Below, piece by piece: positions 1-64,000 of a stretch of DNA of 64,000 nucleotides (its first letter is position 1; every line of letters starts with the position of its first letter). Both the position numbers and the translations under genes were made by a program. The DNA is taken from assembly GCA_013140985.1 (NCBI GenBank), contig JABFRU010000042.1:1-64000 (forward strand). Direction: 5' to 3'. Origin of the DNA: Chitinophagaceae bacterium. Its GTDB lineage: Bacteria; Bacteroidota; Bacteroidia; Chitinophagales; Chitinophagaceae. A model generated the notes under the pieces. It had not been told where the DNA came from. It saw only the letters and a program-made list of their open reading frames with translations, and did not search any database.

Positions 1-1664
1 CTAACAGGGATGGTCATGATCCATGCCCAGAGAAGATTGACGGTTACTCCCCACCTTACAGCGGATAAACGTTTGGTGGCGCCTACGCCAATGATACTTC
101 CGGTAATAGTATGAGTAGTAGAAACGGGTATTCCCATCTGGCCCGTAAAGAATAAAGTATATGCACCGGCAGTTTCTGCTGATACACCTTCAAGCGGTGT
201 TACTTTGGTGATCTTTGTTCCCATTGTTTTTACGATCTTCCAGCCGCCACTCAGGGTGCCAAGGCCGATAGCCAGGTAGCAGGCGATCGGAACCCAGTTT
301 GGAAGATGACTGAAGTCCTGAATGGCGCCACTCGCAATCAAGGCGGCGCCAATGATCCCCATTACTTTTTGTGCATCATTACCACCATGACCGATACTGA
401 ATGCTGCGGAGCTGAATAACTGGAGTCTTTTGAACATCACACTCATGCTCCGGGCGGTTGGAGTCTTTATTCTTTCTGTATAGATGTAAACCAGGCAAAA
501 GAAAAGTGAAATGCCGACAATGCCCCAGGCTATGATCCTGTTATCTGATTTCAGGATCTCTTTTTTAAATGATTTCTCGACACTGAAGGTTGCTATCTTC
601 TTTTTTACCTCTTCGGTATTTTTTTCCTTGATGGGATAGATCTGGTCAACAAGTACCAACGCACTGTCTGCAGAGATCTTTTTGTCGATATATAATTGCA
701 GGGGGATCTTATAATCTTCTGTGGCTATTTTGGCTACCGCAAATACATTTTTAATGGAATCACTCTGGACCGATTGTGCTTCAATGATCAGGTAATCGTT
801 GGCATTACGTACATCATCTTTCAGGCGGCTTACTTCAATATCTTTTAACCAACCCTCCGCATACACTTTATTCGAAATGTAGGTGGCACCTAACTTGTCA
901 TAACGTGTGATCAGTGGTTTAATATGAGCATAGGTTTCGTTTGCTTTGGATAGTTTTTTCTGTGCAGAAGCCAGTTCAGCAATAGCAGTGCTGTCAGTGG
1001 GTTTGGCTTTTATCTTTTCCTGTGCAACGGAAATATCTTTTTTGTATTTATCTATTTTTAAGAACTTCTGCGTACCCTCCTGCATTTTACTATGCTCGAA
1101 ATAATCGAACAGGAAAAATGTAATGGTAGTAGCAACGGTAATGATCCCTATTCGTACCCACAAATTTCTTTTTACGGTAACGACGGTGATAAAAATGGAG
1201 ACGATCATTCCTATCAATGGAGCCAGGAAGATGAAAAGAATTGTTTTTAAAATAATACCGCTTTCAACCACCTTTCCCCATGATATGCCTGCACCCTTTG
1301 TCATCATAGCATGGGTGATGGCCGCCCCTGCAAAACCACCAATAAGAGTATGTGATGAAGAAGAAGGAATGCCATACCACCAGGTAAGCAGGTTCCAGAT
1401 GATAGCGGCGATGATGCCCGACAAAATAACAGGGAGTGTAATAAATTCTTTATTGACTGTTTTACTGATCGTATTGGCAACAGCATGGTCCTGGAAAATA
1501 AAATATGCAACAACATTAAAAAGGGCAGCCCACAATACGGCCTGCACCGGTGTAAGCACTTTCGTAGAAACAATGGTCGCAATGGAATTGGCGGCATCAT
1601 GAAAACCATTGATATAATCAAAGGCGAGGGCCAGTATTATGATTGCAATAACTAAAGTGGTCAT
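1..1664 (-). CDS. Inorganic phosphate transporter, PiT family (partial at left edge)
   Basis: Inner-membrane phosphate permease of the PiT/PHO4 family, expected to import phosphate coupled to a cation. It is read leftwards from ATG at 1664 and runs off the left edge, so about 554 N-terminal residues are visible. Both PHO4 signatures are present: GFHDAANSIAT (residues 20-30) and GHGGNDAQK (about 423-431), marking the two membrane halves. Between them lies a long hydrophilic, Lys-rich segment (about residues 185-385), far larger than in E. coli PitA but familiar from Bacteroidota PiT proteins. The DUF47 gene lies just upstream in the same direction, a standard PiT partner. The spacer between them carries an inverted repeat (1675-1766), so co-transcription is likely but not certain. 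Family call is firm; ion and affinity are not visible. Confidence 0.93.
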   Translation of the reverse strand, partial: MTTLVIAIIILALAFDYINGFHDAANSIATIVSTKVLTPVQAVLWAALFNVVAYFIFQDHAVANTISKTVNKEFITLPVILSGIIAAIIWNLLTWWYGIPSSSSHTLIGGFAGAAITHAMMTKGAGISWGKVVESGIILKTILFIFLAPLIGMIVSIFITVVTVKRNLWVRIGIITVATTITFFLFDYFEHSKMQEGTQKFLKIDKYKKDISVAQEKIKAKPTDSTAIAELASAQKKLSKANETYAHIKPLITRYDKLGATYISNKVYAEGWLKDIEVSRLKDDVRNANDYLIIEAQSVQSDSIKNVFAVAKIATEDYKIPLQLYIDKKISADSALVLVDQIYPIKEKNTEEVKKKIATFSVEKSFKKEILKSDNRIIAWGIVGISLFFCLVYIYTERIKTPTARSMSVMFKRLQLFSSAAFSIGHGGNDAQKVMGIIGAALIASGAIQDFSHLPNWVPIACYLAIGLGTLSGGWKIVKTMGTKITKVTPLEGVSAETAGAYTLFFTGQMGIPVSTTHTITGSIIGVGATKRLSAVRWGVTVNLLWAWIMTIPV

Positions 1665-1674
1665 AAAGGAGAAT

Positions 1675-1766
1675 TAGAAAATGTGTGAATGTGGAAATGT
1701 GAAAATAAAGTATATGGACACATGGCTCATTTCCACATTTTCATATTTATCACACTTACACATTGG
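1675..1766. repeat. Word-like inverted repeat (GTGAATGTG family) between PiT and DUF47 genes
   Basis: The left arm (about 1679-1707) repeats AATGTGTGAATGTGG-type words. The right arm (about 1731-1765) carries the complementary words (TTCCACATTTTCA, CACACTTACACATT). The spacer can fold into a long imperfect hairpin. The same word family recurs between atpF and atpH (21800-21876). Confidence 0.7.
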
Positions 1767-1768
1767 AA

Positions 1769-2416
1769 TTAAGCATATTTAATGATAATGGATTCGATCA
1801 CATTACTCACATCCTCGCATTTATCGGTAACGATCTCCATTACCTGGTAAATATCTCTTTTCTTGATCACCTCTTTGGCATCTGCTTCTGTATTGAAAAG
1901 CCTGTCAATGCTGAAATCCAGGATATCATCGCCCTGGTTCTCTATGCTGTTGATCTTTACCAATGCTTCAGTGATGTTGCGCATATTCTTCATATTCCGC
2001 AATTCGCCTATAGCAATTTTTACTTGTTGTGCACCTTCTTCGATCAGCTCAGAAAATTTATGCATACCCGGATCGTTAGGGTTTACTTTATAAAAATTGA
2101 TCTTTTTGGCAGCGGCATAAATATAATCAGCCACATCATCTAATGAAGTGGCGAGGTAATGGATATCTTCCCTGTCAAAGGGAGTAATAAAATTCCTGCC
2201 CAGCTCGGTAAATATATTATGCGTTATTTCATCATTGGCATGTTCAAGATCTTCCACCTTCATAATAAGGGCACCTCTTTTATCAAAATCAGATTCGCCT
2301 ACCACATTCCGGAGTAAGGTCCCCATTTTGGAAACGTTATCGGCCGCTTTTTCGAACAGTTCATAAAAGATCTTATTCTTTGGCATGAAGATCTTGAGAA
2401 AGTTATTAAGTGCCAT
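1769..2416 (-). CDS. DUF47 family PhoU-like protein, PiT partner
   Basis: Soluble, all-helical protein of the DUF47/PhoU-like family (215 residues, normal length). Such proteins are encoded next to PiT transporters and are thought to control phosphate flux through them. The sequence is alpha-helical and charged throughout with no signal peptide. It has PhoU-like acidic runs such as EDLEHANDEITHN (about residues 54-66) and DDVADYIYAAAKK (about 92-104). It is first in a leftward pair with the PiT gene, which starts about 105 bp downstream. Upstream lies a divergent porin gene sharing a 176-bp intergenic region. No Pho-box-like array facing this gene was seen. Family and pairing are firm; exact biochemical role is inference. 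Confidence 0.9.
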   Translation of the reverse strand: MALNNFLKIFMPKNKIFYELFEKAADNVSKMGTLLRNVVGESDFDKRGALIMKVEDLEHANDEITHNIFTELGRNFITPFDREDIHYLATSLDDVADYIYAAAKKINFYKVNPNDPGMHKFSELIEEGAQQVKIAIGELRNMKNMRNITEALVKINSIENQGDDILDFSIDRLFNTEADAKEVIKKRDIYQVMEIVTDKCEDVSNVIESIIIKYA

Positions 2417-2509
2417 AGTTAATGTTTTAGTACCGCCTCAATAATATGATAACGGTAATGGTTGCGAAATTACGGGGGGATTAAAAGCTGCGTTCCAAGA
2501 CCGCAGAAT

Positions 2510-2572
2510 TAATGATTACTTAATGTAGAGATAAAATTAGGGTAACGATTCAATAATAAAGATTTTATATTG
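2510..2572 (+). promoter_or_regulatory. Weak candidate Pho-box array upstream of the porin gene
   Basis: Five TAA-type hexamers start exactly 11 bp apart: TAATGA 2510, TAATGT 2521, TAAAAT 2532, TAACGA 2543, TAATAA 2554. A TATATTG stretch at 2566-2572 could be the -7 element. The region is AT-rich and the spacing to the -7 differs from the two better arrays (3931-3996 and 9691-9734), so this is a weaker call. Confidence 0.4.
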
Positions 2573-2592
2573 CAGCAATTTTCAACCTAACT

Positions 2593-3924
2593 ATGTTTCG
2601 GGGATATCAAATTTTTAAGAGACCGTATTTGACCGCATTTTTCCTCGTTTTTGTCTCAATTTCTGCTCATTCTCAGCGGTACCTGGCCGATATTGATTCT
2701 TCTTTTTTTATTAAGGATACGGTAAGACCTGTAATAAAAAGGTTCGAGAACTTACGCATTACCGGTTATATTCAGCCCCAGTTTCAAAAAGCACAGTCAG
2801 ACGGAGCACCTTCTTTTTCAGGAGGTAATTTTTCCCAGTTTTCCAGCAGCCGGTTTATGCTTCGAAGAGCAAGAGTAAAGATCGATTATATACTTCCATC
2901 AAAATACAGGTTTCCAAAGGCTTTGTTCTCCTTTCAGATCGACGCGACTGAACGGGGCGTAATAGTCAGGGATATGTTTTTGAAATTATTTGAAACAAAA
3001 AAGAACAAGTTGTCAATGACGGCAGGCCTTTTTGCCCGCCCTTTTGGGTATGAGGTCAATCTTTCATCTGCTTTTCGGGAAACACCGGAACGGGGAAGAA
3101 TGTCACAGATATTAATGCCTTCAGAAAGAGATATCGGGGTCATGTTCTCCTATGAGCCGCAGGAAAAAAGTCACAAGCTATCACATATAAAATTTGATGC
3201 AGGATTTTTTAACGGCCAGGGATTATCGGGCACAACAGATTTTGACGATCATAAAGATCTTATCTCAAGACTTTTTGTCAAACCCTATTTCATCAAAAAA
3301 ATTGAGTTGTCGGGAGGGATTTCTTATTTGCGGGGAGGATGGAAGAACGGAACAAAATATGTGTATGAAAGTGGAAAGGCAACTAACGGCGATAATATTT
3401 TTGTCGTTGACTCATCTGCCTCTAATCTTGGAAGATCATCACCCCGCCACTATTATGGAGCCGATGCACAGGTAAAATTGAAACATAAGTGGGGTGAAAC
3501 AGAATGGCGGGCCGAATATTGGTTTGGTACACAACCCGGCACATCAAATTCAACAAGTAACCCAGGGACTTTACCTAACTCAAATGGTAATCCTGTACCT
3601 ACTTATGTGCGGCATTATAATGGCGCCTTTTTTTTATTTCTTCAGAATATTGTAAATAACAAACACCAGCTAATGGTGAAATATGACTGGTACGACCCGA
3701 ATATCAAGGTGGAGAGAACAGATGTAGGGAAGCCAGGCGCTAATCTTACCGCGGCGGATATAAAGTTTTATACTTTGGGGATCGGCTATAGTTATTATTT
3801 CAACCCTCAAACCAAGGTCATTTTTTACTATGATTTTGTAAAGAATGAAAAGACACAAATGACTGGATTTGACACTGATCTGAATGATGACATTTTCACC
3901 TGCCGGCTTCAGTTTCGCTTCTGA
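2593..3924 (+). CDS. Phosphate-selective porin O/P-like outer-membrane protein
   Basis: Outer-membrane beta-barrel of the OprO/OprP (phosphate-selective porin) family, 443 residues, close to the family's usual 400-450. An N-terminal signal peptide ends near SISAHSQ (about residue 28). The remainder alternates strand-like segments with aromatic residues. The C-terminus ends in a barrel-type strand with terminal Phe (FTCRLQFRF), as expected for insertion by the BAM machinery. The family includes phosphate- and pyrophosphate-selective porins, although many Bacteroidota members have unknown specificity. Its position beside PiT/DUF47, with an 11-bp periodic TAA array upstream, supports phosphate. 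It is transcribed divergently from the DUF47 gene and is followed after 91 bp by a TonB receptor with its own promoter. Confidence 0.85.
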   Translation: MFRGYQIFKRPYLTAFFLVFVSISAHSQRYLADIDSSFFIKDTVRPVIKRFENLRITGYIQPQFQKAQSDGAPSFSGGNFSQFSSSRFMLRRARVKIDYILPSKYRFPKALFSFQIDATERGVIVRDMFLKLFETKKNKLSMTAGLFARPFGYEVNLSSAFRETPERGRMSQILMPSERDIGVMFSYEPQEKSHKLSHIKFDAGFFNGQGLSGTTDFDDHKDLISRLFVKPYFIKKIELSGGISYLRGGWKNGTKYVYESGKATNGDNIFVVDSSASNLGRSSPRHYYGADAQVKLKHKWGETEWRAEYWFGTQPGTSNSTSNPGTLPNSNGNPVPTYVRHYNGAFFLFLQNIVNNKHQLMVKYDWYDPNIKVERTDVGKPGANLTAADIKFYTLGIGYSYYFNPQTKVIFYYDFVKNEKTQMTGFDTDLNDDIFTCRLQFRF

Positions 3925-3930
3925 TCCGCA

Positions 3931-3996
3931 GTTAACATTCCGGTAATATTGGGGTCATAATTGCTTAACATGGTAGTAACATGCGGGTAACCTCAT
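3931..3996 (+). promoter_or_regulatory. Six-unit Pho-box-like direct-repeat array
   Basis: Six hexamers begin at exactly 11-bp intervals: TAACAT 3933, TAATAT 3944, TCATAA 3955, TAACAT 3966, TAACAT 3977, TAACCT 3988. Several are preceded by G, giving GTAACAT-like 7-mers plus a 4-bp spacer. That is the architecture of PhoB-type boxes (7+4 bp direct repeats). The last unit lies 14 bp before a CATCTTTG -7-like element, the same spacing as in the array at 9691-9734. Confidence 0.75.
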
Positions 3997-4001
3997 AGGT
4001 A

Positions 4002-4009
4002 CATCTTTG
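4002..4009 (+). promoter_or_regulatory. -7-like promoter element CATCTTTG of the TonB receptor gene
   Basis: CATCTTTG differs from the Bacteroidota -7 consensus TAnnTTTG only in its first base. There is no clear -33 element; the Pho-box-like array occupies that space, as expected for an activator-dependent promoter. The ATG at 4016 lies 7 bases downstream, so the transcript would be almost leaderless. Confidence 0.6.
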
Positions 4010-4015
4010 CCGCAA

Positions 4016-6817
4016 ATGAAAACGACTATGTACCTCCCGATGCGACTGATGATGGCAATGTTTTTTTTGGCCCTTGTTTCCTTCTCACAAGCTCAAAACA
4101 TAAAGCTTACAGGAAAAGTTTTGAATGAGAAAAATGAAGCTCTTCCTTCAGTCTCAGTTAAGATAGTTGGCGGTGGTGGAACTACAACAGATGTTGAAGG
4201 CCGTTTTTCTCTTTCACTTGTTCCCGGAAAAAAATATGAGATCGAATTTTCTGCTGTTGGTTATGAAACAAAAACTATTAATGAGGTTGAAGCTATTACA
4301 GGACAGATAAATGAATTGAATATCACCTTACAGGTAAAAGCTGCCACGGGAGATAATGTGACGGTAAGTGCAAGGAGATCTACTGCTCCAAGAGAAACAG
4401 TAGCCTCAGCTATCTCTTTTCAAAAAAATACAAATACGGTAGCATCTGTTATCTCTGCTGAAAGTATTCGCCGGTCGCCGGATAAAAATACCGGTGAAGT
4501 AATTAAACGTACACCCGGCGCTAGTTTGCAGGAAGGGAAATTCATCATTGTTCGTGGTTTGGCGGATCGATATAACCAGGCCATGCTGAATGGAATATTA
4601 TTAACAAGCACAGAGCCTGACAGAAAAACTTTTTCATTCGACCTGATCCCTGCCCCGATGATCGATAATATCATTATCAATAAAGCTTTTGTTCCTGAAT
4701 ATCCCGGCGAGTGGGCAGGTGGATTGATACAGGTGAATACAAAGGATATTCCTTCAAAGAATTTTCTGAATGTACAGGTAGGTCTTGGGTTTAATACCGC
4801 TACAACCGGCAAGGATTTTTATAAGGAAACAAGAGGAAAGCTTGACTGGTTAGGTATCGATGACGGATCAAGAGCGCTGCCTTCTGCTTTTCCTACCAAG
4901 TATAATTTTGATACAATGTCAATCGCTCAGAAGACAGCGCTTGGCAAAACAATGGATAACCGCTGGGTGTCAGAAAAAACATCGGGATCTCCTAATGCAT
5001 CTTTCCAGGCGAACGGTGGTTTTGCTACTACCCTGTTTGGAAAAAAGATCGGCGGCACATTCGGCATCAATTATAGCAGAACAAATAGTTTTTATAATAA
5101 TCCCAACCAGTTGCCTATACCGGATGCTACTACTGGCAAGTTCAATAATGAATATGAATTCGGAGATAATATTTATGACCAGGCTATTGCCGCCGGGGCA
5201 TTGGGCAGCCTGAGCATACAGTTGAACCCGCTGAACAAGATATCTTTTAAATCCATTATAAATGTAAATACGATCAACAGGGTACTGGAAAGAAGCGGTA
5301 AGAATATTACCCGTACAGATTCTCTTGTTGCGGGTACTGAATTTACTTTTAAGCAAAATACATTCTTTACTGGCCAGGTATCCGGCGATCATGGTATCAC
5401 CAAATCGTTGAAATTAAAATGGTATGGCGCATTCAATATATTGGATGGATATGTACCCGACCAGCGCAGGATATTATATTCTAAAACAAATGTATCAGAC
5501 CCATACAGGCTGGTGATCAGTAACACTCTTTCACAGCAAAGCGGCAGTCGCATCTACCAAGCATTAAGCGATTATATCTATACAGGCGGCGGCGATCTTA
5601 CCTATTCATTCGGCAAAGGCCAGTCGGTAAAAGGCGGATACATGCTACAGATAAAAGACCGTTTGTTTGATGCAAGGTTGTTCTCTTTTTTTCTTCCCCG
5701 TGATAATGACGTTCTGAAACAATTGCCTGCCGGCCAGATATTCTCTCCGCAGAATTTTGGTGATGGCTCTGCTACCAGTACATTGTTTGCTTTTGACGCC
5801 ATTAAAGGAAGCACTTTCCGCTATATGGCCAATACCATATTAAATGCAGGGTTCATTCAATTTGATAACCAGTTAGCCAAACAAAAAATAAGGATCGTAT
5901 GGGGATTAAGAGTTGAAAATTATGATCAGTTGGTCGGGAGTGTAAAAAAATGGGATCCCCGTCACACATATAGCAAAGTGACAGATTTCCTGCCCGGTGT
6001 AAATGCAACATTTAAAATAAATCCAAAAACCAATATAAGGTTATCAGGCTCGCAAACTGTTATCCGCCCCGAGCTGCGGGAACTGGCAGCATTGAATATT
6101 TATGATTTTGAATTGAATGCTTCTGTACAGGGCAATCCCAGTTTGAAGAGAACCAAAGTAACCAACCTTGATCTGCGTTATGAATTATATCCAAGACAAA
6201 GTGAAACATTTTCTTTAGGAGTTTTCTATAAGCATTTTGAAGATCCTATTGAATCTTTATTTGAACCGGGTACCGGCGGGGCCAGCACTTTCAATTACCA
6301 GAATGCTGATAAGGCTACGGCATTTGGTGTTGAGATAGAATTCAGGAAAAAACTTGACATGGTGGATGCATTCAAGAACTTTACCGTACAAGGCAATCTT
6401 TCTTATATAAAAAGTAAAGTAGAAGATACTGCATTGAACATTGACAGGCCATTGCAGGGTCAATCGCCCTATGTAATAAATATTGGCTTATTGTATGACC
6501 TGGAGAAAAAAGGATTTAATGCTACGTTGCTTTATAATCAAATAGGACAACGAATTGCCAATGTAGGAAAAGTGGAGGATGGTTTCCCTGATGTCTGGGA
6601 AAGAGGCCGCCCATTGCTCGATTTGCAACTATCACAAAAAATAATGCATAAAAAAGGAGAGATCAGGCTCAATGTATCGGACCTGCTGAACCAATCAAGG
6701 TATTATTATGAGAATAATGCTGGGTCCAGCAATTCGTACCAGTCAGCAGATCCTTACCGGTTCAAGAGAACATTCGGAACGACATTCACTTTGACATTTA
6801 ATTATTCAATATTATAA
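4016..6817 (+). CDS. TonB-dependent outer-membrane receptor with carboxypeptidase-regulatory-like domain
   Basis: Large outer-membrane receptor (933 residues) for energised uptake of a substrate across the outer membrane with TonB/ExbBD. The signal peptide ends near SFSQAQ. A carboxypeptidase-D-regulatory-like domain follows (about residues 25-105, starting KLTGKVLNEKNEALPSVSV). A plug domain spans about 130-250 (it includes FIIVRGLADRYNQAML), then a beta-barrel runs to the C-terminal strand TTFTLTFNYSIL. I start at ATG 4016; a TTG nine bases earlier falls inside the -7 element and is unlikely. It is preceded by a Pho-box-like array and followed after 25 bp by a beta-helix lipoprotein, an apparent two-gene operon. 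Substrate is not evident; a phosphate-containing compound is inferred from context only. Confidence 0.9.
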   Translation: MKTTMYLPMRLMMAMFFLALVSFSQAQNIKLTGKVLNEKNEALPSVSVKIVGGGGTTTDVEGRFSLSLVPGKKYEIEFSAVGYETKTINEVEAITGQINELNITLQVKAATGDNVTVSARRSTAPRETVASAISFQKNTNTVASVISAESIRRSPDKNTGEVIKRTPGASLQEGKFIIVRGLADRYNQAMLNGILLTSTEPDRKTFSFDLIPAPMIDNIIINKAFVPEYPGEWAGGLIQVNTKDIPSKNFLNVQVGLGFNTATTGKDFYKETRGKLDWLGIDDGSRALPSAFPTKYNFDTMSIAQKTALGKTMDNRWVSEKTSGSPNASFQANGGFATTLFGKKIGGTFGINYSRTNSFYNNPNQLPIPDATTGKFNNEYEFGDNIYDQAIAAGALGSLSIQLNPLNKISFKSIINVNTINRVLERSGKNITRTDSLVAGTEFTFKQNTFFTGQVSGDHGITKSLKLKWYGAFNILDGYVPDQRRILYSKTNVSDPYRLVISNTLSQQSGSRIYQALSDYIYTGGGDLTYSFGKGQSVKGGYMLQIKDRLFDARLFSFFLPRDNDVLKQLPAGQIFSPQNFGDGSATSTLFAFDAIKGSTFRYMANTILNAGFIQFDNQLAKQKIRIVWGLRVENYDQLVGSVKKWDPRHTYSKVTDFLPGVNATFKINPKTNIRLSGSQTVIRPELRELAALNIYDFELNASVQGNPSLKRTKVTNLDLRYELYPRQSETFSLGVFYKHFEDPIESLFEPGTGGASTFNYQNADKATAFGVEIEFRKKLDMVDAFKNFTVQGNLSYIKSKVEDTALNIDRPLQGQSPYVINIGLLYDLEKKGFNATLLYNQIGQRIANVGKVEDGFPDVWERGRPLLDLQLSQKIMHKKGEIRLNVSDLLNQSRYYYENNAGSSNSYQSADPYRFKRTFGTTFTLTFNYSIL

Positions 6818-6842
6818 TAACAACATCTCAAAAAAATAAAAA

Positions 6843-8291
6843 ATGAAAAAGTACATTCTTGCAATTACTGCCTTTGCAGCATTACTGGCCACCGGCTGTA
6901 GAAAAATTGAAACTGATGGTGAAAAGGAAATTGTGATCATCAATGGTGGCGGTGGCGGCGGTGGTGGTCAAACCATTACACTGCAGGGCCGCATCAGTGC
7001 CGATACTCTGTTGAGAAAACAGAACACTTATATCCTGAAAGGATTAGTATATATGGTGGGTAATCATACCATGACCATTGAGCCGGGAACTGTTATCAAA
7101 GGTTCTTTTAGTGGAAGCGATGTCGCAGCGCTGATCATTACAAAAGGTTCAAAGATCGTTGCACAGGGTACCGCTTCTGAGCCGATCATCTTTACTTCTG
7201 CATCACCTAATCCTCAATCAGGTGACTGGGGAGGCATAGTTCTTTGCGGAAAAGCAAGTGTAAATACTTCCTATAATGGAGTTGCTAATAGCTACCAGGT
7301 AGAGGGTGGTATAGATAATGCCAATGGTGATGGCATTGCTGGTGGTGGAACTACTCCTGACGATAATGACAACTCTGGTGTATTAAGCTATATAAGGATC
7401 GAGTATGCCGGTTATGCCTTTCAACCTGATAAAGAGATCAACAGCCTCACAATGGCTGCTGTAGGAAGAGGCACTACGATCGATCATATACAGGTAGTGT
7501 ATGCAAAGGATGATGCTTATGAGTGGTTTGGCGGAACAGTGAATTGCAAATACCTGATCGCTTTAAAAACACAGGATGATGATTTTGATACAGACAATGG
7601 TTATAATGGGAAAGTACAGTTCGGCATTATTATCCGTGATTCACTCATCGCCGATATTTCCAATTCAGAAGCTTTTGAAAGTGATAATAATTCAGGCGGA
7701 ACAACAGCAGCACCTAAAACAGCTCCTATTTTCAGTAATATCACAGCAATAGGGCCCAGAGCTACATTAACCAATGTTGGAAGTTCGCTGTTCAGAGGAG
7801 CTACACATATAAGAAGAAATACAGCAATGTCACTTTTCAACTCTATACTTTTAGGATGGCCAAGAGGTTTGGAAGTGGATGCTACAACCGGAACATCTAC
7901 TGCATTGAATATTGAAGACAGTTCACTTCGCCTGCGGAATGTTACTATTGCGGGTTGTGCCACTAACACAAGGTTCAGCGGTACAGCAGGCGCTACCATT
8001 ACAAACGATGCAACATTTTTAGCATGGGCAAGTAATACATTTTATAATAATGATTTCCTTACCAACACATCTGATGCAAAACTGATTCAACCGTTTAACT
8101 ATACTGCGCCAGATCCAACTCCTTTTGCAGGAGGCAGCGGTAACCAAAAGATCCTTACAGGCGGTGGATTCACAGACAGCAAATTTACAGGGGATACTTT
8201 CTTTGAGAAGACCATAACCTTCCGTGGTGCAATTGCACCTGCCGGTGATCTGGCCAACTGGTGGAAAGGATGGACCAAATGGAATTATTAA
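6843..8291 (+). CDS. Secreted beta-helix-like lipoprotein with poly-Gly linker
   Basis: Probable surface-exposed lipoprotein of 482 residues. The signal peptide ends in a lipobox (LLATGC, Cys at about residue 19). A run of eight glycines (about residues 36-43, encoded by GGT/GGC repeats) forms a flexible tether. The rest is rich in regularly spaced hydrophobic and Gly/Asn residues (for example MTIEPGTVIKGSF and SGDWGGIVLCGKAS), typical of right-handed beta-helix or related repeat folds. No T9SS sorting tail is present. It sits 25 bp behind the TonB receptor, a common pairing of receptor and surface lipoprotein in Bacteroidota, so it may capture or process the receptor's ligand. No enzymatic motif was recognised; function is inference from context. 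Confidence 0.75.
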   Translation: MKKYILAITAFAALLATGCRKIETDGEKEIVIINGGGGGGGGQTITLQGRISADTLLRKQNTYILKGLVYMVGNHTMTIEPGTVIKGSFSGSDVAALIITKGSKIVAQGTASEPIIFTSASPNPQSGDWGGIVLCGKASVNTSYNGVANSYQVEGGIDNANGDGIAGGGTTPDDNDNSGVLSYIRIEYAGYAFQPDKEINSLTMAAVGRGTTIDHIQVVYAKDDAYEWFGGTVNCKYLIALKTQDDDFDTDNGYNGKVQFGIIIRDSLIADISNSEAFESDNNSGGTTAAPKTAPIFSNITAIGPRATLTNVGSSLFRGATHIRRNTAMSLFNSILLGWPRGLEVDATTGTSTALNIEDSSLRLRNVTIAGCATNTRFSGTAGATITNDATFLAWASNTFYNNDFLTNTSDAKLIQPFNYTAPDPTPFAGGSGNQKILTGGGFTDSKFTGDTFFEKTITFRGAIAPAGDLANWWKGWTKWNY

Positions 8292-8316
8292 TACAGATTA
8301 GTTAAGTATAGAAATG

Positions 8317-8347
8317 AAAGAGGCAGATATCATATCTGCCTCTTTTT
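8317..8347. terminator. Bidirectional intrinsic terminator
   Basis: Nearly perfect palindrome with 14-bp arms around AGAGGCAGATAT, with a T-run on the right and A-rich sequence on the left. It lies between the convergent genes ending at 8291 (+) and 8370 (-). Confidence 0.85.
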
Positions 8348-8369
8348 TATGCACAGTATCTATCTAAAA

Positions 8370-9599
8370 TTAATTCCGGGATGTTGGGAAATAAGCATAA
8401 GCAACCTCGTAGGGTTGTGATCTTAATGCAGGAAGCAATTGGCCAAGCCCGAGATCAGTTTTTTGAGGAGTGGGTTCACATACAGAATACTTCATACCAT
8501 TATAAATAATGGGTTTACCGACAGGCTTGTCAAATTTTATTGCTACAGTCACATGTTCGGGATAAGTAAGAACGATCATTGGCAGATCATAAATCTCTTT
8601 TACGAGGCAAAAGAAAAGAGCAGCCCTGTCATCGCAATCGCTTTCATCATATAGCAATGTTTGTTCGGGCGTCAATCTTTTTTCAGCGCCAAAGTTTTCA
8701 TTGTCTGTTTTAAATAGAAAAGCATAACGGGTAAAATGCATCAGGTAATCAACGCCATTTTTTACTGTCATACCTTTTACATTTTCCTTCAATGAAGGAA
8801 TCAATGAGCTATATGTTTCATTGCTCAGTGGAATATTGAAATAAGAAGCATAATCAACCACAGGGTAGTTGATAAAAATAGTTTTGACGTCGGGGTTGAG
8901 TTTTATTTTAAAATTATAATCGCTTTGGTTGTAGTTGAATTGTATCTCTTTTTCCTGGTAAGAGGCCGGCCTGAAATCAGGCAGGCGGGTTATCTTATAA
9001 GAGAAAGCTTTTCCTCCGGCAACAGGAAGTTCCAATTCTGTAAACTTCTCTTTATCAAAATCAATATTGCTGCCATAGTCATGATAATTCAGGCAAACAT
9101 ATTGTTGATCATTTTTGGTGTAGTAGGGGATATTATAAATGGTTTCATCTGTTTTTATGTAAAAAAGCATTTTATCATTGCTGATCTTAATCGTGGCCTC
9201 ATAACCTGAACGGGTAAGCAAGAACCATTTATATAATGTGTACCGGTGATAATTCTCCGCTTTAGGGCTGATCTGCTGTGCAGTTTTCCGTATCAGCTGG
9301 TAATAAAGCCAATCGTTTAGTTGTTGTTTGTCTTTAAATGCAAGCAATGTTTCTATCAATGGCTTGTAATCACTTTTTTCAAGGAAGCTCGTAAAGGAGA
9401 CGATGGCGGAATTGGTCAATGTGCCGTCAAACTTTACCAAAAGATCAGAATTTATTTGAAGGTTAACCTGTTCCCCGAAGTAATCAAAGCTAAATGACCT
9501 GGCTGTAGATTGTCCTTTTGCTGTGCTGAGAAGAATAACAAGCATCAAACCAAAGGATAATATCGGGCGAAAGATTTTCAAAGGCCATATTGATAACAT
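8370..9599 (-). CDS. Exported transglutaminase-like (papain-fold) protein
   Basis: Secreted or periplasmic protein of 409 residues with an N-terminal signal segment (MLVILLSTAKGQS, about residues 18-30). The C-terminal part has transglutaminase-like features: a Cys in DESDCDDRAALFFCLV (about residues 316-331), a His in YPEHVTVAIKF and a downstream Glu/Asp region (YSVCEPTPQ), the usual Cys-His-Asp/Glu order of the superfamily. The context DCDDRAALF is typical of bacterial transglutaminase-like domains thought to act on peptides. The N-terminal 280 residues match nothing I recognise. It is convergent with the lipoprotein gene, sharing a terminator, and divergent from the alkaline-phosphatase-like gene across a 368-bp regulatory region. 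Substrate unknown; fold call moderately sure. Confidence 0.7.
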   Translation of the reverse strand: MLSIWPLKIFRPILSFGLMLVILLSTAKGQSTARSFSFDYFGEQVNLQINSDLLVKFDGTLTNSAIVSFTSFLEKSDYKPLIETLLAFKDKQQLNDWLYYQLIRKTAQQISPKAENYHRYTLYKWFLLTRSGYEATIKISNDKMLFYIKTDETIYNIPYYTKNDQQYVCLNYHDYGSNIDFDKEKFTELELPVAGGKAFSYKITRLPDFRPASYQEKEIQFNYNQSDYNFKIKLNPDVKTIFINYPVVDYASYFNIPLSNETYSSLIPSLKENVKGMTVKNGVDYLMHFTRYAFLFKTDNENFGAEKRLTPEQTLLYDESDCDDRAALFFCLVKEIYDLPMIVLTYPEHVTVAIKFDKPVGKPIIYNGMKYSVCEPTPQKTDLGLGQLLPALRSQPYEVAYAYFPTSRN

Positions 9600-9690
9600 T
9601 AAAGCTACAAAAAGGTAACAATAAAGTAATATTAATTTTTTGAACGTTAGCGAGCCGTTTGCTATTAAGTGGTCACTCTTAGTTTAAATA

Positions 9691-9746
9691 GTAATCCTAA
9701 CTTAATCTTAGTGTAACAACAGCGTAACAATAGCAAGTCATCTTTA
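9691..9746 (+). promoter_or_regulatory. Four-unit Pho-box-like array with CATCTTTA -7 element
   Basis: TAATCC 9692, TAATCT 9703, TAACAA 9714 and TAACAA 9725 are spaced exactly 11 bp. CATCTTTA at 9739-9746 is a -7-like element. The distance from the last unit to this element (14 bp) is identical to that in front of the TonB receptor at 4016. Transcription would start near 9753, about 215 bases before the next rightward gene. Confidence 0.65.
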
Positions 9747-9751
9747 CGCCA

Positions 9752-9878
9752 GTTCTTTCCAACCGTCACACAGTTGCATCTACTATGTGTTAGTAATTAC
9801 CGTCGGGTGCAGATTTCTCTATGCAGTTACCATCCCGCAGCGTCCCGATTTTTATCGGGATCCGCGGGGTGGTTTTTT
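9752..9878 (+). ncRNA. Candidate Pho-controlled structured leader or small RNA
   Basis: Between the predicted start near 9752 and a strong terminator ending at 9878 lies about 127 nt with no open frame of note. It has folding potential: ACACA (9768-9772) can pair with TGTGT (9786-9790), and GTAA (9794-9797) with TTAC (9827-9830). The terminator helix follows directly. It is either an independent small RNA or an attenuated leader of the alkaline-phosphatase-like gene at 9968. No known RNA family was recognised. Inference only. Confidence 0.4.
9830..9878 (+). terminator. Strong intrinsic terminator in the leader of the AP-like gene
   Basis: Outer stem CCATCCCGC (9830-9838) pairs with GCGGGGTGG (9864-9872) with one G-T pair. 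An inner stem TCCCGAT pairs with ATCGGGA, and T6 (9873-9878) follows. It lies upstream of, not after, the rightward gene it faces. Confidence 0.75.
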
Positions 9879-9967
9879 ATTTTAATCTATAGGCTTCATA
9901 ATAGTAAGATAATCTCTGCATCATGTTGAGTTTACAATTGATTACTTCTTTTGCAAAACCGTTACAC

Positions 9968-11062
9968 ATGAAAAGCTTATGGACCTGCCTTGTATTGGCA
10001 GTGTTATTACACCCTGAGGGGTTAAAACCTGTAACAAGAACGAAGATTAAAACTGGTTTACCAACAACCGGCAACCTTTTTATAATTACTACAGATGGAT
10101 ACCGTTGGCAGGAGTTATTTAATGGGGCTGACTCTCTTCTTATTAATAGTGATGATCATACCCCGGATAAAGAAACCATTAAAGCACTTTACTGGGCTGA
10201 AACTATCGAAGAGAGGCGAAAAAAACTAATGCCTTTCTTTTGGAATGTGGTCAGCATCAAAGGTCAGCTTTACGGTAATCGCCACTATAATAATAAGGTC
10301 AATACATCCAATCTTTATTCCATTTCTTATCCGGGCTATAACGAATTGTTTACAGGCAATACCGATCCTTCTGTTTCATCAAACAAGAAATACTATAATC
10401 CTAATATCAATGTGCTTGAATACCTGGATGCATTGCCGGAATTCAAAGGCAAGGTAGCCGCCTTCACCTCCTGGGATGTGTTTCCTTATATATTAAATGA
10501 AAAAAGAAATGGCATAACTGTCAACAGCGGCTATGAGAACATGAATGAAAAGGACATGTCTTCAGAACAGGTAATGATAAATAAAGTGCAGGACGATGCC
10601 ATTGCCATTAAAACAACTACAAGATTTGATGAACTCACTTTTTTAACAGCAAAGGAATATATCAACAATAACAGGCCAAGAGTTTTGTACCTGGGACTTG
10701 GAGAAACGGATGAGTTTGCTCACCAGGGACGCTATGATCTTTATTTGCAGCAAGCCAATGCAGTAGATAAAATGATCGCCGATCTCTGGCATTGGGTGCA
10801 AACAACACCGGGATATAAGGATAATACCACTTTCATTATTACTACCGATCATGGCCGTGGCAAAAAAACGAACAGGTGGATGGATCATGGTGAATTTATC
10901 AGCGGTTCATCACAGGCATGGTTTGCTATTATTGGCCCCGGTATATTAAAATCCGGGGAAGTAAAAAAGGACGAACAATATTACCAGGTGCAGATGGCAG
11001 GCACCATCGCTGCATTGGTGGGAGAGGAGTTCAATGCTGATAAAGTTTTGTCATTACGGTAA
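9968..11062 (+). CDS. Alkaline phosphatase superfamily (sulfatase/phosphodiesterase-like) exported protein
   Basis: Exported metal-dependent hydrolase of the alkaline phosphatase superfamily, 364 residues. The superfamily's metal ligands are visible in order: IITTDGYRW near the N-terminus, a possible nucleophile region SISYPGYNELFTG, DEFAHQGRYD and TTDHGRG. These fit a phospho- or sulfo-ester hydrolase with two divalent metals. I start at ATG 9968 because it gives a compact signal peptide (MKSLWTCLVLAVLL); ATG 9923 in frame is the alternative. Its promoter region carries a Pho-box-like array and a terminator-containing leader, which favours a phosphate-scavenging role. A small lipoprotein gene follows after 38 bp. 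The nucleophile is not assigned with confidence; substrate unknown. Confidence 0.8.
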   Translation: MKSLWTCLVLAVLLHPEGLKPVTRTKIKTGLPTTGNLFIITTDGYRWQELFNGADSLLINSDDHTPDKETIKALYWAETIEERRKKLMPFFWNVVSIKGQLYGNRHYNNKVNTSNLYSISYPGYNELFTGNTDPSVSSNKKYYNPNINVLEYLDALPEFKGKVAAFTSWDVFPYILNEKRNGITVNSGYENMNEKDMSSEQVMINKVQDDAIAIKTTTRFDELTFLTAKEYINNNRPRVLYLGLGETDEFAHQGRYDLYLQQANAVDKMIADLWHWVQTTPGYKDNTTFIITTDHGRGKKTNRWMDHGEFISGSSQAWFAIIGPGILKSGEVKKDEQYYQVQMAGTIAALVGEEFNADKVLSLR

Positions 11063-11100
11063 GTTTTCTTTCATCGGCGTATCTTCAGGAAAATTTTGAA

Positions 11101-11508
11101 ATGAAAACGATGCTCGTTGCCATCATTGTTGTTCTTTCCTATATCTCCTGCGGCAAACAATCTGCTGTCAGCAAAAAATTATCCGGCTGTGACAGTCTCG
11201 TTATTATTTTCAATAAACCCAATACTGATGAAGTAGTGAATATGGTGAGTACAACGGATAAAAAAGCCATTCGCAAACTGACTGGTTTTTTGGATGGAAA
11301 AGAAATGGACAGGTCACAATGTGGATACGACGGCCACATGATATTCTATAAAAACGGGCAGCGGGTGATGCCGGTGGTGTTTAATTTCAACGAAAAAGAC
11401 TGTCATCATTTTTTGTTTGATATAGATAACAAAAATTCCAGCACCATTATGAGTAATGAAGAGATGGATTTCCTGACTAGTTTAAAAGAGGGAAAGACCT
11501 GGTATTAA
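11101..11508 (+). CDS. Small lipoprotein of unknown function
   Basis: Predicted lipoprotein of 135 residues. The signal peptide ends with the lipobox LSYISC (Cys at residue 17). The mature part has three further Cys residues (in SGCDS, SQCGY and EKDCH) and no recognised domain. It starts 38 bp after the AP-like gene on the same strand and is probably co-transcribed. No function can be assigned; location in the cell envelope is the only supported statement. Confidence 0.75.
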   Translation: MKTMLVAIIVVLSYISCGKQSAVSKKLSGCDSLVIIFNKPNTDEVVNMVSTTDKKAIRKLTGFLDGKEMDRSQCGYDGHMIFYKNGQRVMPVVFNFNEKDCHHFLFDIDNKNSSTIMSNEEMDFLTSLKEGKTWY

Positions 11509-11536
11509 TAAAAAGCCGGCCCCATCGGGACCGGCT
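11509..11536 (-). terminator. Intrinsic terminator for the leftward Cys-rich genes
   Basis: AGCCGGCCCC (11514-11523) pairs with GGGACCGGCT (11527-11536) with one mismatch. The T-run lies on the minus strand (CTTTTTATT), so it serves the leftward gene starting at 11788; it may also act weakly on the rightward lipoprotein transcript. Confidence 0.75.
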
Positions 11537-11557
11537 CAAATGTTTCTTCAACATTTA

Positions 11558-11788
11558 TTATTTCATACCCGCACAAGTTGTTGCTGTGGAGGTACATTTT
11601 TCCTCTTTGGAACAAGCCGGCATATCGCAACACTTAGGGTCGCAATTTTTAGGATCACAGCACTTGTCCTTTTTACATTCGATCCTGGCTTTCTTCTTAG
11701 CCTTCTTTTTTCCACCGCCACCATTGGCAGCAAAGGAAGGAGAGGCCATGAAAGCAACAGCCAGCATCACTACCAGTAATTTTTTCAT
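11558..11788 (-). CDS. Small Cys-rich secreted protein, possible metal binder
   Basis: 76-residue precursor with a clear signal peptide ending ASPSFAA (about residue 21). The mature peptide of about 55 residues has a Gly/Lys-rich start and then nine Cys residues clustered as CKKDKCCDPKNCDPKCCD, PAC, EKC and TTC. CC and CxxxxC spacing with Asp/Lys is typical of metal-binding or disulfide-rich peptides, but no family was recognised. It follows a second Cys-rich secreted gene on the same strand after 40 bp, and a terminator follows it. A longer reading frame on the opposite strand exists here, but the signal peptide and Cys pattern favour this one. Confidence 0.7.
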   Translation of the reverse strand: MKKLLVVMLAVAFMASPSFAANGGGGKKKAKKKARIECKKDKCCDPKNCDPKCCDMPACSKEEKCTSTATTCAGMK

Positions 11789-11828
11789 TTGTAAAAATTT
11801 AGATTGAATAATTTAATTGAGTATGGAA

Positions 11829-12212
11829 TTAAATTATTTCCGGGGGATGCCAGCACTCGGTCAATTGCTTACAGATACGGTTATCATTGAAGAGTGGAGT
11901 TTCCTGTTTTAAAACTATGATGGGGGTAATTGCAATATGCGAATAATAAACCGCATAGAAATTACCGGATGGACAACCCAGTAGCGGATTGCAACTGTTG
12001 GCTCCGCAGGGATTCTTACTTTTTGATTCCTTAGGGGGCTTGCATTTGCTTTTACTGCAGACCGGTTTCGCTTTTTTCTTTGAACAGGTTGATGTAACAG
12101 GCTTGTTTTTTGTACAGGATGAGTTATTCGCCCTCATATTAAAATTGGTGAAGGCCGGTTGTACCATTAAAACACTCAGTATGATCGCTAATAAGCAGGC
12201 GGCAGCTCTCAT
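11829..12212 (-). CDS. Small Cys-rich secreted protein
   Basis: 127-residue precursor with signal peptide (LLAIILSVLMVQPAFT). A Lys/Cys-rich middle follows: SSCTKNKP, STCSKKKAKPVCSKSKC, NPCGANSCNPLLGCPSG. The tail has two more Cys (RICKQL and TECWH). Like its downstream neighbour it has many Cys with Lys in a short mature chain, so the two probably act together or arose from similar pressures. The end of the reading frame is less biased and function is unknown. It lies between the sensor-kinase gene (to the right, same strand, 107 bp) and the second Cys-rich gene. Confidence 0.6.
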   Translation of the reverse strand: MRAAACLLAIILSVLMVQPAFTNFNMRANNSSCTKNKPVTSTCSKKKAKPVCSKSKCKPPKESKSKNPCGANSCNPLLGCPSGNFYAVYYSHIAITPIIVLKQETPLFNDNRICKQLTECWHPPEII

Positions 12213-12319
12213 GTTGACTTAAAGATATGGTTTTATGACAGATCAAAGAGTGCCGCTGGTGTAAAAAAATGACCAGGTTAAAATTCGGGCATTGTCCCCT
12301 GTCTCTATATTTAAATTAT

Positions 12320-13369
12320 TTAATCTCTCTTTGCATCTAATGTAAACCCAACTGTAGTGCCTACACCTTCCGTACTGCGTACATGAATCGTTTGCCCGTG
12401 GGCTTCAATGATGTGCTTACAGATAGAAAGACCGAGACCACTGCCGCTTACATCAATGCTGCGGCCTTCATCAGTCCTGTAAAAACGTTCGAAGATCCTT
12501 GGCAAATGTTTTTCGCTGATACCGATACCATCATCGCTTATCTCTACTAAAATATGTTTGCCATCAGTTCTGTACATGCTGGCGGTAATAGTTCCGTTTT
12601 GTTTTCCATACTTAACGGAATTCTCCAGCAGGTTGGTTAACACCTGTCTTATTTTTTCTTTATCAGCAAATACAACAAGAGGAGATTCACAACCTTTTTT
12701 TATAACACAATGGATATTGTTCTCGTCTGCTTTGATGGATAAACTTTCAAACACATCCCTTACGAGGTCCTGAATTACAAAATTCCCTTTGTATAAAGTC
12801 AGTTCACCCCTTTCAAGCCGGGATATCTCATCAAGATCAGTTAATAAATGAGTGAGCCTGTCCACATTCTTGGATGTTTTTTCCAAAAACCTTTTGTTCA
12901 CCTCCATATCTGATAATGCACCTGATAATAATGTATCCACATAACCCTGTATGGCAAAGACAGGCGTCTTGAACTCATGCGAAAGGTTTTGCAGAAACTC
13001 ACGGCGGAACTGTTCATTTTTGCGAAGCAGTTCCAGTTCCTCTTCATTCTTAGCAGCCCATGCTTCCACATCTTCTCTTACTTCATCAATACTTTTTTGC
13101 GGCAGCACATATTTATAATAGGTTTCTTCTTTGCGGGTGGCTTTGGTGCGGTAAATGAATTTATAAATGAGTTTGATCTTGCGGTAAATGAACCTTTCCA
13201 TTACAAAAGAGAATAACATATAACCACCGGCAAACAATACTGCAAAAGAAGCGGCTCCCCATATCCAGTTCTTTTCTTTAAAGCCGATCACCAGGCTCAC
13301 CGGTAATGCCAATACAAATGCTGTAAATGCAGAAAGTTGACGGGGAGAAATATTCTTGGTAGAAAACAT
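12320..13369 (-). CDS. PhoR-like sensor histidine kinase
   Basis: Membrane sensor kinase of 349 residues, second gene of a two-component operon. Two membrane helices lie near the N-terminus (about residues 13-30 and 35-57), with almost no periplasmic domain between them, so the signal is probably sensed in the membrane or through a partner. A HisKA domain contains LQNLSHEFKTPVFAI (phospho-accepting His about 131). It is followed by a HATPase domain with an N box (LTNLLENSVKYG) and G boxes (EISDDGIGI, GSGLGLSI). I start at ATG 13369 because the 45-base upstream extension lies in an inverted repeat. The architecture resembles PhoR without PAS domain, and the phosphate genes to the left support that reading, but naming it PhoR is inference. 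Confidence 0.85.
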   Translation of the reverse strand: MFSTKNISPRQLSAFTAFVLALPVSLVIGFKEKNWIWGAASFAVLFAGGYMLFSFVMERFIYRKIKLIYKFIYRTKATRKEETYYKYVLPQKSIDEVREDVEAWAAKNEEELELLRKNEQFRREFLQNLSHEFKTPVFAIQGYVDTLLSGALSDMEVNKRFLEKTSKNVDRLTHLLTDLDEISRLERGELTLYKGNFVIQDLVRDVFESLSIKADENNIHCVIKKGCESPLVVFADKEKIRQVLTNLLENSVKYGKQNGTITASMYRTDGKHILVEISDDGIGISEKHLPRIFERFYRTDEGRSIDVSGSGLGLSICKHIIEAHGQTIHVRSTEGVGTTVGFTLDAKRD

Positions 13370-13387
13370 GATAATGCGAAGGTAATT

Positions 13388-13483
13388 GTAGAAGGTACAA
13401 GGAACAAGGTGCAAGGCACAAGACTGGAAAAACTAATGATATTTCAAACTATAGTACACTCTTGTACCTGGCACCTTGTGCTT
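13388..13483. repeat. Word-like inverted repeat (AAGGTGCAAGGCACAAG family) between kinase and regulator
   Basis: Left arm GGTACAAGGAACAAGG plus GTGCAAGGCACAAG (about 13398-13422). Right arm CTTGTACCTGGCACCTTGTG (about 13461-13480). The spacer folds into a long imperfect hairpin inside the two-gene operon. Confidence 0.75.
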
Positions 13484-14161
13484 TTATAATTCAAATTTAT
13501 ACCCCACACCTTTCACCGTAGTGATGCAATCAATGCCCAGTTTTTGCCTGATCTTACGAATGTGTACATCAATAGTGCGGTCACCAACGATCACATCATT
13601 GCCCCAAACCTGGTTCAGTATCTCATGGCGAAGGAAAACCCTGCCGGGTTTTATGGCTAATAAATAAAGCAGTTCAAATTCTTTCTTAGCCAGCACCACA
13701 TCTTCCTCATTCACTTTTACAATGAAGCGTTCGGGATCGATCGTAATATTATCAATAGTTAATATGCGGGCATCTGTTTTTTTCAAACGACGGAAAAGAG
13801 CATTAACCCGGCTCAGAAAAACTTTTGGACTGATGGGCTTGCTGATATAATCATCAGCGCCGGTCTCCAAACCTTTTATTTGAGTGCCTTCATCGCTTAA
13901 TGCCGTCAAAAAAATGATGAGTGTTTCTTTAAAAGCAGGTTGAGAACGGAGCAACTGGCAAACTTCAACTCCGGTCTTTTTCGGCATCATTACATCTAAT
14001 ACGATAAGATCGGGTTGTGTGCGGCGGGCTTTTTCCAATGCTTCATCACCATCCTTGGCAGTGATCACTTCATAGCCTTCATTGGTCAGATTATACTTCA
14101 GGATCTCCAAAATGTCCGGTTCATCATCGGCGATCAGAACTTTGCGGGCCTTGGTTTCCAT
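13484..14161 (-). CDS. PhoB/OmpR-family response regulator
   Basis: DNA-binding response regulator of 225 residues. Receiver domain (residues about 7-122): acidic pair D12/D13, phospho-acceptor D56 in LIVLDVMMP, Thr in FLTALSD and Lys108 in YISKPIS. A winged-helix OmpR/PhoB effector domain follows (about 130-225) with the typical RTIDVHIRKIRQKLG recognition region. It is first in the operon with the sensor kinase, spacer 114 bp. A good -7 element in minus orientation (TAGGTTTG, 14178-14185) lies about 17 bp before the ATG. Context (PiT, porin, AP-like gene, 11-bp repeat boxes within 12 kb) suggests a PhoB role. The family is certain; the phosphate signal is inference. Confidence 0.93.
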   Translation of the reverse strand: METKARKVLIADDEPDILEILKYNLTNEGYEVITAKDGDEALEKARRTQPDLIVLDVMMPKKTGVEVCQLLRSQPAFKETLIIFLTALSDEGTQIKGLETGADDYISKPISPKVFLSRVNALFRRLKKTDARILTIDNITIDPERFIVKVNEEDVVLAKKEFELLYLLAIKPGRVFLRHEILNQVWGNDVIVGDRTIDVHIRKIRQKLGIDCITTVKGVGYKFEL

Positions 14162-14177
14162 TTATTAAAAGTTTGCG

Positions 14178-14185
14178 CAAACCTA
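14178..14185 (-). promoter_or_regulatory. -7 element TAGGTTTG of the two-component operon
   Basis: On the minus strand TAGGTTTG matches the TAnnTTTG consensus 17 bp before the regulator's ATG. No convincing -33 element or 11-bp repeat array was found upstream. Confidence 0.6.
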
Positions 14186-14362
14186 AACGTTAATCAGGTG
14201 GTTGTAAAATCTCTGTTAGCCTGTTTACCCAGACTTAATAAAAAATTAATGTATAGGCTTTTCCCATTTGTAGCTTATGCCCGGTAAAAGCAGCTTTCTG
14301 CTATCTAAATGCGTCTGAATCAGTGAATATACTTCTCAACCATCCGTTTGTGCAGGTCTTAG

Positions 14363-14370
14363 TAACTTTG
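14363..14370 (+). promoter_or_regulatory. -7 element TAACTTTG
   Basis: Exact TAnnTTTG match 14 bp before the ATG at 14385, implying a very short leader. The nearest upstream TTTG (14347-14350) is too close for a normal -33 element. Confidence 0.6.
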
Positions 14371-14384
14371 AGCCTTGAATCCTT

Positions 14385-16637
14385 ATGACAGCGACAAAAA
14401 AATATCTTTTCGTTCTTTTTGCTTTTGTTTCTTGCTTTGACCGGTCTGCTTCATCGCAGGTCATGTTTTCAGTTTCAACTACTACTAATAATTCCGATTG
14501 CAAACCGCCAAGGAACAGGGAGCTTTTTCATGGTTTTATTGATGAGCAGCAGAAGATCATTCAGAAGTCGGATGGTAAGAACGACAATCAATACACCCCA
14601 TCTTCCAAAGAAGAAATAAATTTCTTGCTTACCCAATCATTGATGAGCAGGGTAGATGCACTGCAATGTAAAATTGAGAATGACAGTACATTAAAAGACC
14701 AGGCAAAAATAAAATACCTGAGAGGGCTGGAGTATCAATTAAAATTCTTTAGCAGTAACACAAAGAGCCGTAAAGTAAATCCCACCGTTCTGCCGGATAT
14801 CATCAGGACCTATGACGAATGTATGCAAAATGACAAGCAGGGAAAGTCCATTGCAGATATCGTTGACCGGTGCTCTTATGAAACTGCTTATTCTGTTGTA
14901 AAGGCAGACAATGTGACTTTTGAAAAGAACAGCGGCTTAAAAAAATCACAGGATGCTATCATTTTGAAATATTGTATCCTTTATCCTGACAGGATATTTC
15001 CAACACTCACTCAATATCCCGATGTTCCGTTTGCAGACAGCCTTGTAAAAATAGCTGCCAAAAGAAAGCCGAAGGAATTATATGATTATGCACAGGCAAA
15101 TAATAAGCTCGGGCTTGTTATCCGCAATATCAAAGATGATTCATTGGTAAAAACAGTGGTTAGAATGGCCCGCAGCAAAGACGGCCAGCAATATTTCTGT
15201 TTCCTCGATAATATTTTGCATGGAAGAATGACCCTCGATGAGATCGATGCGGCAAAAGGGGACTCACTCTTATATTACCGCTTGCTGGTAAAAACAAGAA
15301 TGAATTATGTGGCAAGGGCACAGGATAATGACACAGCGATAGAATTTACCACCTTACAAAAAAGAATGGAACAAAAGGCAAGAGAAGAATTTGTGAATGT
15401 GATCAATGCTTTGCATAATGAATCTGCAGAAACAAGGTTTGCATCGATCCAACCGCTTAGCCCCGAAGAATTATATTATCTCGCAGTTTCATCTGATGGG
15501 ACCATCTATACATCCAGTTTTGTAAAAGGTGTGTATCCATTGATGATGAAGAAGATCAACAATAAAGGAGATTCATTGCTGGCTTCTTTGCGTTTTGATA
15601 AATACAGGAAGTTCATCAAAATGTCAGCTGAGTATAATATGCTTGGCGATTTTCTGAACTCATTTCCTCCTGCAACGAAACCGGGTGAAGAAACCGATGC
15701 ACAAAAACTGATGAGGGCATTCACCGGTAATTTGGAAGTGGGCGAAGGTCTCGAGAATGGTGTGGACGTAGCAGATTCTTATGCAAGTATTGCTGACATG
15801 CTGAAACCGATAGCGGTTGATATGCTGAAAAATGTAAGGAGCAATTATAATAGAAATGAAACGACCGGCAATAAAAGAGGAATGGCCATTTACAGGATCC
15901 TGGAAAAGCTTTTTTTATCTGCGGACAGCACTACTAAAACTGATCTGACAAAGGAATTAGGTGTTCCTCCCATTTACGAAGTGCCTTACCAGTCATTGGT
16001 GAATGACAGTGGCCGTGTCATTATGCAGGTCTTTTTTTATGGAGATAAAGATGGGCAGGGGATATTCAAAGGTTTCCTGGGAACTTTCAGTAATAATAAC
16101 TGGAAGATCACCGGTAATGACCAGTGGGTGACGATCACTTCTGTAAAAGGCAAGCCCGTTTCTATTTATGCCAACAGGCCTTTGCCCGAAGAAGGTGGCT
16201 TTGATGAAAAAGCACAAAAAGAATTAGGCGCTTACCTGGGAAAAAACAATTTGCAGCCGGTAGTATCCATTCACCGGGGGCATAGTTATACAGCGCCATA
16301 TACAGTGGAACAAATGTCTCCTGCTTCTAAAATAGTTTTCCTCGGTTCCTGCGGTGGATTTATGATCCTGAAAGAAGCATTGGATGTTTCACCGGATGCA
16401 CATGTTATTGCCACCCGCCAGATAGGAGATACAAGAGTGAACAGGCCTTTCTTTTCTATATTAACAGAGAAAATAAGGACCGGTAATAATATTGAATGGG
16501 TTTCATTCTGGAAAGAATTGGATAAAACAGCGAAGTCGGAAGACTTTGAAGATTATGTTCCTCCGTATAAAAACCTGGGTGCATTATTTATAAAAGCGTA
16601 CCGTATCGCAATGGAAAATGAAGAAGAGCAGGAATAG
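14385..16637 (+). CDS. Large secreted protein of unknown function with possible caspase-like C-terminus
   Basis: 750-residue exported protein; signal peptide ends near RSASSQ (about residue 24). Residues about 30-550 are mostly helical and charged with no recognised domain. The last 200 residues look alpha/beta. A strand ending in VVSIHRGHSY (His630/His633) is followed about 23 residues later by IVFLGSCGGF (Cys656). His at the end of one strand and Cys at the end of the next is the layout of clan CD (caspase/gingipain/CHAT) peptidases. The helix between them would be short, so this is a suggestion. It has no T9SS tail. It has its own TAACTTTG promoter and is followed by an inverted-repeat spacer before the ABC exporter. 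Alternative: a non-catalytic conserved envelope protein. Confidence 0.6.
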   Translation: MTATKKYLFVLFAFVSCFDRSASSQVMFSVSTTTNNSDCKPPRNRELFHGFIDEQQKIIQKSDGKNDNQYTPSSKEEINFLLTQSLMSRVDALQCKIENDSTLKDQAKIKYLRGLEYQLKFFSSNTKSRKVNPTVLPDIIRTYDECMQNDKQGKSIADIVDRCSYETAYSVVKADNVTFEKNSGLKKSQDAIILKYCILYPDRIFPTLTQYPDVPFADSLVKIAAKRKPKELYDYAQANNKLGLVIRNIKDDSLVKTVVRMARSKDGQQYFCFLDNILHGRMTLDEIDAAKGDSLLYYRLLVKTRMNYVARAQDNDTAIEFTTLQKRMEQKAREEFVNVINALHNESAETRFASIQPLSPEELYYLAVSSDGTIYTSSFVKGVYPLMMKKINNKGDSLLASLRFDKYRKFIKMSAEYNMLGDFLNSFPPATKPGEETDAQKLMRAFTGNLEVGEGLENGVDVADSYASIADMLKPIAVDMLKNVRSNYNRNETTGNKRGMAIYRILEKLFLSADSTTKTDLTKELGVPPIYEVPYQSLVNDSGRVIMQVFFYGDKDGQGIFKGFLGTFSNNNWKITGNDQWVTITSVKGKPVSIYANRPLPEEGGFDEKAQKELGAYLGKNNLQPVVSIHRGHSYTAPYTVEQMSPASKIVFLGSCGGFMILKEALDVSPDAHVIATRQIGDTRVNRPFFSILTEKIRTGNNIEWVSFWKELDKTAKSEDFEDYVPPYKNLGALFIKAYRIAMENEEEQE

Positions 16638-16639
16638 AG

Positions 16640-16783
16640 AAAAACTAAAAACGAATAACTAATAGTTGTTTATAGTTCCGGGTTTCTCCATGTATTATCA
16701 ATCGCTCATTTTCACTGATCATACTTACCATTCATAACATCTTGTCCTTTCAGGAACTTTTAGTTTTTATCTTTTAGTTATTA
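16640..16783. repeat. Word-like inverted repeat (AACTAAAAACGAATAACTA family)
   Basis: Left arm about 16642-16680 (AAAAACTAAAAACG, ATAACTAATAG, TTTATAGTTCC). Right arm about 16752-16786 (AGGAACTTTTAGTTTTTATC, TTTTAGTTATTATC). A loop of about 70 nt separates them. It lies immediately upstream of the ABC exporter promoter. Confidence 0.7.
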
Positions 16784-16790
16784 TCTGTCC

Positions 16791-16798
16791 TAAATTTG
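16791..16798 (+). promoter_or_regulatory. -7 element TAAATTTG of the ABC exporter gene
   Basis: TAnnTTTG match 26 bp before the TTG start at 16824. It supports the short leader and the non-ATG start, since no ATG lies between. Confidence 0.6.
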
Positions 16799-16823
16799 CT
16801 TCTTCAATCAACAACAACTCTTC

Positions 16824-18596
16824 TTGTCAGCACCCAAAAAAACATTTTTTGATTTTGCTTTGTTGCGGCGGGTATTCCAGTATGCGTCGCCGTACAAAAA
16901 AAAATTCTATTTATCTGTTGTGTTGGCTATAGTGCTGGCCATTATGACACCCATAAGGCCATTGCTGATCAAGTTTACTGTTGATGAATATATAACTCAC
17001 AGCATTGCTTCAATGCTGGTCACTATCACTATTATTCAAATAGGATTGATATTGGTAGAAACGGCTATGCGTTTTCTTTTTTCTTTTACTACCGCTTTGC
17101 TGGGACAATCAGTTGTAAAAGATTTGCGGGTGGCAACATATAGAAAGATAACAGGTCTCAATCTTTCTCAATTTGACAGAACGCCGATAGGTACACTTAC
17201 TACAAGGACGATCAATGATATTGAATCCATCAATGATATTTTCTCAGATGGATTGGTTCCGATCATTGCAGACCTGCTTTCTATTGTCTGTGTGCTGGGA
17301 GTTATGTTCTGGATGGATTGGCAGCTAACGCTTATAGCATTGATCCCTTTCCCCATAATAATAATTGCCACCTGGTATTTTAAAGAAAGTATCAACAAGT
17401 CTTTTTTCAAAGTAAGAAATGCAGTGGCGGCATTGAATGCATTTGTACAGGAACATTTAACAGGTATGCCGGTGGTACAGGCTTTTGCTGCAGAAGATAA
17501 AGAATCCCAAAAATTCAGGAAGATCAACAGGGAGCATCGTAATGCAAATATCAAAGCCATCTTTGCTTATTCTGTTTTTTTCCCAATTGTAGAAATTGTA
17601 TTGGCCTTATCAATTGGTTTAATAGTGTGGTGGACATCCCGGGAAGCATTGAATATCGGGGTAAGCCAGTTTGGAAAAGTGACATCATTTATTCTTTTCA
17701 TGAACTTGTTATTCCGGCCGCTTCGGGTGATAGCGGATAAATTCAACGTATTGCAGATGGGGATCATCGCCAGCGAAAGAGTATTCAAAGTGCTGGATAA
17801 TGACGATTATATAAATAAGGAAGGAAGTTTTGCGCCATCAACGATCAAAGGCAAAATTGATTTTGAAAAAGTATGGTTTGCTTATAATGATGAGAATTAT
17901 GTGTTGAAGGATATTAACTTTTCGATAAAGCCCGGTGAAACCGTGGCAATCGTTGGCCATACCGGTAGCGGCAAAACAAGTATCATCAGTTTATTGAATC
18001 GTTTATATCATATCCAAAAAGGAAGTATTAAAGTGGATGATGTAAATGTGGAAGAGTATAAACTGGAAGCACTGCGGAAAAATATTGGTGTCGTATTGCA
18101 GGATGTGTTTTTGTTCTCCGGTTCGGTGATTGATAATATCACATTACGAAATCCCGATATTTCAAGAGAAAAAGTAATAGAAGCTGCCAATCTGATAGAG
18201 ATGCATGAATTCATTATGCGGTTGCCGGGAGGGTATGATTATAATGTGATGGAAAGAGGAGCCACTTTATCACTGGGCCAACGACAGCTTCTGTCATTTA
18301 TCAGAGCTTTATTGTATAACCCGTCTATTTTAATATTGGACGAAGCCACTTCATCGGTTGATACCGAAAGTGAAATGCTGATCCAGCATGCTATTGATAC
18401 ATTGATAAAAGGGAGAACATCCATTGTTATTGCTCATCGCTTGTCAACCATTCGAAAAGCCAATAAAATTATTGTGCTTGACAAAGGAGAGATCCGGGAA
18501 ATGGGCACTCATGATGAATTAATGTCAAATGGTGGTTATTATCATAAACTTTATCAGCTTCAGTTTGAAAAGCACCAGGCTGTAGGAAGATTTTAG
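16824..18596 (+). CDS. ABC transporter, fused permease/ATPase (MsbA-like)
   Basis: Inner-membrane half-transporter of 590 residues with permease and ATPase in one chain, probably a homodimeric exporter of lipid or drug. Residues about 20-320 contain six membrane helices (ABC type I exporter fold). Residues about 345-585 form the nucleotide-binding domain: Walker A GHTGSGKTS, signature LSLGQRQL (an LSxGQ variant), Walker B ILILDEATS and H-loop IAHRLST. Length is typical of MsbA/LmrA-type proteins. The start is TTG (16824): the frame has no upstream ATG after the TAAATTTG promoter, and MSAPKKTFFDF is a normal N-terminus. Substrate is not predictable from sequence. It stands alone, bounded on both sides by inverted-repeat spacers. 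Confidence 0.9.
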   Translation: MSAPKKTFFDFALLRRVFQYASPYKKKFYLSVVLAIVLAIMTPIRPLLIKFTVDEYITHSIASMLVTITIIQIGLILVETAMRFLFSFTTALLGQSVVKDLRVATYRKITGLNLSQFDRTPIGTLTTRTINDIESINDIFSDGLVPIIADLLSIVCVLGVMFWMDWQLTLIALIPFPIIIIATWYFKESINKSFFKVRNAVAALNAFVQEHLTGMPVVQAFAAEDKESQKFRKINREHRNANIKAIFAYSVFFPIVEIVLALSIGLIVWWTSREALNIGVSQFGKVTSFILFMNLLFRPLRVIADKFNVLQMGIIASERVFKVLDNDDYINKEGSFAPSTIKGKIDFEKVWFAYNDENYVLKDINFSIKPGETVAIVGHTGSGKTSIISLLNRLYHIQKGSIKVDDVNVEEYKLEALRKNIGVVLQDVFLFSGSVIDNITLRNPDISREKVIEAANLIEMHEFIMRLPGGYDYNVMERGATLSLGQRQLLSFIRALLYNPSILILDEATSSVDTESEMLIQHAIDTLIKGRTSIVIAHRLSTIRKANKIIVLDKGEIREMGTHDELMSNGGYYHKLYQLQFEKHQAVGRF

Positions 18597-18686
18597 ATTT
18601 TGGATTTTTGGTTTTAGATTGTTTTATTCAGCCGGGTTGCTTCAGGTACTAAAATCAAAAATCTAACCCCAAAAACCTAAATTGTA
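18592..18686. repeat. Word-like inverted repeat (TTTTAGATTTTGGA family)
   Basis: Left arm about 18592-18628 (TTTTAGATTTTGGATTTTTG, TTTTAGATTG). Right arm about 18649-18685 (TAAAATCAAAAATCTAA, CCCCAAAAACCTAAATTG). It overlaps the last codons of the ABC gene and ends just before the next ATG. A half copy of the same words is at about 49127-49151. Confidence 0.75.
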
Positions 18687-18688
18687 AC

Positions 18689-19603
18689 ATGCGTTTCGTT
18701 TGCGGCCTCTTGTTTTTTCTCTTCACTTCTTTTCATCCTGCCAAAGAAGAAGATCCTTATATAGTTGTATTGGGAATAACGCAGGATGCCGGCTATCCGC
18801 AGATCGGGTGTGATAAGGATTGCTGTAAAAAAGTATATGATAAGGAGACAACCAGGCAGATGGTTTCTTCCATCGCCATTGTTGATCCCGTTTCAAAACA
18901 AAAATGGATCATTGATGCCACGCCTGATCTTTCTGAACAATTGCAAATATTGAATAAGTACCAGGACGGCGATATCACCGGCATTTTTCTTACTCATGCA
19001 CATATAGGCCATTATACCGGTTTGATGTATTTAGGCAGGGAAGCAATGAATGCAAACAAAGTTCCGGTATATGCAATGCCCCGGATGTATGATTTTATAA
19101 AGAACAACGGACCATGGAGTCAACTGGTAACGCTGAATAATATTGAATTGAAAAAATTAAAAGCAGATAGTGTCATTAAATTGAATGAGAGGGTATCTAT
19201 TGAACCCTTGCTTGTGCCGCACCGGGATGAATTTTCAGAAACAGTTGGTTATTTGATAAAGACAGGTACGAGATCGGTTTTATTCATCCCGGATATTGAT
19301 AAATGGAATAAATGGGAGAGAAGCATCGGTGATCTTGTAAAGCAAAACGATTATTTACTGGTTGACGGTACATTTTATAGAGAGGGAGAATTGCCAGGAC
19401 GGAATATGTCAGAAATCCCTCATCCATTTGTTGAAGAAACGATGCGTTTATTTGCCGGTTTTGACACTGCGGATAAAAGAAAGATCTGGTTCATCCATTT
19501 TAATCATACCAACCCATTGATAAGAGTAAAATCCAGGGAATCTAAAGAGGTGAGAGACAAGGGTTTTAATCTCGCAATTCAAGAGCAGGTTCTTCCATTA
19601 TAA
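18689..19603 (+). CDS. PqqB-like metallo-beta-lactamase-fold protein
   Basis: Exported MBL-fold protein of 304 residues with a short signal peptide (LLFFLFTSFHPA). It resembles PqqB-like proteins: an N-terminal core VLGITQDAGYPQIGC, a Cys cluster CDKDCCKK (likely structural metal site) and the atypical metal motif THAHIGHYTGL. In that motif the usual HxHxDH aspartate is replaced by Gly, as in PqqB. Late ligands include VPHRDE and FIHFNHTNP. No other pqq genes are in the window, so it is unlikely to make PQQ here; many Bacteroidota carry such stand-alone copies. Enzymatic activity is uncertain because of the replaced Asp. It lies between two promoters and is probably monocistronic. Confidence 0.8.
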   Translation: MRFVCGLLFFLFTSFHPAKEEDPYIVVLGITQDAGYPQIGCDKDCCKKVYDKETTRQMVSSIAIVDPVSKQKWIIDATPDLSEQLQILNKYQDGDITGIFLTHAHIGHYTGLMYLGREAMNANKVPVYAMPRMYDFIKNNGPWSQLVTLNNIELKKLKADSVIKLNERVSIEPLLVPHRDEFSETVGYLIKTGTRSVLFIPDIDKWNKWERSIGDLVKQNDYLLVDGTFYREGELPGRNMSEIPHPFVEETMRLFAGFDTADKRKIWFIHFNHTNPLIRVKSRESKEVRDKGFNLAIQEQVLPL

Positions 19604-19675
19604 TAAAGTACAAAACCGGCTTTTATTTTCTTTGATATACGGTTTTAAAATCAAGGTTTTTACCCCCCGCCCCCC

Positions 19676-19683
19676 TATCTTTG
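19676..19683 (+). promoter_or_regulatory. -7 element TATCTTTG of the ATP synthase operon
   Basis: Perfect TAnnTTTG match 19 bp before the atpB ATG (19703). It is preceded by a C-rich stretch (about 19663-19675). No clear -33 TTTG at the usual 19-21 bp spacing. Confidence 0.65.
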
Positions 19684-19702
19684 CGGCAAATTTCGGAACG
19701 GT

Positions 19703-20893
19703 ATGACCCTCGGACGATTCAAATCCTTACTGGTAGCGGTTTTCAGCGTATTTTCTTTGCTCATTTTCACCCCAGCCCATGCTGGTCATGGGGATGCTGA
19801 TACAGCAGCCAAAAAAGAAGGATTTAATGCAACAGAGGTCATTTTTGGCCACATCCTCGATGCACATGAGTTCCATTTTTTTGATATCATAAAAAAAGAC
19901 GGGACTAAAAAGCCGGTAACGATTCCTCTTCCTGTTATTCTTTATTCTCCGCAAAGAGGTTTTACAAGTTTCATGTCTTCCAGGTTTCATCATGGTGAGC
20001 ATGATCATGCAGGCTACCGCATATTAACAGAGGCGAATATTGCTAAGATGGTAGCAGCCGGTGAAGCAGATGCAAAAAAGGATGGACTACATCCCGGTAA
20101 AATTATTCCCGTAACAACCGATGGGAAATGGGACCGTTCTGTAAAAGTTTACGATGTATCACTTACAAGAAATGTTGTGCAGATGATCCTTGCATTGAGC
20201 ATACTGGTTTGGATCATGCTGGTGATCGCAAAAAGATATAGAAGAGGAGAAGGAGTGAACACAGCGCCCAAAGGAGTTCAAAATTTGATTGAACCTGTTA
20301 TCACATTTGTAAGAGATGAAGTAGCAAAACCAAATCTCGGGAACAAATATGAAAAATACCTCCCTTACATACTAACTGTTTTCTTTTTCATTTTGATCAA
20401 TAATATTTTTGGATTGATACCGGGTACAGCAAATGTTACTGGTAACATTGCATTTACTGTTGTACTGGGGCTTATTTCATTTGTTGTTATTCTTTTCAGC
20501 TCCAATAAACATTATTGGGGACATATCATTAATCCTCCCGGTGTACCGGGTTGGGTTAAAGTGATCCTGGTGCCAGTGGAGATACTGAGTGTGTTTATCA
20601 AACCGTTTGCATTGATCATACGACTTTTTGCCAACATGGTGGCCGGGCATATCATTATTATATGCCTGATATCACTGATCTTCATTTTCGCAGGTTTGAA
20701 TGTGTATGCAGGTTGGGGAACATCGGTGTTCTCTATCGCATTTACCATTTTCATTTATTTCATTGAGATATTGGTAGCCTTTATCCAGGCTTTCATTTTC
20801 TCAATGCTGACAGCAGTGTTCGTGGGACAGGCATTTGAAACGGGTCATCATGGCGGCGATGCACATGAACATGATGATGCCGTAATAGTATAG
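19703..20893 (+). CDS. atpB: ATP synthase F0 subunit a
   Basis: Membrane subunit a of F-type ATP synthase, which forms the proton path with the c-ring. It is 396 residues long, longer than E. coli AtpB because of the N-terminal extension usual in Bacteroidota. That extension has a signal-like hydrophobic segment followed by a His/Asp-rich periplasmic region (residues about 27-150, with FHHGEHDHAGY). The essential Arg is in IIRLFANMVAGHI and the last helices contain EILVAFIQAFIFSML. First gene of atpB-E-F-H-A, 37 bp before atpE, with a good promoter upstream. Firm identification. Confidence 0.97.
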   Translation: MTLGRFKSLLVAVFSVFSLLIFTPAHAGHGDADTAAKKEGFNATEVIFGHILDAHEFHFFDIIKKDGTKKPVTIPLPVILYSPQRGFTSFMSSRFHHGEHDHAGYRILTEANIAKMVAAGEADAKKDGLHPGKIIPVTTDGKWDRSVKVYDVSLTRNVVQMILALSILVWIMLVIAKRYRRGEGVNTAPKGVQNLIEPVITFVRDEVAKPNLGNKYEKYLPYILTVFFFILINNIFGLIPGTANVTGNIAFTVVLGLISFVVILFSSNKHYWGHIINPPGVPGWVKVILVPVEILSVFIKPFALIIRLFANMVAGHIIIICLISLIFIFAGLNVYAGWGTSVFSIAFTIFIYFIEILVAFIQAFIFSMLTAVFVGQAFETGHHGGDAHEHDDAVIV

Positions 20894-20918
20894 TATAGGA
20901 TAGTTTTATTCATTATAA

Positions 20919-21179
<261 letters not shown>

Positions 21180-21190
21180 GAAACACTTTT

Positions 21191-21223
21191 ACTGCATCCA
21201 AAGCACAGGGCGGAGGATGCAGT
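21191..21223 (+). promoter_or_regulatory. Intercistronic hairpin atpE-atpF
   Basis: Perfect 9-bp stem ACTGCATCC (21191-21199) with GGATGCAGT (21215-21223), 15-nt loop, no T-run. It is 12 bp after the atpE stop. It could stabilise or process the mRNA so that the c subunit is made in excess; that role is inference. Confidence 0.5.
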
Positions 21224-21230
21224 ATTTAAA

Positions 21231-21297
21231 TGAAATCACAAAAGCCAAATCCCAAATCACAAATTGGAATTTGGAATCTCTAATCTGGAATTTTATA
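21231..21297. repeat. Word-like inverted repeat (CCCAAATCACAAATT family), atpE-atpF
   Basis: Left words AAATCCCAAATCACAAATT face right words GGAATTTGGAATCTC and TAATCTGGAATTTT. The motif differs from the repeats in the next two spacers of the same operon. Confidence 0.65.
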
Positions 21298-21301
21298 ATA
21301 T

Positions 21302-21799
21302 ATGCACCCGCTGCTCAAACCTGAATTCGGATTGCTGATATGGACATTGGTCGCTTTCCTTATCGTTTTTTTCATCCTGAAAAAATTTGCCTGGCCTGCC
21401 ATCATTAAAGGATTGAAAGACCGCCAGCAGTCTATTGCCAGTTCATTGGAAACTGCTGAAAGAGTAAGAGCCGAAATGGCTCAACTGAAAAATGAGAATG
21501 AAGCATTGCTGGCAAAAGCAAGAGAAGAAAGAGCTTTGTTGCTGAAAGAAGCAAGAGAAACAAAAGACCGCATCATTAACGAAGCAAAAGATGCTGCTAA
21601 GACAGAGGCCAATAAAATCATTCTCGAAGCCCAGGCTGCCATCAATGTACAGAAGATGGCTGCACTGATAGATGTAAAGAACCAGGTGGGTAAGATGGTG
21701 ATAGAAGTGAGTGAAAAAGTTTTGAGAAGAGAGTTGGCCGATAAAAAAGACCAGGAAACTCATATCAGGACAATGGTTGATGATGTAAAATTAAACTAA
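21302..21799 (+). CDS. atpF: ATP synthase F0 subunit b
   Basis: Peripheral-stalk subunit of 165 residues. One N-terminal membrane helix (about residues 8-28, LLIWTLVAFLIVFFILKKF) is followed by a long charged coiled coil rich in Ala, Glu, Lys and Arg, as in all b subunits. It links subunit a to delta/alpha. The length matches the family. It lies in the order E-F-H. Spacers of 122 and 88 bp on either side are larger than usual for this operon and are filled with inverted repeats. Confidence 0.95.
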   Translation: MHPLLKPEFGLLIWTLVAFLIVFFILKKFAWPAIIKGLKDRQQSIASSLETAERVRAEMAQLKNENEALLAKAREERALLLKEARETKDRIINEAKDAAKTEANKIILEAQAAINVQKMAALIDVKNQVGKMVIEVSEKVLRRELADKKDQETHIRTMVDDVKLN

Positions 21800-21876
21800 T
21801 GTGTAAATGTGAAGATGTGTGAATGTGCAAACGAGCGGATCTTTAATTTTCACATTTACACACTCCCACATTTCCT
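21800..21876. repeat. Word-like inverted repeat (GTGTAAATGTGAAG family), atpF-atpH
   Basis: Left arm TGTGTAAATGTGAAGATGTG and TGAATGTG. Right arm TTTTCACATTTACACACTC and CCACATTTCC. Same word family as the PiT-DUF47 spacer (1675-1766). Confidence 0.75.
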
Positions 21877-21887
21877 AATTATAAAAT

Positions 21888-22451
21888 ATGCCAAATCCCC
21901 GTTTAGCAACCCGATACGCCAAATCACTAATGGGTATTGCCATTGAAAAAGGGCAGTTGGAAAAAGTATTTGCTGATATGCAATGGCTGCAGGCTGTTTG
22001 CAAAAGCAACAAAGATTTTGTAGCGCTGCTCCGCAGTCCAATTATCAAAGGCGATAAGAAAATAAAGATTCTTGAAGCAGTGACTGCGGGTAAGCTGGGT
22101 GAGCTTACCTCTTTGTTCAATAAGCTGCTGATCAACAAAAGCCGTGAAAGTTACCTGCCTGAGATTGCTTCAGCATTCATTAATCAATACAAAGAGCATA
22201 AAGGAATTTATACCGTAAAATTGACAACAGCTGTTCCACTGAGTGAAGAATTAAAGAATGAGATAGTGAAACACATGAAAGAGAACAGCGACATGCATAA
22301 TATTGAACTGGAAACAACAGTAAACGATAAGCTGATCGGTGGGTTTGTATTGCAGGCAGGAGATAAATTAATTGATGGGAGTATTTTATACGATCTGCAA
22401 ACAATAGCAAGGCAGTTTGAGAACAATGATTTTATTTATAAAGTAAGATAA
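21888..22451 (+). CDS. atpH: ATP synthase F1 subunit delta
   Basis: Soluble delta subunit (OSCP homologue, 187 residues), which joins the peripheral stalk to the top of the alpha/beta hexamer. It begins with the usual [16 protein letters not shown] and has the C-terminal beta region with [22 protein letters not shown], highly characteristic of delta/OSCP. It lies between atpF and atpA in conserved order. A short repeat-like spacer follows. Confidence 0.95.
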
Positions 22452-22489
22452 AAGCTAACAGCTTATTGCTATTAGCTGAAGTAAACACA
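22450..22489. repeat. Short word-like palindrome (AGCTAACAGCTTATTG), atpH-atpA
   Basis: AAAGCTAACAGC and GCTATTAGCTGAAG form a short imperfect hairpin in the 56-bp spacer. It is the third consecutive ATP synthase spacer with such a structure, and again a different word. Confidence 0.5.
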
Positions 22490-22507
22490 AACGACAAAAA
22501 TATAAAT

Positions 22508-24088
22508 ATGGCAGAGATTAAACCGGATGAAATATCAGCGATACTGCGCCAGCAGTTAAGCAACTTCAATGCATCGGCCGACCTGGAAGAAGTAGGAACG
22601 GTGTTGCAGATAGGGGATGGAATTGCACGGGTATATGGCCTGGGCAATGTCCGCTATGGAGAACTGGTAGAATTTGAAAATGGAGTAAGAGCTATTGCGT
22701 TGAACCTTGAAGAAGATAATGTGGGTGTGGTATTGATGGGTGAAACAGGAAAAATTGAAGAAGGCGCTAAAGTTCGTCGTACCGGACAGATCGCTTCTAT
22801 CAGAGTTGGAGAAGGAATGGTTGGTCGTGTTGTAAATACGTTGGGTGAACCTATTGATGGTAAAGGTCCCATCACTGGCGAACGTTATGAAATGCCGCTC
22901 GAAAGAAAAGCTCCGGGTGTAATTTTCCGTGAGCCGGTAAAAGAACCATTGCAGACAGGTATCAAAGCCATTGATGCGATGATCCCTATCGGTCGTGGAC
23001 AAAGAGAATTAGTGATTGGTGACCGCCAGACTGGTAAGACAGCAATTTGTATTGACACTATTATCAATCAAAAAGAATTTTACGCAGCAGGCAAACCAGT
23101 TTATTGCATATATGTAGCCATCGGACAGAAAGCATCTACCATTGCTGGTGTGATGAAAACATTGCAGGATGCAGGTGCGATGGAGTATACAACTATTGTT
23201 GCAGCTTCTGCAAGTGATCCTGCCCCGCTTCAGTTCTATGCTCCGTTTGCGGGCGCTGCAATCGGGGAATTTTTCCGTGATACCGGGCGGCCTGCGTTGA
23301 TCATCTATGATGATCTTTCAAAACAAGCGGTAGCTTATCGTGAAGTATCATTATTACTTCGTCGTCCTCCCGGTCGTGAAGCTTACCCGGGTGATGTATT
23401 CTATTTGCATAGCCGTTTATTGGAAAGAGCTGCTAAAATTATCAGCGATGATAAAGTTGCAAAGAATATGAATGATGTTCCGGATAGTATCAAGCATTTG
23501 GTGAAAGGTGGCGGATCATTGACAGCTCTTCCTATTATCGAAACACAAGCCGGTGACGTATCAGCTTATATCCCTACAAACGTAATTTCTATTACCGACG
23601 GACAGATTTTCCTTGAAGGTAACTTGTTCAATGCAGGTATCCGTCCTGCAATTAACGTTGGTATTTCTGTAAGCCGTGTGGGGGGTAATGCACAGATCAA
23701 ATCAATGAAGAAAGTTGCCGGTACGTTGAAATTGGACCAGGCACTTTACCGTGAGCTGGAAGCATTCTCCAAATTCGGTGGTGACCTGGATGCCGCTACA
23801 AAATCTGTAATTGATAAAGGTGCCCGCAATGTGGAGATCCTGAAACAACCTCAGTACACACCATTTGCTGTAGAAAAACAAGTGGCTATTATTTATCTTG
23901 GAACAAATGGTTTGATAAAAGATGTTCCGGTAAGAAGAGTAAAGGAATTCGAAGATCATTTCTTATTGGAAATGGAGAACAGGTTACCTGAAGTAATGGC
24001 TGAATTCAAGAAAGGAAATCTTCCCGAAGACGGAATTAAGAAGATGGTGCAACTCGCAAATGAAATAACCCCACAGTATAAAGCTTAA
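22508..24088 (+). CDS. atpA: ATP synthase F1 subunit alpha
   Basis: Non-catalytic nucleotide-binding subunit of the F1 head, 526 residues. Start chosen at ATG 22508 ([17 protein letters not shown]); an upstream in-frame extension lies in the repeat spacer. P-loop [25 protein letters not shown] and the alpha-specific signature [14 protein letters not shown] are present. Last gene of the operon: a terminator follows 22 bp after the stop and there is no atpG, although gamma normally follows alpha in Bacteroidota. atpD and atpC are normally elsewhere in this phylum. Confidence 0.98.
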
Positions 24089-24110
24089 TTGATCCTGCTT
24101 AATATAGAGT

Positions 24111-24145
24111 AAAGCGGTTGATTGAAAGATCAGCCGCTTTTTTTT
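24111..24145 (+). terminator. Intrinsic terminator of the ATP synthase operon
   Basis: AAAGCGGTTGAT (24111-24122) pairs with ATCAGCCGCTTT (24129-24140) with one G-T pair, loop TGAAAG, followed by a T-run. It closes the operon directly after atpA. Confidence 0.9.
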
Positions 24146-24284
24146 GTGATATCTACTTGAAAAATAAATAGTGATTCTACTATGAGCTCGTCAGCAAATA
24201 TTTTGCAGATTATTGATTTTCATATGACATCGTAAAACTACTGCAGTAAATACGGAAATAATTGCGAAAAACTTCTTGAAAAGC

Positions 24285-24315
24285 TTGCAAGTAAAAAACC
24301 TGCGTATTATGTTTG
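24285..24315 (+). promoter_or_regulatory. Bacteroidota-type promoter (TTG, 20 bp, TATGTTTG)
   Basis: TTG at 24285-24287 and TATGTTTG at 24308-24315 are separated by 20 bp, a consensus -33/-7 pair. The next gene starts about 200 bp downstream, giving a long 5' leader. The stretch from 24146 to 24284 holds nothing I recognise. Confidence 0.65.
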
Positions 24316-24472
24316 TATCAGAATCGAACGATCCCTTAGAAAACAACGTAATCCGACCAATGAAACAAACTCTACCTATTACGGGATATTACTTCCCGGT
24401 GTGTTTCAAAAAATACAAGTCGGTTTTCATTGCCTTCAAAGGATACTAAGATTCGAAGTAGAATAGATATCC

Positions 24473-24498
24473 TAAGATTAAACTGGAACTTAATCTTA
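24473..24498 (+). promoter_or_regulatory. Leader hairpin just before a T9SS protein gene
   Basis: TAAGATTAA (24473-24481) pairs perfectly with TTAATCTTA (24490-24498), loop of 8, 19 bp before the ATG. It is part of an approximately 195-nt leader and could affect translation or mRNA stability. Confidence 0.4.
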
Positions 24499-24517
24499 AC
24501 CCCCAAAAGTGAAAACG

Positions 24518-25795
24518 ATGAAAACATTTGTACCCTTTAAGAAAAGTATTTTAAAATTCTCATTCTTTGCAGCAACAGTATTATGTACTTCTGTTGCAAA
24601 TAGTCAGTCAGTACCCTCGCTTAAATTTGACAATCCGGTATTGCAATCAGGAACTGCTTTACAGGCAGGTGCCACATATTTATTCTCAAATGTTCAGAAT
24701 AATGTTGATGCTGTAGTGAGTATTGATAGCCTTATAAATGGCGCTAAAATAAATAAGATTGATGACAACTCAAATGGTTTGGGTTATAAAGACGCTTTTC
24801 AGCCAGCAGTACAAAGCGGTGGTGTGATTGGAATGTCGTACGCTGTATTCACCATAAAATTTTATATACATAATACAACTACAACGCAGGCAATAGCAGC
24901 ACTGAATGCCACATCACTTGACCTGGATGGAAATAGTACCTTAAAGGAGTTTAGCCGTGTAAACGTTGGTAATGGAGGTTTAGTAAGTTATCTCACATCA
25001 ACACTCGACATTTCAGTTCTACCTATATTAAACGGCGACTTCATGGCGCAGAATGTTTTGGGTATCGAGCGAAATGGTATTGATACATCTGCATTGGCCA
25101 ATATGTTTACGGCCAGCAACACAAATATTTCCTCTTTTACTATCAAGTTTGGTACACTTACAGTAACGCCGAGCTCCTCTGTAAGACAATTCAGTATGTA
25201 CATGAAGCCGTTCAATTATGTTTCACCCACTCTTCCTGTTAAATTATCCTCTTTTACAGCCACATTAAACAAGAATGATAAAGTTGACCTGAGGTGGTCC
25301 ACTGCCAGCGAGATCAACACAAGTCATTTTGTAGTAGAAAGAAGTACAGATGGCAATAATTATGGCGAAGCCGGTGTTGTATTTGCGTATGGTAATGCTA
25401 CTGATAACACGAATTATATTTTTCCAGATAACCTATCCGGCGTAACTGCACCAATCGTTTATTACAGGCTTCGTTCTGTTGATGTGGATGGTAAGGGCCA
25501 ATACTCTGAAACCCGCATGGTTAGATTAAGTAAACAATCTGATGCTAACATATCCATACTTGCTTTTCCCAATCCTGTTACAAATGAATTGCGTATTGGT
25601 ATTCCGAATGAGTGGCAGAATAAAAAAGTAATATATGAAGTTTTGAATATGAGTGGCCAGGTAACGCAAAAGACAGAAGCTGCAAGCGGCAGCCAGATCG
25701 AGACAATCAATGTAGCTAACCTTGCCCGTGGATTCTATATGGTAAGAGTAAGTTGCGAAGGCCAAGCAGCTCAGCAAAAAATTGTAAAACAATAA
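24518..25795 (+). CDS. Secreted protein with T9SS C-terminal sorting domain
   Basis: 425-residue protein with an N-terminal signal peptide (FFAATVLCTSVANSQ) and a type A T9SS sorting tail over the last 80 residues (ISILAFPNPVTNELRIGI, then GFYMVRVSCEGQ and final KIVKQ). It should be exported through Sec and then translocated and anchored or released at the surface. The central part is Asn/Thr-rich and strand-like. The region before the tail (LPVKLSSFTATLNKNDKVDL to the RLRSVDVDGKG segment) is the fibronectin-like linker typical of these cargos. No catalytic motif was recognised. ATG 24518 is preferred over an upstream in-frame GTG at 24509. It is monocistronic, with a promoter upstream and a terminator downstream. 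Confidence 0.8.
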   Translation: MKTFVPFKKSILKFSFFAATVLCTSVANSQSVPSLKFDNPVLQSGTALQAGATYLFSNVQNNVDAVVSIDSLINGAKINKIDDNSNGLGYKDAFQPAVQSGGVIGMSYAVFTIKFYIHNTTTTQAIAALNATSLDLDGNSTLKEFSRVNVGNGGLVSYLTSTLDISVLPILNGDFMAQNVLGIERNGIDTSALANMFTASNTNISSFTIKFGTLTVTPSSSVRQFSMYMKPFNYVSPTLPVKLSSFTATLNKNDKVDLRWSTASEINTSHFVVERSTDGNNYGEAGVVFAYGNATDNTNYIFPDNLSGVTAPIVYYRLRSVDVDGKGQYSETRMVRLSKQSDANISILAFPNPVTNELRIGIPNEWQNKKVIYEVLNMSGQVTQKTEAASGSQIETINVANLARGFYMVRVSCEGQAAQQKIVKQ

Positions 25796-25820
25796 TCAGA
25801 TATTTTTGAATAGGGGTTCC

Positions 25821-25851
25821 AGCCGTCCTGCATATGCGGGACGGTTTTTTT
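25821..25851 (+). terminator. Intrinsic terminator
   Basis: CCGTCCTGC (25823-25831) pairs with GCGGGACGG (25836-25844), with T7 after it. It ends the T9SS protein transcript. Confidence 0.85.
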
Positions 25852-25863
25852 AGTAAAAATAAA

Positions 25864-25895
25864 TTTGGTTTATAAAATAAACTACTTTACGTTTG
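25864..25895 (+). promoter_or_regulatory. Bacteroidota-type promoter (TTTG, 20 bp, TACGTTTG)
   Basis: TTTG at 25864-25867 and TACGTTTG at 25888-25895 are separated by 20 bp, the clearest consensus promoter in the window. It drives the TonB receptor operon starting at 25915. Confidence 0.75.
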
Positions 25896-25914
25896 TATCT
25901 TAATTGTATTTTGC

Positions 25915-28170
25915 ATGAAAAAGATGATCCTTGGTTTAGTATTGTTATTATTGAGCAGTTTATTTATCGGCGCAGCTTCCCAGACAATAATAAAAGGAGT
26001 AGTAAAAGATGCAAAGGGCAACCCTGTCGTTGGAGCCAGCATTGCTATCAAAGACAGTTATGATGGCGGTACTACTGACTCGACTGGTAACTATTCATTT
26101 AAGACATCTGAGAAGGGAAACCAGTTACTTACTATTACCTCGATTGGATATAAACCATTTGAGCAAGCAGTAAAACCAGAAGGCACTCCACTTACCATCA
26201 ATGCAACAATGAAAGAGGAGATCAGTGAATTATCTGCTGTTGTAATTTCCGCAGGAACATTTGAAGCAAGTGACAGGAAAAGAGCTTCGGCTGTATTAGA
26301 CCCGATAGATATTGTGACAACTGCCAGCGCCAATGGTGATGTTACCGGCGCATTGAAAACATTGCCCGGTGCACAGCAAGTGGGAGAGAGTGAAGGACTG
26401 TTTGTTCGTGGTGGTACTGCGGCAGAAACAAAAATTTTTATTGATGGTACGCTGGTCAACAATTTCTTTAATACCAGCGTTCCGAACATTGCATCATACG
26501 GAAGATTTTCTCCCTTTCTTTTTAAAGGAACTGTTTTCAGTACAGGTGGTTATTCGGCATTATACGGTCAGGCACTTTCTTCTGCGTTAGTATTGGAATC
26601 CATTGATCTGCCGGAAAGATCTTCTGCTAACCTTGGGATATCTGTGATCGGGGGTAATGCCGGGTACCAGGGTTTGTCGAAAGACAAAAAATCTTCTTAT
26701 GGCATCAGCTATGGCTATACCAATTTGGCCCCTGCATTTGCGCTCATTAAACAAAAACAGAGTTACAGTCAAAGCCCCGAGTATCATTCAGGCGATGTGA
26801 ACTTCAGGTTCAAGACATCTAAAACAGGGATGGTAAAATATTATGCTTATTTCAGTACAGGCCGTCTTGATTTTTCTACCCCGAGTATTGATTCAATAGG
26901 GTACAGGGATCGCTTTGGTCTTGATAATTTCAACATGTATCACAATCTTTCCTGGAAAGAGAATCTTGGAAATAAATGGAAATTATATGCGGGTCTCGGA
27001 TATACACTCAATACCGACAAGATACATGGGAACATGCAGGATGCTGATAAGAACGATATCCTGTTAACCGGCCTTGAGTTCAAACAATTTGGTCTTGACC
27101 TGGATGGAAATTATTTTAACGCCAAACTTGTTATAGAAAAAAAATTGAAAGGCTTGTCAGCTATCCGTTTTGGCAATGAATATAATTATAGCAATGAGAG
27201 ATCCATCTTCACCTCGTATAACGGGCAGGAATTTTCTCAAAGATTGAAAGAGAACATCATTTCTTTTTTTGCGGAAAGTGATATCTATATAACAAATGAT
27301 CTTGCAGCTAAAGCAGGATTGAGGGTAGAGCATTCTTCCGTTGTCGATAAAACAAATATTGCCCCCAGGTTATCCCTTGCCTATAAACTCAGTAAACAGG
27401 CACAATTGTCTTTTGCATACGGAATTTATTACCAGGACCCGGAAAGACGCTACCTGCCATCGGCCAATGCATTGACATTTATGAAAGCAAGTCACTATAT
27501 AGCCCAGTTTATGAAAGTAACGCCTCAGCGTACTTTCAGAACAGAACTGTTTTACAAAAAATACAATGACCTGGTAAAAACAAGTTCTGCCAGCGGACAG
27601 GAAATTGCAATAAACAATAATGGTTTTGGTGATGCAAAAGGGATTGAATTTTTTTGGAGAGATAAAAAAACGATCAAAGATGTCGATTACTGGATATCGT
27701 ATTCCTATCTCGATACAAAAAGAGATTTCCTGAATTTTCCATTTGCTACAAGACCGAATTTCGCAGCAAAACATACAGCTTCATTAGTCATTAAAAAATT
27801 TGTGATGCCATGGAAACTACAATTCAACGGCGCTTATAATTATGCCAGCAGCCGTCCTTATTATAATATAGTACCCGATGGCAACGGGTACAAATTCAGC
27901 GACATGGGACTTGTTCCTGATTATCACAATTTCAGTTTTGCGCTGAACTATTTGCCATCGATCGGGAAAAAAGATGCTAAAGGGTTTGCTGTATATGTTT
28001 TGTCCATCAGTAACATATTGAATTTAAAACAGGTTTACGGCTATCAATATTCTTATAATGGCGCCCGCAAACAGGAAATAGTGCCTCCGTCAAGGATCTT
28101 CGTTTATATCGGCGCTTTCTTCAGCTTTGGTATTGACCGTTCGCAGGAATCAATTGACAGACTTTTTTAA
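25915..28170 (+). CDS. TonB-dependent receptor with carboxypeptidase-regulatory-like domain
   Basis: Outer-membrane receptor of 751 residues. Signal peptide to about residue 23 (GAASQ), then a carboxypeptidase-regulatory-like domain (about 24-110, IIKGVVKDAKGNPVVGASI). A plug follows (about 120-230; GLFVRGGTAAETKIFIDG is characteristic), then a beta-barrel to the end. No SusD partner is adjacent, so it is not a classical glycan (Sus) pair. It heads an operon: a TPR-like periplasmic protein (30 bp), two related membrane proteins and a winged-helix regulator. Substrate unknown. Confidence 0.9.
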   Translation: MKKMILGLVLLLLSSLFIGAASQTIIKGVVKDAKGNPVVGASIAIKDSYDGGTTDSTGNYSFKTSEKGNQLLTITSIGYKPFEQAVKPEGTPLTINATMKEEISELSAVVISAGTFEASDRKRASAVLDPIDIVTTASANGDVTGALKTLPGAQQVGESEGLFVRGGTAAETKIFIDGTLVNNFFNTSVPNIASYGRFSPFLFKGTVFSTGGYSALYGQALSSALVLESIDLPERSSANLGISVIGGNAGYQGLSKDKKSSYGISYGYTNLAPAFALIKQKQSYSQSPEYHSGDVNFRFKTSKTGMVKYYAYFSTGRLDFSTPSIDSIGYRDRFGLDNFNMYHNLSWKENLGNKWKLYAGLGYTLNTDKIHGNMQDADKNDILLTGLEFKQFGLDLDGNYFNAKLVIEKKLKGLSAIRFGNEYNYSNERSIFTSYNGQEFSQRLKENIISFFAESDIYITNDLAAKAGLRVEHSSVVDKTNIAPRLSLAYKLSKQAQLSFAYGIYYQDPERRYLPSANALTFMKASHYIAQFMKVTPQRTFRTELFYKKYNDLVKTSSASGQEIAINNNGFGDAKGIEFFWRDKKTIKDVDYWISYSYLDTKRDFLNFPFATRPNFAAKHTASLVIKKFVMPWKLQFNGAYNYASSRPYYNIVPDGNGYKFSDMGLVPDYHNFSFALNYLPSIGKKDAKGFAVYVLSISNILNLKQVYGYQYSYNGARKQEIVPPSRIFVYIGAFFSFGIDRSQESIDRLF

Positions 28171-28200
28171 AACACATCATAATCTTTAAAATAACAAACA

Positions 28201-28863
28201 ATGAAAAAGACAATTTTTATCATGGCATTATCACTCCTGGGAACCGCAACATTTGCACAGAGTGAAAAATATCTAAAAGCAATGGAGGCTAAAGTTTCCC
28301 TATTAGACTCCACTACCACTCCGGATGCATGGAAGGATCTTGCTAATGCTTTCGAAAGGATTGCTGATGCGGAAAAAACGCAGTGGTTACCTTATTACTA
28401 TGCTGCGTATGCTAATGTAATGGCCGGAACAATGTCTATGCCCATGGATGGAAGCTTTGGTGATAACAGCGCCATTACTGATCCTTATGCTGATAAAGCG
28501 GAACAACTGATCAACAAAGCCAACGAGATGAATAAGGATAATTCCGAGATCTATTGTGTCATCAAGATGATACATAGTCTTCGAATGATGGGAAATGCGA
28601 TGTCCCGCTACATGACAGAAGGCCCCAAGGCTGAAACCGCACTTACCAAAGCAAAAGAGCTCAATGTAAATAACCCGAGGGTATATATTCTCGAAGGACA
28701 GGATAAATTTTATACGCCAGAACAATTTGGCGGCAGTAAGGAAGAAGCCAAAAAATTGTTTGAAAAGGCCAACGAGATCTTTATGATAACTAAGCCGGCA
28801 AATGCTATCGAACCCCAGTGGGGCAGGTCAACGGTTAACTATTTTCTTTCCCAATTAAAGTAG
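28201..28863 (+). CDS. Periplasmic TPR-like helical protein
   Basis: 220-residue exported protein, signal peptide ending ATFAQ (residue 20). The rest is all-helical with repeated Ala/Lys helices that resemble tetratricopeptide units (AEQLINKANEMNKDNSEIY and TALTKAKELNVNNPRVYI follow the TPR spacing). It probably acts as a periplasmic scaffold for the TonB receptor just upstream. Spacing to neighbours is 30 bp each side, consistent with an operon. No enzymatic motif; similar proteins sit beside TonB receptors in Bacteroidota (recollection, not checked). Confidence 0.75.
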   Translation: MKKTIFIMALSLLGTATFAQSEKYLKAMEAKVSLLDSTTTPDAWKDLANAFERIADAEKTQWLPYYYAAYANVMAGTMSMPMDGSFGDNSAITDPYADKAEQLINKANEMNKDNSEIYCVIKMIHSLRMMGNAMSRYMTEGPKAETALTKAKELNVNNPRVYILEGQDKFYTPEQFGGSKEEAKKLFEKANEIFMITKPANAIEPQWGRSTVNYFLSQLK

Positions 28864-28893
28864 ATAACAGTTCTTCACATTTAACTAAAAGCT

Positions 28894-29481
28894 ATGACGG
28901 AAGAAAAATTTTCGCCAGAACAAAGCCTGCAGCTTATCCAAACCATGATAAGCAAAACAAAACAGGATATGTCTGACAATGGCATCTATTTTCTTGTTTG
29001 GGGTTGGCTTACATTCATTGCCTGCACCGGGCAATTTGTATTGAAACATATTGTGCAATATGAGAAGCACTATCTCGTCTGGTTGCTGGTGATCGTTGGA
29101 GTGGTCTTTAGTATCTCGTATGGGGCCAGGGAGAAAAAGCAACAAAAGGCAAGAACCTATATAGGAGAGAGTATGAAGTATCTCTGGATAGGGATGGGCA
29201 TCAGTTATTTTGTTTTGAGTATGATATTAAGCAGGATCGGCTGGGATTCTTCTGTATTTCCTTTTTTCATTTTATTGTATGGATTAGGAACTTTTGTTTC
29301 CGGGAGCATTCTTCAGTTCAGGCCGTTGCAGGTAGGAGGCATGATGGCATGGGCATTGGCGATAGGGGCAGTGTATGTTGAGTATGATTACCAGATGCTG
29401 TTCGGTGCCGCCGCTATTTTGATAAGCTATATCATCCCCGCCTACATGCTTCGCAGTAAAAATAAAATTGCAAACCAATAA
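28894..29481 (+). CDS. Integral membrane protein of unknown function
   Basis: 195-residue membrane protein with a short soluble N-terminus (SPEQSLQLIQTMISKTKQD) followed by about five to six hydrophobic helices (GIYFLVWGWLTFIACTG, YLVWLLVIVGVVFSISYG and others). It is a paralogue of the next gene: both have an ESLELI/QSLQLI-type helix, a Trp-Gly motif in helix 1 (LVWGW, IMWGA) and the same GLGTF/GLPTF loop. No transport or enzyme motif was recognised. Position between a TPR protein and a regulator suggests an envelope-sensing or regulatory module, but this is inference. Confidence 0.75.
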   Translation: MTEEKFSPEQSLQLIQTMISKTKQDMSDNGIYFLVWGWLTFIACTGQFVLKHIVQYEKHYLVWLLVIVGVVFSISYGAREKKQQKARTYIGESMKYLWIGMGISYFVLSMILSRIGWDSSVFPFFILLYGLGTFVSGSILQFRPLQVGGMMAWALAIGAVYVEYDYQMLFGAAAILISYIIPAYMLRSKNKIANQ

Positions 29482-29490
29482 AGTCATTTT

Positions 29491-30174
29491 ATGGAGCAGC
29501 AGGAAAAAAAATTATCCGAAAAAGAAAGTCTTGAGCTGATTACCACCATGCTCAATAAAGCAAAAAATGCTTATTATGATACAGGTATGACGGCTATCAT
29601 GTGGGGGGCTGTGATCGCTTTTTGCTCCCTGGAAAAATTTGCTGAGTTGCAATTTGGTTATCGCCTGCCATTTGATATTTATCTGTTGACCATAGCGGCG
29701 GTCATACCCACTATTTTTTTAGCCATCAAAGAAAAAAAAGAGCGGAAAGTAAAATCATTTGATGATAATTATATGGATTATATCTGGCTGGGCTTTGGTA
29801 TCTGTATTGCCCTGATGATATTTATTACTAATAATATCCAGGGTAACCTGGAGCCGGTGCTGGATAAATACAATGTGCTGGCAAAGGGAAGAACAGACTG
29901 GACATTTTTTCATTTTGGAGAATATGTGATGCCTTTGTTCCTGCTGTTGTATGGGTTGCCCACTTTTATAACAGGCACTGCCTGTAAATTCAAGCCCATG
30001 TTGTGGGGCAGTCTTTTTTGCTGGGCCTGTTGTATAATAACTATATATACCCATATTAAGATTGACTTCCTGTTGACTGCTGCCTCCTCTATTATGGCCT
30101 GGCTGATTCCCGGCATTATAATAGAAAAAGAATATCGTTTGTATAAAAAACAGCAGGCCGCACAGCATGTTTAA
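29491..30174 (+). CDS. Integral membrane protein, paralogue of upstream gene
   Basis: 227 residues, same layout as the preceding gene: an N-terminal charged helix (EKESLELITTMLNKAKNA), then about six membrane segments, ending in a basic tail (KEYRLYKKQQAAQH). It starts 10 bp after its paralogue and overlaps the regulator gene by 8 bp, so the three are almost certainly translated from one mRNA. The pair probably arose by tandem duplication. Function unknown. Confidence 0.75.
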   Translation: MEQQEKKLSEKESLELITTMLNKAKNAYYDTGMTAIMWGAVIAFCSLEKFAELQFGYRLPFDIYLLTIAAVIPTIFLAIKEKKERKVKSFDDNYMDYIWLGFGICIALMIFITNNIQGNLEPVLDKYNVLAKGRTDWTFFHFGEYVMPLFLLLYGLPTFITGTACKFKPMLWGSLFCWACCIITIYTHIKIDFLLTAASSIMAWLIPGIIIEKEYRLYKKQQAAQHV

Positions 30175-30460
30175 AGATCTTGATCCCATATTGCACTCGC
30201 AGCTCCGGTTAGCTGTTATGTCGCTCCTGATAGGCGTGAAGGAAGCGGAGTTCACTTTTTTACGGGAGCAAACCAATTCTACGGCCGGAAACCTGAGTGT
30301 GCAGATACAAAAATTGAAAGATGCCGGTTATATTGATGTCATCAAGCAATTCAAGGATAATTACCCGCAAACAATTTGCAAAATAACAAAGCAGGGAATC
30401 AAAGCTTTTGAAGAATATGTGACGAGTTTGCAATCTTATCTTGGCAAGAATGGAAAATAG
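30167..30460 (+). CDS. Winged-helix transcriptional regulator
   Basis: 97-residue DNA-binding protein with a single winged helix-turn-helix. The HTH runs about residues 25-58 (FTFLREQTNSTAGNLSVQIQ is the helix-turn-recognition helix) and the wing is about 60-80 (YPQTICKITKQGI). It resembles small MarR/ArsR-like HTH_34 proteins that dimerise. It ends the TonB receptor operon, overlapping the membrane protein gene by 8 bp. Such co-encoded regulators usually control their own operon; the operator is not identified. Confidence 0.85.
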   Translation: MFKDLDPILHSQLRLAVMSLLIGVKEAEFTFLREQTNSTAGNLSVQIQKLKDAGYIDVIKQFKDNYPQTICKITKQGIKAFEEYVTSLQSYLGKNGK

Positions 30461-30463
30461 AAA

Positions 30464-30490
30464 AAGCCCTTTAGACAAAGGGCTTCTTTT
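30464..30490 (+). terminator. Intrinsic terminator of the TonB receptor operon
   Basis: AAGCCCTTT (30464-30472) pairs perfectly with AAAGGGCTT (30477-30485), loop AGAC, then CTTTT. Confidence 0.85.
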
Positions 30491-30520
30491 CTCAATTGAT
30501 ACTCTAAGTGTATGAAAAAT

Positions 30521-30670
30521 TTATCGAGTACCCCTCAAATATTTTTTGGTGCGTATAGGTTGTAATGCATACTGCGGCTGAATTTTTTTCTCAGCAGGTT
30601 TCAATAATCTTTCCAGCGTCTTTTTTAAACGGGTGTATCCTCCCTGCAGCACTTTCCGGGTATCAGGCAT
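30521..30670 (-). CDS. Possible 49-residue basic small protein
   Basis: A short open frame starts at ATG 30670 on the minus strand and ends at TAA 30521. The product is 49 residues, very basic (Lys/Arg about one third), beginning MPDTRKVLQGGYTRLKKTLE and ending YLRGTR. It has an amphipathic helix-like region (about residues 13-32). No homologue is recalled. Codon choice looks natural but the length makes coding status uncertain. Confidence 0.35.
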   Translation of the reverse strand: MPDTRKVLQGGYTRLKKTLERLLKPAEKKIQPQYALQPIRTKKYLRGTR

Positions 30671-30675
30671 TTTGT

Positions 30676-30990
30676 TTAGCTTTTATTTTTAATAAGTAAA
30701 ATTGATCTCTCCTTTGATGCAAATAAAACCCTGTTTGCTGCGCCTTCTTTCATAAAACAGGGAACATTAAAGGAATTATAACATAAACCCGGCCTGTTGT
30801 CGCCAATGATCCATTTCCTGATCAACCTGTCATTGGCATTTGTTCTGATGACCTCTACCGGCTCTGCCGGGATGGTGGATGTGGGAAGAGGTGACGGACC
30901 TGTAAAAGGGTGTTCGTTCTTTTGATCATGCGATGGCTGGTATGCAATTCGCAGCACAATGATCAATATAAAAGCAATTTGTTTTGTCAT
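30676..30990 (-). CDS. Doubtful 104-residue hypothetical protein
   Basis: An open frame from ATG 30990 gives 104 residues with a hydrophobic N-terminus (QIAFILIIVLRIA) that could be a signal segment, followed by a Pro-rich stretch and a basic tail. It fills an otherwise empty interval and lies just upstream of the small basic frame at 30521-30670. No domain is recognised and composition is not clearly coding. Low confidence. Confidence 0.3.
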   Translation of the reverse strand: MTKQIAFILIIVLRIAYQPSHDQKNEHPFTGPSPLPTSTIPAEPVEVIRTNANDRLIRKWIIGDNRPGLCYNSFNVPCFMKEGAANRVLFASKERSILLIKNKS

Positions 30991-31298
30991 TTCTCAGGGT
31001 GTTTGTCCCGATCCTTCGGCATGCTCAGGATTATCGGGATAGATTTATGATTACCCCATAGAAATATTGGATCACCTGGTTACAGACAAATACCTGTTGC
31101 AGTCAGCTACTTTAATAAACCATACTTGAAGCGGGAAAATAGTTAGGGCTTTCGGTACGGATGTTATTCGTAGTTTTACGAGGGTAAATGTGGTTTTCTG
31201 AACCAAAACAAACCTACTATCCGGCTTTGATAATTGCAAGCATTTTCAAAGAATTTTTTTCTAAAAGTTAAATCAGTAAACACCTGTTCAAGCTTTAA
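30991..31298. other. Intergenic region without recognised gene; one dispersed-repeat-like palindrome
   Basis: The only structure seen is TCCCGAT (31006-31012) facing ATCGGGA (31033-31039), with CCTTCGGCATGCTCAGG between them. This resembles dispersed palindromes of Bacteroidota and the TCCCGAT/ATCGGGA core of the terminator at 9830-9878. The rest shows nothing I can name. Confidence 0.4.
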
Positions 31299-31306
31299 TA
31301 CATTTG
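31299..31306 (+). promoter_or_regulatory. -7 element TACATTTG of the ABC transporter operon
   Basis: TAnnTTTG match 17 bp before ATG 31323. It rules out the in-frame codons at 31308 as a likely start. No obvious -33 element. Confidence 0.6.
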
Positions 31307-31322
31307 TTTGTTAACTGTTACG

Positions 31323-32234
31323 ATGAGTTCACCTGTCATACAAGTAAATAATCTTACAAAAGACTTCGGCGAAGTAAAAGCTGTCAATGATCTTTCCTTT
31401 ACTGTCAGTTCCGGGCAGGTGTATGGGTTCCTGGGGCAAAACGGAGCAGGTAAATCTACGACGATACGAATGTTGCTTACTTTGATAGAACCGACTGCCG
31501 GTGAGATAGAAATATTTGGAATGAATTTGAAAAAGAACCGTCGTGAGATATTACGACACACCGGTGCAATGATCGAAAGACCTGACCTGTACAAATATCT
31601 CAGCGCATTGGAGAATGTCAGGATATTTTCAAAACTCAGCGGAGTAAAAATCCCTGAAAAGAAATTGATGGAACAACTGGCGATGGTTGGTTTAGCAGAA
31701 AGAGCAACAAGTAAAGTAAAAACGTATTCGCAGGGAATGAAACAACGATTGGGTCTTGCCTGTGCCCTCGTTCATGATCCTGAATTATTGATATTGGATG
31801 AACCGACCAATGGTTTGGATCCGCAGGGCATTGCCGATATGCGGAACATGATCATTCACCTGAGTAAAGACCTTGGAAAAACACTGATGGTATCATCACA
31901 CCTGTTAAGCGAAATAGAAATGGTGGCTGATCATATGCTGATCATTCATAAGGGGAAAAAAATAGTAGAAGGAAAGGTGAGTGAATTGCTGAACCCCCTT
32001 ACTTCGGTCATTGAATTAATAACAGGGGATGTTTCATCAACTTTAGATTTTTTGCAAAATTCCAAATGGAAAAATTTTATAAAAGAACAGGAAAACGAAG
32101 CGATCAGGCTGGAGTTTGATAAAAAGAATATTCCTGATCTGAATAAAGAATTAGTGGAAAATGGAATAGCTGTCATGAGCCTGCGGCCTGTTCATTCACT
32201 GGAAGATTATTTCCTGGCACAAACCAAATTGTAA
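31323..32234 (+). CDS. ABC transporter ATP-binding protein
   Basis: 303-residue ATPase of an ABC-2-type transporter. Walker A GQNGAGKST (about residues 38-46), Q-loop region, signature YSQGMKQRLGLA, Walker B ELLILDEPTNGLDP and H-loop VSSHLLSE. A C-terminal extension (about 225-303) is typical of the drug/antibiotic-export subgroup. Start at ATG 31323, 17 bp after the promoter. The permease gene begins on the base after its stop codon. Substrate unknown. Confidence 0.93.
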   Translation: MSSPVIQVNNLTKDFGEVKAVNDLSFTVSSGQVYGFLGQNGAGKSTTIRMLLTLIEPTAGEIEIFGMNLKKNRREILRHTGAMIERPDLYKYLSALENVRIFSKLSGVKIPEKKLMEQLAMVGLAERATSKVKTYSQGMKQRLGLACALVHDPELLILDEPTNGLDPQGIADMRNMIIHLSKDLGKTLMVSSHLLSEIEMVADHMLIIHKGKKIVEGKVSELLNPLTSVIELITGDVSSTLDFLQNSKWKNFIKEQENEAIRLEFDKKNIPDLNKELVENGIAVMSLRPVHSLEDYFLAQTKL

Positions 32235-33119
32235 ATGTTCTTCGCCATTTTAAAAATAGAACTGTTTAAAATTTTTAAGCGTCCCCGCACTTTCATTGCT
32301 TTTGTGGCAGTTGCCGTCATTGTTTTTATGGTGCAGCTGGCCATTAAAGTGAATGGCAAGGACCTTCTTAGATTTTTTACCGATTCACTCGGCGATACTT
32401 TTGATGTTCCTGCTGACCAGATACTGAACGGTTATTATGTATGCCTTTTCGCCTTGCATACAATATTGATCCATGTGCCCTTGCTGGTAGCGTTGATCGC
32501 AGCGGATATGATCTCCGGTGAAGCAAACCTTGGTACTCTGCGACTGATCGCAGGAAAGCCTGTTACAAGATCCGAATTAGTATTGGCTAAATTTTTTGCC
32601 AGCACAGTATATGTTATACTGCTGTTGATATGGATGGCATTGATCGCTTTGCTAGGTAGCTTGCTGATGTTCGGTGACGGAGGGTTGTTTGTTTCAAAAG
32701 AGTCAAGCATTCATTTGATGGATAACCATGATGTGCTCTGGCGTTTCTTTGCAGCATTTATTTTTGCAGCATTAGGATTGACGGTGATAGCAGCAATGGG
32801 AATGATGTTTTCGGCATTCTCAGATAATTCACTGGGTCCTATCGTCGCAACGGTTTGTGTGGTGATCGTTTTTACAGTTCTTCAGCAACTCAAAGTGCCG
32901 GTCTTTGAGGAAACAGTAAACAAATGGTCATTCACAACGCATATGCTTGGGTGGAAAGGATTTTTCTATGTTGAAAAAACTGCGGATGGAACAACGATCG
33001 ATGGTTCTATAGAAAACCCTTCGGCATTGATAAAAAGTGGATTGGTGCTGGTAGGATATATTTCATTGTTCCTTTTCATCACCATACGATATTTTAAGAA
33101 AAAAGATATTCTGAGTTAA
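32235..33119 (+). CDS. ABC-2 type transporter permease
   Basis: 294-residue membrane protein with six predicted helices. It has an N-terminal helix after FKIFKRPRTFIAFVAVAVIV and the conserved ABC-2 segment ADMISGEANLGTLRLIAGKPVTRSELVLAK-like region (about residues 90-118), where the ATPase couples. It partners with the ATPase directly upstream (0-bp spacing) and is followed after one base by a LolA-like gene, so all three form one operon. Direction of transport is probably export; substrate not predictable. Confidence 0.9.
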   Translation: MFFAILKIELFKIFKRPRTFIAFVAVAVIVFMVQLAIKVNGKDLLRFFTDSLGDTFDVPADQILNGYYVCLFALHTILIHVPLLVALIAADMISGEANLGTLRLIAGKPVTRSELVLAKFFASTVYVILLLIWMALIALLGSLLMFGDGGLFVSKESSIHLMDNHDVLWRFFAAFIFAALGLTVIAAMGMMFSAFSDNSLGPIVATVCVVIVFTVLQQLKVPVFEETVNKWSFTTHMLGWKGFFYVEKTADGTTIDGSIENPSALIKSGLVLVGYISLFLFITIRYFKKKDILS

Positions 33120-33120
33120 T

Positions 33121-33810
33121 ATGAAAAAGTATTTATTCCTTTTAACAACTTTGATAACTGCGACCTTGATACAGGCGCAGGATGTAAAAACATTGTTGGC
33201 AAATGCAAAGGTGAAATATGATAAGGTGACGGATTATACAGCCACCGGAAAACTGAAAACAAATGTATTGTTCATTAAAGCACCAATAGCGACAGTAAAA
33301 ATTTATTATAAGAAACCGGATAAGCTGAAGATAAAAAACGAAAGCGGTATCTCTTTCATTCCCAAAGGTTCGGTGAATATCAATATGAATAATGTGCTTG
33401 GGCTGGATAATTTTGAAGCAATAGATGGGGGAACGGAAAAAATAAATGGCACTGATTGCAAGGTGGTAAAAATATTTCCGCTGAGCGATGAGGAAAATAT
33501 CATCCGGGCCACCTTATATATAAATGAAAAAGATACCCTGGTTCTAAAATCGGTGATCAGCACAAAAGAGAACGGTACCTATGAATTGTTAATGACATAT
33601 AAGAATTATGCTTCCTACGGATTGCCGGATAAAGTGAACATGACCTTCAATACAAAGGATTATAAACTGCCCAAAGGCATCACCATTGATTATGATAATG
33701 GCACTGAAAAAGATAAGGACGATAAAACAAAGAACAAGAAAGGATCGGTGGAGATCGTTTATTCCAATTATGTTATTAATAAGGGAGTGCCGGATTCGGC
33801 GTTTGAGTAG
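33121..33810 (+). CDS. LolA/outer-membrane lipoprotein-sorting-like periplasmic protein
   Basis: 229-residue exported protein; signal peptide ends near TLIQAQ (about residue 20). The mature part has the strand-rich half-barrel pattern of LolA/LolB/RseB-like proteins (DYTATGKLKTNVLFI, VKIYYKKPDKLKI, LYINEKDTLVLKSV). It follows the ABC permease by one base, so it may hand a lipid-like cargo to or from the transporter. It is not the canonical LolA by length or context. An unusual inverted repeat begins at its stop codon. Confidence 0.75.
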   Translation: MKKYLFLLTTLITATLIQAQDVKTLLANAKVKYDKVTDYTATGKLKTNVLFIKAPIATVKIYYKKPDKLKIKNESGISFIPKGSVNINMNNVLGLDNFEAIDGGTEKINGTDCKVVKIFPLSDEENIIRATLYINEKDTLVLKSVISTKENGTYELLMTYKNYASYGLPDKVNMTFNTKDYKLPKGITIDYDNGTEKDKDDKTKNKKGSVEIVYSNYVINKGVPDSAFE

Positions 33811-33984
33811 CGAGTAGCTAGTAGGGAGTGACGAGTAGGGTGGCGTGCTATTACAAATCTCTTTTTTGGTCTCTACTTTTTAATAGCAGTAAGATTTTCA
33901 TATATATTAAAACAGCATCTGCTGTGAAAGAACATTTCGCATAACACGCCACCCCACTAGCTACTTGCTACTCCCTACTAGCCC
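33805..33984. repeat. Long nested inverted repeat (AGTAGCGAGTAGCTAGTAGG family)
   Basis: Outer arms are quasi-tandem words (left about 33805-33837; right ACTAGCTACTTGCTACTCCC, about 33955-33984). They enclose a 117-bp inner segment with near-perfect 14-bp ends. The whole spacer between two convergent genes is occupied, and both stop codons touch it. Confidence 0.8.
33838..33954. mobile_element. Candidate MITE-like element with GGGTGGCGTG ends
   Basis: 117 bp bounded by GGGTGGCGTG (33838-33847) and its exact complement CACGCCACCC (33945-33954). The match extends to 14 bp with one mismatch. The interior has a further small palindrome (ACAGCA/TGCTGT near 33913-33926) and no open frame. The size and ends fit a miniature inverted-repeat element; no target duplication could be defined because the flanks are themselves repeated words. 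Confidence 0.45.
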
Positions 33985-35066
33985 TATTCTTCTATTCTTT
34001 CATCAACAGCATTCGCCAAAATTGCCGGTGTAACTTTTTTCAACGGATTTTTCCTGTTCTCTTCATATTCCTTCCGTTGGTTGATTATATCAATACAATC
34101 AAAAATAGCTGTAATAAAAGAAGAAGTATCGGCTTTGCCTTTCCCTGCAATATCAAAAGCCACTCCATGATCAGGTGATGTCCTTACAGCGGGTAATCCT
34201 GCCGTATAGTTAACACCTTCGCCCATCGCTAATGTTTTAAAAGGAATAAGACCCTGGTCATGATACATAGCCAGCACTGCATCGAATTTTTCAAATCCAC
34301 GACGGGCAAAAAATGCATCAGAGCTGTAAGGCCCTACCACCAGCATATTATTATTCTTTGCTTCTTTGATAGCAGGCTTGATGATGGTTTCCTCTTCATT
34401 GCCGATCAGTCCTTCATCACCGGCATGTGGATTTAATCCCAATACAGCTATGCGGGGTTTATCGATCCCAAAATCCTTTTGCAGGCTTTGATGTATGATG
34501 TTTAGTTTACTGACTATTTTTTCTCTGGTGATATGCTTTGTTATTTCACCGACAGAGATATGTTCGGTAACCAATGCTACCCTGAATTTTCCTGCACACA
34601 ACATCATTACCACATCATTGACATTAAACATAGTTTTTAGATAGGGAGTATGGCCTGTAAATGAGAATTCAGGTGATTGAATATTTTTTTTATGAATAGG
34701 TGCTGTTACAAGGCCATCGATCTGTTGTTGCTTTAATGCAGCAACAGCGGTTTGCAGAGAAAGCACTGCATACTTTCCCGCCACATCACTAAGCTGACCG
34801 GGATTGATCTGAATTTCTTCTTCCCAGCAATTAAAAAGGTTCACCTGTTTGGCATTGATGCGGCTGAATTCCCGGGTGCTTTGATAATTAAAATTGATAT
34901 CCGGTACAGATTTTTTGTAAAAATTGATGGCTTTATTAGAAGCAAATATTACAGGGGTGCAGTGCTCCAATATTCGATTGTCAGAAAAAGTTTTAATGAT
35001 CAACTCAATACCAATTCCATTCAGATCGCCGCAGGTGACACCAATAACAGGTTTGTTTGGAAGCAT
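33984..35066 (-). CDS. pdxA: 4-hydroxythreonine-4-phosphate dehydrogenase
   Basis: NAD-dependent enzyme of the DXP-dependent pyridoxal 5'-phosphate pathway, oxidising 4-phosphohydroxy-L-threonine. 360 residues, slightly longer than E. coli PdxA (329). Conserved segments: GVTCGDLNGIGIEL at the N-terminus, VTAPIHKK, FTGHTPYL, LGLNPHAGDEGLIG, AMYHDQGLIPFK and SPDHGVAFDIAG, which include the metal-binding His residues. The 3' end abuts the inverted-repeat spacer and is convergent with the LolA-like gene. No other pdx genes lie nearby. Confidence 0.95.
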   Translation of the reverse strand: MLPNKPVIGVTCGDLNGIGIELIIKTFSDNRILEHCTPVIFASNKAINFYKKSVPDINFNYQSTREFSRINAKQVNLFNCWEEEIQINPGQLSDVAGKYAVLSLQTAVAALKQQQIDGLVTAPIHKKNIQSPEFSFTGHTPYLKTMFNVNDVVMMLCAGKFRVALVTEHISVGEITKHITREKIVSKLNIIHQSLQKDFGIDKPRIAVLGLNPHAGDEGLIGNEEETIIKPAIKEAKNNNMLVVGPYSSDAFFARRGFEKFDAVLAMYHDQGLIPFKTLAMGEGVNYTAGLPAVRTSPDHGVAFDIAGKGKADTSSFITAIFDCIDIINQRKEYEENRKNPLKKVTPAILANAVDERIEE

Positions 35067-35327
35067 AAAAAAAATTATTGGTAAAAATAATGAATTCCAA
35101 TGGGCATACAGGCAGTAAACAAGTAAAACTACTTAGTGATTTTAGAAAGCCTACCTAAGGTAAAAGTATTAGTACCCAATTATCCCTGAAAATCTCCGAT
35201 ATGGTTGCAGGGATAAGTAAAAACGCTGATTTTTACATAAGTACAATTTGAAATGTGTTATAGAGTTTGTGATTAGATCAGCTTGTACTTCATCCAAATC
35301 CATTTGAAAGAAGCCATCGTCCATGCT

Positions 35328-37913
35328 ATGAAAAAAAGATTTCTCACCGCCGCCCTATTAATAATTCTGCTTTTACCTGCCACAGGATCAAAAGCTCAAT
35401 GCCCGGGTGGTTGGACAGCCGCGCAAACTAATTGGGATTGGTTGGACTATCTTGTTAATGGAGGTAATTATGCGCCTACAGGGAATTACCCCGGTGTACC
35501 GGCTGCTTTAGCGGCCACACAAGCATTCGCTCTTGGAACCAATCGTTTCACAATTGCTTATGCAGGTGGGATTGCCTGCACATTAGGAGAGAATGTTACC
35601 CATACAGGTGAAGCTGGTTCATTCGCTACAGGAGCTGATGTGCAGTATGCTAATAACGGAACCGTTACTATAACATTCGATACATTGGTTAGGAATGTTC
35701 AATTCAGTTTATATGATATTGATGTAAATCAGACAGCAACCGTAACCGCATCTGATGGTGCAGCGGCGCAGGTTGTTAACATGGTTGCCGTTAATGGTGG
35801 AGTTAACCTTATTGTGGCTGGTTCACCCGGCCTTGCCCCTGTTGCTACAGCTACTGCTGCTGCCTTTGCTAATAATTTAAATAATGCCGCATTAAATGTA
35901 ACTATTGCGGGAGCTCTTACAGGTGTAAAAACTGTAGTGATAACAATTGGTGGAACCGCCGGTGACTGGTGGCTTTCAGATATTAACGCTTGTGTAGTCA
36001 AGACGTTTACTAATAATTATTATTTAGATGCCAGGCCATTTACAGGTCAGAATACTTATATCCTTGCAACGCCAGATTCCAATTCGGTAAGCTATATTGA
36101 TTCCGCTACGGGCCGTGGCAGGTTTTTGTTTTCAGGAAACCTGGCAGGTGATGCCAACTCACCTGATTATGTGAACGGGTTGGCATACGATCACAAGAAT
36201 CACTACCTGTATTATGTGCATGATTTTGGAAACAATGCCTACAATACACGGACCATACGAATGTGGGATTACAATACAGAGTCTATTTCTGCACTGAATT
36301 TTGATGTAAACACTATAGGTATCCCAACATTTGATATAGGTGTGGAATCTGCCGGGGCATCATTTTATGACGGCTCTCTTTACTTTGGAGTAGAAGCGCA
36401 TAATGGCAGCCGGAATTCGAACAGGGAAGCTATTATCTGGCGCATTGATTTTAATGCTGCTGGTACTCCTTACCGGTCCAGCCAGGTATTTGCCGTTCCT
36501 TCCGATAATGGCGGCGGTACATTGATGCATGACTGGAATGATTTTGTACTTAACAATGGGATATTATACGATTTTGACGGCGCAGGCACAACAACCCAGG
36601 ATAATTATTATCACTTTGACATGCAAACAGGGCAGATGCTCCAGAACTACACAACCGCCCCAACTCATAATGTGCCCAGGCAGGTAGGCAATACATGGTC
36701 TGGCGCAATCATTTGGGCCTATGATTCGATTGGTGTTTATAATGGGACAGGTGGTGTGGGAGCCAAACTTAAGATATTTGGAAACTCTCCTAACTATTTT
36801 CCAGACTGGGCAAAAGGTCCTTCTGGGTTTGGCCGTTCCGGTGATGCGGCTGGGCCGTTCAAACCTAAAACAGATTTTGGTGATGCGCCGGCCACATATG
36901 ATCCGGCTACAGGTGATCCGGCAACACATGAAATGGATTCTACTATTAAAATAGGCGTATCCGAAGACAGGGAGTTTGCTAAAAAAGGAGTGACCGGTAC
37001 GGAAGACACCGATAATGGCATTGCAAGCTTATCTGTGTTTGACCCCGGCACACAAACTTATTTGGTACAGGTAAGTGTATATAATAATTCGGGTTCCCCT
37101 GCAAGATTAATTGCATGGTTTGACTATAATGGTAACGGAGTATTTAATAGCAGTGAAGCCATTACACCGATAACGGTCAACTCATCTTCCAGCCAGCAAC
37201 AAATTTGGCTTTGGTGGCCGGGTATCATATCGTCATTGCCTAATGGAAGCTTTACTTATTTACGGGTGAGGTTAACTTCTGTATCTAATGGAATGACCAC
37301 TTCCAATCCAACAGGGTTTTATGATGATGGCGAAGTAGAAGACTATAGAGTATTGGTTGATAATTTCCCGCTTGCAGTAAACATGGTTTCTTTTGAAGCT
37401 GCATTGCAACCGGGTAAAAAAGTAAAATTAAACTGGACTGCAAATGAAGACCCGGGATTTATCAGCTATGCAATAGAAAGAAGTTCCGATTCAAGAAATT
37501 GGCAACACCTGGAGTTTATTGCCCCCGCAGCAGGCGGTGGTTTACAGAATTATGAAGAATGGGATAATCAACCGCTTCCGGGTGTATCGTATTATCGTTT
37601 AAAAATGATCAGTTCGGGTAATAGCAGGTATAGTGATGTTAGAATTATAACCAACAATACATCCGGAACAGATATTTTGATAACACCGAACCCGGCGTAT
37701 GAATCGGCAAGGATCAGGTTACAAAGAACAACACCTGCGGAAGCAAAGATCCGGGTAATGAATGCACAGGGGGCAATGATCTATCGCACTACAGTGGTTG
37801 TTAATGGTACAGCTTATGTTGATCTGCCGGTCAGCCTATGGATGCCGGGTACATATATTGTACAGGTAATTACCAATAATGAAGTAGTGAATCAAAAACT
37901 TATTGTCAAATAA
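35328..37913 (+). CDS. T9SS-exported protein with GEVED domain
   Basis: 861-residue surface or secreted protein. Signal peptide ends at GSKAQ. Residues about 20-220 form a strand-rich domain (DYLVNGGNY, GENVTHTGEAGSF). About 225-510 are propeller-like (YILATPDSNSVSYID, NGLAYDHKNHYLYY). A GEVED domain lies around 520-680 (DFGDAPATYD to FYDDGEVEDYRVLVDN). A linker and T9SS type A tail end it (ITPNPAYESARIRL to NQKLIVK). I use ATG 35328; the frame is open to a TTG at 35283, but signal-peptide length favours the ATG. It is about half identical by eye to the protein at 41326. Likely adhesin-like; no catalytic motif. Confidence 0.85.
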   Translation: MKKRFLTAALLIILLLPATGSKAQCPGGWTAAQTNWDWLDYLVNGGNYAPTGNYPGVPAALAATQAFALGTNRFTIAYAGGIACTLGENVTHTGEAGSFATGADVQYANNGTVTITFDTLVRNVQFSLYDIDVNQTATVTASDGAAAQVVNMVAVNGGVNLIVAGSPGLAPVATATAAAFANNLNNAALNVTIAGALTGVKTVVITIGGTAGDWWLSDINACVVKTFTNNYYLDARPFTGQNTYILATPDSNSVSYIDSATGRGRFLFSGNLAGDANSPDYVNGLAYDHKNHYLYYVHDFGNNAYNTRTIRMWDYNTESISALNFDVNTIGIPTFDIGVESAGASFYDGSLYFGVEAHNGSRNSNREAIIWRIDFNAAGTPYRSSQVFAVPSDNGGGTLMHDWNDFVLNNGILYDFDGAGTTTQDNYYHFDMQTGQMLQNYTTAPTHNVPRQVGNTWSGAIIWAYDSIGVYNGTGGVGAKLKIFGNSPNYFPDWAKGPSGFGRSGDAAGPFKPKTDFGDAPATYDPATGDPATHEMDSTIKIGVSEDREFAKKGVTGTEDTDNGIASLSVFDPGTQTYLVQVSVYNNSGSPARLIAWFDYNGNGVFNSSEAITPITVNSSSSQQQIWLWWPGIISSLPNGSFTYLRVRLTSVSNGMTTSNPTGFYDDGEVEDYRVLVDNFPLAVNMVSFEAALQPGKKVKLNWTANEDPGFISYAIERSSDSRNWQHLEFIAPAAGGGLQNYEEWDNQPLPGVSYYRLKMISSGNSRYSDVRIITNNTSGTDILITPNPAYESARIRLQRTTPAEAKIRVMNAQGAMIYRTTVVVNGTAYVDLPVSLWMPGTYIVQVITNNEVVNQKLIVK

Positions 37914-37994
37914 AAATTCGTTTAATCCATCCCCAAAGACCTGAACAGATATTTCAGTCCAATACTTTTAATAACCGATACCAAATCCACTATC

Positions 37995-40922
37995 ATGAAA
38001 AAACCAACTATTATCCTGCTTATTGCAGCACTGTTTGCAGTAATAGGCTTTTCAACCAGTTGTTCTATGCCCCAGCCAAGAGCAGAGAATGAAGAGACCT
38101 CTCTTAAAGAAGAGGGAGAAGAATGGGAAGAAGAGGAGGAAGAAGAAGCAGGAGCTGACAAGCAAATGACCATGCTCTTCCAGGCAAGAGCTTATCCCAA
38201 TCCTTATAATCTTGATGCAAAATACCAGAGGGCATGGGAACAGGTAAAAAAGATAAGGACAAAAACGGATCTAAGAGGCAGTTCATTTTCCAACTGGACA
38301 TCACTGGGCCAATCTTACAATGGGGCAACTCCTATTGGAGGAAGGATCAAGTGTATTGCCATCGAACCGGTCAACAGAAATAATTTATGGGCAGGTTCTG
38401 CCAGTGGCGGTATATGGAAGTCAACGAATGCGGGCGCCAACTGGACATATGTTCCTACCAATATGCATGTGCTTGGTGTTTCAGCGATATTGATTGATCC
38501 GACCAATGCGAACACAATATATGCCGGTACTGGTGAAGTCTATCGTGTAGATACTTCGAACATTGGTTTCAATGTTTGGAAAACAAGAGGAACTTATGGG
38601 ATAGGTGTTATTAAGAGTACAGATGGTGGCGCAAACTGGAGCCAGGTATGGATAAAAAACACATCACAGATGTTTGCTATTCAAAACATGATCTTTAATC
38701 CCCAGAATAGTAAGACCCTTTTTGCAGCTGCAACAGATGGATTGTATCGTTCCCGTGATAATGGTCTTACATGGACCAGCATACTTTCAAAGATATATGT
38801 AAAAGATGTTTGTATGCATCCAACCGACAGCAACCAGATCGTTGTAAGTGTAGGTAATATGGTGAATGCTGATAAGGGTATTTACAGAACAACCAACGGG
38901 GGTACATCGTGGACAAGAATGGGTTCCCCTCTTCCAAATGCAAATGCTTTCGAAGGTTCTATCTTATTGGATAATGTCGGTACAACAATATGCGCCAGTA
39001 TCGGCGTAAGTTCATCAGGAACCCCTACCGAAGTGTATCGCTCTACGGATTTTGGTGCTACATGGGCTGCAGTAGGCGGTTCTTCTAATCACTGTTCTTA
39101 TCAATTTTGGTTTGCACATACGATTGCCATCAATCCCTTCTTTACAGATTCGATCCTGTATGGGGGTGTGAATATTTACCGGTCCAGGTTTTCTACAGGA
39201 ACAAGATCGTCGATTGGTGGTTTGCATGCAGATCATCATGATATAAAATTTGATCCTGTTGCCAGGGGAACGATCTATGTATGTAATGATGGTGGTATCT
39301 ATAGAAGTACCAATGGCGGATCTTCATTTACTGCCATCAATAATGGCCTTAATGCAACTCAGTTCTATGCATCGCTGGGTGTTTCAAGCAATGTAACAAC
39401 ACCTGACAGGATGGTAGGGGGATTGCAGGATAATGGCCAGGTACAATATAATGGCTCGCAATGGAACCAGTTAAGTTGGGCAGGCGGCGATGGAACAGCC
39501 TGCGCTATTGATCCGAACAATCATAATAATGTATTGGTAAGCCGTGATGCAAGACAAGTGTACAGGTCAACGAATGGAGGGGGAACCGGTGGTAGTGTAA
39601 CCAGTTATTGGGGTTTTGTAGCAGATTCCCGTACCTCTTTTGTATCACCGCTTGCATTTGCTAAGTCTTCTGTTACCCGGGTGTACCTGGCCAGTGATAA
39701 CATTCATATAAGTAATAATAGCGGCTTATCTTTTTCCAATGATGCGTATGCCAGCGCTACCAATTACATCGAATCAATAAATAAAACAGCCATTGCTTTA
39801 GCCGTTTCATCTACCAACGCTAATAAAGTATATGTTTCTACTTCCAACTTTGCACAGGCAGATAATGATGTAAATAATATTATCGTTACCGGTCAGCCTA
39901 ACTTATTAAGAACAACAACCGGAGGCACGCCGTTTACAAGCATCAAAGGAAATTTACCGGACAGATTTATTACCGATATAGCCATAAGTCCTACCAATGA
40001 TGATAGCATTTTTGTAACGTTGGGTGGTTTTGGTACGGCGCATGTTTATGTTACAGGAAATGCCAGTTTAGGTTCAGGTACTGTTTGGACGCCACTGGGT
40101 GGCATTGGCGGAAGCGGCAGAGTGAATTCAATTTTACCCGATGTGCCATTTAATGCTATTGTTTTTGACCCGGTCAATTCAAATATCATTTATGCGGGTT
40201 GCGATTTTGGCGTATATGTAAGTTCTGACCGTGGAAATTCATGGGTTGATTTCAGCACCGGTTTTACAGATGCTGCACTGGTAATGGATCTTCAAATTAC
40301 TTCTGATAATAAGATTGTAGCAGCCACACATGGCAAAGGTGTTTATAGAAGTGATCTTTTTTCTGGATCTACTCTTCCTGTAAGGCTTGTAAGTTTTGGC
40401 GGAATTAATGCCGGTGCAGTCAATAAACTTCATTGGACAGCATCGCAGGAATTAAATCTTGACAGGTACGAGTTGCAAAGAAGCACCGATGGTATCAATT
40501 ACCATACAATGGCAACAATAGCGGGCCGCAATAGCCCGGTTGAAACCACCTATAATCATAATGATCCGGTGAACCTGGTAAATGCTGAATATTATTACCG
40601 GCTTAAAATAGTTGATCTTGATGGAACCTATGATTTTTCAGTGGTAGTATTCATAAGGGTAGTTAATAAAAATAGTTTTTCCGTTGTGGGCAATCCATTC
40701 CAGGATTATATAGTATTGAAATATACAATTGCAAATGACCAGCCGATAAATATTGGTTTCTTTAATAGTGCAGGGGCTCTTGTCAGAAAAGAGAGTTACA
40801 ATGCCACATCCGGTACCGGGATTTATACCTTGTATGGGTTAGCTAATTATCCTGCGGGAATGTACTTGTTAAGACTTGAAAGCGGCGGCCATATAGAAAC
40901 ATTTAAGGTTATAAAACAATAA
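37995..40922 (+). CDS. T9SS-exported BNR/sortilin-like beta-propeller protein
   Basis: 975-residue protein. The signal peptide ends in GFSTSC, a lipobox-like site that is unusual combined with a T9SS tail. A Glu-rich stretch follows (residues about 33-53). Residues about 90-800 consist of BNR/sortilin-type repeats: GGIWKSTNAGANW, GVIKSTDGGANW, GLYRSRDNGLTW, GIYRTTNGGTSW, EVYRSTDFGATW, GIYRSTNGGSSF, GVYVSSDRGNSW and GKGVYRSD are blade signatures. After a linker (LPVRLVSFGGINAG) the T9SS tail ends in FKVIKQ. Such propellers bind or hydrolyse glycans or peptides; no catalytic residues are assignable. It is flanked by the two GEVED paralogues. Confidence 0.87.
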   Translation: MKKPTIILLIAALFAVIGFSTSCSMPQPRAENEETSLKEEGEEWEEEEEEEAGADKQMTMLFQARAYPNPYNLDAKYQRAWEQVKKIRTKTDLRGSSFSNWTSLGQSYNGATPIGGRIKCIAIEPVNRNNLWAGSASGGIWKSTNAGANWTYVPTNMHVLGVSAILIDPTNANTIYAGTGEVYRVDTSNIGFNVWKTRGTYGIGVIKSTDGGANWSQVWIKNTSQMFAIQNMIFNPQNSKTLFAAATDGLYRSRDNGLTWTSILSKIYVKDVCMHPTDSNQIVVSVGNMVNADKGIYRTTNGGTSWTRMGSPLPNANAFEGSILLDNVGTTICASIGVSSSGTPTEVYRSTDFGATWAAVGGSSNHCSYQFWFAHTIAINPFFTDSILYGGVNIYRSRFSTGTRSSIGGLHADHHDIKFDPVARGTIYVCNDGGIYRSTNGGSSFTAINNGLNATQFYASLGVSSNVTTPDRMVGGLQDNGQVQYNGSQWNQLSWAGGDGTACAIDPNNHNNVLVSRDARQVYRSTNGGGTGGSVTSYWGFVADSRTSFVSPLAFAKSSVTRVYLASDNIHISNNSGLSFSNDAYASATNYIESINKTAIALAVSSTNANKVYVSTSNFAQADNDVNNIIVTGQPNLLRTTTGGTPFTSIKGNLPDRFITDIAISPTNDDSIFVTLGGFGTAHVYVTGNASLGSGTVWTPLGGIGGSGRVNSILPDVPFNAIVFDPVNSNIIYAGCDFGVYVSSDRGNSWVDFSTGFTDAALVMDLQITSDNKIVAATHGKGVYRSDLFSGSTLPVRLVSFGGINAGAVNKLHWTASQELNLDRYELQRSTDGINYHTMATIAGRNSPVETTYNHNDPVNLVNAEYYYRLKIVDLDGTYDFSVVVFIRVVNKNSFSVVGNPFQDYIVLKYTIANDQPINIGFFNSAGALVRKESYNATSGTGIYTLYGLANYPAGMYLLRLESGGHIETFKVIKQ

Positions 40923-40970
40923 AATATATTCAATTAGGTAGCTGGTTATTATCGCAGGATAATATCTGCA

Positions 40971-40996
40971 AACCCTCCGCAAGGAGGGTTTTTTAT
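40971..40996 (+). terminator. Intrinsic terminator
   Basis: AACCCTCC (40971-40978), GCAA loop, GGAGGGTT (40983-40990), then a T-run. It ends the 35.3-40.9 kb transcript. Confidence 0.9.
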
Positions 40997-41325
40997 TTCA
41001 GCAACTTTCATAAAATACTGTTCTTTATAAGAAAAAGATGAACAAATAGTTAAGGGCATTAGGCAGGTATAAGTTCCTTGCATTCCTTTATCAACAGCCG
41101 TACATTGAATACAGTTTTAAGCCATTTATTCCACTCCACAACAGCATGAACCTGCTGAACTAAGAGCAGAGATCGACGGACATTTTTTCAAACCATTCCT
41201 CCACACCGCAGCATAATCGCTGAGAGACAAGTATTGATTTATCCGTACCGCAAACCACCGGCGGTTGTATAATATTTAAAATCGTTAGCTGATCATGATT
41301 GCTATTATTCAACAAAATCCGGTCT
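40997..41325. other. Intergenic region without recognised gene
   Basis: About 330 bp between a terminator and the next ATG. I see no open frame, consensus promoter or strong palindrome. It presumably contains the promoter of the next gene. Confidence 0.5.
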
Positions 41326-43923
41326 ATGAAAAGAAAATTTACTCAAACATTATTTGTGTGCCTGATCGTTGTGATGCATGGAACGAATGCACCGGCCCAG
41401 TGTCCCGTAGGGTACACACAATCGCAGCTAAACTGGGATTATCTTGATTACCTTGTTGCAACCGGCAGCTACAGCGGTTTTGTAACAAATGCGATTGCCA
41501 GCAACCAGAATTTCATGATGGGTACTACCCAACTTTCCATCAGGGCGGCTACACCATCATTTACATTAGCAGGAGAAAATGCAACACACACTGGTGACCT
41601 GGCCGGCTATACCGGACAGGATGTTCAGTACACTCCAACTGTAAGTGGTGATAGTATCGTTATCACATTTGACCAGGAAGTTACCAATGCCCGTTTTGCC
41701 TTGTATGATATCGATAACGTTGCTTCTTATCGTATCACGGCAAGAAATACAGCGGGAACGGCATTGGCACCTGCGATCACTTTACAGGCATCTACTATTC
41801 TTACGATCGGCGGTGTACCTACTGCCCCGACTGTTGGTACAACTAATACAACAAATCTCGCTACTAACAGCAACCAGGGTTCTGCTATTATTAGTGTGGC
41901 AGGTCCGGTAAAAGTTATCAAAGTTGTTATTACAGCAAGAGGAAATGATCCGGTGTTCTGGATGTCTGATATCAATGCATGTGTAAGCGGCAGCTTTCCC
42001 AATAACTGGAGAAATATCAGCAGACCTTTTACCGGCATGCCTCCTTACATACTTACAGTTGTAGATAATAATTTCCTGATGCTTGATCCAACTACCGGGA
42101 AGGCCAAACCTTTATTTACCGACCCCGGATGGACCAATGTAAATGGTATGGCATATGATCCTGTGAACAGGGTGCTGTATTATACGTTTAGTTTGATGCC
42201 AAGCGCCAGTACCAATAAAACCATCTGGAAATATGATATAGATGCTGAAACAATAGGAACACTGGTGGCCAATGTAACAACAGCATTGAATATTCCTACT
42301 TACGACCAGGGTGTTGAATCCGGTTCGGCAAGTTTTTATAATGGCTATTATTATTTTGGGGTTGAATCTTCAAGCCCCTCAAGAACATCCGGAAGAGAAA
42401 ATACAGTTTGGCGAATTGAATTTGATGCCACACAAACACCTATAAGGGCCAGCCAGGTGTATGCTACCCGAAGTGATAGTACCATATCAGGAAGCAATAC
42501 TCTTATACATGACTGGAGTGATATTGGTGTTACCAATAATGCGATGATGTATGATTTTGATGGAGCGGCCAGCGATCCTGAATGGTATCATTTTAATTTG
42601 ATGACAGGACAACGTACTCAGTTCACTCCTGCAGGTGGTGGTATTAATCATCCACGGCAATTAGCAATAGACTGGGCAGAGAATGTATATAACCAGGGAA
42701 ATATTGCAAACAGTCCACCGAGTGCTGGTTTTATTGTGCCATATAATTATAATGGAACAGTAAATGCAGCACAAAATTATACAGTAATGATCGGCGCTGC
42801 TACTCCAAGCGGATCCTGGGGCGATTGCAGCGAAGCATTCAGACCTCTTTGTGATTTTGGTGATGCACCTGCTTCTTATGACCCTGATCCATGGAGCCCT
42901 GCTGTACATGAAAGGGATACTGCTCTTCGTTTAGGCCCGACATTCGACAGGGAATGGAATAAAACTTCTTCTGTTCTTGCCGATGCTGATGGTAGCGATG
43001 AGGATGGTATTGCATTCGTTCCCATATTTGATCCCGCTGCAGGTACATACATGGCACAGGTTTCTGTATATAATAATACAGGAGTGAATGCCACCTTGAT
43101 CGCATGGCTAGATTTTAATGGCAATGGATTTTTTGATACGGGTGAGGCTTGCCAGGCACAACCGGCTGTTCCATCATCTTCTTTGGCACAAAACAGGTTT
43201 TTATTCTGGCCAAGTGCTCCTTCTGCTTTGCCTAACGGATCATTTACCTATTTGCGGGTCCGGTTGACAAAAACCACTCATGGAATGGACAATACAAGAT
43301 CCACCGGGTATTATGAAGATGGTGAAACCGAAGATTACAGGGTATTGGTCGATAATTTTCCCCTGTCAGTAAACCTGCTTTCGTTTGATGCAAGGATCAT
43401 CAGCGATAATAATGTAAAACTTGACTGGACAACAACCGGGGAAGAAAATTTTACCGGCTTTGAAATACAGCGCAGTGCTGACAATAATAATTGGACGGTG
43501 CCGGGAACTGTATTTGCAACGGGAAATGGTTCATCATCTGTAAATAGTTATTCCTTCAATGATCTTAACCCGCTGAGTGGAAGATCTTTTTATCGCCTGA
43601 GATTAATAAGCGGCGGTGGTCAGTTCCGCTACAGTGAAACGAGGACAGTGATCATTAATAAAGGAATACAACAGATAATTATAACGCCCAACCCAACTAC
43701 CGATAAAGCTTCTCTTATTATTAATTCTTTTACGGCAGATGATGCATCCATACATGTTTTTGATGCAAGCGGGAGACTTGTGCACCGGCAGACCACACGG
43801 ATACAAAGCGGAACAAACACCATTGATCTCCCCTTTGTGTCAAGGGCTGAAAGCGGAATATATTTTATACAAGTGAGTTTGAATGGTGAGTCAATAACAG
43901 AAAAATTGGTTATTACTAAATAA
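41326..43923 (+). CDS. T9SS-exported protein with GEVED domain (paralogue of 35328 gene)
   Basis: 865 residues with the same domain order as the gene at 35328: signal peptide (to TNAPAQ), strand-rich N-domain (DYLVATGSY, GENATHTGDLAGY), propeller-like middle (YILTVVDNNFLMLD, NGMAYDPVNRVLYY), GEVED domain (CDFGDAPASYDPD to YYEDGETEDYRVLVDN), linker and T9SS tail (ITPNPTTDKASLII to TEKLVITK). ATG 41326 is chosen over an upstream TTG (41299). Shared motifs from end to end indicate duplication. It is followed after 27 bp by a metallocarboxypeptidase gene, so the two may be co-transcribed. No catalytic residues were identified. Confidence 0.85.
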   Translation: MKRKFTQTLFVCLIVVMHGTNAPAQCPVGYTQSQLNWDYLDYLVATGSYSGFVTNAIASNQNFMMGTTQLSIRAATPSFTLAGENATHTGDLAGYTGQDVQYTPTVSGDSIVITFDQEVTNARFALYDIDNVASYRITARNTAGTALAPAITLQASTILTIGGVPTAPTVGTTNTTNLATNSNQGSAIISVAGPVKVIKVVITARGNDPVFWMSDINACVSGSFPNNWRNISRPFTGMPPYILTVVDNNFLMLDPTTGKAKPLFTDPGWTNVNGMAYDPVNRVLYYTFSLMPSASTNKTIWKYDIDAETIGTLVANVTTALNIPTYDQGVESGSASFYNGYYYFGVESSSPSRTSGRENTVWRIEFDATQTPIRASQVYATRSDSTISGSNTLIHDWSDIGVTNNAMMYDFDGAASDPEWYHFNLMTGQRTQFTPAGGGINHPRQLAIDWAENVYNQGNIANSPPSAGFIVPYNYNGTVNAAQNYTVMIGAATPSGSWGDCSEAFRPLCDFGDAPASYDPDPWSPAVHERDTALRLGPTFDREWNKTSSVLADADGSDEDGIAFVPIFDPAAGTYMAQVSVYNNTGVNATLIAWLDFNGNGFFDTGEACQAQPAVPSSSLAQNRFLFWPSAPSALPNGSFTYLRVRLTKTTHGMDNTRSTGYYEDGETEDYRVLVDNFPLSVNLLSFDARIISDNNVKLDWTTTGEENFTGFEIQRSADNNNWTVPGTVFATGNGSSSVNSYSFNDLNPLSGRSFYRLRLISGGGQFRYSETRTVIINKGIQQIIITPNPTTDKASLIINSFTADDASIHVFDASGRLVHRQTTRIQSGTNTIDLPFVSRAESGIYFIQVSLNGESITEKLVITK

Positions 43924-43950
43924 TTATTTAACCATCCAATTCAAAACCCT

Positions 43951-46701
43951 ATGAACTACGTACAAAAAACCCTTGCCTTGCTATTTCTGTTAGCGATAGC
44001 AATTACAGTGTCCGCACAAACAAAGTACAGCACTGTTACGATCGTTCCTCCGCAGGATAAGCAACAAAGAGCTGAATTGCTCGGTTTGCTGGAGATAGAT
44101 CACTTTGATATGCGGGATGGAAAGATCGTTGCTGAGATCAACCAGCAGCAAATAGCATTGTTGCGTCAAACGTCATTTCAGTATGAAGTGGTGATCCCCG
44201 ACGTGGCTGCACATATCAATGAACTCAACCAGCGATATTTTGCAGCTTCGCCTGCGGCAAGAGTAGCCATGGAGCAAACTGGTGGGCTAGTGGAAGAACT
44301 TATTCCAACTCCATCTGCTTTCCAGGTGCATCCTACGCTGGGAGGTTTTTACAGTTTTGCACAAATGAATACGGCTATGAATAACCTGGCGGCAACCTAT
44401 TCTTCATTAGTACAAAAAACCTCATTGGGACTTTCTGTGCAGGGAAGGGACATTTGGTGCATCAAGATTTCTGATAATGTAACAACGGATGAGGTCAATG
44501 AACCTGAAGTTTTATATATCGGGTTACAACATGCAAGAGAAGCTATCGGCGGCAGCAGCCTTATCTTTTTTATGCAATATCTGTGTGAAAATTATGCAAC
44601 CGATAGCCGGATACAGGCATTGGTGAACAACCGGGAAATATTTATCATTCCCTGTATGAATCCTGATGGATGGGAATACAACCGGGTAAATGACCCAAAT
44701 GGTGGTGGTGGATGGAGGAAGAACCGCAGAAATAATGGCGATGGCACATTCGGAGTTGATCTTAACAGGAACTGGAGTTTTGATTGGGGAAATTGTTCCG
44801 GTGCAAGTTCAAGTTGTGGTTCATCCAATACAAGCAGTGATGTTTATTGGGGACCGTCCGCTTTTTCCGAACCCGAAACACAGGCGGTAAGAAATTTTGT
44901 TATCTCTCATCATCTTGTATCCATGATAGATCAGCATGCTTTTGGTCCTTATTATTCTTTACCATTCGGTCGTCCGTCATTGCATCCCGGTGTTGATTCA
45001 TTAACAATAATGGACCAGGATTATTATGATCATGTTCCTGCTGCTATGGGAAAATACAATGGTATGCGGGCAGGAAATAGTATTCAATCTGTAGGATACG
45101 AAGTAGCCGGTGGAGTAAAAGACTGGATGTTGAAAGCCGAAATTGGCGTTGGCACAAAAGGGAAAATATATGGGCTTACCGGTGAAGGAGGTGCCGGTGG
45201 TGGTACAGGCGGATCATATGGAAGCTTTTGGCCTCCTGCCAGCGAGATCATCAGTTTGTCGAAAGGAATGGTATATCAAAATCTCCAAATACTTTTTTCC
45301 GCAGGTTCTTATGTTGATATTACCGATCAGGCCGATATTGCTTTAACAGCACCTTCGGGTTCTCTTGGTTTTAAAATAAAAAGAATTGGAATAGCAGATG
45401 GCCCTGTCACTGTTACACTGATTCCATTAGAAAATATTGCATCGGTCGGGTCACCTGTTATAATAAATAGTTTGCCGAATTATTGTGATACATACAATGG
45501 CAGTATTGGTTATTCATTGCCGGGCAATATCCAGGCAGGGCATAGAATAAAATATGCCTGGAGAGTGCAGACAGGAGGACAAACCTATTATGATACGCTG
45601 ATAAAATTTTATAATCCTGTCCAACTGTTTTACGATAATATGGAAGGAGCCAGTGTAGCTACCAACTGGGTCGTTTCTGCTAACTGGAATTACACTACTG
45701 CAATGGCGTTTGCAGGAACTAAATCATTGACAGAATCACCGTCAGGCTTATATGGACAAAATCGCAATGATATAATAAGATATAATGGCTCGTTTAATTT
45801 AAGTGATGCTACAGCGGCTTATCTTACTTTCCAGGTAAGACACAGGGCCGAAAATTTCAGGGATAAATTAGAAGTACAGGTTTCGACCAACGGAACAACC
45901 TGGATACCCGTTGCCGGATCCACTACAGTAGAAGAACCGGGCACATTGGATGGAAGTACATTAGATGGCGATCCGGCATTGACGGGGATCCGGGAAGATT
46001 GGGTGCCTGAAGTATATAATCTCTCTGCATTTATCGGGCAACCGGCTTTGCAATTGCGTCTTGTTTTTTCTTCAGATGCAAATACTACCGGTTACGATTT
46101 CCAGGTGGATGAAGGATTTAATATAGATGATCTGAAAGTAATTAAGAGCACAACAGCATTGGTAATATTACCGGTTCATTTTATAAGCTTTACCGGCAGA
46201 TTGCAACAGGATAATACAGCCGAATTGAACTGGCAGATAGCCCTCAATTCTGATCCTGACTATTTCAGCATTGAGAGATCGGCGAACGGAACTAATTTCT
46301 GGGAAGCAGGAAGAGTAAGCGGACAGCAATTTACTTTTATTGACAGGGATCTTTTTGCCGGTAACAATTATTACAGGATAAAAGCAGCAGGAGTTGACAG
46401 AACAACAACCTATAGTAATATCATTACTATCATTTATAAACCCGGAATAGTTTCTTTACAGCTTTATCCTAATCCAGCCAGTGATGAGATCAACATAAAG
46501 ATAATTGCCGATGGATTGACCGATATTTCGATCCGTATAACAGACCTGGCCGGAAGGGTGATCCATAACAGTAAAGCGAATATCTCATCGGGTGGAGATA
46601 TAAAGATCAACAGCAGCTGGTGGACACAAGGATTATATTACCTGCAGGTCACCGATGACAAGAATAATGTACTGGCAACAGAGAAGATATTGAAACAATA
46701 G
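43951..46701 (+). CDS. T9SS-exported M14 zinc carboxypeptidase
   Basis: 916-residue secreted metallopeptidase. The signal peptide ends at TVSAQ. The M14 domain covers about residues 125-450: zinc ligands His194 and Glu197 (LQHAREAIGG) and His329 (MIDQHAFG), Arg/Asn substrate pocket DLNRNWSF, and probable catalytic Glu412 (IYGLTGEGG) before a FWPPASEI end motif. A jelly-roll-like region follows, with paired strand motifs typical of peptidase accessory domains. A linker and T9SS tail (SLQLYPNPASDEINIKI to EKILKQ) end it. It likely degrades peptides outside the cell. The spacing of the catalytic Glu is slightly unusual, so its assignment is tentative. Confidence 0.9.
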   Translation: MNYVQKTLALLFLLAIAITVSAQTKYSTVTIVPPQDKQQRAELLGLLEIDHFDMRDGKIVAEINQQQIALLRQTSFQYEVVIPDVAAHINELNQRYFAASPAARVAMEQTGGLVEELIPTPSAFQVHPTLGGFYSFAQMNTAMNNLAATYSSLVQKTSLGLSVQGRDIWCIKISDNVTTDEVNEPEVLYIGLQHAREAIGGSSLIFFMQYLCENYATDSRIQALVNNREIFIIPCMNPDGWEYNRVNDPNGGGGWRKNRRNNGDGTFGVDLNRNWSFDWGNCSGASSSCGSSNTSSDVYWGPSAFSEPETQAVRNFVISHHLVSMIDQHAFGPYYSLPFGRPSLHPGVDSLTIMDQDYYDHVPAAMGKYNGMRAGNSIQSVGYEVAGGVKDWMLKAEIGVGTKGKIYGLTGEGGAGGGTGGSYGSFWPPASEIISLSKGMVYQNLQILFSAGSYVDITDQADIALTAPSGSLGFKIKRIGIADGPVTVTLIPLENIASVGSPVIINSLPNYCDTYNGSIGYSLPGNIQAGHRIKYAWRVQTGGQTYYDTLIKFYNPVQLFYDNMEGASVATNWVVSANWNYTTAMAFAGTKSLTESPSGLYGQNRNDIIRYNGSFNLSDATAAYLTFQVRHRAENFRDKLEVQVSTNGTTWIPVAGSTTVEEPGTLDGSTLDGDPALTGIREDWVPEVYNLSAFIGQPALQLRLVFSSDANTTGYDFQVDEGFNIDDLKVIKSTTALVILPVHFISFTGRLQQDNTAELNWQIALNSDPDYFSIERSANGTNFWEAGRVSGQQFTFIDRDLFAGNNYYRIKAAGVDRTTTYSNIITIIYKPGIVSLQLYPNPASDEINIKIIADGLTDISIRITDLAGRVIHNSKANISSGGDIKINSSWWTQGLYYLQVTDDKNNVLATEKILKQ

Positions 46702-46758
46702 CGGGGCGCTGATCCTTTTTATCTGATCCAATAATCCATAGCTGCGGATGTATTCTGC

Positions 46759-46766
46759 TACATTTG
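46759..46766 (+). promoter_or_regulatory. -7 element TACATTTG of rsmA
   Basis: TAnnTTTG match only 6 bp before the ATG at 46772, implying a nearly leaderless transcript. It decides the start: an in-frame ATG at 46748 lies upstream of this promoter element. Confidence 0.6.
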
Positions 46767-46771
46767 CAGCT

Positions 46772-47524
46772 ATGTTTACGTTGAAGAAATCGCTGGGCCA
46801 GCATTTTTTAAAGGATGAGAATATCTGCCGTAAGATCGTTGCATCGTTACAACAACATTCCTTTACACAATTACTGGAAGTAGGGCCCGGCGGCGGGGCA
46901 TTGACAAAATATCTGTTAGCATTAAAAGAGGTTGACTTCAAAGCAGTGGAGCTGGATGATGAAAAAGTGGATTACCTGCTTACTACTTACCCGGCCCTGA
47001 AGGGCAGGATAATTCATCAAAATTTTTTGGACATTCCAAAACCGTTTGCAGGAAAGTTTACCCTCGTTGGAAATTTTCCCTACAATATTTCTTCGCAAAT
47101 TCTTTTTAAAGTGATCGAATGGAAAGATGATGTGGAATGCATGGTGGGTATGTTTCAAAAAGAAATGGCGCAAAGAGTAGCTGCACCCGAAGGCAGCAAA
47201 ACATACGGTGTGACCAGTGTGCTTACACAGGCTTTCTTTGATGTAGAATATCTTTTTGATGTAAATGAAAAATGCTTTCAGCCCCCGCCCAAAGTAAAAA
47301 GCGGCGTTATAAGGCTGTTGCCAAAAAAACAGATTACGTCAATGAAAAGCGAAAAAGATCTTTTTCTATTGGTAAAAACGGCTTTTAACCAGCGGCGAAA
47401 GACATTGCGGAATGCAGTTAAATCTTTATTCGATGCAACAATATTGGAGGATGAATTGTTTAATAAAAGAGCAGAACAGCTGACGACCGGTCAATTTGCT
47501 GCATTAACTTTCAAAATGAAATGA
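46772..47524 (+). CDS. rsmA: 16S rRNA (adenine1518/1519-N6)-dimethyltransferase
   Basis: KsgA/RsmA dimethylates two adjacent adenines near the 3' end of 16S rRNA during small-subunit maturation. 250 residues. It has the start [14 protein letters not shown], the SAM-binding motif [11 protein letters not shown] and the catalytic NFPYNIS (NLPY variant), then KSGVIRLLP. Start chosen at ATG 46772 ([12 protein letters not shown]); an upstream in-frame ATG would add eight residues lying in the promoter. Its stop overlaps the next gene by 4 bp (ATGA), so translation is coupled. Confidence 0.95.
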
Positions 47525-48447
47525 GAGGGGTAATCATAACAGGGAGGACGCACCAATATTTATTGGACACACTTCAAAACAAAGGGTATGAAGTGTTGTA
47601 TGATCCCGCAATTGGCTATGAGCAATTGTGCAATGTTATTGCCAAAGCAGAAGGGTTGATCGTTACTACCAGGCTTGAAATTGATAAAAATATTATTGAC
47701 CTCGCAAAAAATTTAAAATGGATAGGCCGGTTGGGAAGCGGTATGGAATTGATCAATGTTGAATATGCAAAAAGCAAAGGAATAAGATGTGAAAGCAGTC
47801 CCGAAGGAAACAGGGATGCGGTGGCAGAGCATGCATTGGGTTTATTGTTGGGATTAATGAATAATATCTCCTCTTCTTATGGTGAAATAAAAAAAGGAAT
47901 ATGGAAAAGAGACGAGAACAGGGGGGTGGAGCTGAATGGTAAAACGGTCGGCATTATTGGTTTTGGAAATACCGGGAGCAGTTTTGCAAAATTGCTGCAG
48001 CCGTTTGATGTAACAGTGCTGGCTTATGATAGATATAAATTTGGATTTGCACATGATTATATCAAAGAAGCAAGTCTTGAGCAAATATGCCGCTATGCGG
48101 ATGTGATAAGTTTTCATGTGCCGCTTACCAATGAAACACATTATATGGGTGATGCAGCTTTCTTTAATGTGCTGGAAAGGAAACCATGGTTCCTGAATAC
48201 AAGCCGTGGCAAAGTGGTAAAGATCGGGCATCTTGTCAATGCATTATTTGAGAAAAAAATTGCCGGGGCAGGGTTGGATGTGTTGGAAAATGAACAATTG
48301 AATACCTATACACCTATTGAAAAGCAACAACTGGATTGGCTGGTTGATCAGCCTAATGTTATTATTACGCCGCATATTGCCGGATACAGCCACGAAGCCT
48401 CCTATAAAATGGCAGAAGTACTGCTGAAAAAACTTAGAATGGATTGA
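47521..48447 (+). CDS. D-isomer-specific 2-hydroxyacid dehydrogenase
   Basis: NAD-dependent oxidoreductase of the D-2-hydroxyacid dehydrogenase family (phosphoglycerate dehydrogenase-like), 308 residues. A split catalytic domain surrounds a Rossmann domain with [14 protein letters not shown]. The catalytic set is visible: Arg in NTSRGKVV, Glu in LDVLENEQ and His in ITPHIAGYS. It lacks the C-terminal ACT/regulatory domain of SerA, so the substrate (phosphoglycerate, glyoxylate or other) is open. Translationally coupled to rsmA by a 4-bp overlap. Confidence 0.88.
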
Positions 48448-48474
48448 TTTTTTTCAAAAACTTTTTTATCTTTG
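48444..48474 (+). promoter_or_regulatory. Consensus promoter of greA (TTG, 20 bp, TATCTTTG)
   Basis: TTG at 48444-48446 overlaps the stop codon region of the preceding gene; TATCTTTG is at 48467-48474. Spacing is 20 bp. Transcription would start near 48481. Confidence 0.7.
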
Positions 48475-48487
48475 AGACTCAATAGTG

Positions 48488-48532
48488 CAACGCTTCAGCA
48501 ACACCTGGGGCGTTGTTATTTTTTTTATTTTA
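48488..48532 (+). terminator. Terminator-like hairpin in the greA leader (possible attenuator)
   Basis: CAACGCTTCAG (48488-48498) pairs with CTGGGGCGTTG (48505-48515) over 11 bp with two G-T pairs, 6-nt loop. TTATTTTTTTTATTTT follows. It lies between the promoter and the greA start, so a prematurely ended RNA would be about 50 nt. Confidence 0.7.
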
Positions 48533-48534
48533 TC

Positions 48535-48543
48535 AAAGGAGGT
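48535..48543 (+). promoter_or_regulatory. Exceptionally strong Shine-Dalgarno site of greA
   Basis: AAAGGAGGT lies five bases before ATG 48548. Such full anti-SD complementarity is rare in Bacteroidota, where most genes here show none. It fixes the greA start and rules out an upstream frame. Confidence 0.75.
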
Positions 48544-48547
48544 AACT

Positions 48548-49021
48548 ATGGCAGGCTTACAATATGTGACGAAAGAAACACTGGAGCAAATGAAAGCTGA
48601 ACTGCAAAGGATGAAGGGAGTAGAACGTCCTGCGGCCAGCCGTGCCATTGCCGAAGCAAGGGAAAAAGGCGACCTGAAAGAAAATGCCGAATATGATTCT
48701 GCCAAAGAAGCACAGGGATTGCTCGAAGCAAAGATCGCTGCGATGGAAGGTTCACTCGCCAATTTGAGGGTATTGGATGAATCAAATATTGATACAAGCA
48801 AAGTATCCATTCTTACAAAAGTTACGCTGACCAACCTGGGCACTAAAAAGCAAGTGACCTATAAGATCGTCAGCGAACAGGAAGCAGACCTGAAGGCAGG
48901 AAAAATTTCTGTTACATCACCGATCGGTAAAGGAATATTAGGTAAAACAGTTGGCGAAACAGCAGAGGTGAAGGCGCCGGCAGGAATATTGAAATTTAAG
49001 ATCGAAGAGATCACCGCCTAG
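48548..49021 (+). CDS. greA: Transcription elongation factor GreA
   Basis: 157-residue factor that enters the RNA polymerase secondary channel and stimulates cleavage of backtracked RNA. N-terminal coiled coil with the acidic tip (GDLKENAEYDSAKEAQG, holding the conserved DxxE-type acidic residues) and a C-terminal FKBP-like domain (ISVTSPIGKGILGKTVGE, VKAPAGILKFKIEEI). Length is standard. Start is ATG 48548, preceded by a strong Shine-Dalgarno site. The leader has a terminator-like hairpin, suggesting feedback control by transcription termination. A terminator follows the gene. Confidence 0.96.
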   Translation: MAGLQYVTKETLEQMKAELQRMKGVERPAASRAIAEAREKGDLKENAEYDSAKEAQGLLEAKIAAMEGSLANLRVLDESNIDTSKVSILTKVTLTNLGTKKQVTYKIVSEQEADLKAGKISVTSPIGKGILGKTVGETAEVKAPAGILKFKIEEITA

Positions 49022-49047
49022 ATAAAAACAAATAACTATTAGATAAG

Positions 49048-49073
49048 AGTTCTGCGGAGGCAGGACTTTTTTA
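49048..49073 (+). terminator. Intrinsic terminator of greA
   Basis: AGTTCTGC (49048-49055) pairs with GCAGGACT (49060-49067), one G-T pair, then a T-run. Confidence 0.85.
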
Positions 49074-49162
49074 TTGCTGCTGATAGGTTGTAGTTTTGTT
49101 GAGTGAAACTTCGCTATATCAAATCGGCAATCCAAAATCTAAAATCAAAAATATTCGGCAGT

Positions 49163-49552
49163 ATGACCATCTTTTCAAAAATAATAGCAGGAGAGGTACC
49201 TTCTTATAAAATTGCGGAGAATGAAAAGTTCTTTGCTTTCCTTGATATCTTTCCGTTAAGGGAAGGACATGTGCTTGTCGTTCCAAAAACAGAAACAGAT
49301 AATTTGTTTGATCTGCCTGCTGAATATTTAAGTGAAATGCTATTATTTGCCCAGCCTATTGCAAAAGCGATTGAAAAAGCTTTCAGCTGTAATCGCTGTG
49401 GTATTTCCGTAATTGGTTTGGAAGTGCCGCATGCACATATTCATTTGGTACCTATTAATTCTTCTAATGATCTGAATTTTACACAGTCCAAACCAAAAGC
49501 AAGTGATGAGAGTTTGAAGAGGGTGCAGGAGAAGATATTGGTGAATCTTTGA
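49163..49552 (+). CDS. HIT family nucleotide hydrolase
   Basis: 129-residue histidine-triad protein, probably a nucleoside phosphoramidase/AMP-lysine-type hydrolase of the HinT branch. N-terminus MTIFSKIIAGEVPSYKI and the catalytic triad PHAHIHLVPI (about residues 92-101) are typical. Start at ATG 49163 gives the standard N-terminus; the upstream open frame runs through a repeat half-site (about 49127-49151). No functional neighbours. Confidence 0.92.
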   Translation: MTIFSKIIAGEVPSYKIAENEKFFAFLDIFPLREGHVLVVPKTETDNLFDLPAEYLSEMLLFAQPIAKAIEKAFSCNRCGISVIGLEVPHAHIHLVPINSSNDLNFTQSKPKASDESLKRVQEKILVNL

Positions 49553-49643
49553 ATCATTTCTGTTCAGAAATGCTAATTTAAAATTTGGCTTTAGTTTTAA
49601 AGTTCGTAAATTTAGAATACCATTAAACCTTAAACCTCGTATT

Positions 49644-50612
49644 ATGAAAAAGAAATTTGCCCCCCATTGGGCGTATTATTTGCTTGCGATTTTATTTTTC
49701 TTTAATTATTCGTGTAAGAAAATTGAAAAAGAAGAAGAAAAACAAATCCCTTTAAACATAAGCTCATCAAATCAAATTGAGAGTGAGGATTATGTTTTTG
49801 GCGAGCCAAAGCAAAACCCTTACAAAGTTGGAAATATGCAAAACGCATATTCAAGCTTGTCTTCAGGTGGGATTTTGCCACCAACTTCAATCACAATTAG
49901 ACCTACACATTATTATGTAAAATTTAAACCTGCAAATTTTGATCAGTATGAAAAACTTTGCGAGGACAGTATCTTAGATTTATCCGATTTGCCCATAGAG
50001 GCAAATGTATTGCAATACGGTGAAGAGTATCATGACCCCTCATTACCGGACTCTGTGCCAACATTTCAATACACAGCAGTTCCGGTTGGGTATAGTTTCA
50101 ACGATACTATACCTTACGAAATTCTTGACAACTTATATCTCCCCGAATCTGATAGTTTATATTTTTCTGAAAATAGCGGTAACCAGCATTACCTTGAAAA
50201 ATTATTGGACCAAGCCTATATTCAAACTGGAAATTTTGAGGACACAATTAAATATGATAATGAAGATTATCAAAGACGATATTATCCCGGAGGCCGAATA
50301 CAGGTTTTTGATACAAGACTCAATAGTTTTATTGGGATGGAAGGAGTTGATGTTCATGCCAGGCGGTGGTTTATTGTTTATCATGCCCAACCTGACTATA
50401 ATGGGTATTACAGAATGAAACACAGATTTAACAGACCCTGCAATTATTCTATTGTATTTCACAATATATTTTTTGTGATAAGAAGACACTTGATAGCTAC
50501 AACATACCATATCAATGGTCCTAAAAAGACTGGCGATTGGAATTATAACTCGCAAACGGTTACCAGCGTTTTGCCGGTCATGTTTTTAGAGGAGCTTATA
50601 GATACCAGGTGA
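49644..50612 (+). CDS. N-terminal part of a frameshifted HExxH metalloprotease lipoprotein
   Basis: 322-residue frame starting with a lipoprotein signal (LLAILFFFNYSC). It contains the accessory region of a zincin-like family known from Bacteroidota (AVPVGYSF, YYPGGRIQVFDTRLN, GVDVHARRWFIVYHAQPD, YSIVFH). The frame continues past about 50549 into unrelated residues (SVLPVMFLEELIDTR) before stopping. The -1 frame, open from 50549, encodes the expected continuation (GHVFRGAYRYQVKNIGG). A single-base deletion near 50549 would explain this; no slippery heptamer is seen. So this is probably a broken gene, or a sequencing error in an intact one. Confidence 0.7.
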   Translation: MKKKFAPHWAYYLLAILFFFNYSCKKIEKEEEKQIPLNISSSNQIESEDYVFGEPKQNPYKVGNMQNAYSSLSSGGILPPTSITIRPTHYYVKFKPANFDQYEKLCEDSILDLSDLPIEANVLQYGEEYHDPSLPDSVPTFQYTAVPVGYSFNDTIPYEILDNLYLPESDSLYFSENSGNQHYLEKLLDQAYIQTGNFEDTIKYDNEDYQRRYYPGGRIQVFDTRLNSFIGMEGVDVHARRWFIVYHAQPDYNGYYRMKHRFNRPCNYSIVFHNIFFVIRRHLIATTYHINGPKKTGDWNYNSQTVTSVLPVMFLEELIDTR

Positions 50613-51274
50613 AGAATATAGGAGGGCTTGCCAGACCCTGGCTGATTGCTGGCTTCAGGCGTCAAAAATATATTGCTTCAAACTCCAAATCAAGCCCAGG
50701 AATTAATTGGATGATATTTCCAATAATAAAGGTGGGACGTTATGAGAACATAGACATGGAAAGGGAATATGATTCCGACGAAGTATTTTCTACTACATGT
50801 CATGAAACTGCTCACACAAGTCATATGTATCGAATGAATGGCGGAATAATACAGTTTATCCAAGTTGAAGCAAAACTTAAAGAAAGCTGGGCTGTATGTA
50901 TCGAATGGTTTTTATCTCATATTGAGTATGTCGAGAGAGGTGTAAATAATTATGGAGAATGGAATTATAGTCCCGCCAATCCTCCGATTTATCCTAATCA
51001 GTTTGCTTACCAGTATTGGAATTTGGGTTTCGATGATGAATATACACCTTTGTATATTGATATAATAGACAATCACAATGAAATTGGAATAAATTATGAT
51101 CCTAGACCCACAGGTACTGTGAATGATCAGGTATCGGGCTATTCGTTAGCATTCATAGAGTCAGAATTACTCAGGCATATATATGGCTTGTCGTCACTCT
51201 CTAAACAATTAAAGGCACACAAGCCGGTAGGTGTAACTGATGGGCAAATAGACTTATTGCTTAGTTTTTATTAA
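50609..51274 (+). CDS. C-terminal catalytic part of the frameshifted HExxH metalloprotease
   Basis: 221-residue continuation in the -1 frame relative to the preceding segment. It carries the zinc motif HETAHTSH (HExxH plus a downstream His) and a conserved WAVCIEWF region with the likely third-ligand Glu. GTG 50609 is only the first start codon in this frame, not a convincing translation start: similarity to the family begins upstream (from about 50550). As drawn, the catalytic domain would lack its signal peptide, so the protein is either non-functional or produced only if the frameshift is an artefact. It is followed by a small lipoprotein gene after 11 bp. Confidence 0.65.
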   Translation: MKNIGGLARPWLIAGFRRQKYIASNSKSSPGINWMIFPIIKVGRYENIDMEREYDSDEVFSTTCHETAHTSHMYRMNGGIIQFIQVEAKLKESWAVCIEWFLSHIEYVERGVNNYGEWNYSPANPPIYPNQFAYQYWNLGFDDEYTPLYIDIIDNHNEIGINYDPRPTGTVNDQVSGYSLAFIESELLRHIYGLSSLSKQLKAHKPVGVTDGQIDLLLSFY

Positions 51275-51285
51275 ACTTCTGCTAT

Positions 51286-51753
51286 ATGAATAAATTACCT
51301 TTATTACTGCTTTTTATTCTGATTACTGGTTGTACAAAAGAAAAAATAACCATATACAATGCTTATGTAAAGAATACCACTGCTCATCAGATAAAAGTAG
51401 TTCCCTATTTTTCCGGAGTCATTGATAACAGTAAGATTTTACTGTTGAATGCAGGGGATTCAATTAATATCGGCAATGGATTTGACAGAGGTATAATAAA
51501 TCATGGCGGATTTAACTCTGTGTATATTTCCGGGAGTGACTCTAATATTGTTATTTTTGATAACACTTATTCAATAACACATTATGGGCAAACTCCATCA
51601 TCATTTTCGATAAAGTATTATTTGCATACATCTCCTCGAAATCTTAGAAATTATTTAAATTGGTATTATACAGCAGAGGATCCTTCGAAAAATAGGCGAG
51701 AGGCATTTTATTTATTTAGGTTCATAGAGCAAGATTATTTGGATGCGAGGTAA
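51286..51753 (+). CDS. Small lipoprotein of unknown function
   Basis: 155-residue lipoprotein, signal peptide with lipobox LITGC (Cys at residue 16). The mature chain is strand-rich with aromatic residues and no recognised domain. It is 11 bp downstream of the frameshifted metalloprotease, same strand, presumably one operon, and might have been its partner. Function unknown. Confidence 0.7.
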   Translation: MNKLPLLLLFILITGCTKEKITIYNAYVKNTTAHQIKVVPYFSGVIDNSKILLLNAGDSINIGNGFDRGIINHGGFNSVYISGSDSNIVIFDNTYSITHYGQTPSSFSIKYYLHTSPRNLRNYLNWYYTAEDPSKNRREAFYLFRFIEQDYLDAR

Positions 51754-51787
51754 ATTTAAAGTGTATAGATAAATAATTTTTTAGTTA

Positions 51788-51813
51788 CAAGGCGTTCCAT
51801 TTGGAACGCCTTG
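51788..51813. terminator. Bidirectional terminator between lipoprotein gene and ruvC
   Basis: CAAGGCGTTCC (51788-51798) pairs perfectly with GGAACGCCTTG (51803-51813), loop ATTT. A T-rich stretch lies on both sides. It serves the convergent genes ending at 51753 (+) and 51816 (-). Confidence 0.8.
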
Positions 51814-51815
51814 GT

Positions 51816-52376
51816 TTATCTTACTCTTCCCGGATTCTTCTTTATAAACTCATCCCATCCTTTCGCTCCCTTGGATATTTTCCCAATCGCAGAACCATTT
51901 TGCAAATGATGGCACATGGCCACTGCCAATGCATCTGTCGCATCAAAATGTTTCGGGCTTTCTTTAAATGATAAAAGTGTTTGCAGCATCTTCATCACCT
52001 GTTCTTTTCCCGCATTGCCATTGCCTGTTACCGATTGTTTTACTTTTTTGGGAGAGTATTCGGTTACTTCCAGGCCATGCCGCATGGCGGCTGCAATAGC
52101 AACACCCTGTGCTCTTCCGAGTTTGAGCATACTTTGTACATTCTTTCCAAAGAAAGGAGCTTCGATAGCAAAATCGGTTGGCTGGTATTTTGTAATCAAT
52201 CCGCTGACGGTATTAAAGATCAGTTGAAGTCTTTTATAATTGTCTTTTATTTTCCCCGGTTTTAATACACCCAGTTCAAGCAAACAGGCTTTATTGTTTG
52301 TGATGATAATGATACCATAACCCATGATCACTGTACCGGGATCGATACCCAATATTATTCTGGCAGGCTTTTGCAA
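51816..52376 (-). CDS. ruvC: Crossover junction endodeoxyribonuclease RuvC
   Basis: Holliday-junction resolvase, 186 residues with the start used here. Catalytic acidic residues: Asp in LGIDPGTVIMGYG, Glu in FAIEAPFFGKN, and Asp/His in DATDALAVAMCHH. I choose the TTG at 52376 (MQKPARIILGIDPGT), because the longer frame to 52460 adds 28 residues encoded by an inverted repeat and the normal RuvC starts just before IILGIDPGT. A non-ATG start is therefore likely. It partners functionally with RuvA/B, not in the window. Confidence 0.92.
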   Translation of the reverse strand: MQKPARIILGIDPGTVIMGYGIIIITNNKACLLELGVLKPGKIKDNYKRLQLIFNTVSGLITKYQPTDFAIEAPFFGKNVQSMLKLGRAQGVAIAAAMRHGLEVTEYSPKKVKQSVTGNGNAGKEQVMKMLQTLLSFKESPKHFDATDALAVAMCHHLQNGSAIGKISKGAKGWDEFIKKNPGRVR

Positions 52377-52403
52377 AGGGGAATGTATTTTTATACCGCA
52401 ATG

Positions 52404-52498
52404 ATAACACGAATTTTGCCGAATTCCACGAATTGCCGATACAACAGTATTGCCTGTCACTTAACAAATTCGTGTAATCCGGATTTAATTCGTGTTAT
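52404..52498. repeat. Word-like inverted repeat (ATAACACGAATT family)
   Basis: ATAACACGAATT (52404-52415) and its exact complement AATTCGTGTTAT (52487-52498) bound further complementary words (CCACGAATT, AATTCGTGTAATCC). It fills the divergent spacer between ruvC and the flippase-like gene. Confidence 0.8.
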
Positions 52499-52519
52499 AG
52501 TCATAACATCATAATATCA

Positions 52520-53515
52520 ATGAAGCTGAACCGAAATACAAAGATCTTCATCAACTACTTTCTCGGTCCGTTGTTGTTCATTTGGTTGTCATGGGCTATT
52601 TACCGGCAAATAAAAAAGCAACCTGATCTTGAAACGGCATGGAAGGGCATCAAAGAATCATTGAACAGCCCGATGGTTTGGAATATTGTTTTTGTAGTTC
52701 TTTTAATGATCGGTAATTGGTCCATTGAAGCCATAAAATGGAAAATGGCAGTGAAACCCATTCAGCCGATCAGTTTTTTAAAAGCATTCAGGGCAGTTCT
52801 TTCCGGTGTTTCATTTTCTGTCAGCCTGCCTAACCGTGTCGGCGAATATTTGGGAAGAGTATTGTACATGGATGAAGGCAACCGGCTCAAAACAATTTCC
52901 ATTACCATTGTTGCCAGCATCAGCCAACTCATCATTACATTATTGATGGGCTGTATCGGGTGGCTGTTCATGCAACCTGTCATTGAAGAAAAACAATTGG
53001 TCTCTGCGATATGGTTCCGGGTAATATTATATGGGATGATAACAGCCACCATAGTTTTAACACTATTTTATTTTCGCCTGTCGTTACTAATTAAATGGGT
53101 GGATCGTTTACCTGGCAGTAAACGCTTTGCTTACCTGGTAAGGGCTTTAGAGGATTTCAATGCAACGTTACTGCTGCGGCTCTTGTCATTATCAGCATTC
53201 CGTTTTGTGGTGTTCATCGTGCAGTATTACCTGTTGTTTCGTTTATTTGATGTAGATATTTCATGGTGGCAGACTTTTTGGGCAGTGAGTGTTTCCTTTG
53301 TGGTGATGGCGGTGATTCCTTCCATCACTTTAATAGAACCGGTGCAGCGGGGAACAGTGATGGTAATGTTATCAGGTCTTTATAGTTTGAATAAACTGGG
53401 AATAGGATTTACGGCAACCGGCATCTGGTTCATCAACCTTATTGTTCCGGCGGCAATCGGCAGCTTATTAATTTTGGGAATTAAAATGAAAAAAAATAAA
53501 AATGAAGAGATTTAA
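52520..53515 (+). CDS. Flippase-like membrane protein (LPG-synthase TM region family)
   Basis: 331-residue integral membrane protein with about eight hydrophobic helices, of the UPF0104/lysylphosphatidylglycerol-synthetase transmembrane family (AglD-like). The conserved segment FRAVLSGVSFSVSLPNRVGE (about residues 90-109), typically GxxxxxxxPxRxGE, is present. Members are thought to flip or handle lipid-linked precursors. No soluble synthase domain follows, so it is not an LPG synthase. It overlaps the DUF3108 gene by 14 bp. Substrate unknown. Confidence 0.82.
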   Translation: MKLNRNTKIFINYFLGPLLFIWLSWAIYRQIKKQPDLETAWKGIKESLNSPMVWNIVFVVLLMIGNWSIEAIKWKMAVKPIQPISFLKAFRAVLSGVSFSVSLPNRVGEYLGRVLYMDEGNRLKTISITIVASISQLIITLLMGCIGWLFMQPVIEEKQLVSAIWFRVILYGMITATIVLTLFYFRLSLLIKWVDRLPGSKRFAYLVRALEDFNATLLLRLLSLSAFRFVVFIVQYYLLFRLFDVDISWWQTFWAVSVSFVVMAVIPSITLIEPVQRGTVMVMLSGLYSLNKLGIGFTATGIWFINLIVPAAIGSLLILGIKMKKNKNEEI

Positions 53516-54323
53516 AGTATTGGCTCCATTGGCTTTGGTATTAGTATCGTTTGGCTTTTCTGTAAAGAGTGTTGCACCTGTGCCGCCGCAGGATAATTTT
53601 TGCAGCATCAGCAATATCGCTTTTAATGTAGAGGAAGAGGTGGTCTTCACAGTTTATTATGCAGTGGCCGGTATTTATGTAAATGCAGGCAATGCTACTT
53701 TTACCAGCAAGCTGGAAACGGTTAATAATCGTCCGGTCTATCATATCACCGGCGAAGGAAAAACCAATTCATCTTACGACTGGATATATAAAGTGAGAGA
53801 TAAGTATGAAACATTTATTGATACAGCTACCATGCAGCCTTTGAAATTTATCCGCAATGTGAACGAAGGCGGTTATAAAAAATACCAGAACGTTACTTTT
53901 AATAAAACAGCGAATACAGCTGTAACAACGGATGGTGTATATAAAGTGCCGGCTTGTGTGCAGGATGTGGTGAGCTCTATGTATTATGCCCGTAATTTGG
54001 ATTTTTCTCAACTGAAACCGGAAGATAAAATTCCTTTTTCTATGTTCCTTGATAATGAAGTGTTCAATATGTATATCCGTTATGTGGGAAAAGAAGAAAT
54101 AAAGACCAAGTATGGAAAATTCAATGCCATCAAAATAAAACCATTGTTATTAAAAGGCCAGATCTTCGATGGTGGTGAAAATATGACCGTATGGGTAACC
54201 GATGATGCCAATCATATACCGGTGAGAGTGGAAAGTCCGCTGGTGGTGGGCAAGGTAAAGATCGATATGATGAGTCATAATAATCTTCGGCATCCGCTGA
54301 CATCGTTGATCAAAAGAAAATAA
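53502..54323 (+). CDS. DUF3108 domain exported protein
   Basis: 273-residue exported protein with signal peptide (MKRFKVLAPLALVLVSFGFS). The DUF3108 region covers about residues 35-265: EEVVFTVYYAVAGIYVNAGN, a WIYKVRDKYETF strand and GENMTVWVTDDANHIPVRVE at the end, all strand-rich. Such proteins are periplasmic and of unknown role. It overlaps the flippase-like gene by 14 bp, so translation is coupled, and has a terminator after it. Confidence 0.87.
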   Translation: MKRFKVLAPLALVLVSFGFSVKSVAPVPPQDNFCSISNIAFNVEEEVVFTVYYAVAGIYVNAGNATFTSKLETVNNRPVYHITGEGKTNSSYDWIYKVRDKYETFIDTATMQPLKFIRNVNEGGYKKYQNVTFNKTANTAVTTDGVYKVPACVQDVVSSMYYARNLDFSQLKPEDKIPFSMFLDNEVFNMYIRYVGKEEIKTKYGKFNAIKIKPLLLKGQIFDGGENMTVWVTDDANHIPVRVESPLVVGKVKIDMMSHNNLRHPLTSLIKRK

Positions 54324-54345
54324 AAGTCTGTTTAAATACTATTCT

Positions 54346-54377
54346 TTGTCACCCCGGACTTGATCCGGGTCTTTTTT
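54346..54377 (+). terminator. Terminator built on a TTGTCACCCCGGACTTGATC-type repeat
   Basis: CCCGGA (54353-54358) pairs with TCCGGG (54364-54369), T6 follows. The sequence belongs to a dispersed repeat type; a diverged copy is at 62534-62560. Confidence 0.75.
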
Positions 54378-55257
54378 ATATTTCTTCCAACTTAAAAAAA
54401 TCTTTCGGCCGGATACCTCTCTCCGTTTGCTGTAATGTGCAGCATTCATAATCCTTGTCATGTTCGAAAAAAAGAATGTGATCATTCTCCAAAGCATTAG
54501 TAAGAAAGTTCCTTTTTTCATTCAAGGTGGTTAACGGGAACATATCATAAGCCATTACATAAGGAAGGGGAATATGACCGGCAGAAGGAAGCAGGTCAGC
54601 CATAAACACAACCGTTCTGTCTTTATATTTTATTTGCGGCAGCATCATACTTTCGGTATGGCCGTTTACAAAACGTACTGAAATATTTTCTGTGAACTCA
54701 ACAGTCAATGTTCCGGGAGGATAAGATACCGGCCCCATTTCATTATCAAGAGGGTGTGTAATGAATTTTAATTGCCCGCTTTCTTCGATAGGTAAAATAT
54801 TTTCTTTGAGAAATGAAGCTTTCTCTCTTTCATTGGGATTTACGGCCCAATCCCAATGCTCTTTATTGCTCCAGTAAGTGGCATTCTTAAAGGTTGGAAC
54901 CAGTTTATCTCCTTCACGGCTGATAGAACCACCACAATGGTCAAAATGAAGATGCGTTAAAAAGGCATCGGTGATATCATTTCGGGTAAATCCATATTTT
55001 GCTAATGACTTATCCAGTGTATCATCACCATGCAAATAATAATGACTGAAAAATTTTGCATCCTGCTTATCACCATTGCCATTATCAACTAATATCAGCC
55101 GGTTGCCATCTTCGATCAATAAGCAACGCAAAGCCCAACTGCATAAATTATTTTCATCGGCCGGATTTATTTTATTCCAGATGGATTTTGGAACAACACC
55201 AAACATGGCGCCGCCGTCGAGTTTGAAGTAGCCGGTATTGATGCTATACAATTTCAT
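54376..55257 (-). CDS. Metallo-beta-lactamase-fold hydrolase (lactonase-like)
   Basis: 293-residue MBL-fold enzyme without signal peptide. Metal ligands THLHFDHCGG (HxHxDH), FVNGHTESM, FMADLLPSAGHIP and a late His in LFFEHDKDYE. The arrangement resembles the AttM/AiiA-like subgroup that hydrolyses lactones and other esters, but substrate is uncertain. It overlaps the MFS gene by 4 bp, so the two are co-translated: possibly a transporter with its processing enzyme. Confidence 0.87.
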   Translation of the reverse strand: MKLYSINTGYFKLDGGAMFGVVPKSIWNKINPADENNLCSWALRCLLIEDGNRLILVDNGNGDKQDAKFFSHYYLHGDDTLDKSLAKYGFTRNDITDAFLTHLHFDHCGGSISREGDKLVPTFKNATYWSNKEHWDWAVNPNEREKASFLKENILPIEESGQLKFITHPLDNEMGPVSYPPGTLTVEFTENISVRFVNGHTESMMLPQIKYKDRTVVFMADLLPSAGHIPLPYVMAYDMFPLTTLNEKRNFLTNALENDHILFFEHDKDYECCTLQQTERGIRPKDFFKLEEI

Positions 55258-56573
55258 TGTTCTTCAATTAAACTATTTGATCTTGTTCTTTTGTATGCAA
55301 AAGCAAGAATGATCAGGCCAAGAATGAAAAAGCCGATCAGGGCCAGGATACTGTTGCGCATGTTGCCGGTTAGATGGGTAATAAAACCAAAGCTGAACAT
55401 CCCTACAACGATCGCAATTTTTTCTGTTACGTCATAAAAACTAAAAAAAGAAGCAGTGTCTTTTGTCGGCGGCATTAGTTTGCTATATGTACTGCGGCTT
55501 AATGATTGTATGCCGCCCATTACCAATCCAACTGCCGTAGCGATCCCGAAGAATTGCCACTTATTGTACAAAAAGAAAAAAGCGAAAAGGCAAATAAGCA
55601 CCCAAATAGATATAGTAAACATCAGCACCCTGAAATTTCCATATTTATCCGAAAGACGACTCATGAGGAAAGCGCCGAGTATGGCAACGAGCTGAATGAT
55701 AACAACCGTTATAATAAGAGTGGTTGTGTCAAGCTGCAACTCTTCGCTTCCAAAATTGGTAGCTATCAGCATAACGGTTTGCACACCCATATTGTAAAAA
55801 AAGAAAGCGCAAAGAAAAAGCCACATCACTGGTCTTGCCTTGATTTGTTTTAATACCAGTGATAATTCATGAAAACCATTACTGAAAATATTTTTATTGT
55901 TGACAGTCCCGGCAGGCTGGCTTTTCGGCATTCTTCTCAACGTTATTTGTGCAAAACCCAACCACCAAAGTCCTACCAGTACAAAAGTCATCCGTACTGC
56001 ATTGCTTTGGGCAGCTTCATCATCACCGGCCAGGGTTACCAATACAAACCCGATCAATTGTAAAAGAACACTACCGATATAACCATACATAAATCCTTTG
56101 GCGCTGATACGATCCCTGTCTTTCGGAGCGGCTATTTCAGGTAAATAGCTATTATAAAAAACCAAACTGCTCCAGTATCCTACCGTAGCTGTGATCAGCA
56201 ATATAGTTCCCAGTAAAAGCGTATCTCCTTTAAAAAAATAAAAACCCATGCAACTTATAGAACCAAGAATGACGAGCAAACGCATAAAACTTTTCTTATT
56301 GCCTTTGTAGTCTGCAATAGAACTTAGAACAGGAGACATAATAGCGACGATAAGAAAGCCGAATGCCAGAGTATAATCGTAAAGAGAGGAGTTGGGAATA
56401 TTTTTGAACCAGAGAAAATCAATGTAATCGGTTTTTGTTTTATCGTTGCCATCGCCGGTAACGCCTAAATAATAAAGGGGGAAAAAAGTGGTGGTGATGA
56501 CAAGGTTGTAAACACTGTTGGCCCAGTCATACATGGCCCAGCCGTTCACCACCTTTTTGGAAGCTGTTTGCAT
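55254..56573 (-). CDS. MFS transporter, UMF1/Atg22-like family
   Basis: 439-residue integral membrane protein with about twelve helices. The N-terminus GWAMYDWANSVYNLVITTTF and the segment RISAKGFMYGYIGSVLLQ are characteristic of the UMF1 (Atg22-like) branch of the major facilitator superfamily, best known for metabolite efflux from vacuoles in fungi. In bacteria the substrate is unknown. It is first of a two-gene leftward operon with the MBL hydrolase. Confidence 0.88.
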   Translation of the reverse strand: MQTASKKVVNGWAMYDWANSVYNLVITTTFFPLYYLGVTGDGNDKTKTDYIDFLWFKNIPNSSLYDYTLAFGFLIVAIMSPVLSSIADYKGNKKSFMRLLVILGSISCMGFYFFKGDTLLLGTILLITATVGYWSSLVFYNSYLPEIAAPKDRDRISAKGFMYGYIGSVLLQLIGFVLVTLAGDDEAAQSNAVRMTFVLVGLWWLGFAQITLRRMPKSQPAGTVNNKNIFSNGFHELSLVLKQIKARPVMWLFLCAFFFYNMGVQTVMLIATNFGSEELQLDTTTLIITVVIIQLVAILGAFLMSRLSDKYGNFRVLMFTISIWVLICLFAFFFLYNKWQFFGIATAVGLVMGGIQSLSRSTYSKLMPPTKDTASFFSFYDVTEKIAIVVGMFSFGFITHLTGNMRNSILALIGFFILGLIILAFAYKRTRSNSLIEEQ

Positions 56574-56655
56574 TGGTTATGCTTTCAGTAAAAATAGGAA
56601 AACCAAGAGAGAAAGTTTAAGGGTTTAAAGTTGACACGCAAACCTTAAAGCGTAT

Positions 56656-57483
56656 CTATCCTTCTATTACACCGGTCAGCAACAATATCAATAAAGTGAT
56701 ACCGGCCAATATGCGATACACACCAAACACTTTGAAGCCATAAACTTTCAGATAGTTGATGAAAAAGCGGATGGCGAACATGGCCACTACAAAAGCAACT
56801 ACATTGCCCGTAATAAAAGAAACCGTATTTTCTTCTGTAGATGTAATAATATCAATCCCTCTTCTGACTACTCCCCCGGCGCTTGTCCATTTTTTTACAA
56901 ATAAAGAATAAATAGAGGCAGCCAGCATGGTAGGTACAGCCAGGAAAAAAGAAAACTCAGCAGCCAGATGACGGGTGAATTTTTGTGACATACCGCCAAT
57001 GATACTAGCAGCGCTGCGGCTAACACCGGGGATCATCGCAATGGTTTGCCAAAGACCAACAATAAATGCTTTTGGAAAACTTATTTGGTCATCTGATTCA
57101 ATGGTTGGCTTTTTAAATAAAGAATCAATGACCATTAATAGCAAACCGCCGGCCAGCATAGCTATCGCAACTGTAGTGGGACTTTCCAGCAGATCATCTA
57201 TTTCATCAGAGAAAAAATAACCCAATACCAACGCAGGAATAACACCAACGATCAATTTTGCATAGAACTGCCAGCGACGGAATTCAAAGAATTTTCTTCC
57301 ATATAATACTACCACGGCGAGTATAGCGCCGAACTGGATAGATACTTCATATAATTTGGTGAACTCGTCTTTGTGAATGCCCAGCATGGAACTGGTAATG
57401 ATCATGTGGCCGGTAGAAGAAACCGGTAAAAATTCTGTCAGCCCTTCAACAACGGCCAAAACAATTGCTTCAATGATATTCAT
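56656..57483 (-). CDS. uppP: Undecaprenyl-diphosphatase
   Basis: UppP/BacA, inner-membrane phosphatase that recycles undecaprenyl pyrophosphate for cell-wall synthesis and gives bacitracin tolerance. 275 residues with about eight helices. Motifs: GLTEFLPVSSTGHMI (Glu and Ser-Thr-Gly-His active-site loop) and PGVSRSAASI (the second catalytic Arg/Ser loop). It is preceded by DUF3098 and ftsX in the order conserved in Bacteroidota, though a terminator separates it from DUF3098. Confidence 0.96.
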   Translation of the reverse strand: MNIIEAIVLAVVEGLTEFLPVSSTGHMIITSSMLGIHKDEFTKLYEVSIQFGAILAVVVLYGRKFFEFRRWQFYAKLIVGVIPALVLGYFFSDEIDDLLESPTTVAIAMLAGGLLLMVIDSLFKKPTIESDDQISFPKAFIVGLWQTIAMIPGVSRSAASIIGGMSQKFTRHLAAEFSFFLAVPTMLAASIYSLFVKKWTSAGGVVRRGIDIITSTEENTVSFITGNVVAFVVAMFAIRFFINYLKVYGFKVFGVYRILAGITLLILLLTGVIEG

Positions 57484-57501
57484 GCAGGGAATTGGTTTTG
57501 T

Positions 57502-57532
57502 AAAAAATAAGGCGATACATATGCATCGCCTT
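57502..57532 (-). terminator. Intrinsic terminator between DUF3098 gene and uppP
   Basis: AAGGCGAT (57509-57516) pairs with ATCGCCTT (57525-57532). The T-rich tract lies on the minus strand (TTATTTTTTAC), so it acts on leftward transcripts, partly uncoupling uppP. Confidence 0.7.
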
Positions 57533-57557
57533 GTAAACTTATTAACTTATTTGTGAA

Positions 57558-57815
57558 TCAACCAACGTTTTCTTTCACTTTGGGTCTTTTGAAAATTGCA
57601 TATATCTCTATCACCAGTCCGGCCAGTATAAGAAGCGGGGCAACGGTGATGCGTCTTGCGCTATATACAGCGTCAGCATCAAATTTTGCAGGGTTTTTAT
57701 TGCTGGCTCCGCCCGACATCAGGAACATGCCGATCGCTATCACTAAAAGACCTATCAGCATCCACATATAATTTTCTTTGCTGAACATGGACGGGGAATT
57801 TTTCTTTTCACTCAT
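57558..57815 (-). CDS. DUF3098 small membrane protein
   Basis: 85-residue protein with two membrane helices (MWMLIGLLVIAIGMFLMSGG and TVAPLLILAGLVIEIYAIF), matching the small DUF3098 family restricted to Bacteroidota and encoded between ftsX and uppP. A loop with FDADAVYSARR lies between the helices. Role unknown; the conserved neighbours suggest cell division or envelope assembly. An inverted-repeat spacer of 105 bp separates it from ftsX. Confidence 0.85.
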   Translation of the reverse strand: MSEKKNSPSMFSKENYMWMLIGLLVIAIGMFLMSGGASNKNPAKFDADAVYSARRITVAPLLILAGLVIEIYAIFKRPKVKENVG

Positions 57816-57845
57816 ACTGTCAAATTTAAGCGGTGCAATATAGCG

Positions 57846-57930
57846 AATTTAGTGAATGGTGAATAGTCAATGGGCAATTACTGCTCCGGGACCTATTCAC
57901 AATTCACTATTGACCATTCACTAATAGAGA
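57846..57930. repeat. Word-like inverted repeat (AGTGAATGGTGAATAGTCAA family)
   Basis: Left words AGTGAATGGTGAATAGTCAA and right words TTCACAATTCACTATTGACC, ATTCACTAATAG form a long hairpin between ftsX and DUF3098. The right arm overlaps the last codons of ftsX. Confidence 0.75.
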
Positions 57931-58793
57931 TCGTCCAGCTTCATCTTCAGGTATTTTACCACACTGCGGTTGGTACTGAAAAGAGTGATACCTATACCGA
58001 GAACGATCAACATTAAAAACAATAACAGCAAAAGCCCTGTATCATGAATGGCTTTTAACCAGCTTATATTGCCTTCAAATACTAAAATAACAACGTAGAG
58101 AAAAACAGAAGCAATGACGCCGCTGATAGCGCCATTGATAATAGCCCGTATGTTCAACGGCTTGGCAATGAACCAACGGGTGGCTCCTACCATTTGCATG
58201 GTCTTTATCAGGAAACGGTTGCTGAACATGGCCAGGCGGATAGTATTATCGATCAGGAAGATCACTACAATTGCTATGAGGATGGCCAGCCCCAGGAATC
58301 CAAGACTCAAAATGCGGATATTTTTGTTTAAGCTACCTACCAGCTCTTCCGGATACTTTACATCGGTAACATAAGTTTGCGCTTCAATATCTTTTTTGAT
58401 AGCGTTTAATGAATCTACCTGCACATACTGGTTCTTTATCTTAAAATAAATAGCATCCGGAAGCGGATTTTCATTCAATACTTTGGTCCAGTCCTCGTTA
58501 CCATCCTGCAGATATATCTTCTGTGCTTCTTCTTTTGACACATAACGGACAGCCTTCATGTAAGGTCTTGTATTGATGTAATTCATCAGCGCAGTACTGT
58601 CTTTGGGATTCAGATTGGGAAGGAGATAGGCCCTTACCTCCACGCTTTCTTTAAAATAATTGCCCATCTTATTGGCATTGATCACCAGCCAGCCAATAAT
58701 ACCTAAGAAAAATAAAACAAGGGTAACACCTACCACAGACATGAAGTAAGAAGGTTTACCTTTTTTAAAAGAAGCTTTTCCTGATTGAGACAT
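57921..58793 (-). CDS. ftsX: Cell division protein FtsX
   Basis: Membrane subunit of the FtsEX complex that activates peptidoglycan hydrolases at the septum. 290 residues from ATG 58793, the usual start (MSQSGKASFKKGKPSYF). Four membrane helices: one near the N-terminus, then a periplasmic domain (about 60-160, with VEVRAYLLPN and YPEELVGSL), then three at the C-terminus. It has the FtsX segment FLIKTMQMVGATRWFIAKPL. FtsE is not adjacent, as is common in this phylum. It lies divergent from leuS. Confidence 0.92.
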   Translation of the reverse strand: MSQSGKASFKKGKPSYFMSVVGVTLVLFFLGIIGWLVINANKMGNYFKESVEVRAYLLPNLNPKDSTALMNYINTRPYMKAVRYVSKEEAQKIYLQDGNEDWTKVLNENPLPDAIYFKIKNQYVQVDSLNAIKKDIEAQTYVTDVKYPEELVGSLNKNIRILSLGFLGLAILIAIVVIFLIDNTIRLAMFSNRFLIKTMQMVGATRWFIAKPLNIRAIINGAISGVIASVFLYVVILVFEGNISWLKAIHDTGLLLLLFLMLIVLGIGITLFSTNRSVVKYLKMKLDDLY

Positions 58794-58977
58794 GAGTACT
58801 GAATTTGAATGTAATGGGTGAGCAAAAATAACAGATTCAGCAGTACAATCAGTATTTTTGCTGCCCAATTAAACGATTGCCCCCGGTTCATATTGCCATG
58901 TATGAGGAAAGAGATTTGTTAAAGAATCAAGATCATCATTAACATTAATTCAAAAGGAGAATAAACAGCGGATAAGA

Positions 58978-61900
58978 ATGGAATACAATTTCAGAGATAT
59001 TGAAAAGAAATGGCAGCAATGGTGGAGCGAGAATAAGGTATATAAAGTGTCGAATGATTCACCCAAACCAAAATGTTATGTGCTCGATATGTTCCCGTAT
59101 CCGAGTGGCGCCGGTTTGCATGTGGGACATCCGCTGGGTTATATTGCCAGCGATATTTACAGCCGTTATAAAAGATTAAAAGGTTTCAATGTGCTGCACC
59201 CGATGGGATATGATGCATTTGGTTTGCCGGCGGAACAATATGCAATTGAGCATGGCATTCATCCTGCTGTTTCCACTGCAGCTAACATAAAAAATTTCAG
59301 AAGTCAGCTGGATAAGATCGGTTTTTGTTATGACTGGGACCGGGAAGTGAATACTTCCAAACCCGGTTATTATAAATGGACACAGTGGATCTTTCTGCAA
59401 TTGTTCAACAGTTATTTCTGTCATACAGAAAAGAAAGCATTGCCCATTTCAAAGCTTATAAAAAAATATGAAGAGAAAGGAGCAGTACCAAAAACCGGGG
59501 AGTTCATTCCCGGCAAACATTTTACGGCTGAGCAATGGAAAGCTTTTTCTGAAAAAGAGAAAGCCGATGTTTTGATGAGGAGACGACTGGCTTATTGCGG
59601 TTACGGAGAAGTGAACTGGTGCGAAGCATTGGGAACTGTTTTGGCCAATGACGAAGTAGTGAATGGTGTGAGTGAAAGAGGAGGTCATCCTGTAGTGAAA
59701 AAAACATTGCGTCAATGGTATTTAAGAATTACGGAATATGCTGATCGTTTGCTTGAAGGACTTGACAAAGTTGATTTCAGTGATGCGATGAAAGAGATGC
59801 AGACGAATTGGATCGGTAAATCAACGGGAGCGGAAATAGACTTTAAGCTTTGGGGCGGGGCCTCACCCTTACCCTCTCCTGGCGGAGAGGAAATTTCGCA
59901 AGACCCCGTTAAAGAAAAATTCTTCAGGACGGCCGATAGCGGTAACTGGCATATATTAAAAAAATATGGCCGGGAAAATAGAAAAGATCCAACGGAAGCG
60001 GAAGATATTTTGTGGCAACGTCTTCGCAATAATCAATTGGGTGCAAAGGTTCGCCGGCAACATGCCATCCAGGGTTATATTGCTGATTTTGTTTTTCTCG
60101 AAGTAAAACTGGTGATAGAAGTAGATGGCGAATATCATAATGAAGAGGAGCAAAAAATATATGATGATGCAAGAACAAAATTTCTGAATGAGTTTGGCTT
60201 GCAATTATTACGGTTCACTAATGAAGAAGTAATAAGTAACACAGAAAAAGTAATAAATGAAATAAAAAGTTCGATAGAACAACAAAGACAAAAATTTAAA
60301 ACAACTGCTGCTGACGGAGAACTGTCTCCCTCTCCGCAAGGAGAGGGCCGGGGTGAGGCTAAACTCCGGGTTTACACCACAAGACCCGATACTATTTTCG
60401 GCGTTGACTTCATGGTCATTGCACCGGAGCATGAACTGGTAGAAGAAATTACAACCGACGAACAAAAGCAAGCCGTTGATGAGTACATCGCCTATGTAAA
60501 AAGCAGGAGTGAAAGAGAACGCATGGCGGAGAAAAAGATCAGTGGTGTATTTACCGGCGCTTATGCATTGAATCCATTTAACGGAAGAGAAATTCCTATC
60601 TGGATATCAGAATATGTGTTGGCAGGATATGGCACCGGCGCTATCATGGGTGTGCCCTGCGGCGATGAAAGAGATCACCGGTTTGCAAAGCATTTCAATA
60701 TTCCCATCACCAATATCATTGGTGAATATTATACTGGAGAAGATGCGAATCCTACTTACGATGCTGTGTTAGAGAACAGCGATTTCATCAATGGGATGAA
60801 GATGAAAGATGCGATTGATGTGGTAGTAAGGAAGGTGGAAGAAATGGGAATTGGCCAACGCAAAGTGAATTATAAAATGCGGGATGCCGCATTCAGCCGC
60901 CAGCGCTACTGGGGCGAACCATTTCCTATTGTTTGGAAAAATGAAATTGCATATCCATTGAGTGAGTCTGAATTGCCGGTGGAGTTGCCGCACATGGATG
61001 ACCTCAAACCTGGTCCCGATGCGCAAGGTCCATTGGCAAATCTTACGGAGTGGATTAATCTCCCCTCTCCGTCAGGAGAGGGGTTGGGGGTGAGGCGAGA
61101 AGTGAACACCATGCCCGGCTATGCAGGAAGCAGTTGGTATTTTTTAAGATACATGGATCCTGATAATGAAAAAGAATTCTGTTCCCGTAAAGCAGCTGAT
61201 TATTGGGGACAGGTTGATCTGTATATTGGCGGAACTGAACATGCAGTAGGTCATTTATTATACAGCCGCATGTGGACGAAATTTTTATTTGATCTTGGTT
61301 TGATAGAACATGATGAGCCGTATAAAAGATTGGTGAACCAGGGGATGATACAGGGGAGTAGCAGGTTCGCTTATTTTCTTACCGTAAATTATTCTTCACT
61401 TAATTCTGAAAGTAAATCAACAAGAGTATTTCTTTCAAAAAAGTGGGTTGATATAATTGAATCCGACAATACTCAAAAATTCATCTCAGAAAAAATCAGC
61501 GAAGTTCTAGGCAAAAAAATCGCATTGCATCATGTGGATGTATCATATGGCGAAAAACCAATACCGACACATGTTGATGTAAATATTGTTGATGGTGTTG
61601 AATTAGATATTGAGGCATTTAAGAGATGGAGAAGCGGCGAATATGCAAACGCAGAATTTATCTTAGAAGATGGCAAATACATCTGCGGTGTTGAAACAGA
61701 AAAAATGTCCAAATCAAAATTCAATACTGTCAATCCCGATGATCTTGTAATGAAATACGGCGCCGACACTTTCCGCATGTATGAAATGTTTCTCGGCCCG
61801 GTAGAAATGAGCAAGCCATGGGATACAAAAGGTATCGAAGGTGTTCATCGTTTCCTGAAAAAATTCTGGCGCTTGTTTTTTAAGGAATCTAATTCTCCCT

Positions 61901-62448
61901 CTCCGCAAGGAGAGGGTCGGGGTGAGGCCTTTCTGGTCACCAATGATGAACCAACAGCAGAAGAATTAAAAGTATTACACAACACAATACGTAAAATAGA
62001 ATCTGATACCGAACGATTCAGTTTCAATACCGGTGTCAGCGCATTTATGATCGCTACCAATGAGCTTACCGATCTGAAATGCCATAAAAGAAAAATACTT
62101 GAACCATTACTCATTCTTTTAGCTCCTTACGCACCGCATATTTCAGAGGAATTGTATGCACAGCTACGAAATTCTCCCTCTCCGCCAGGAGAGGGTGGGG
62201 GTGAGGCTTCTATCCTCAATGCTTCCTATCCTGTTTTTGAAGATAAATATGTGAAAGAAACAACCAAAGCTTATCCCGTTGCGATAAATGGAAAGACAAG
62301 ATCGGAACTGACGCTTTCTTTGGATGTAACGCAGGAACAGGTAGAGCAAATAGTTTTGCAGGATCCCATCGTTCAAAAATGGCTGGATGGTAAAACCCCG
62401 AAAAAGATCATTTATGTAAAAAACAAGATGATCAATGTGGTGATATAG
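58978..62448 (+). CDS. leuS: Leucyl-tRNA synthetase with in-frame repeat and DUF559 insertions
   Basis: Charges tRNA-Leu with leucine. 1156 residues, about 200 more than expected. HIGH motif GLHVGH (residues 46-51), KMSKS motif at 909-913, the CP1 editing domain with TTRPDT and GDERDHRF, and the class I anticodon domain are intact. The excess comes from four insertions: residues about 295-461 (a DUF559 nuclease-like domain between two inverted palindromic repeats, placed in CP1 just before VYTTRPDT), and three short ones at about 695-707, 973-984 and 1066-1077 (read as SPSPQGEGRGEA-like peptides). All fall in loops and keep the frame, so the protein is probably active. Without them the length is about 950, normal for the phylum. 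Confidence 0.96.
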   Translation: MEYNFRDIEKKWQQWWSENKVYKVSNDSPKPKCYVLDMFPYPSGAGLHVGHPLGYIASDIYSRYKRLKGFNVLHPMGYDAFGLPAEQYAIEHGIHPAVSTAANIKNFRSQLDKIGFCYDWDREVNTSKPGYYKWTQWIFLQLFNSYFCHTEKKALPISKLIKKYEEKGAVPKTGEFIPGKHFTAEQWKAFSEKEKADVLMRRRLAYCGYGEVNWCEALGTVLANDEVVNGVSERGGHPVVKKTLRQWYLRITEYADRLLEGLDKVDFSDAMKEMQTNWIGKSTGAEIDFKLWGGASPLPSPGGEEISQDPVKEKFFRTADSGNWHILKKYGRENRKDPTEAEDILWQRLRNNQLGAKVRRQHAIQGYIADFVFLEVKLVIEVDGEYHNEEEQKIYDDARTKFLNEFGLQLLRFTNEEVISNTEKVINEIKSSIEQQRQKFKTTAADGELSPSPQGEGRGEAKLRVYTTRPDTIFGVDFMVIAPEHELVEEITTDEQKQAVDEYIAYVKSRSERERMAEKKISGVFTGAYALNPFNGREIPIWISEYVLAGYGTGAIMGVPCGDERDHRFAKHFNIPITNIIGEYYTGEDANPTYDAVLENSDFINGMKMKDAIDVVVRKVEEMGIGQRKVNYKMRDAAFSRQRYWGEPFPIVWKNEIAYPLSESELPVELPHMDDLKPGPDAQGPLANLTEWINLPSPSGEGLGVRREVNTMPGYAGSSWYFLRYMDPDNEKEFCSRKAADYWGQVDLYIGGTEHAVGHLLYSRMWTKFLFDLGLIEHDEPYKRLVNQGMIQGSSRFAYFLTVNYSSLNSESKSTRVFLSKKWVDIIESDNTQKFISEKISEVLGKKIALHHVDVSYGEKPIPTHVDVNIVDGVELDIEAFKRWRSGEYANAEFILEDGKYICGVETEKMSKSKFNTVNPDDLVMKYGADTFRMYEMFLGPVEMSKPWDTKGIEGVHRFLKKFWRLFFKESNSPSPQGEGRGEAFLVTNDEPTAEELKVLHNTIRKIESDTERFSFNTGVSAFMIATNELTDLKCHKRKILEPLLILLAPYAPHISEELYAQLRNSPSPPGEGGGEASILNASYPVFEDKYVKETTKAYPVAINGKTRSELTLSLDVTQEQVEQIVLQDPIVQKWLDGKTPKKIIYVKNKMINVVI
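59860..59890 (-). repeat. Palindromic element copy 1 (inverted, left end of composite)
   Basis: Reads GCCTCACCC to GGAGAGG. The stem CCTCTCC/GGAGAGG has a TGGC loop. In complement it also keeps the AAATT flank seen before copy 5. Confidence 0.8.
60326..60359 (+). repeat. Palindromic element copy 2 (right end of composite)
   Basis: 34 bp: stem CCCTCTCC/GGAGAGGG (8 bp) with GCAA loop, then CCGGGGTGAGGC. Differs from copy 4 at one base. Translated LSPSPQGEGRGEAK. Confidence 0.85.
61060..61096 (+). repeat. Palindromic element copy 3 within leuS
   Basis: 37 bp; stem CCCCTCTCC/GGAGAGGGG (9 bp), loop GTCA, then TTGGGGGTGAGGC. Translated LPSPSGEGLGVRR, just before the conserved NTMPGYAGSSWYF block. 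Confidence 0.85.
61895..61928 (+). repeat. Palindromic element copy 4 within leuS
   Basis: 34 bp; stem CCCTCTCC/GGAGAGGG, GCAA loop, TCGGGGTGAGGC. Preceded by AATT. Translated NSPSPQGEGRGEA in a loop after RFLKKFWRLFF. Confidence 0.85.
62174..62207 (+). repeat. Palindromic element copy 5 within leuS
   Basis: 34 bp; stem CCCTCTCC/GGAGAGGG, GCCA loop, TGGGGGTGAGGC. Preceded by AAATT. Translated NSPSPPGEGGGEA in the loop after ISEELYAQL. Confidence 0.85.
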
Positions 62449-62533
62449 GAGCTTTTTTACATTTGATACGGGATAAAAAGCCATGCAGTAATTCAGGCCT
62501 TTTTCATCGCATAATTTGACCCTATTTCAGGCC

Positions 62534-62560
62534 TTGTCACACCCCGAACTTGTTCCGGGT
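62534..62560. repeat. Diverged copy of the TTGTCACCCCGGACTTGATC-type repeat
   Basis: TTGTCACACCCCGAACTTG followed by TTCCGGGT parallels 54346-54370. It lies in the spacer between leuS and the last gene. Its stem has a one-base bulge and no T-run, so it is not a good terminator. Confidence 0.5.
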
Positions 62561-62671
62561 AAATAAATTATGACCAAAAATTGTTGCACTCAAAAAAAGC
62601 CTTAACTTCCCCCCGCAAAACCATCCAATTTGGGATGAGGCTTATAATATTCTAACAACCAAACTAAGCTT

Positions 62672-64000
62672 ATGAAGAAAATATACTTCCTGGTAACTTC
62701 GTTACTATTGATTACAGGATATGCAGCGCAGAGCCAATGTACTAATGGCTCCGCATTTGGTAGTGCGGTAGCACCCACCACCAACACTACTCCCACTACA
62801 ATTACTACATGTGCTTTTGGCGGTGAGTATAGTACTATAACCGGTGCAACGGCTGGTTCAACTTATTTGTTTAATGCTACCGGGGGAGCAGGTAACTTTA
62901 TAACTATACGCCAGGGAACTCCGGGTGGTGCTGTTCTTGGTTTTGGAGTTCCTCCTCTTAGTGTGGTTTGTACTGTTTCCGGGAATTTATATCTGCATTA
63001 TAATACCAACGCATCTTGCGGAACCGATGGTTCTTGTCATACAGGAACAGTGCAGTGTACAAGCTGCCCGGCTCCTCCGGATCCTTGTACAAGTATCGTC
63101 AACATTCCAGCTTGTGCTACCCCTGTAGTTACAGCGCACAATGGAGCTGGATCATGGAGTGTGACTGCCTGCGGTTTCAGTACGCCGGGACAGGAAAGAA
63201 TATATTCTTTTACCCCTGCGACTACAGGTGTTTATAGCCTTAATGTTACAGCAGTTGGTGTATCAGGCTTTCTTGATTATTACTGGAAATTACAATCTGC
63301 GGGTTGTGGCCCTACAGGATGGACATGTATTGATGATAACAGTGCTGTTGGAACTGATCCTATCGGTTTACTCACAGCAGGCGTACCGATATATATCCTT
63401 GTTGATGATGAAACTACTGCGGCTACCACCCATACTTTCAATATTAGTTGCGGATCAGTTGCCCCTGCCAATGATCTTTGTAGCGGTGCCCTTCCGCTTC
63501 CTTGTAATGGAAGCGTAGCTGGTACCACAGTTGGTTCTACGATCGATGCAGTAGGCACTTGTGTTACAACTTTAAATACGGCAGGAGGTGTATGGTACAC
63601 TTTTGTGGGAAATGGGGCTCCGAATACTATAAGCACATGTACAGGTACAGCTTATGACTCCAAAATTGGTGTGTTCTCAGGTTCCTGTGGTAGTCTGATT
63701 TGTGTAACCGGTAATGATGATGCCTGCGGATTGCAATCATCTGTCACATTTACTGCTAATACAGGTACCACATATTATGTGTTGGTTACAGGATTTGGTT
63801 CGGCAACAGGGGCCTTTACTTTAACAAGAACCAGCGTTCTTCCAAATGATCTGTGTACCGGCGCTATTACTATTAATTGCGGCCAGACCATTACAGGTTC
63901 TACGGCTTGCGGCGCTACAACAGATGCTGTTGCCACATGCGTTACTGCATTGAACACAGCGCCGGGTGTATGGTATCGGTTTGTTGGAGATGCTTCACCG
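62672..64000 (+). CDS. Secreted repeat protein, partial at right edge
   Basis: At least 443 residues; signal peptide MKKIYFLVTSLLLITGYAAQ. The mature part is Cys-, Thr- and Gly-rich. From about residue 264 two tandem units of about 125 residues are visible (periodicity 375 bp, NDLC motif at about 63470 and 63845). Each begins NDLCxGA, has GVWYxFVG, and the complete first unit also has STCTGTAYDSKIGVFSG and VTGNDDACG. This unit occurs in large surface proteins of Bacteroidota that usually end in a T9SS tail, which would lie beyond the window. Even Cys numbers per unit suggest disulfides. Function unknown, probably adhesion or matrix. Confidence 0.75.
   Translation, partial: MKKIYFLVTSLLLITGYAAQSQCTNGSAFGSAVAPTTNTTPTTITTCAFGGEYSTITGATAGSTYLFNATGGAGNFITIRQGTPGGAVLGFGVPPLSVVCTVSGNLYLHYNTNASCGTDGSCHTGTVQCTSCPAPPDPCTSIVNIPACATPVVTAHNGAGSWSVTACGFSTPGQERIYSFTPATTGVYSLNVTAVGVSGFLDYYWKLQSAGCGPTGWTCIDDNSAVGTDPIGLLTAGVPIYILVDDETTAATTHTFNISCGSVAPANDLCSGALPLPCNGSVAGTTVGSTIDAVGTCVTTLNTAGGVWYTFVGNGAPNTISTCTGTAYDSKIGVFSGSCGSLICVTGNDDACGLQSSVTFTANTGTTYYVLVTGFGSATGAFTLTRTSVLPNDLCTGAITINCGQTITGSTACGATTDAVATCVTALNTAPGVWYRFVGDASP

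Follow-up and report, generated by a model that had tools for sequence, protein, structure and literature searches.

A palindrome-bounded DUF559 nuclease unit within the leucyl-tRNA synthetase gene of a Chitinophagaceae bacterium and related units in other Bacteroidia

Inteins place a nuclease domain in frame within conserved proteins, occupy the same sites in distant species and coexist with empty sites, and the DUF559 units considered here resemble them in the in-frame nuclease, the shared sites and the empty sites. The EDxHD homing endonuclease I-Bth0305I (PDB entry 3r3p), related to the DUF559 nuclease by sequence and fold, likewise parasitises host genes, at defined sites for which empty alleles exist. 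According to the accessible part of its description, I-Bth0305I has tethered DNA-binding regions (PMC3943268), whereas neither an intron, nor splicing, nor an added DNA-binding domain was found with the DUF559 unit, which stays in the frame of its host and is bounded by palindromes. Palindromes within protein genes, many of them conserved, are described in the available sections of PMC3733652 as encoding 20-82 amino acids and no nuclease, and the same sections report CGTC REPs as lacking a dedicated transposase. As far as these sources go, Rickettsia palindromic elements and GTAG/CGTC REPs are likewise short in-frame intragenic palindromes, but in the present case the palindromes enclose a nuclease domain. 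REP/RAYT systems (tnpA-REP) share with the DUF559 units an arrangement in which palindromes flank the gene of a DNA-processing enzyme and bare copies are scattered; that enzyme is a HUH tyrosine transposase, in contrast to the PD-(D/E)XK-type DUF559. Bacteroidetes RAYT subclasses with atypical structures appear in the consulted portion of PMC6006769. Vsr shares its fold with the DUF559 insert (1cw0, 1vsr), and the DUF559 protein VsrA of Caulobacter has been proposed to be a very-short-patch repair nuclease; both are free-standing repair enzymes, no fusion of VsrA to a host protein is described in the sections available, and the string 'palindrom' is absent from the main text (PMC12907096). Legionella recombination hotspots contain a transposase/DUF559 segment, according to the available part of PMC12308824. 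Within the open-access literature, a scope that leaves most subscription papers outside, no earlier description of palindrome-ended DUF559 units inside host genes was found.

The unit within leuS and its nuclease domain

The unit lies in a stretch of 64,000 nucleotides, referred to below as the window (Table 1). The earlier note, made from the letters of this DNA, had placed a 500-bp segment with complementary ends in frame within leuS and ascribed to it an apparently intact PD-(D/E)XK-type domain. The coordinates are right, the leuS frame, which also hosts three bare in-frame palindromes, is open across the whole insert, and the domain belongs to DUF559 with 102.7 bits against a curated Pfam cut-off of 20.6. 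Within the inserted stretch, MTES_1575, also a nuclease family, is the only other Pfam match; a transposase, the mark of a classical insertion sequence, was not among these matches.

Table 1. Features of leuS and of the DUF559 unit (positions in the window)
Feature	Position	Strand	Basis
leuS, leucine--tRNA ligase, 1156 aa	58978..62448	+	ORF and TIGR00396 leuS_bact, 921 bits (cut-off 548)
Whole element, 500 nt, LeuRS site A, immediately upstream of the editing-domain motif TTRPDT	59860..60359	+	arms, comparison with relatives
Left end: tail GCCTCACCC and hairpin CCTCTCC-TGGC-GGAGAGG	59860..59890	+	inverted arm; hairpin 59873-59890
DUF559 (PF04480) PD-(D/E)XK nuclease-fold domain	59959..60276	+	Pfam, LeuRS residues 328-433, E 1.3e-29
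Right end: hairpin CCCTCTCC-GCAA-GGAGAGGG and tail GGGGTGAGGC	60328..60359	+	inverted arm; hairpin 60328-60347
Bare in-frame palindrome, LeuRS site B (DUF559 element here in relative G014)	61063..61095	+	strict pattern
Bare in-frame palindrome, LeuRS site D	61897..61927	+	strict pattern
Bare in-frame palindrome, LeuRS site E	62176..62206	+	strict pattern

At its outer limits GCCTCACCC (59860-59868) is exactly complementary to GGGTGAGGC (60351-60359), and the complete arms (59860-59890 and 60329-60359, 31 nt) are 87% complementary and form the top pair of 14 inverted pairs in 59500-60800. The arms face outward, with a tail that is C-rich at the left and G-rich at the right, each joined to a pyrimidine/purine hairpin. 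Their score of 42 exceeds chance, the 99th percentile being 24 among 390 control pairs from the tested loci. The proposal of the earlier note is supported in that a unit whose ends are inverted palindromes brought DUF559 into leuS and kept the frame. An intein was rejected as an explanation, since no intein family occurs among the Pfam matches of 19 host proteins and the roughly 30 amino acids on each side of the window domain offer little space for a splicing domain; a group I or II intron was rejected on the open frame through the unit and on a search of 59500-60800 in which no Rfam match was obtained up to E 1.

Between 59860 and 60009 no in-frame ATG, GTG or TTG was found, so the full window domain lacks a usual start of its own and is expected to be translated within LeuRS. 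At least one of these codons occurs in the examined stretch of 71 of 79 internal DUF559 copies, 20 of which also have a Shine-Dalgarno-like motif, and a separate DUF559 product is therefore possible in general. A structure model of the entire LeuRS was too poor for use (mean pLDDT 56.5). The model of the DUF559 domain reached a pLDDT of 79, with a core above 90, and Foldseek placed 3hrl and 3r3p (the latter with E 1.8e-4) at the top and Vsr (1cw0, 1vsr) lower. A sequence search of the PDB returned the same two entries first, 3hrl, an endonuclease-like protein, with E 3e-32 and 3r3p, a mobile intron protein, with E 4e-7, and the viral matches to the domain include proteins named homing endonuclease. 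Residues D370, E381, D383 and H387 are invariant in an alignment of 13 insert-bearing LeuRS proteins, and the corresponding D..ExD...H pattern (D46, E57, D59, H63), which we take to be the active site, is invariant in 19 aligned DUF559 domains. Judged from dN/dS values of 0.024-0.143 in 12 close pairs of 17 compared, the other five being saturated, the nuclease is under purifying selection.

Filled, bare and empty sites and the range of hosts

LeuS was compared between the window, 25 further genomes of the genus and 17 of the same order. Among the 26 same-genus genomes DUF559 occupies site A in the window and in G011 only; the comparison with relatives that the earlier note had proposed thus revealed site A without DUF559 in 24 of the 26, the window counted, with a stretch of 36-63 amino acids in its place. 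The closest relative compared (G026, 84% identical over a 287-aa query) has 36 amino acids there. Between relatives, with one genome bearing another domain set aside (G057), the unfilled stretch varies from 34 to 63 amino acids, which lends indirect support to the idea, also put forward in the earlier note, that the unit landed in a loop. DUF559 is absent from this site in all 17 same-order genomes. In G057, one of these, PBECR3 (PF18812, E 3e-17, locus L148), a nuclease-like domain unrelated to DUF559, occupies leuS residues ~339-447 at site A; region 800-1560 of this locus contains one short inverted pair only, and no flanking palindromic ends were found. Site A could be a hotspot at which nuclease domains insert.

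At site B, which precedes the motif TMPGYAGSSWY, the window has a bare palindrome and G014 a DUF559 element. Short insertions with different letters are present there in G031, G021, G008 and G019, and the site is short in most of the remaining readable genomes (two sequences, G007 and G020, end before it and G011 ends inside it). A palindrome-like peptide occurs in G031 at site D and in G009 and G021 at site E. In another genus, the acetyl-CoA synthetase gene is filled at three and short at nine of 17 loci; the five loci that a motif search left unread have frames of 632-640 aa, compared with 782-791 aa in filled ones, and so are too short to accommodate the domain. A short allele (L308, genome G181) reads TACCCCTCC-TCC-GGTGGGGTG at the site that is filled by DUF559 in congeners, and this single sequence looks like the letters of the outer arms remaining after the inside was lost. 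RecJ is filled in three and empty in three of six congeners. LeuRS sites A and B, RecJ and acetyl-CoA synthetase thus show what is characteristic of homing elements, a nuclease gene that interrupts a site left empty in other alleles.

DUF559 matches (E <=0.001) were obtained in 192 of 396 Bacteroidia genomes, the own genome included. Of the best 150 listed, 83 fall within open reading frames of at least 300 aa and 69 within frames of at least 700 aa. The analysis covered 121 loci, with the long-frame match G130:C55 left out, and 98 of them have more than 190 aa of frame beyond the domain; sixty loci were picked for long frames, so the shares of hosts are no population estimates. BLAST clustering assigned 35 loci to LeuRS, 11 to MetH, five each to CinA, IleRS, RecG and acetyl-CoA synthetase, four to methylmalonyl-CoA mutase, three each to SpoIIE-type proteins, RecJ and HisF (N-terminal), two each to HsdR and MutS, and others to single hosts, whereby one locus is counted twice in LeuRS and in MetH and L024/L026 represent another family. 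Pfam identified DUF559 together with host domains in all 19 hand-picked proteins, and in several of these the host domain is matched as two stretches (AMP-binding, MM_CoA_mutase, CoA_transf_3, Epimerase_2, GH31, DegT and MutS_III). A collection of named genomes yielded at least 580 relatives by one active-site pattern; the best 80 of these, ranked by likeness to the window domain, come from Bacteroidota as far as titles tell, and their carriers include Agriterribacter humi YJ03 (leuS site A, L187), Ilyomonas limi, Flavobacterium difficile (recG, L223), Maribacter luteus and Dysgonomonas sp. PF1-14. Since named isolates carry DUF559 inserts, the pattern is no metagenome artefact. By eye, this collection adds ValRS, MetRS and other hosts, of which MetRS (L257) and ValRS (L262) were confirmed by Pfam.

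This range of hosts bears on the view that DUF559 is a useful Vsr-like repair nuclease fused to host proteins for the benefit of the host. Several hosts do act on DNA (RecG, RecJ, MutS, helicases), the repair function proposed for VsrA in the accessible part of PMC12907096 points in the same direction, and low dN/dS would be expected of a useful enzyme. However, low dN/dS is equally expected of an active selfish enzyme, many hosts are unrelated to DNA (LeuRS, MetH, acetyl-CoA synthetase, GH31, epimerase), and a host benefit accounts poorly for the patchy occurrence within genera, the empty sites and the palindromic ends. We regard this explanation as highly improbable.

Outside Bacteroidota, seven DUF559 loci were inspected of 41 records matched, with arm scores that are raw values read without a control set. 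A Pseudanabaena locus has an arm score of 126 and was negative in the hairpin test, a locus of Deinococcus sp. NW-56 scores 41 and has a left hairpin, three Azospirillum loci score 18-22 and have left-only hairpins, and a phage locus scores 16 and has no hairpins. In Synechocystis sp. B12 the arm score is 25, with hairpins on both sides and a frame open through both; this palindrome-ended unit (L332, on a plasmid) directly follows an annotated DUF1156 gene and precedes a hypothetical protein, and was perhaps inserted into a DUF1156 gene.

The palindromes and their association with DUF559 and RAYT

The strict palindrome pattern has nine copies in the 3.86-Mb genome to which the window belongs, and the reversed pattern has none. 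Four copies lie in leuS (the right end of the unit and the three bare palindromes); of the five others, four are outside frames of at least 110 aa and the fifth falls where a 534-aa frame begins. The half-site GGAGAGGG-N-GGGGTGAGG is present in 94 of 396 Bacteroidia genomes, the own included, all genome-wide statements resting on pattern and profile searches. Short hairpins with an asymmetric tail that are dispersed, with some in-frame intragenic copies, are what defines REPs and palindromic elements, and the palindromes of this genome fit that description. The ends of the window unit are members of this dispersed palindrome family and are not private to the DUF559 element.

The ends and the domain tree were analyzed for 114 of the 121 loci, after removal of L022-L026 (weak matches or other families) and of the second copies L009 and L028; 79 of the 114 are internal, 20 stand-alone and 15 terminal or unclear, and the end tests cover the internal and stand-alone copies. 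Arm scores exceed the 99th percentile of controls from the same locus in 58 of 78 embedded and nine of 20 stand-alone copies. Pyrimidine/purine hairpins within 200 nt on both sides were found at 53 of 78 embedded copies, at five of 20 and 11 of 15 copies in two stand-alone sets, and at one of 409 random spans (N or a short flank removed one of the 79 internal copies and one of 16 in the added stand-alone set). The expectation of the earlier note that DUF559 genes elsewhere would bear the same flanks therefore holds in part: it fits the majority of embedded copies, while hairpins on both sides are missing by this test from 25 of the 78 and from 19 of 35 stand-alone copies. Neither of the two outcomes by which the earlier note would have been refuted, a domain shared by all relatives or DUF559 genes elsewhere without these flanks, was obtained.

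A different account regards the palindromes as REP/MITE-type repeats moved by a RAYT or another transposase, with DUF559 as a trapped passenger. Across 395 genomes, the own set aside, the half-site occurs in 77 of 191 genomes with DUF559 and in 16 of the 204 without it (odds ratio 7.9, P 1e-14, a test that ignores kinship). Y1_Tnp matches, in turn, are present in 269 of 396 Bacteroidia genomes and in 84 of the 93 genomes that carry the half-site (odds ratio 6.0, with the overlap counted by hand and kinship ignored). The half-site thus co-occurs with RAYT nearly as strongly as with DUF559, and co-occurrence, which does not single out DUF559, was rejected as proof of a link. Absence of the half-site pattern from 114 of the 191 DUF559-bearing genomes is expected if the letters of the palindrome vary, and is no proof that they do. 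The passenger account is also in keeping with the occurrence of bare palindromes without DUF559, and with a weak palindrome match, obtained with a looser pattern, ~500 nt from the gene at one of 12 Y1_Tnp loci (L270).

The surroundings of the two kinds of gene differ, however. In ten genomes, none of 23 Y1_Tnp loci has a hairpin within 200 nt on either side, so that these palindromes do not flank the transposase gene as they would in a REP/RAYT system (23 loci kept of 25 tested, from 30 loci, with a fixed gene length and flanks that are approximate for partial matches). Of the 13 embedded DUF559 copies in the same genomes, seven have hairpins on both flanks and 11 on at least one; stand-alone copies have them on both sides in none of four cases. 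The two RAYT-type loci inspected in the own genome (L268, L280) have different palindromes nearby, GTCCCGTAGGGAC and similar. Moreover, among 39 genomes with at least ten half-sites, five are without a Y1_Tnp match, all five with DUF559, and a single one (G355) is without DUF559. Purifying selection on the nuclease likewise speaks against a trapped passenger. RAYT is therefore disfavoured as the cognate mobiliser, and the passenger account as a whole appears unlikely.

Mobility, history and meaning

Insertion and recurrence of DUF559 units are well supported, and the palindromes have a physical link with DUF559 that the tested RAYT-type loci lack. The insert domains of two related SpoIIE-type genes of G064 (L066/L067) share 95.4% of their DNA letters and 97.2% of their residues over 108 codons; the right ends are nearly identical, in the flanks only around half of the positions agree past the first ~100 nt, and one copy begins at a contig edge, its left end lying outside the sequence. 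By sequence, the pair is consistent with homing and recent copying. In the tree of 114 domains an 80-row clade (SH-aLRT 94) consists of embedded or fused copies and contains no stand-alone copy; embedded copies outside this clade include HsdR, one IleRS, one mutase and HisF (N-terminal). The methylmalonyl-CoA mutase copy of genus g44 clusters with LeuRS copies from its own genus (SH-aLRT 99). Site labels change 33 times on this tree, a raw count from few columns with many forks open. Among the best 60 cross-site pairs shown, identity is mostly ~65-80%, so most insertions are not recent, and related species could have inherited their same-site copies from old insertions. Tandem stand-alone DUF559 genes with a spacing of ~560 nt occur in G111 (L168/L176) and G113 (L044/L173), and both units of G111 have the same palindromic ends.

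One might accordingly ask whether all insertions are ancient and inherited, with one or few events per site, many losses, no current mobility, and ends that drift along with the repeats of the genome. The low identity of most copies at different sites would fit such a history, as would the filling of LeuRS sites A and B and of the MetH, RecG and acetyl-CoA synthetase sites in several genera each. It is at odds with the nearly identical copies in two divergent genes of one genome, with the grouping of the mutase copy with LeuRS copies of its genus and with the tandem units in G111, and seems very unlikely.

We consider it probable that the unit is a mobile palindrome-ended element translated together with the host protein, and that homing from palindrome to palindrome, driven by DUF559, is its most likely way of spreading. 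The element comprises ~420-720 nt and a DUF559 (Vsr/EDxHD-like) frame without a stop of its own, and in the window also without a start of its own, flanked by two outward-facing palindromic ends and lying in sense and in frame within conserved protein genes. As the unit would be translated as an additional domain of its host, no splicing would be needed, and insertions would persist where the host protein tolerates the extra domain. The nuclease may nick or cut DNA at palindromes of this kind or close to them; repair of the break would then copy either the DUF559 unit or the palindrome alone, with the palindromes serving as short homology. This would amount to a homing cycle with a dispersed repeat as target, in which bare palindromes are left by partial copying or by loss; the order from bare to filled and that from filled to bare are both compatible with the data. 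Selection in essential genes is expected to produce the in-frame and sense bias, to which the choice of long frames also contributes in part. Among the 61 of 79 copies with placeable arms, no target-site duplication (0 nt) was found in 55 and 2-3 nt in six, which is near chance expectation; the ends were set by local alignment and are approximate. No clear base preference was apparent outside the ends of the copies.

The unit fails the tests made here for an intein, an intron, an insertion sequence and a REP/RAYT system, and would work like a homing endonuclease element; we call it a new kind of element, its mobilising step being one that we infer. In our estimate there is about an even chance that the fuller picture holds, namely a splicing-free nuclease parasite that is a permanent translated domain of essential proteins, homes into dispersed palindromes and seeds bare ones as by-products or targets, with DUF559 as the missing mobiliser of transposase-less palindromes and with similar units in cyanobacteria and Deinococcus.

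If this is right, LeuRS and other essential enzymes in many Bacteroidia would harbour a nuclease domain of foreign origin as a resident parasite, and mobile elements would have a further strategy besides the splicing of inteins and introns and insertion by transposases. DUF559, a nuclease family whose function is unclear, would gain a role, and palindromic repeats so far without a mobiliser would gain a candidate for one. Annotated DUF559 'domain fusions' may likewise be insertions.
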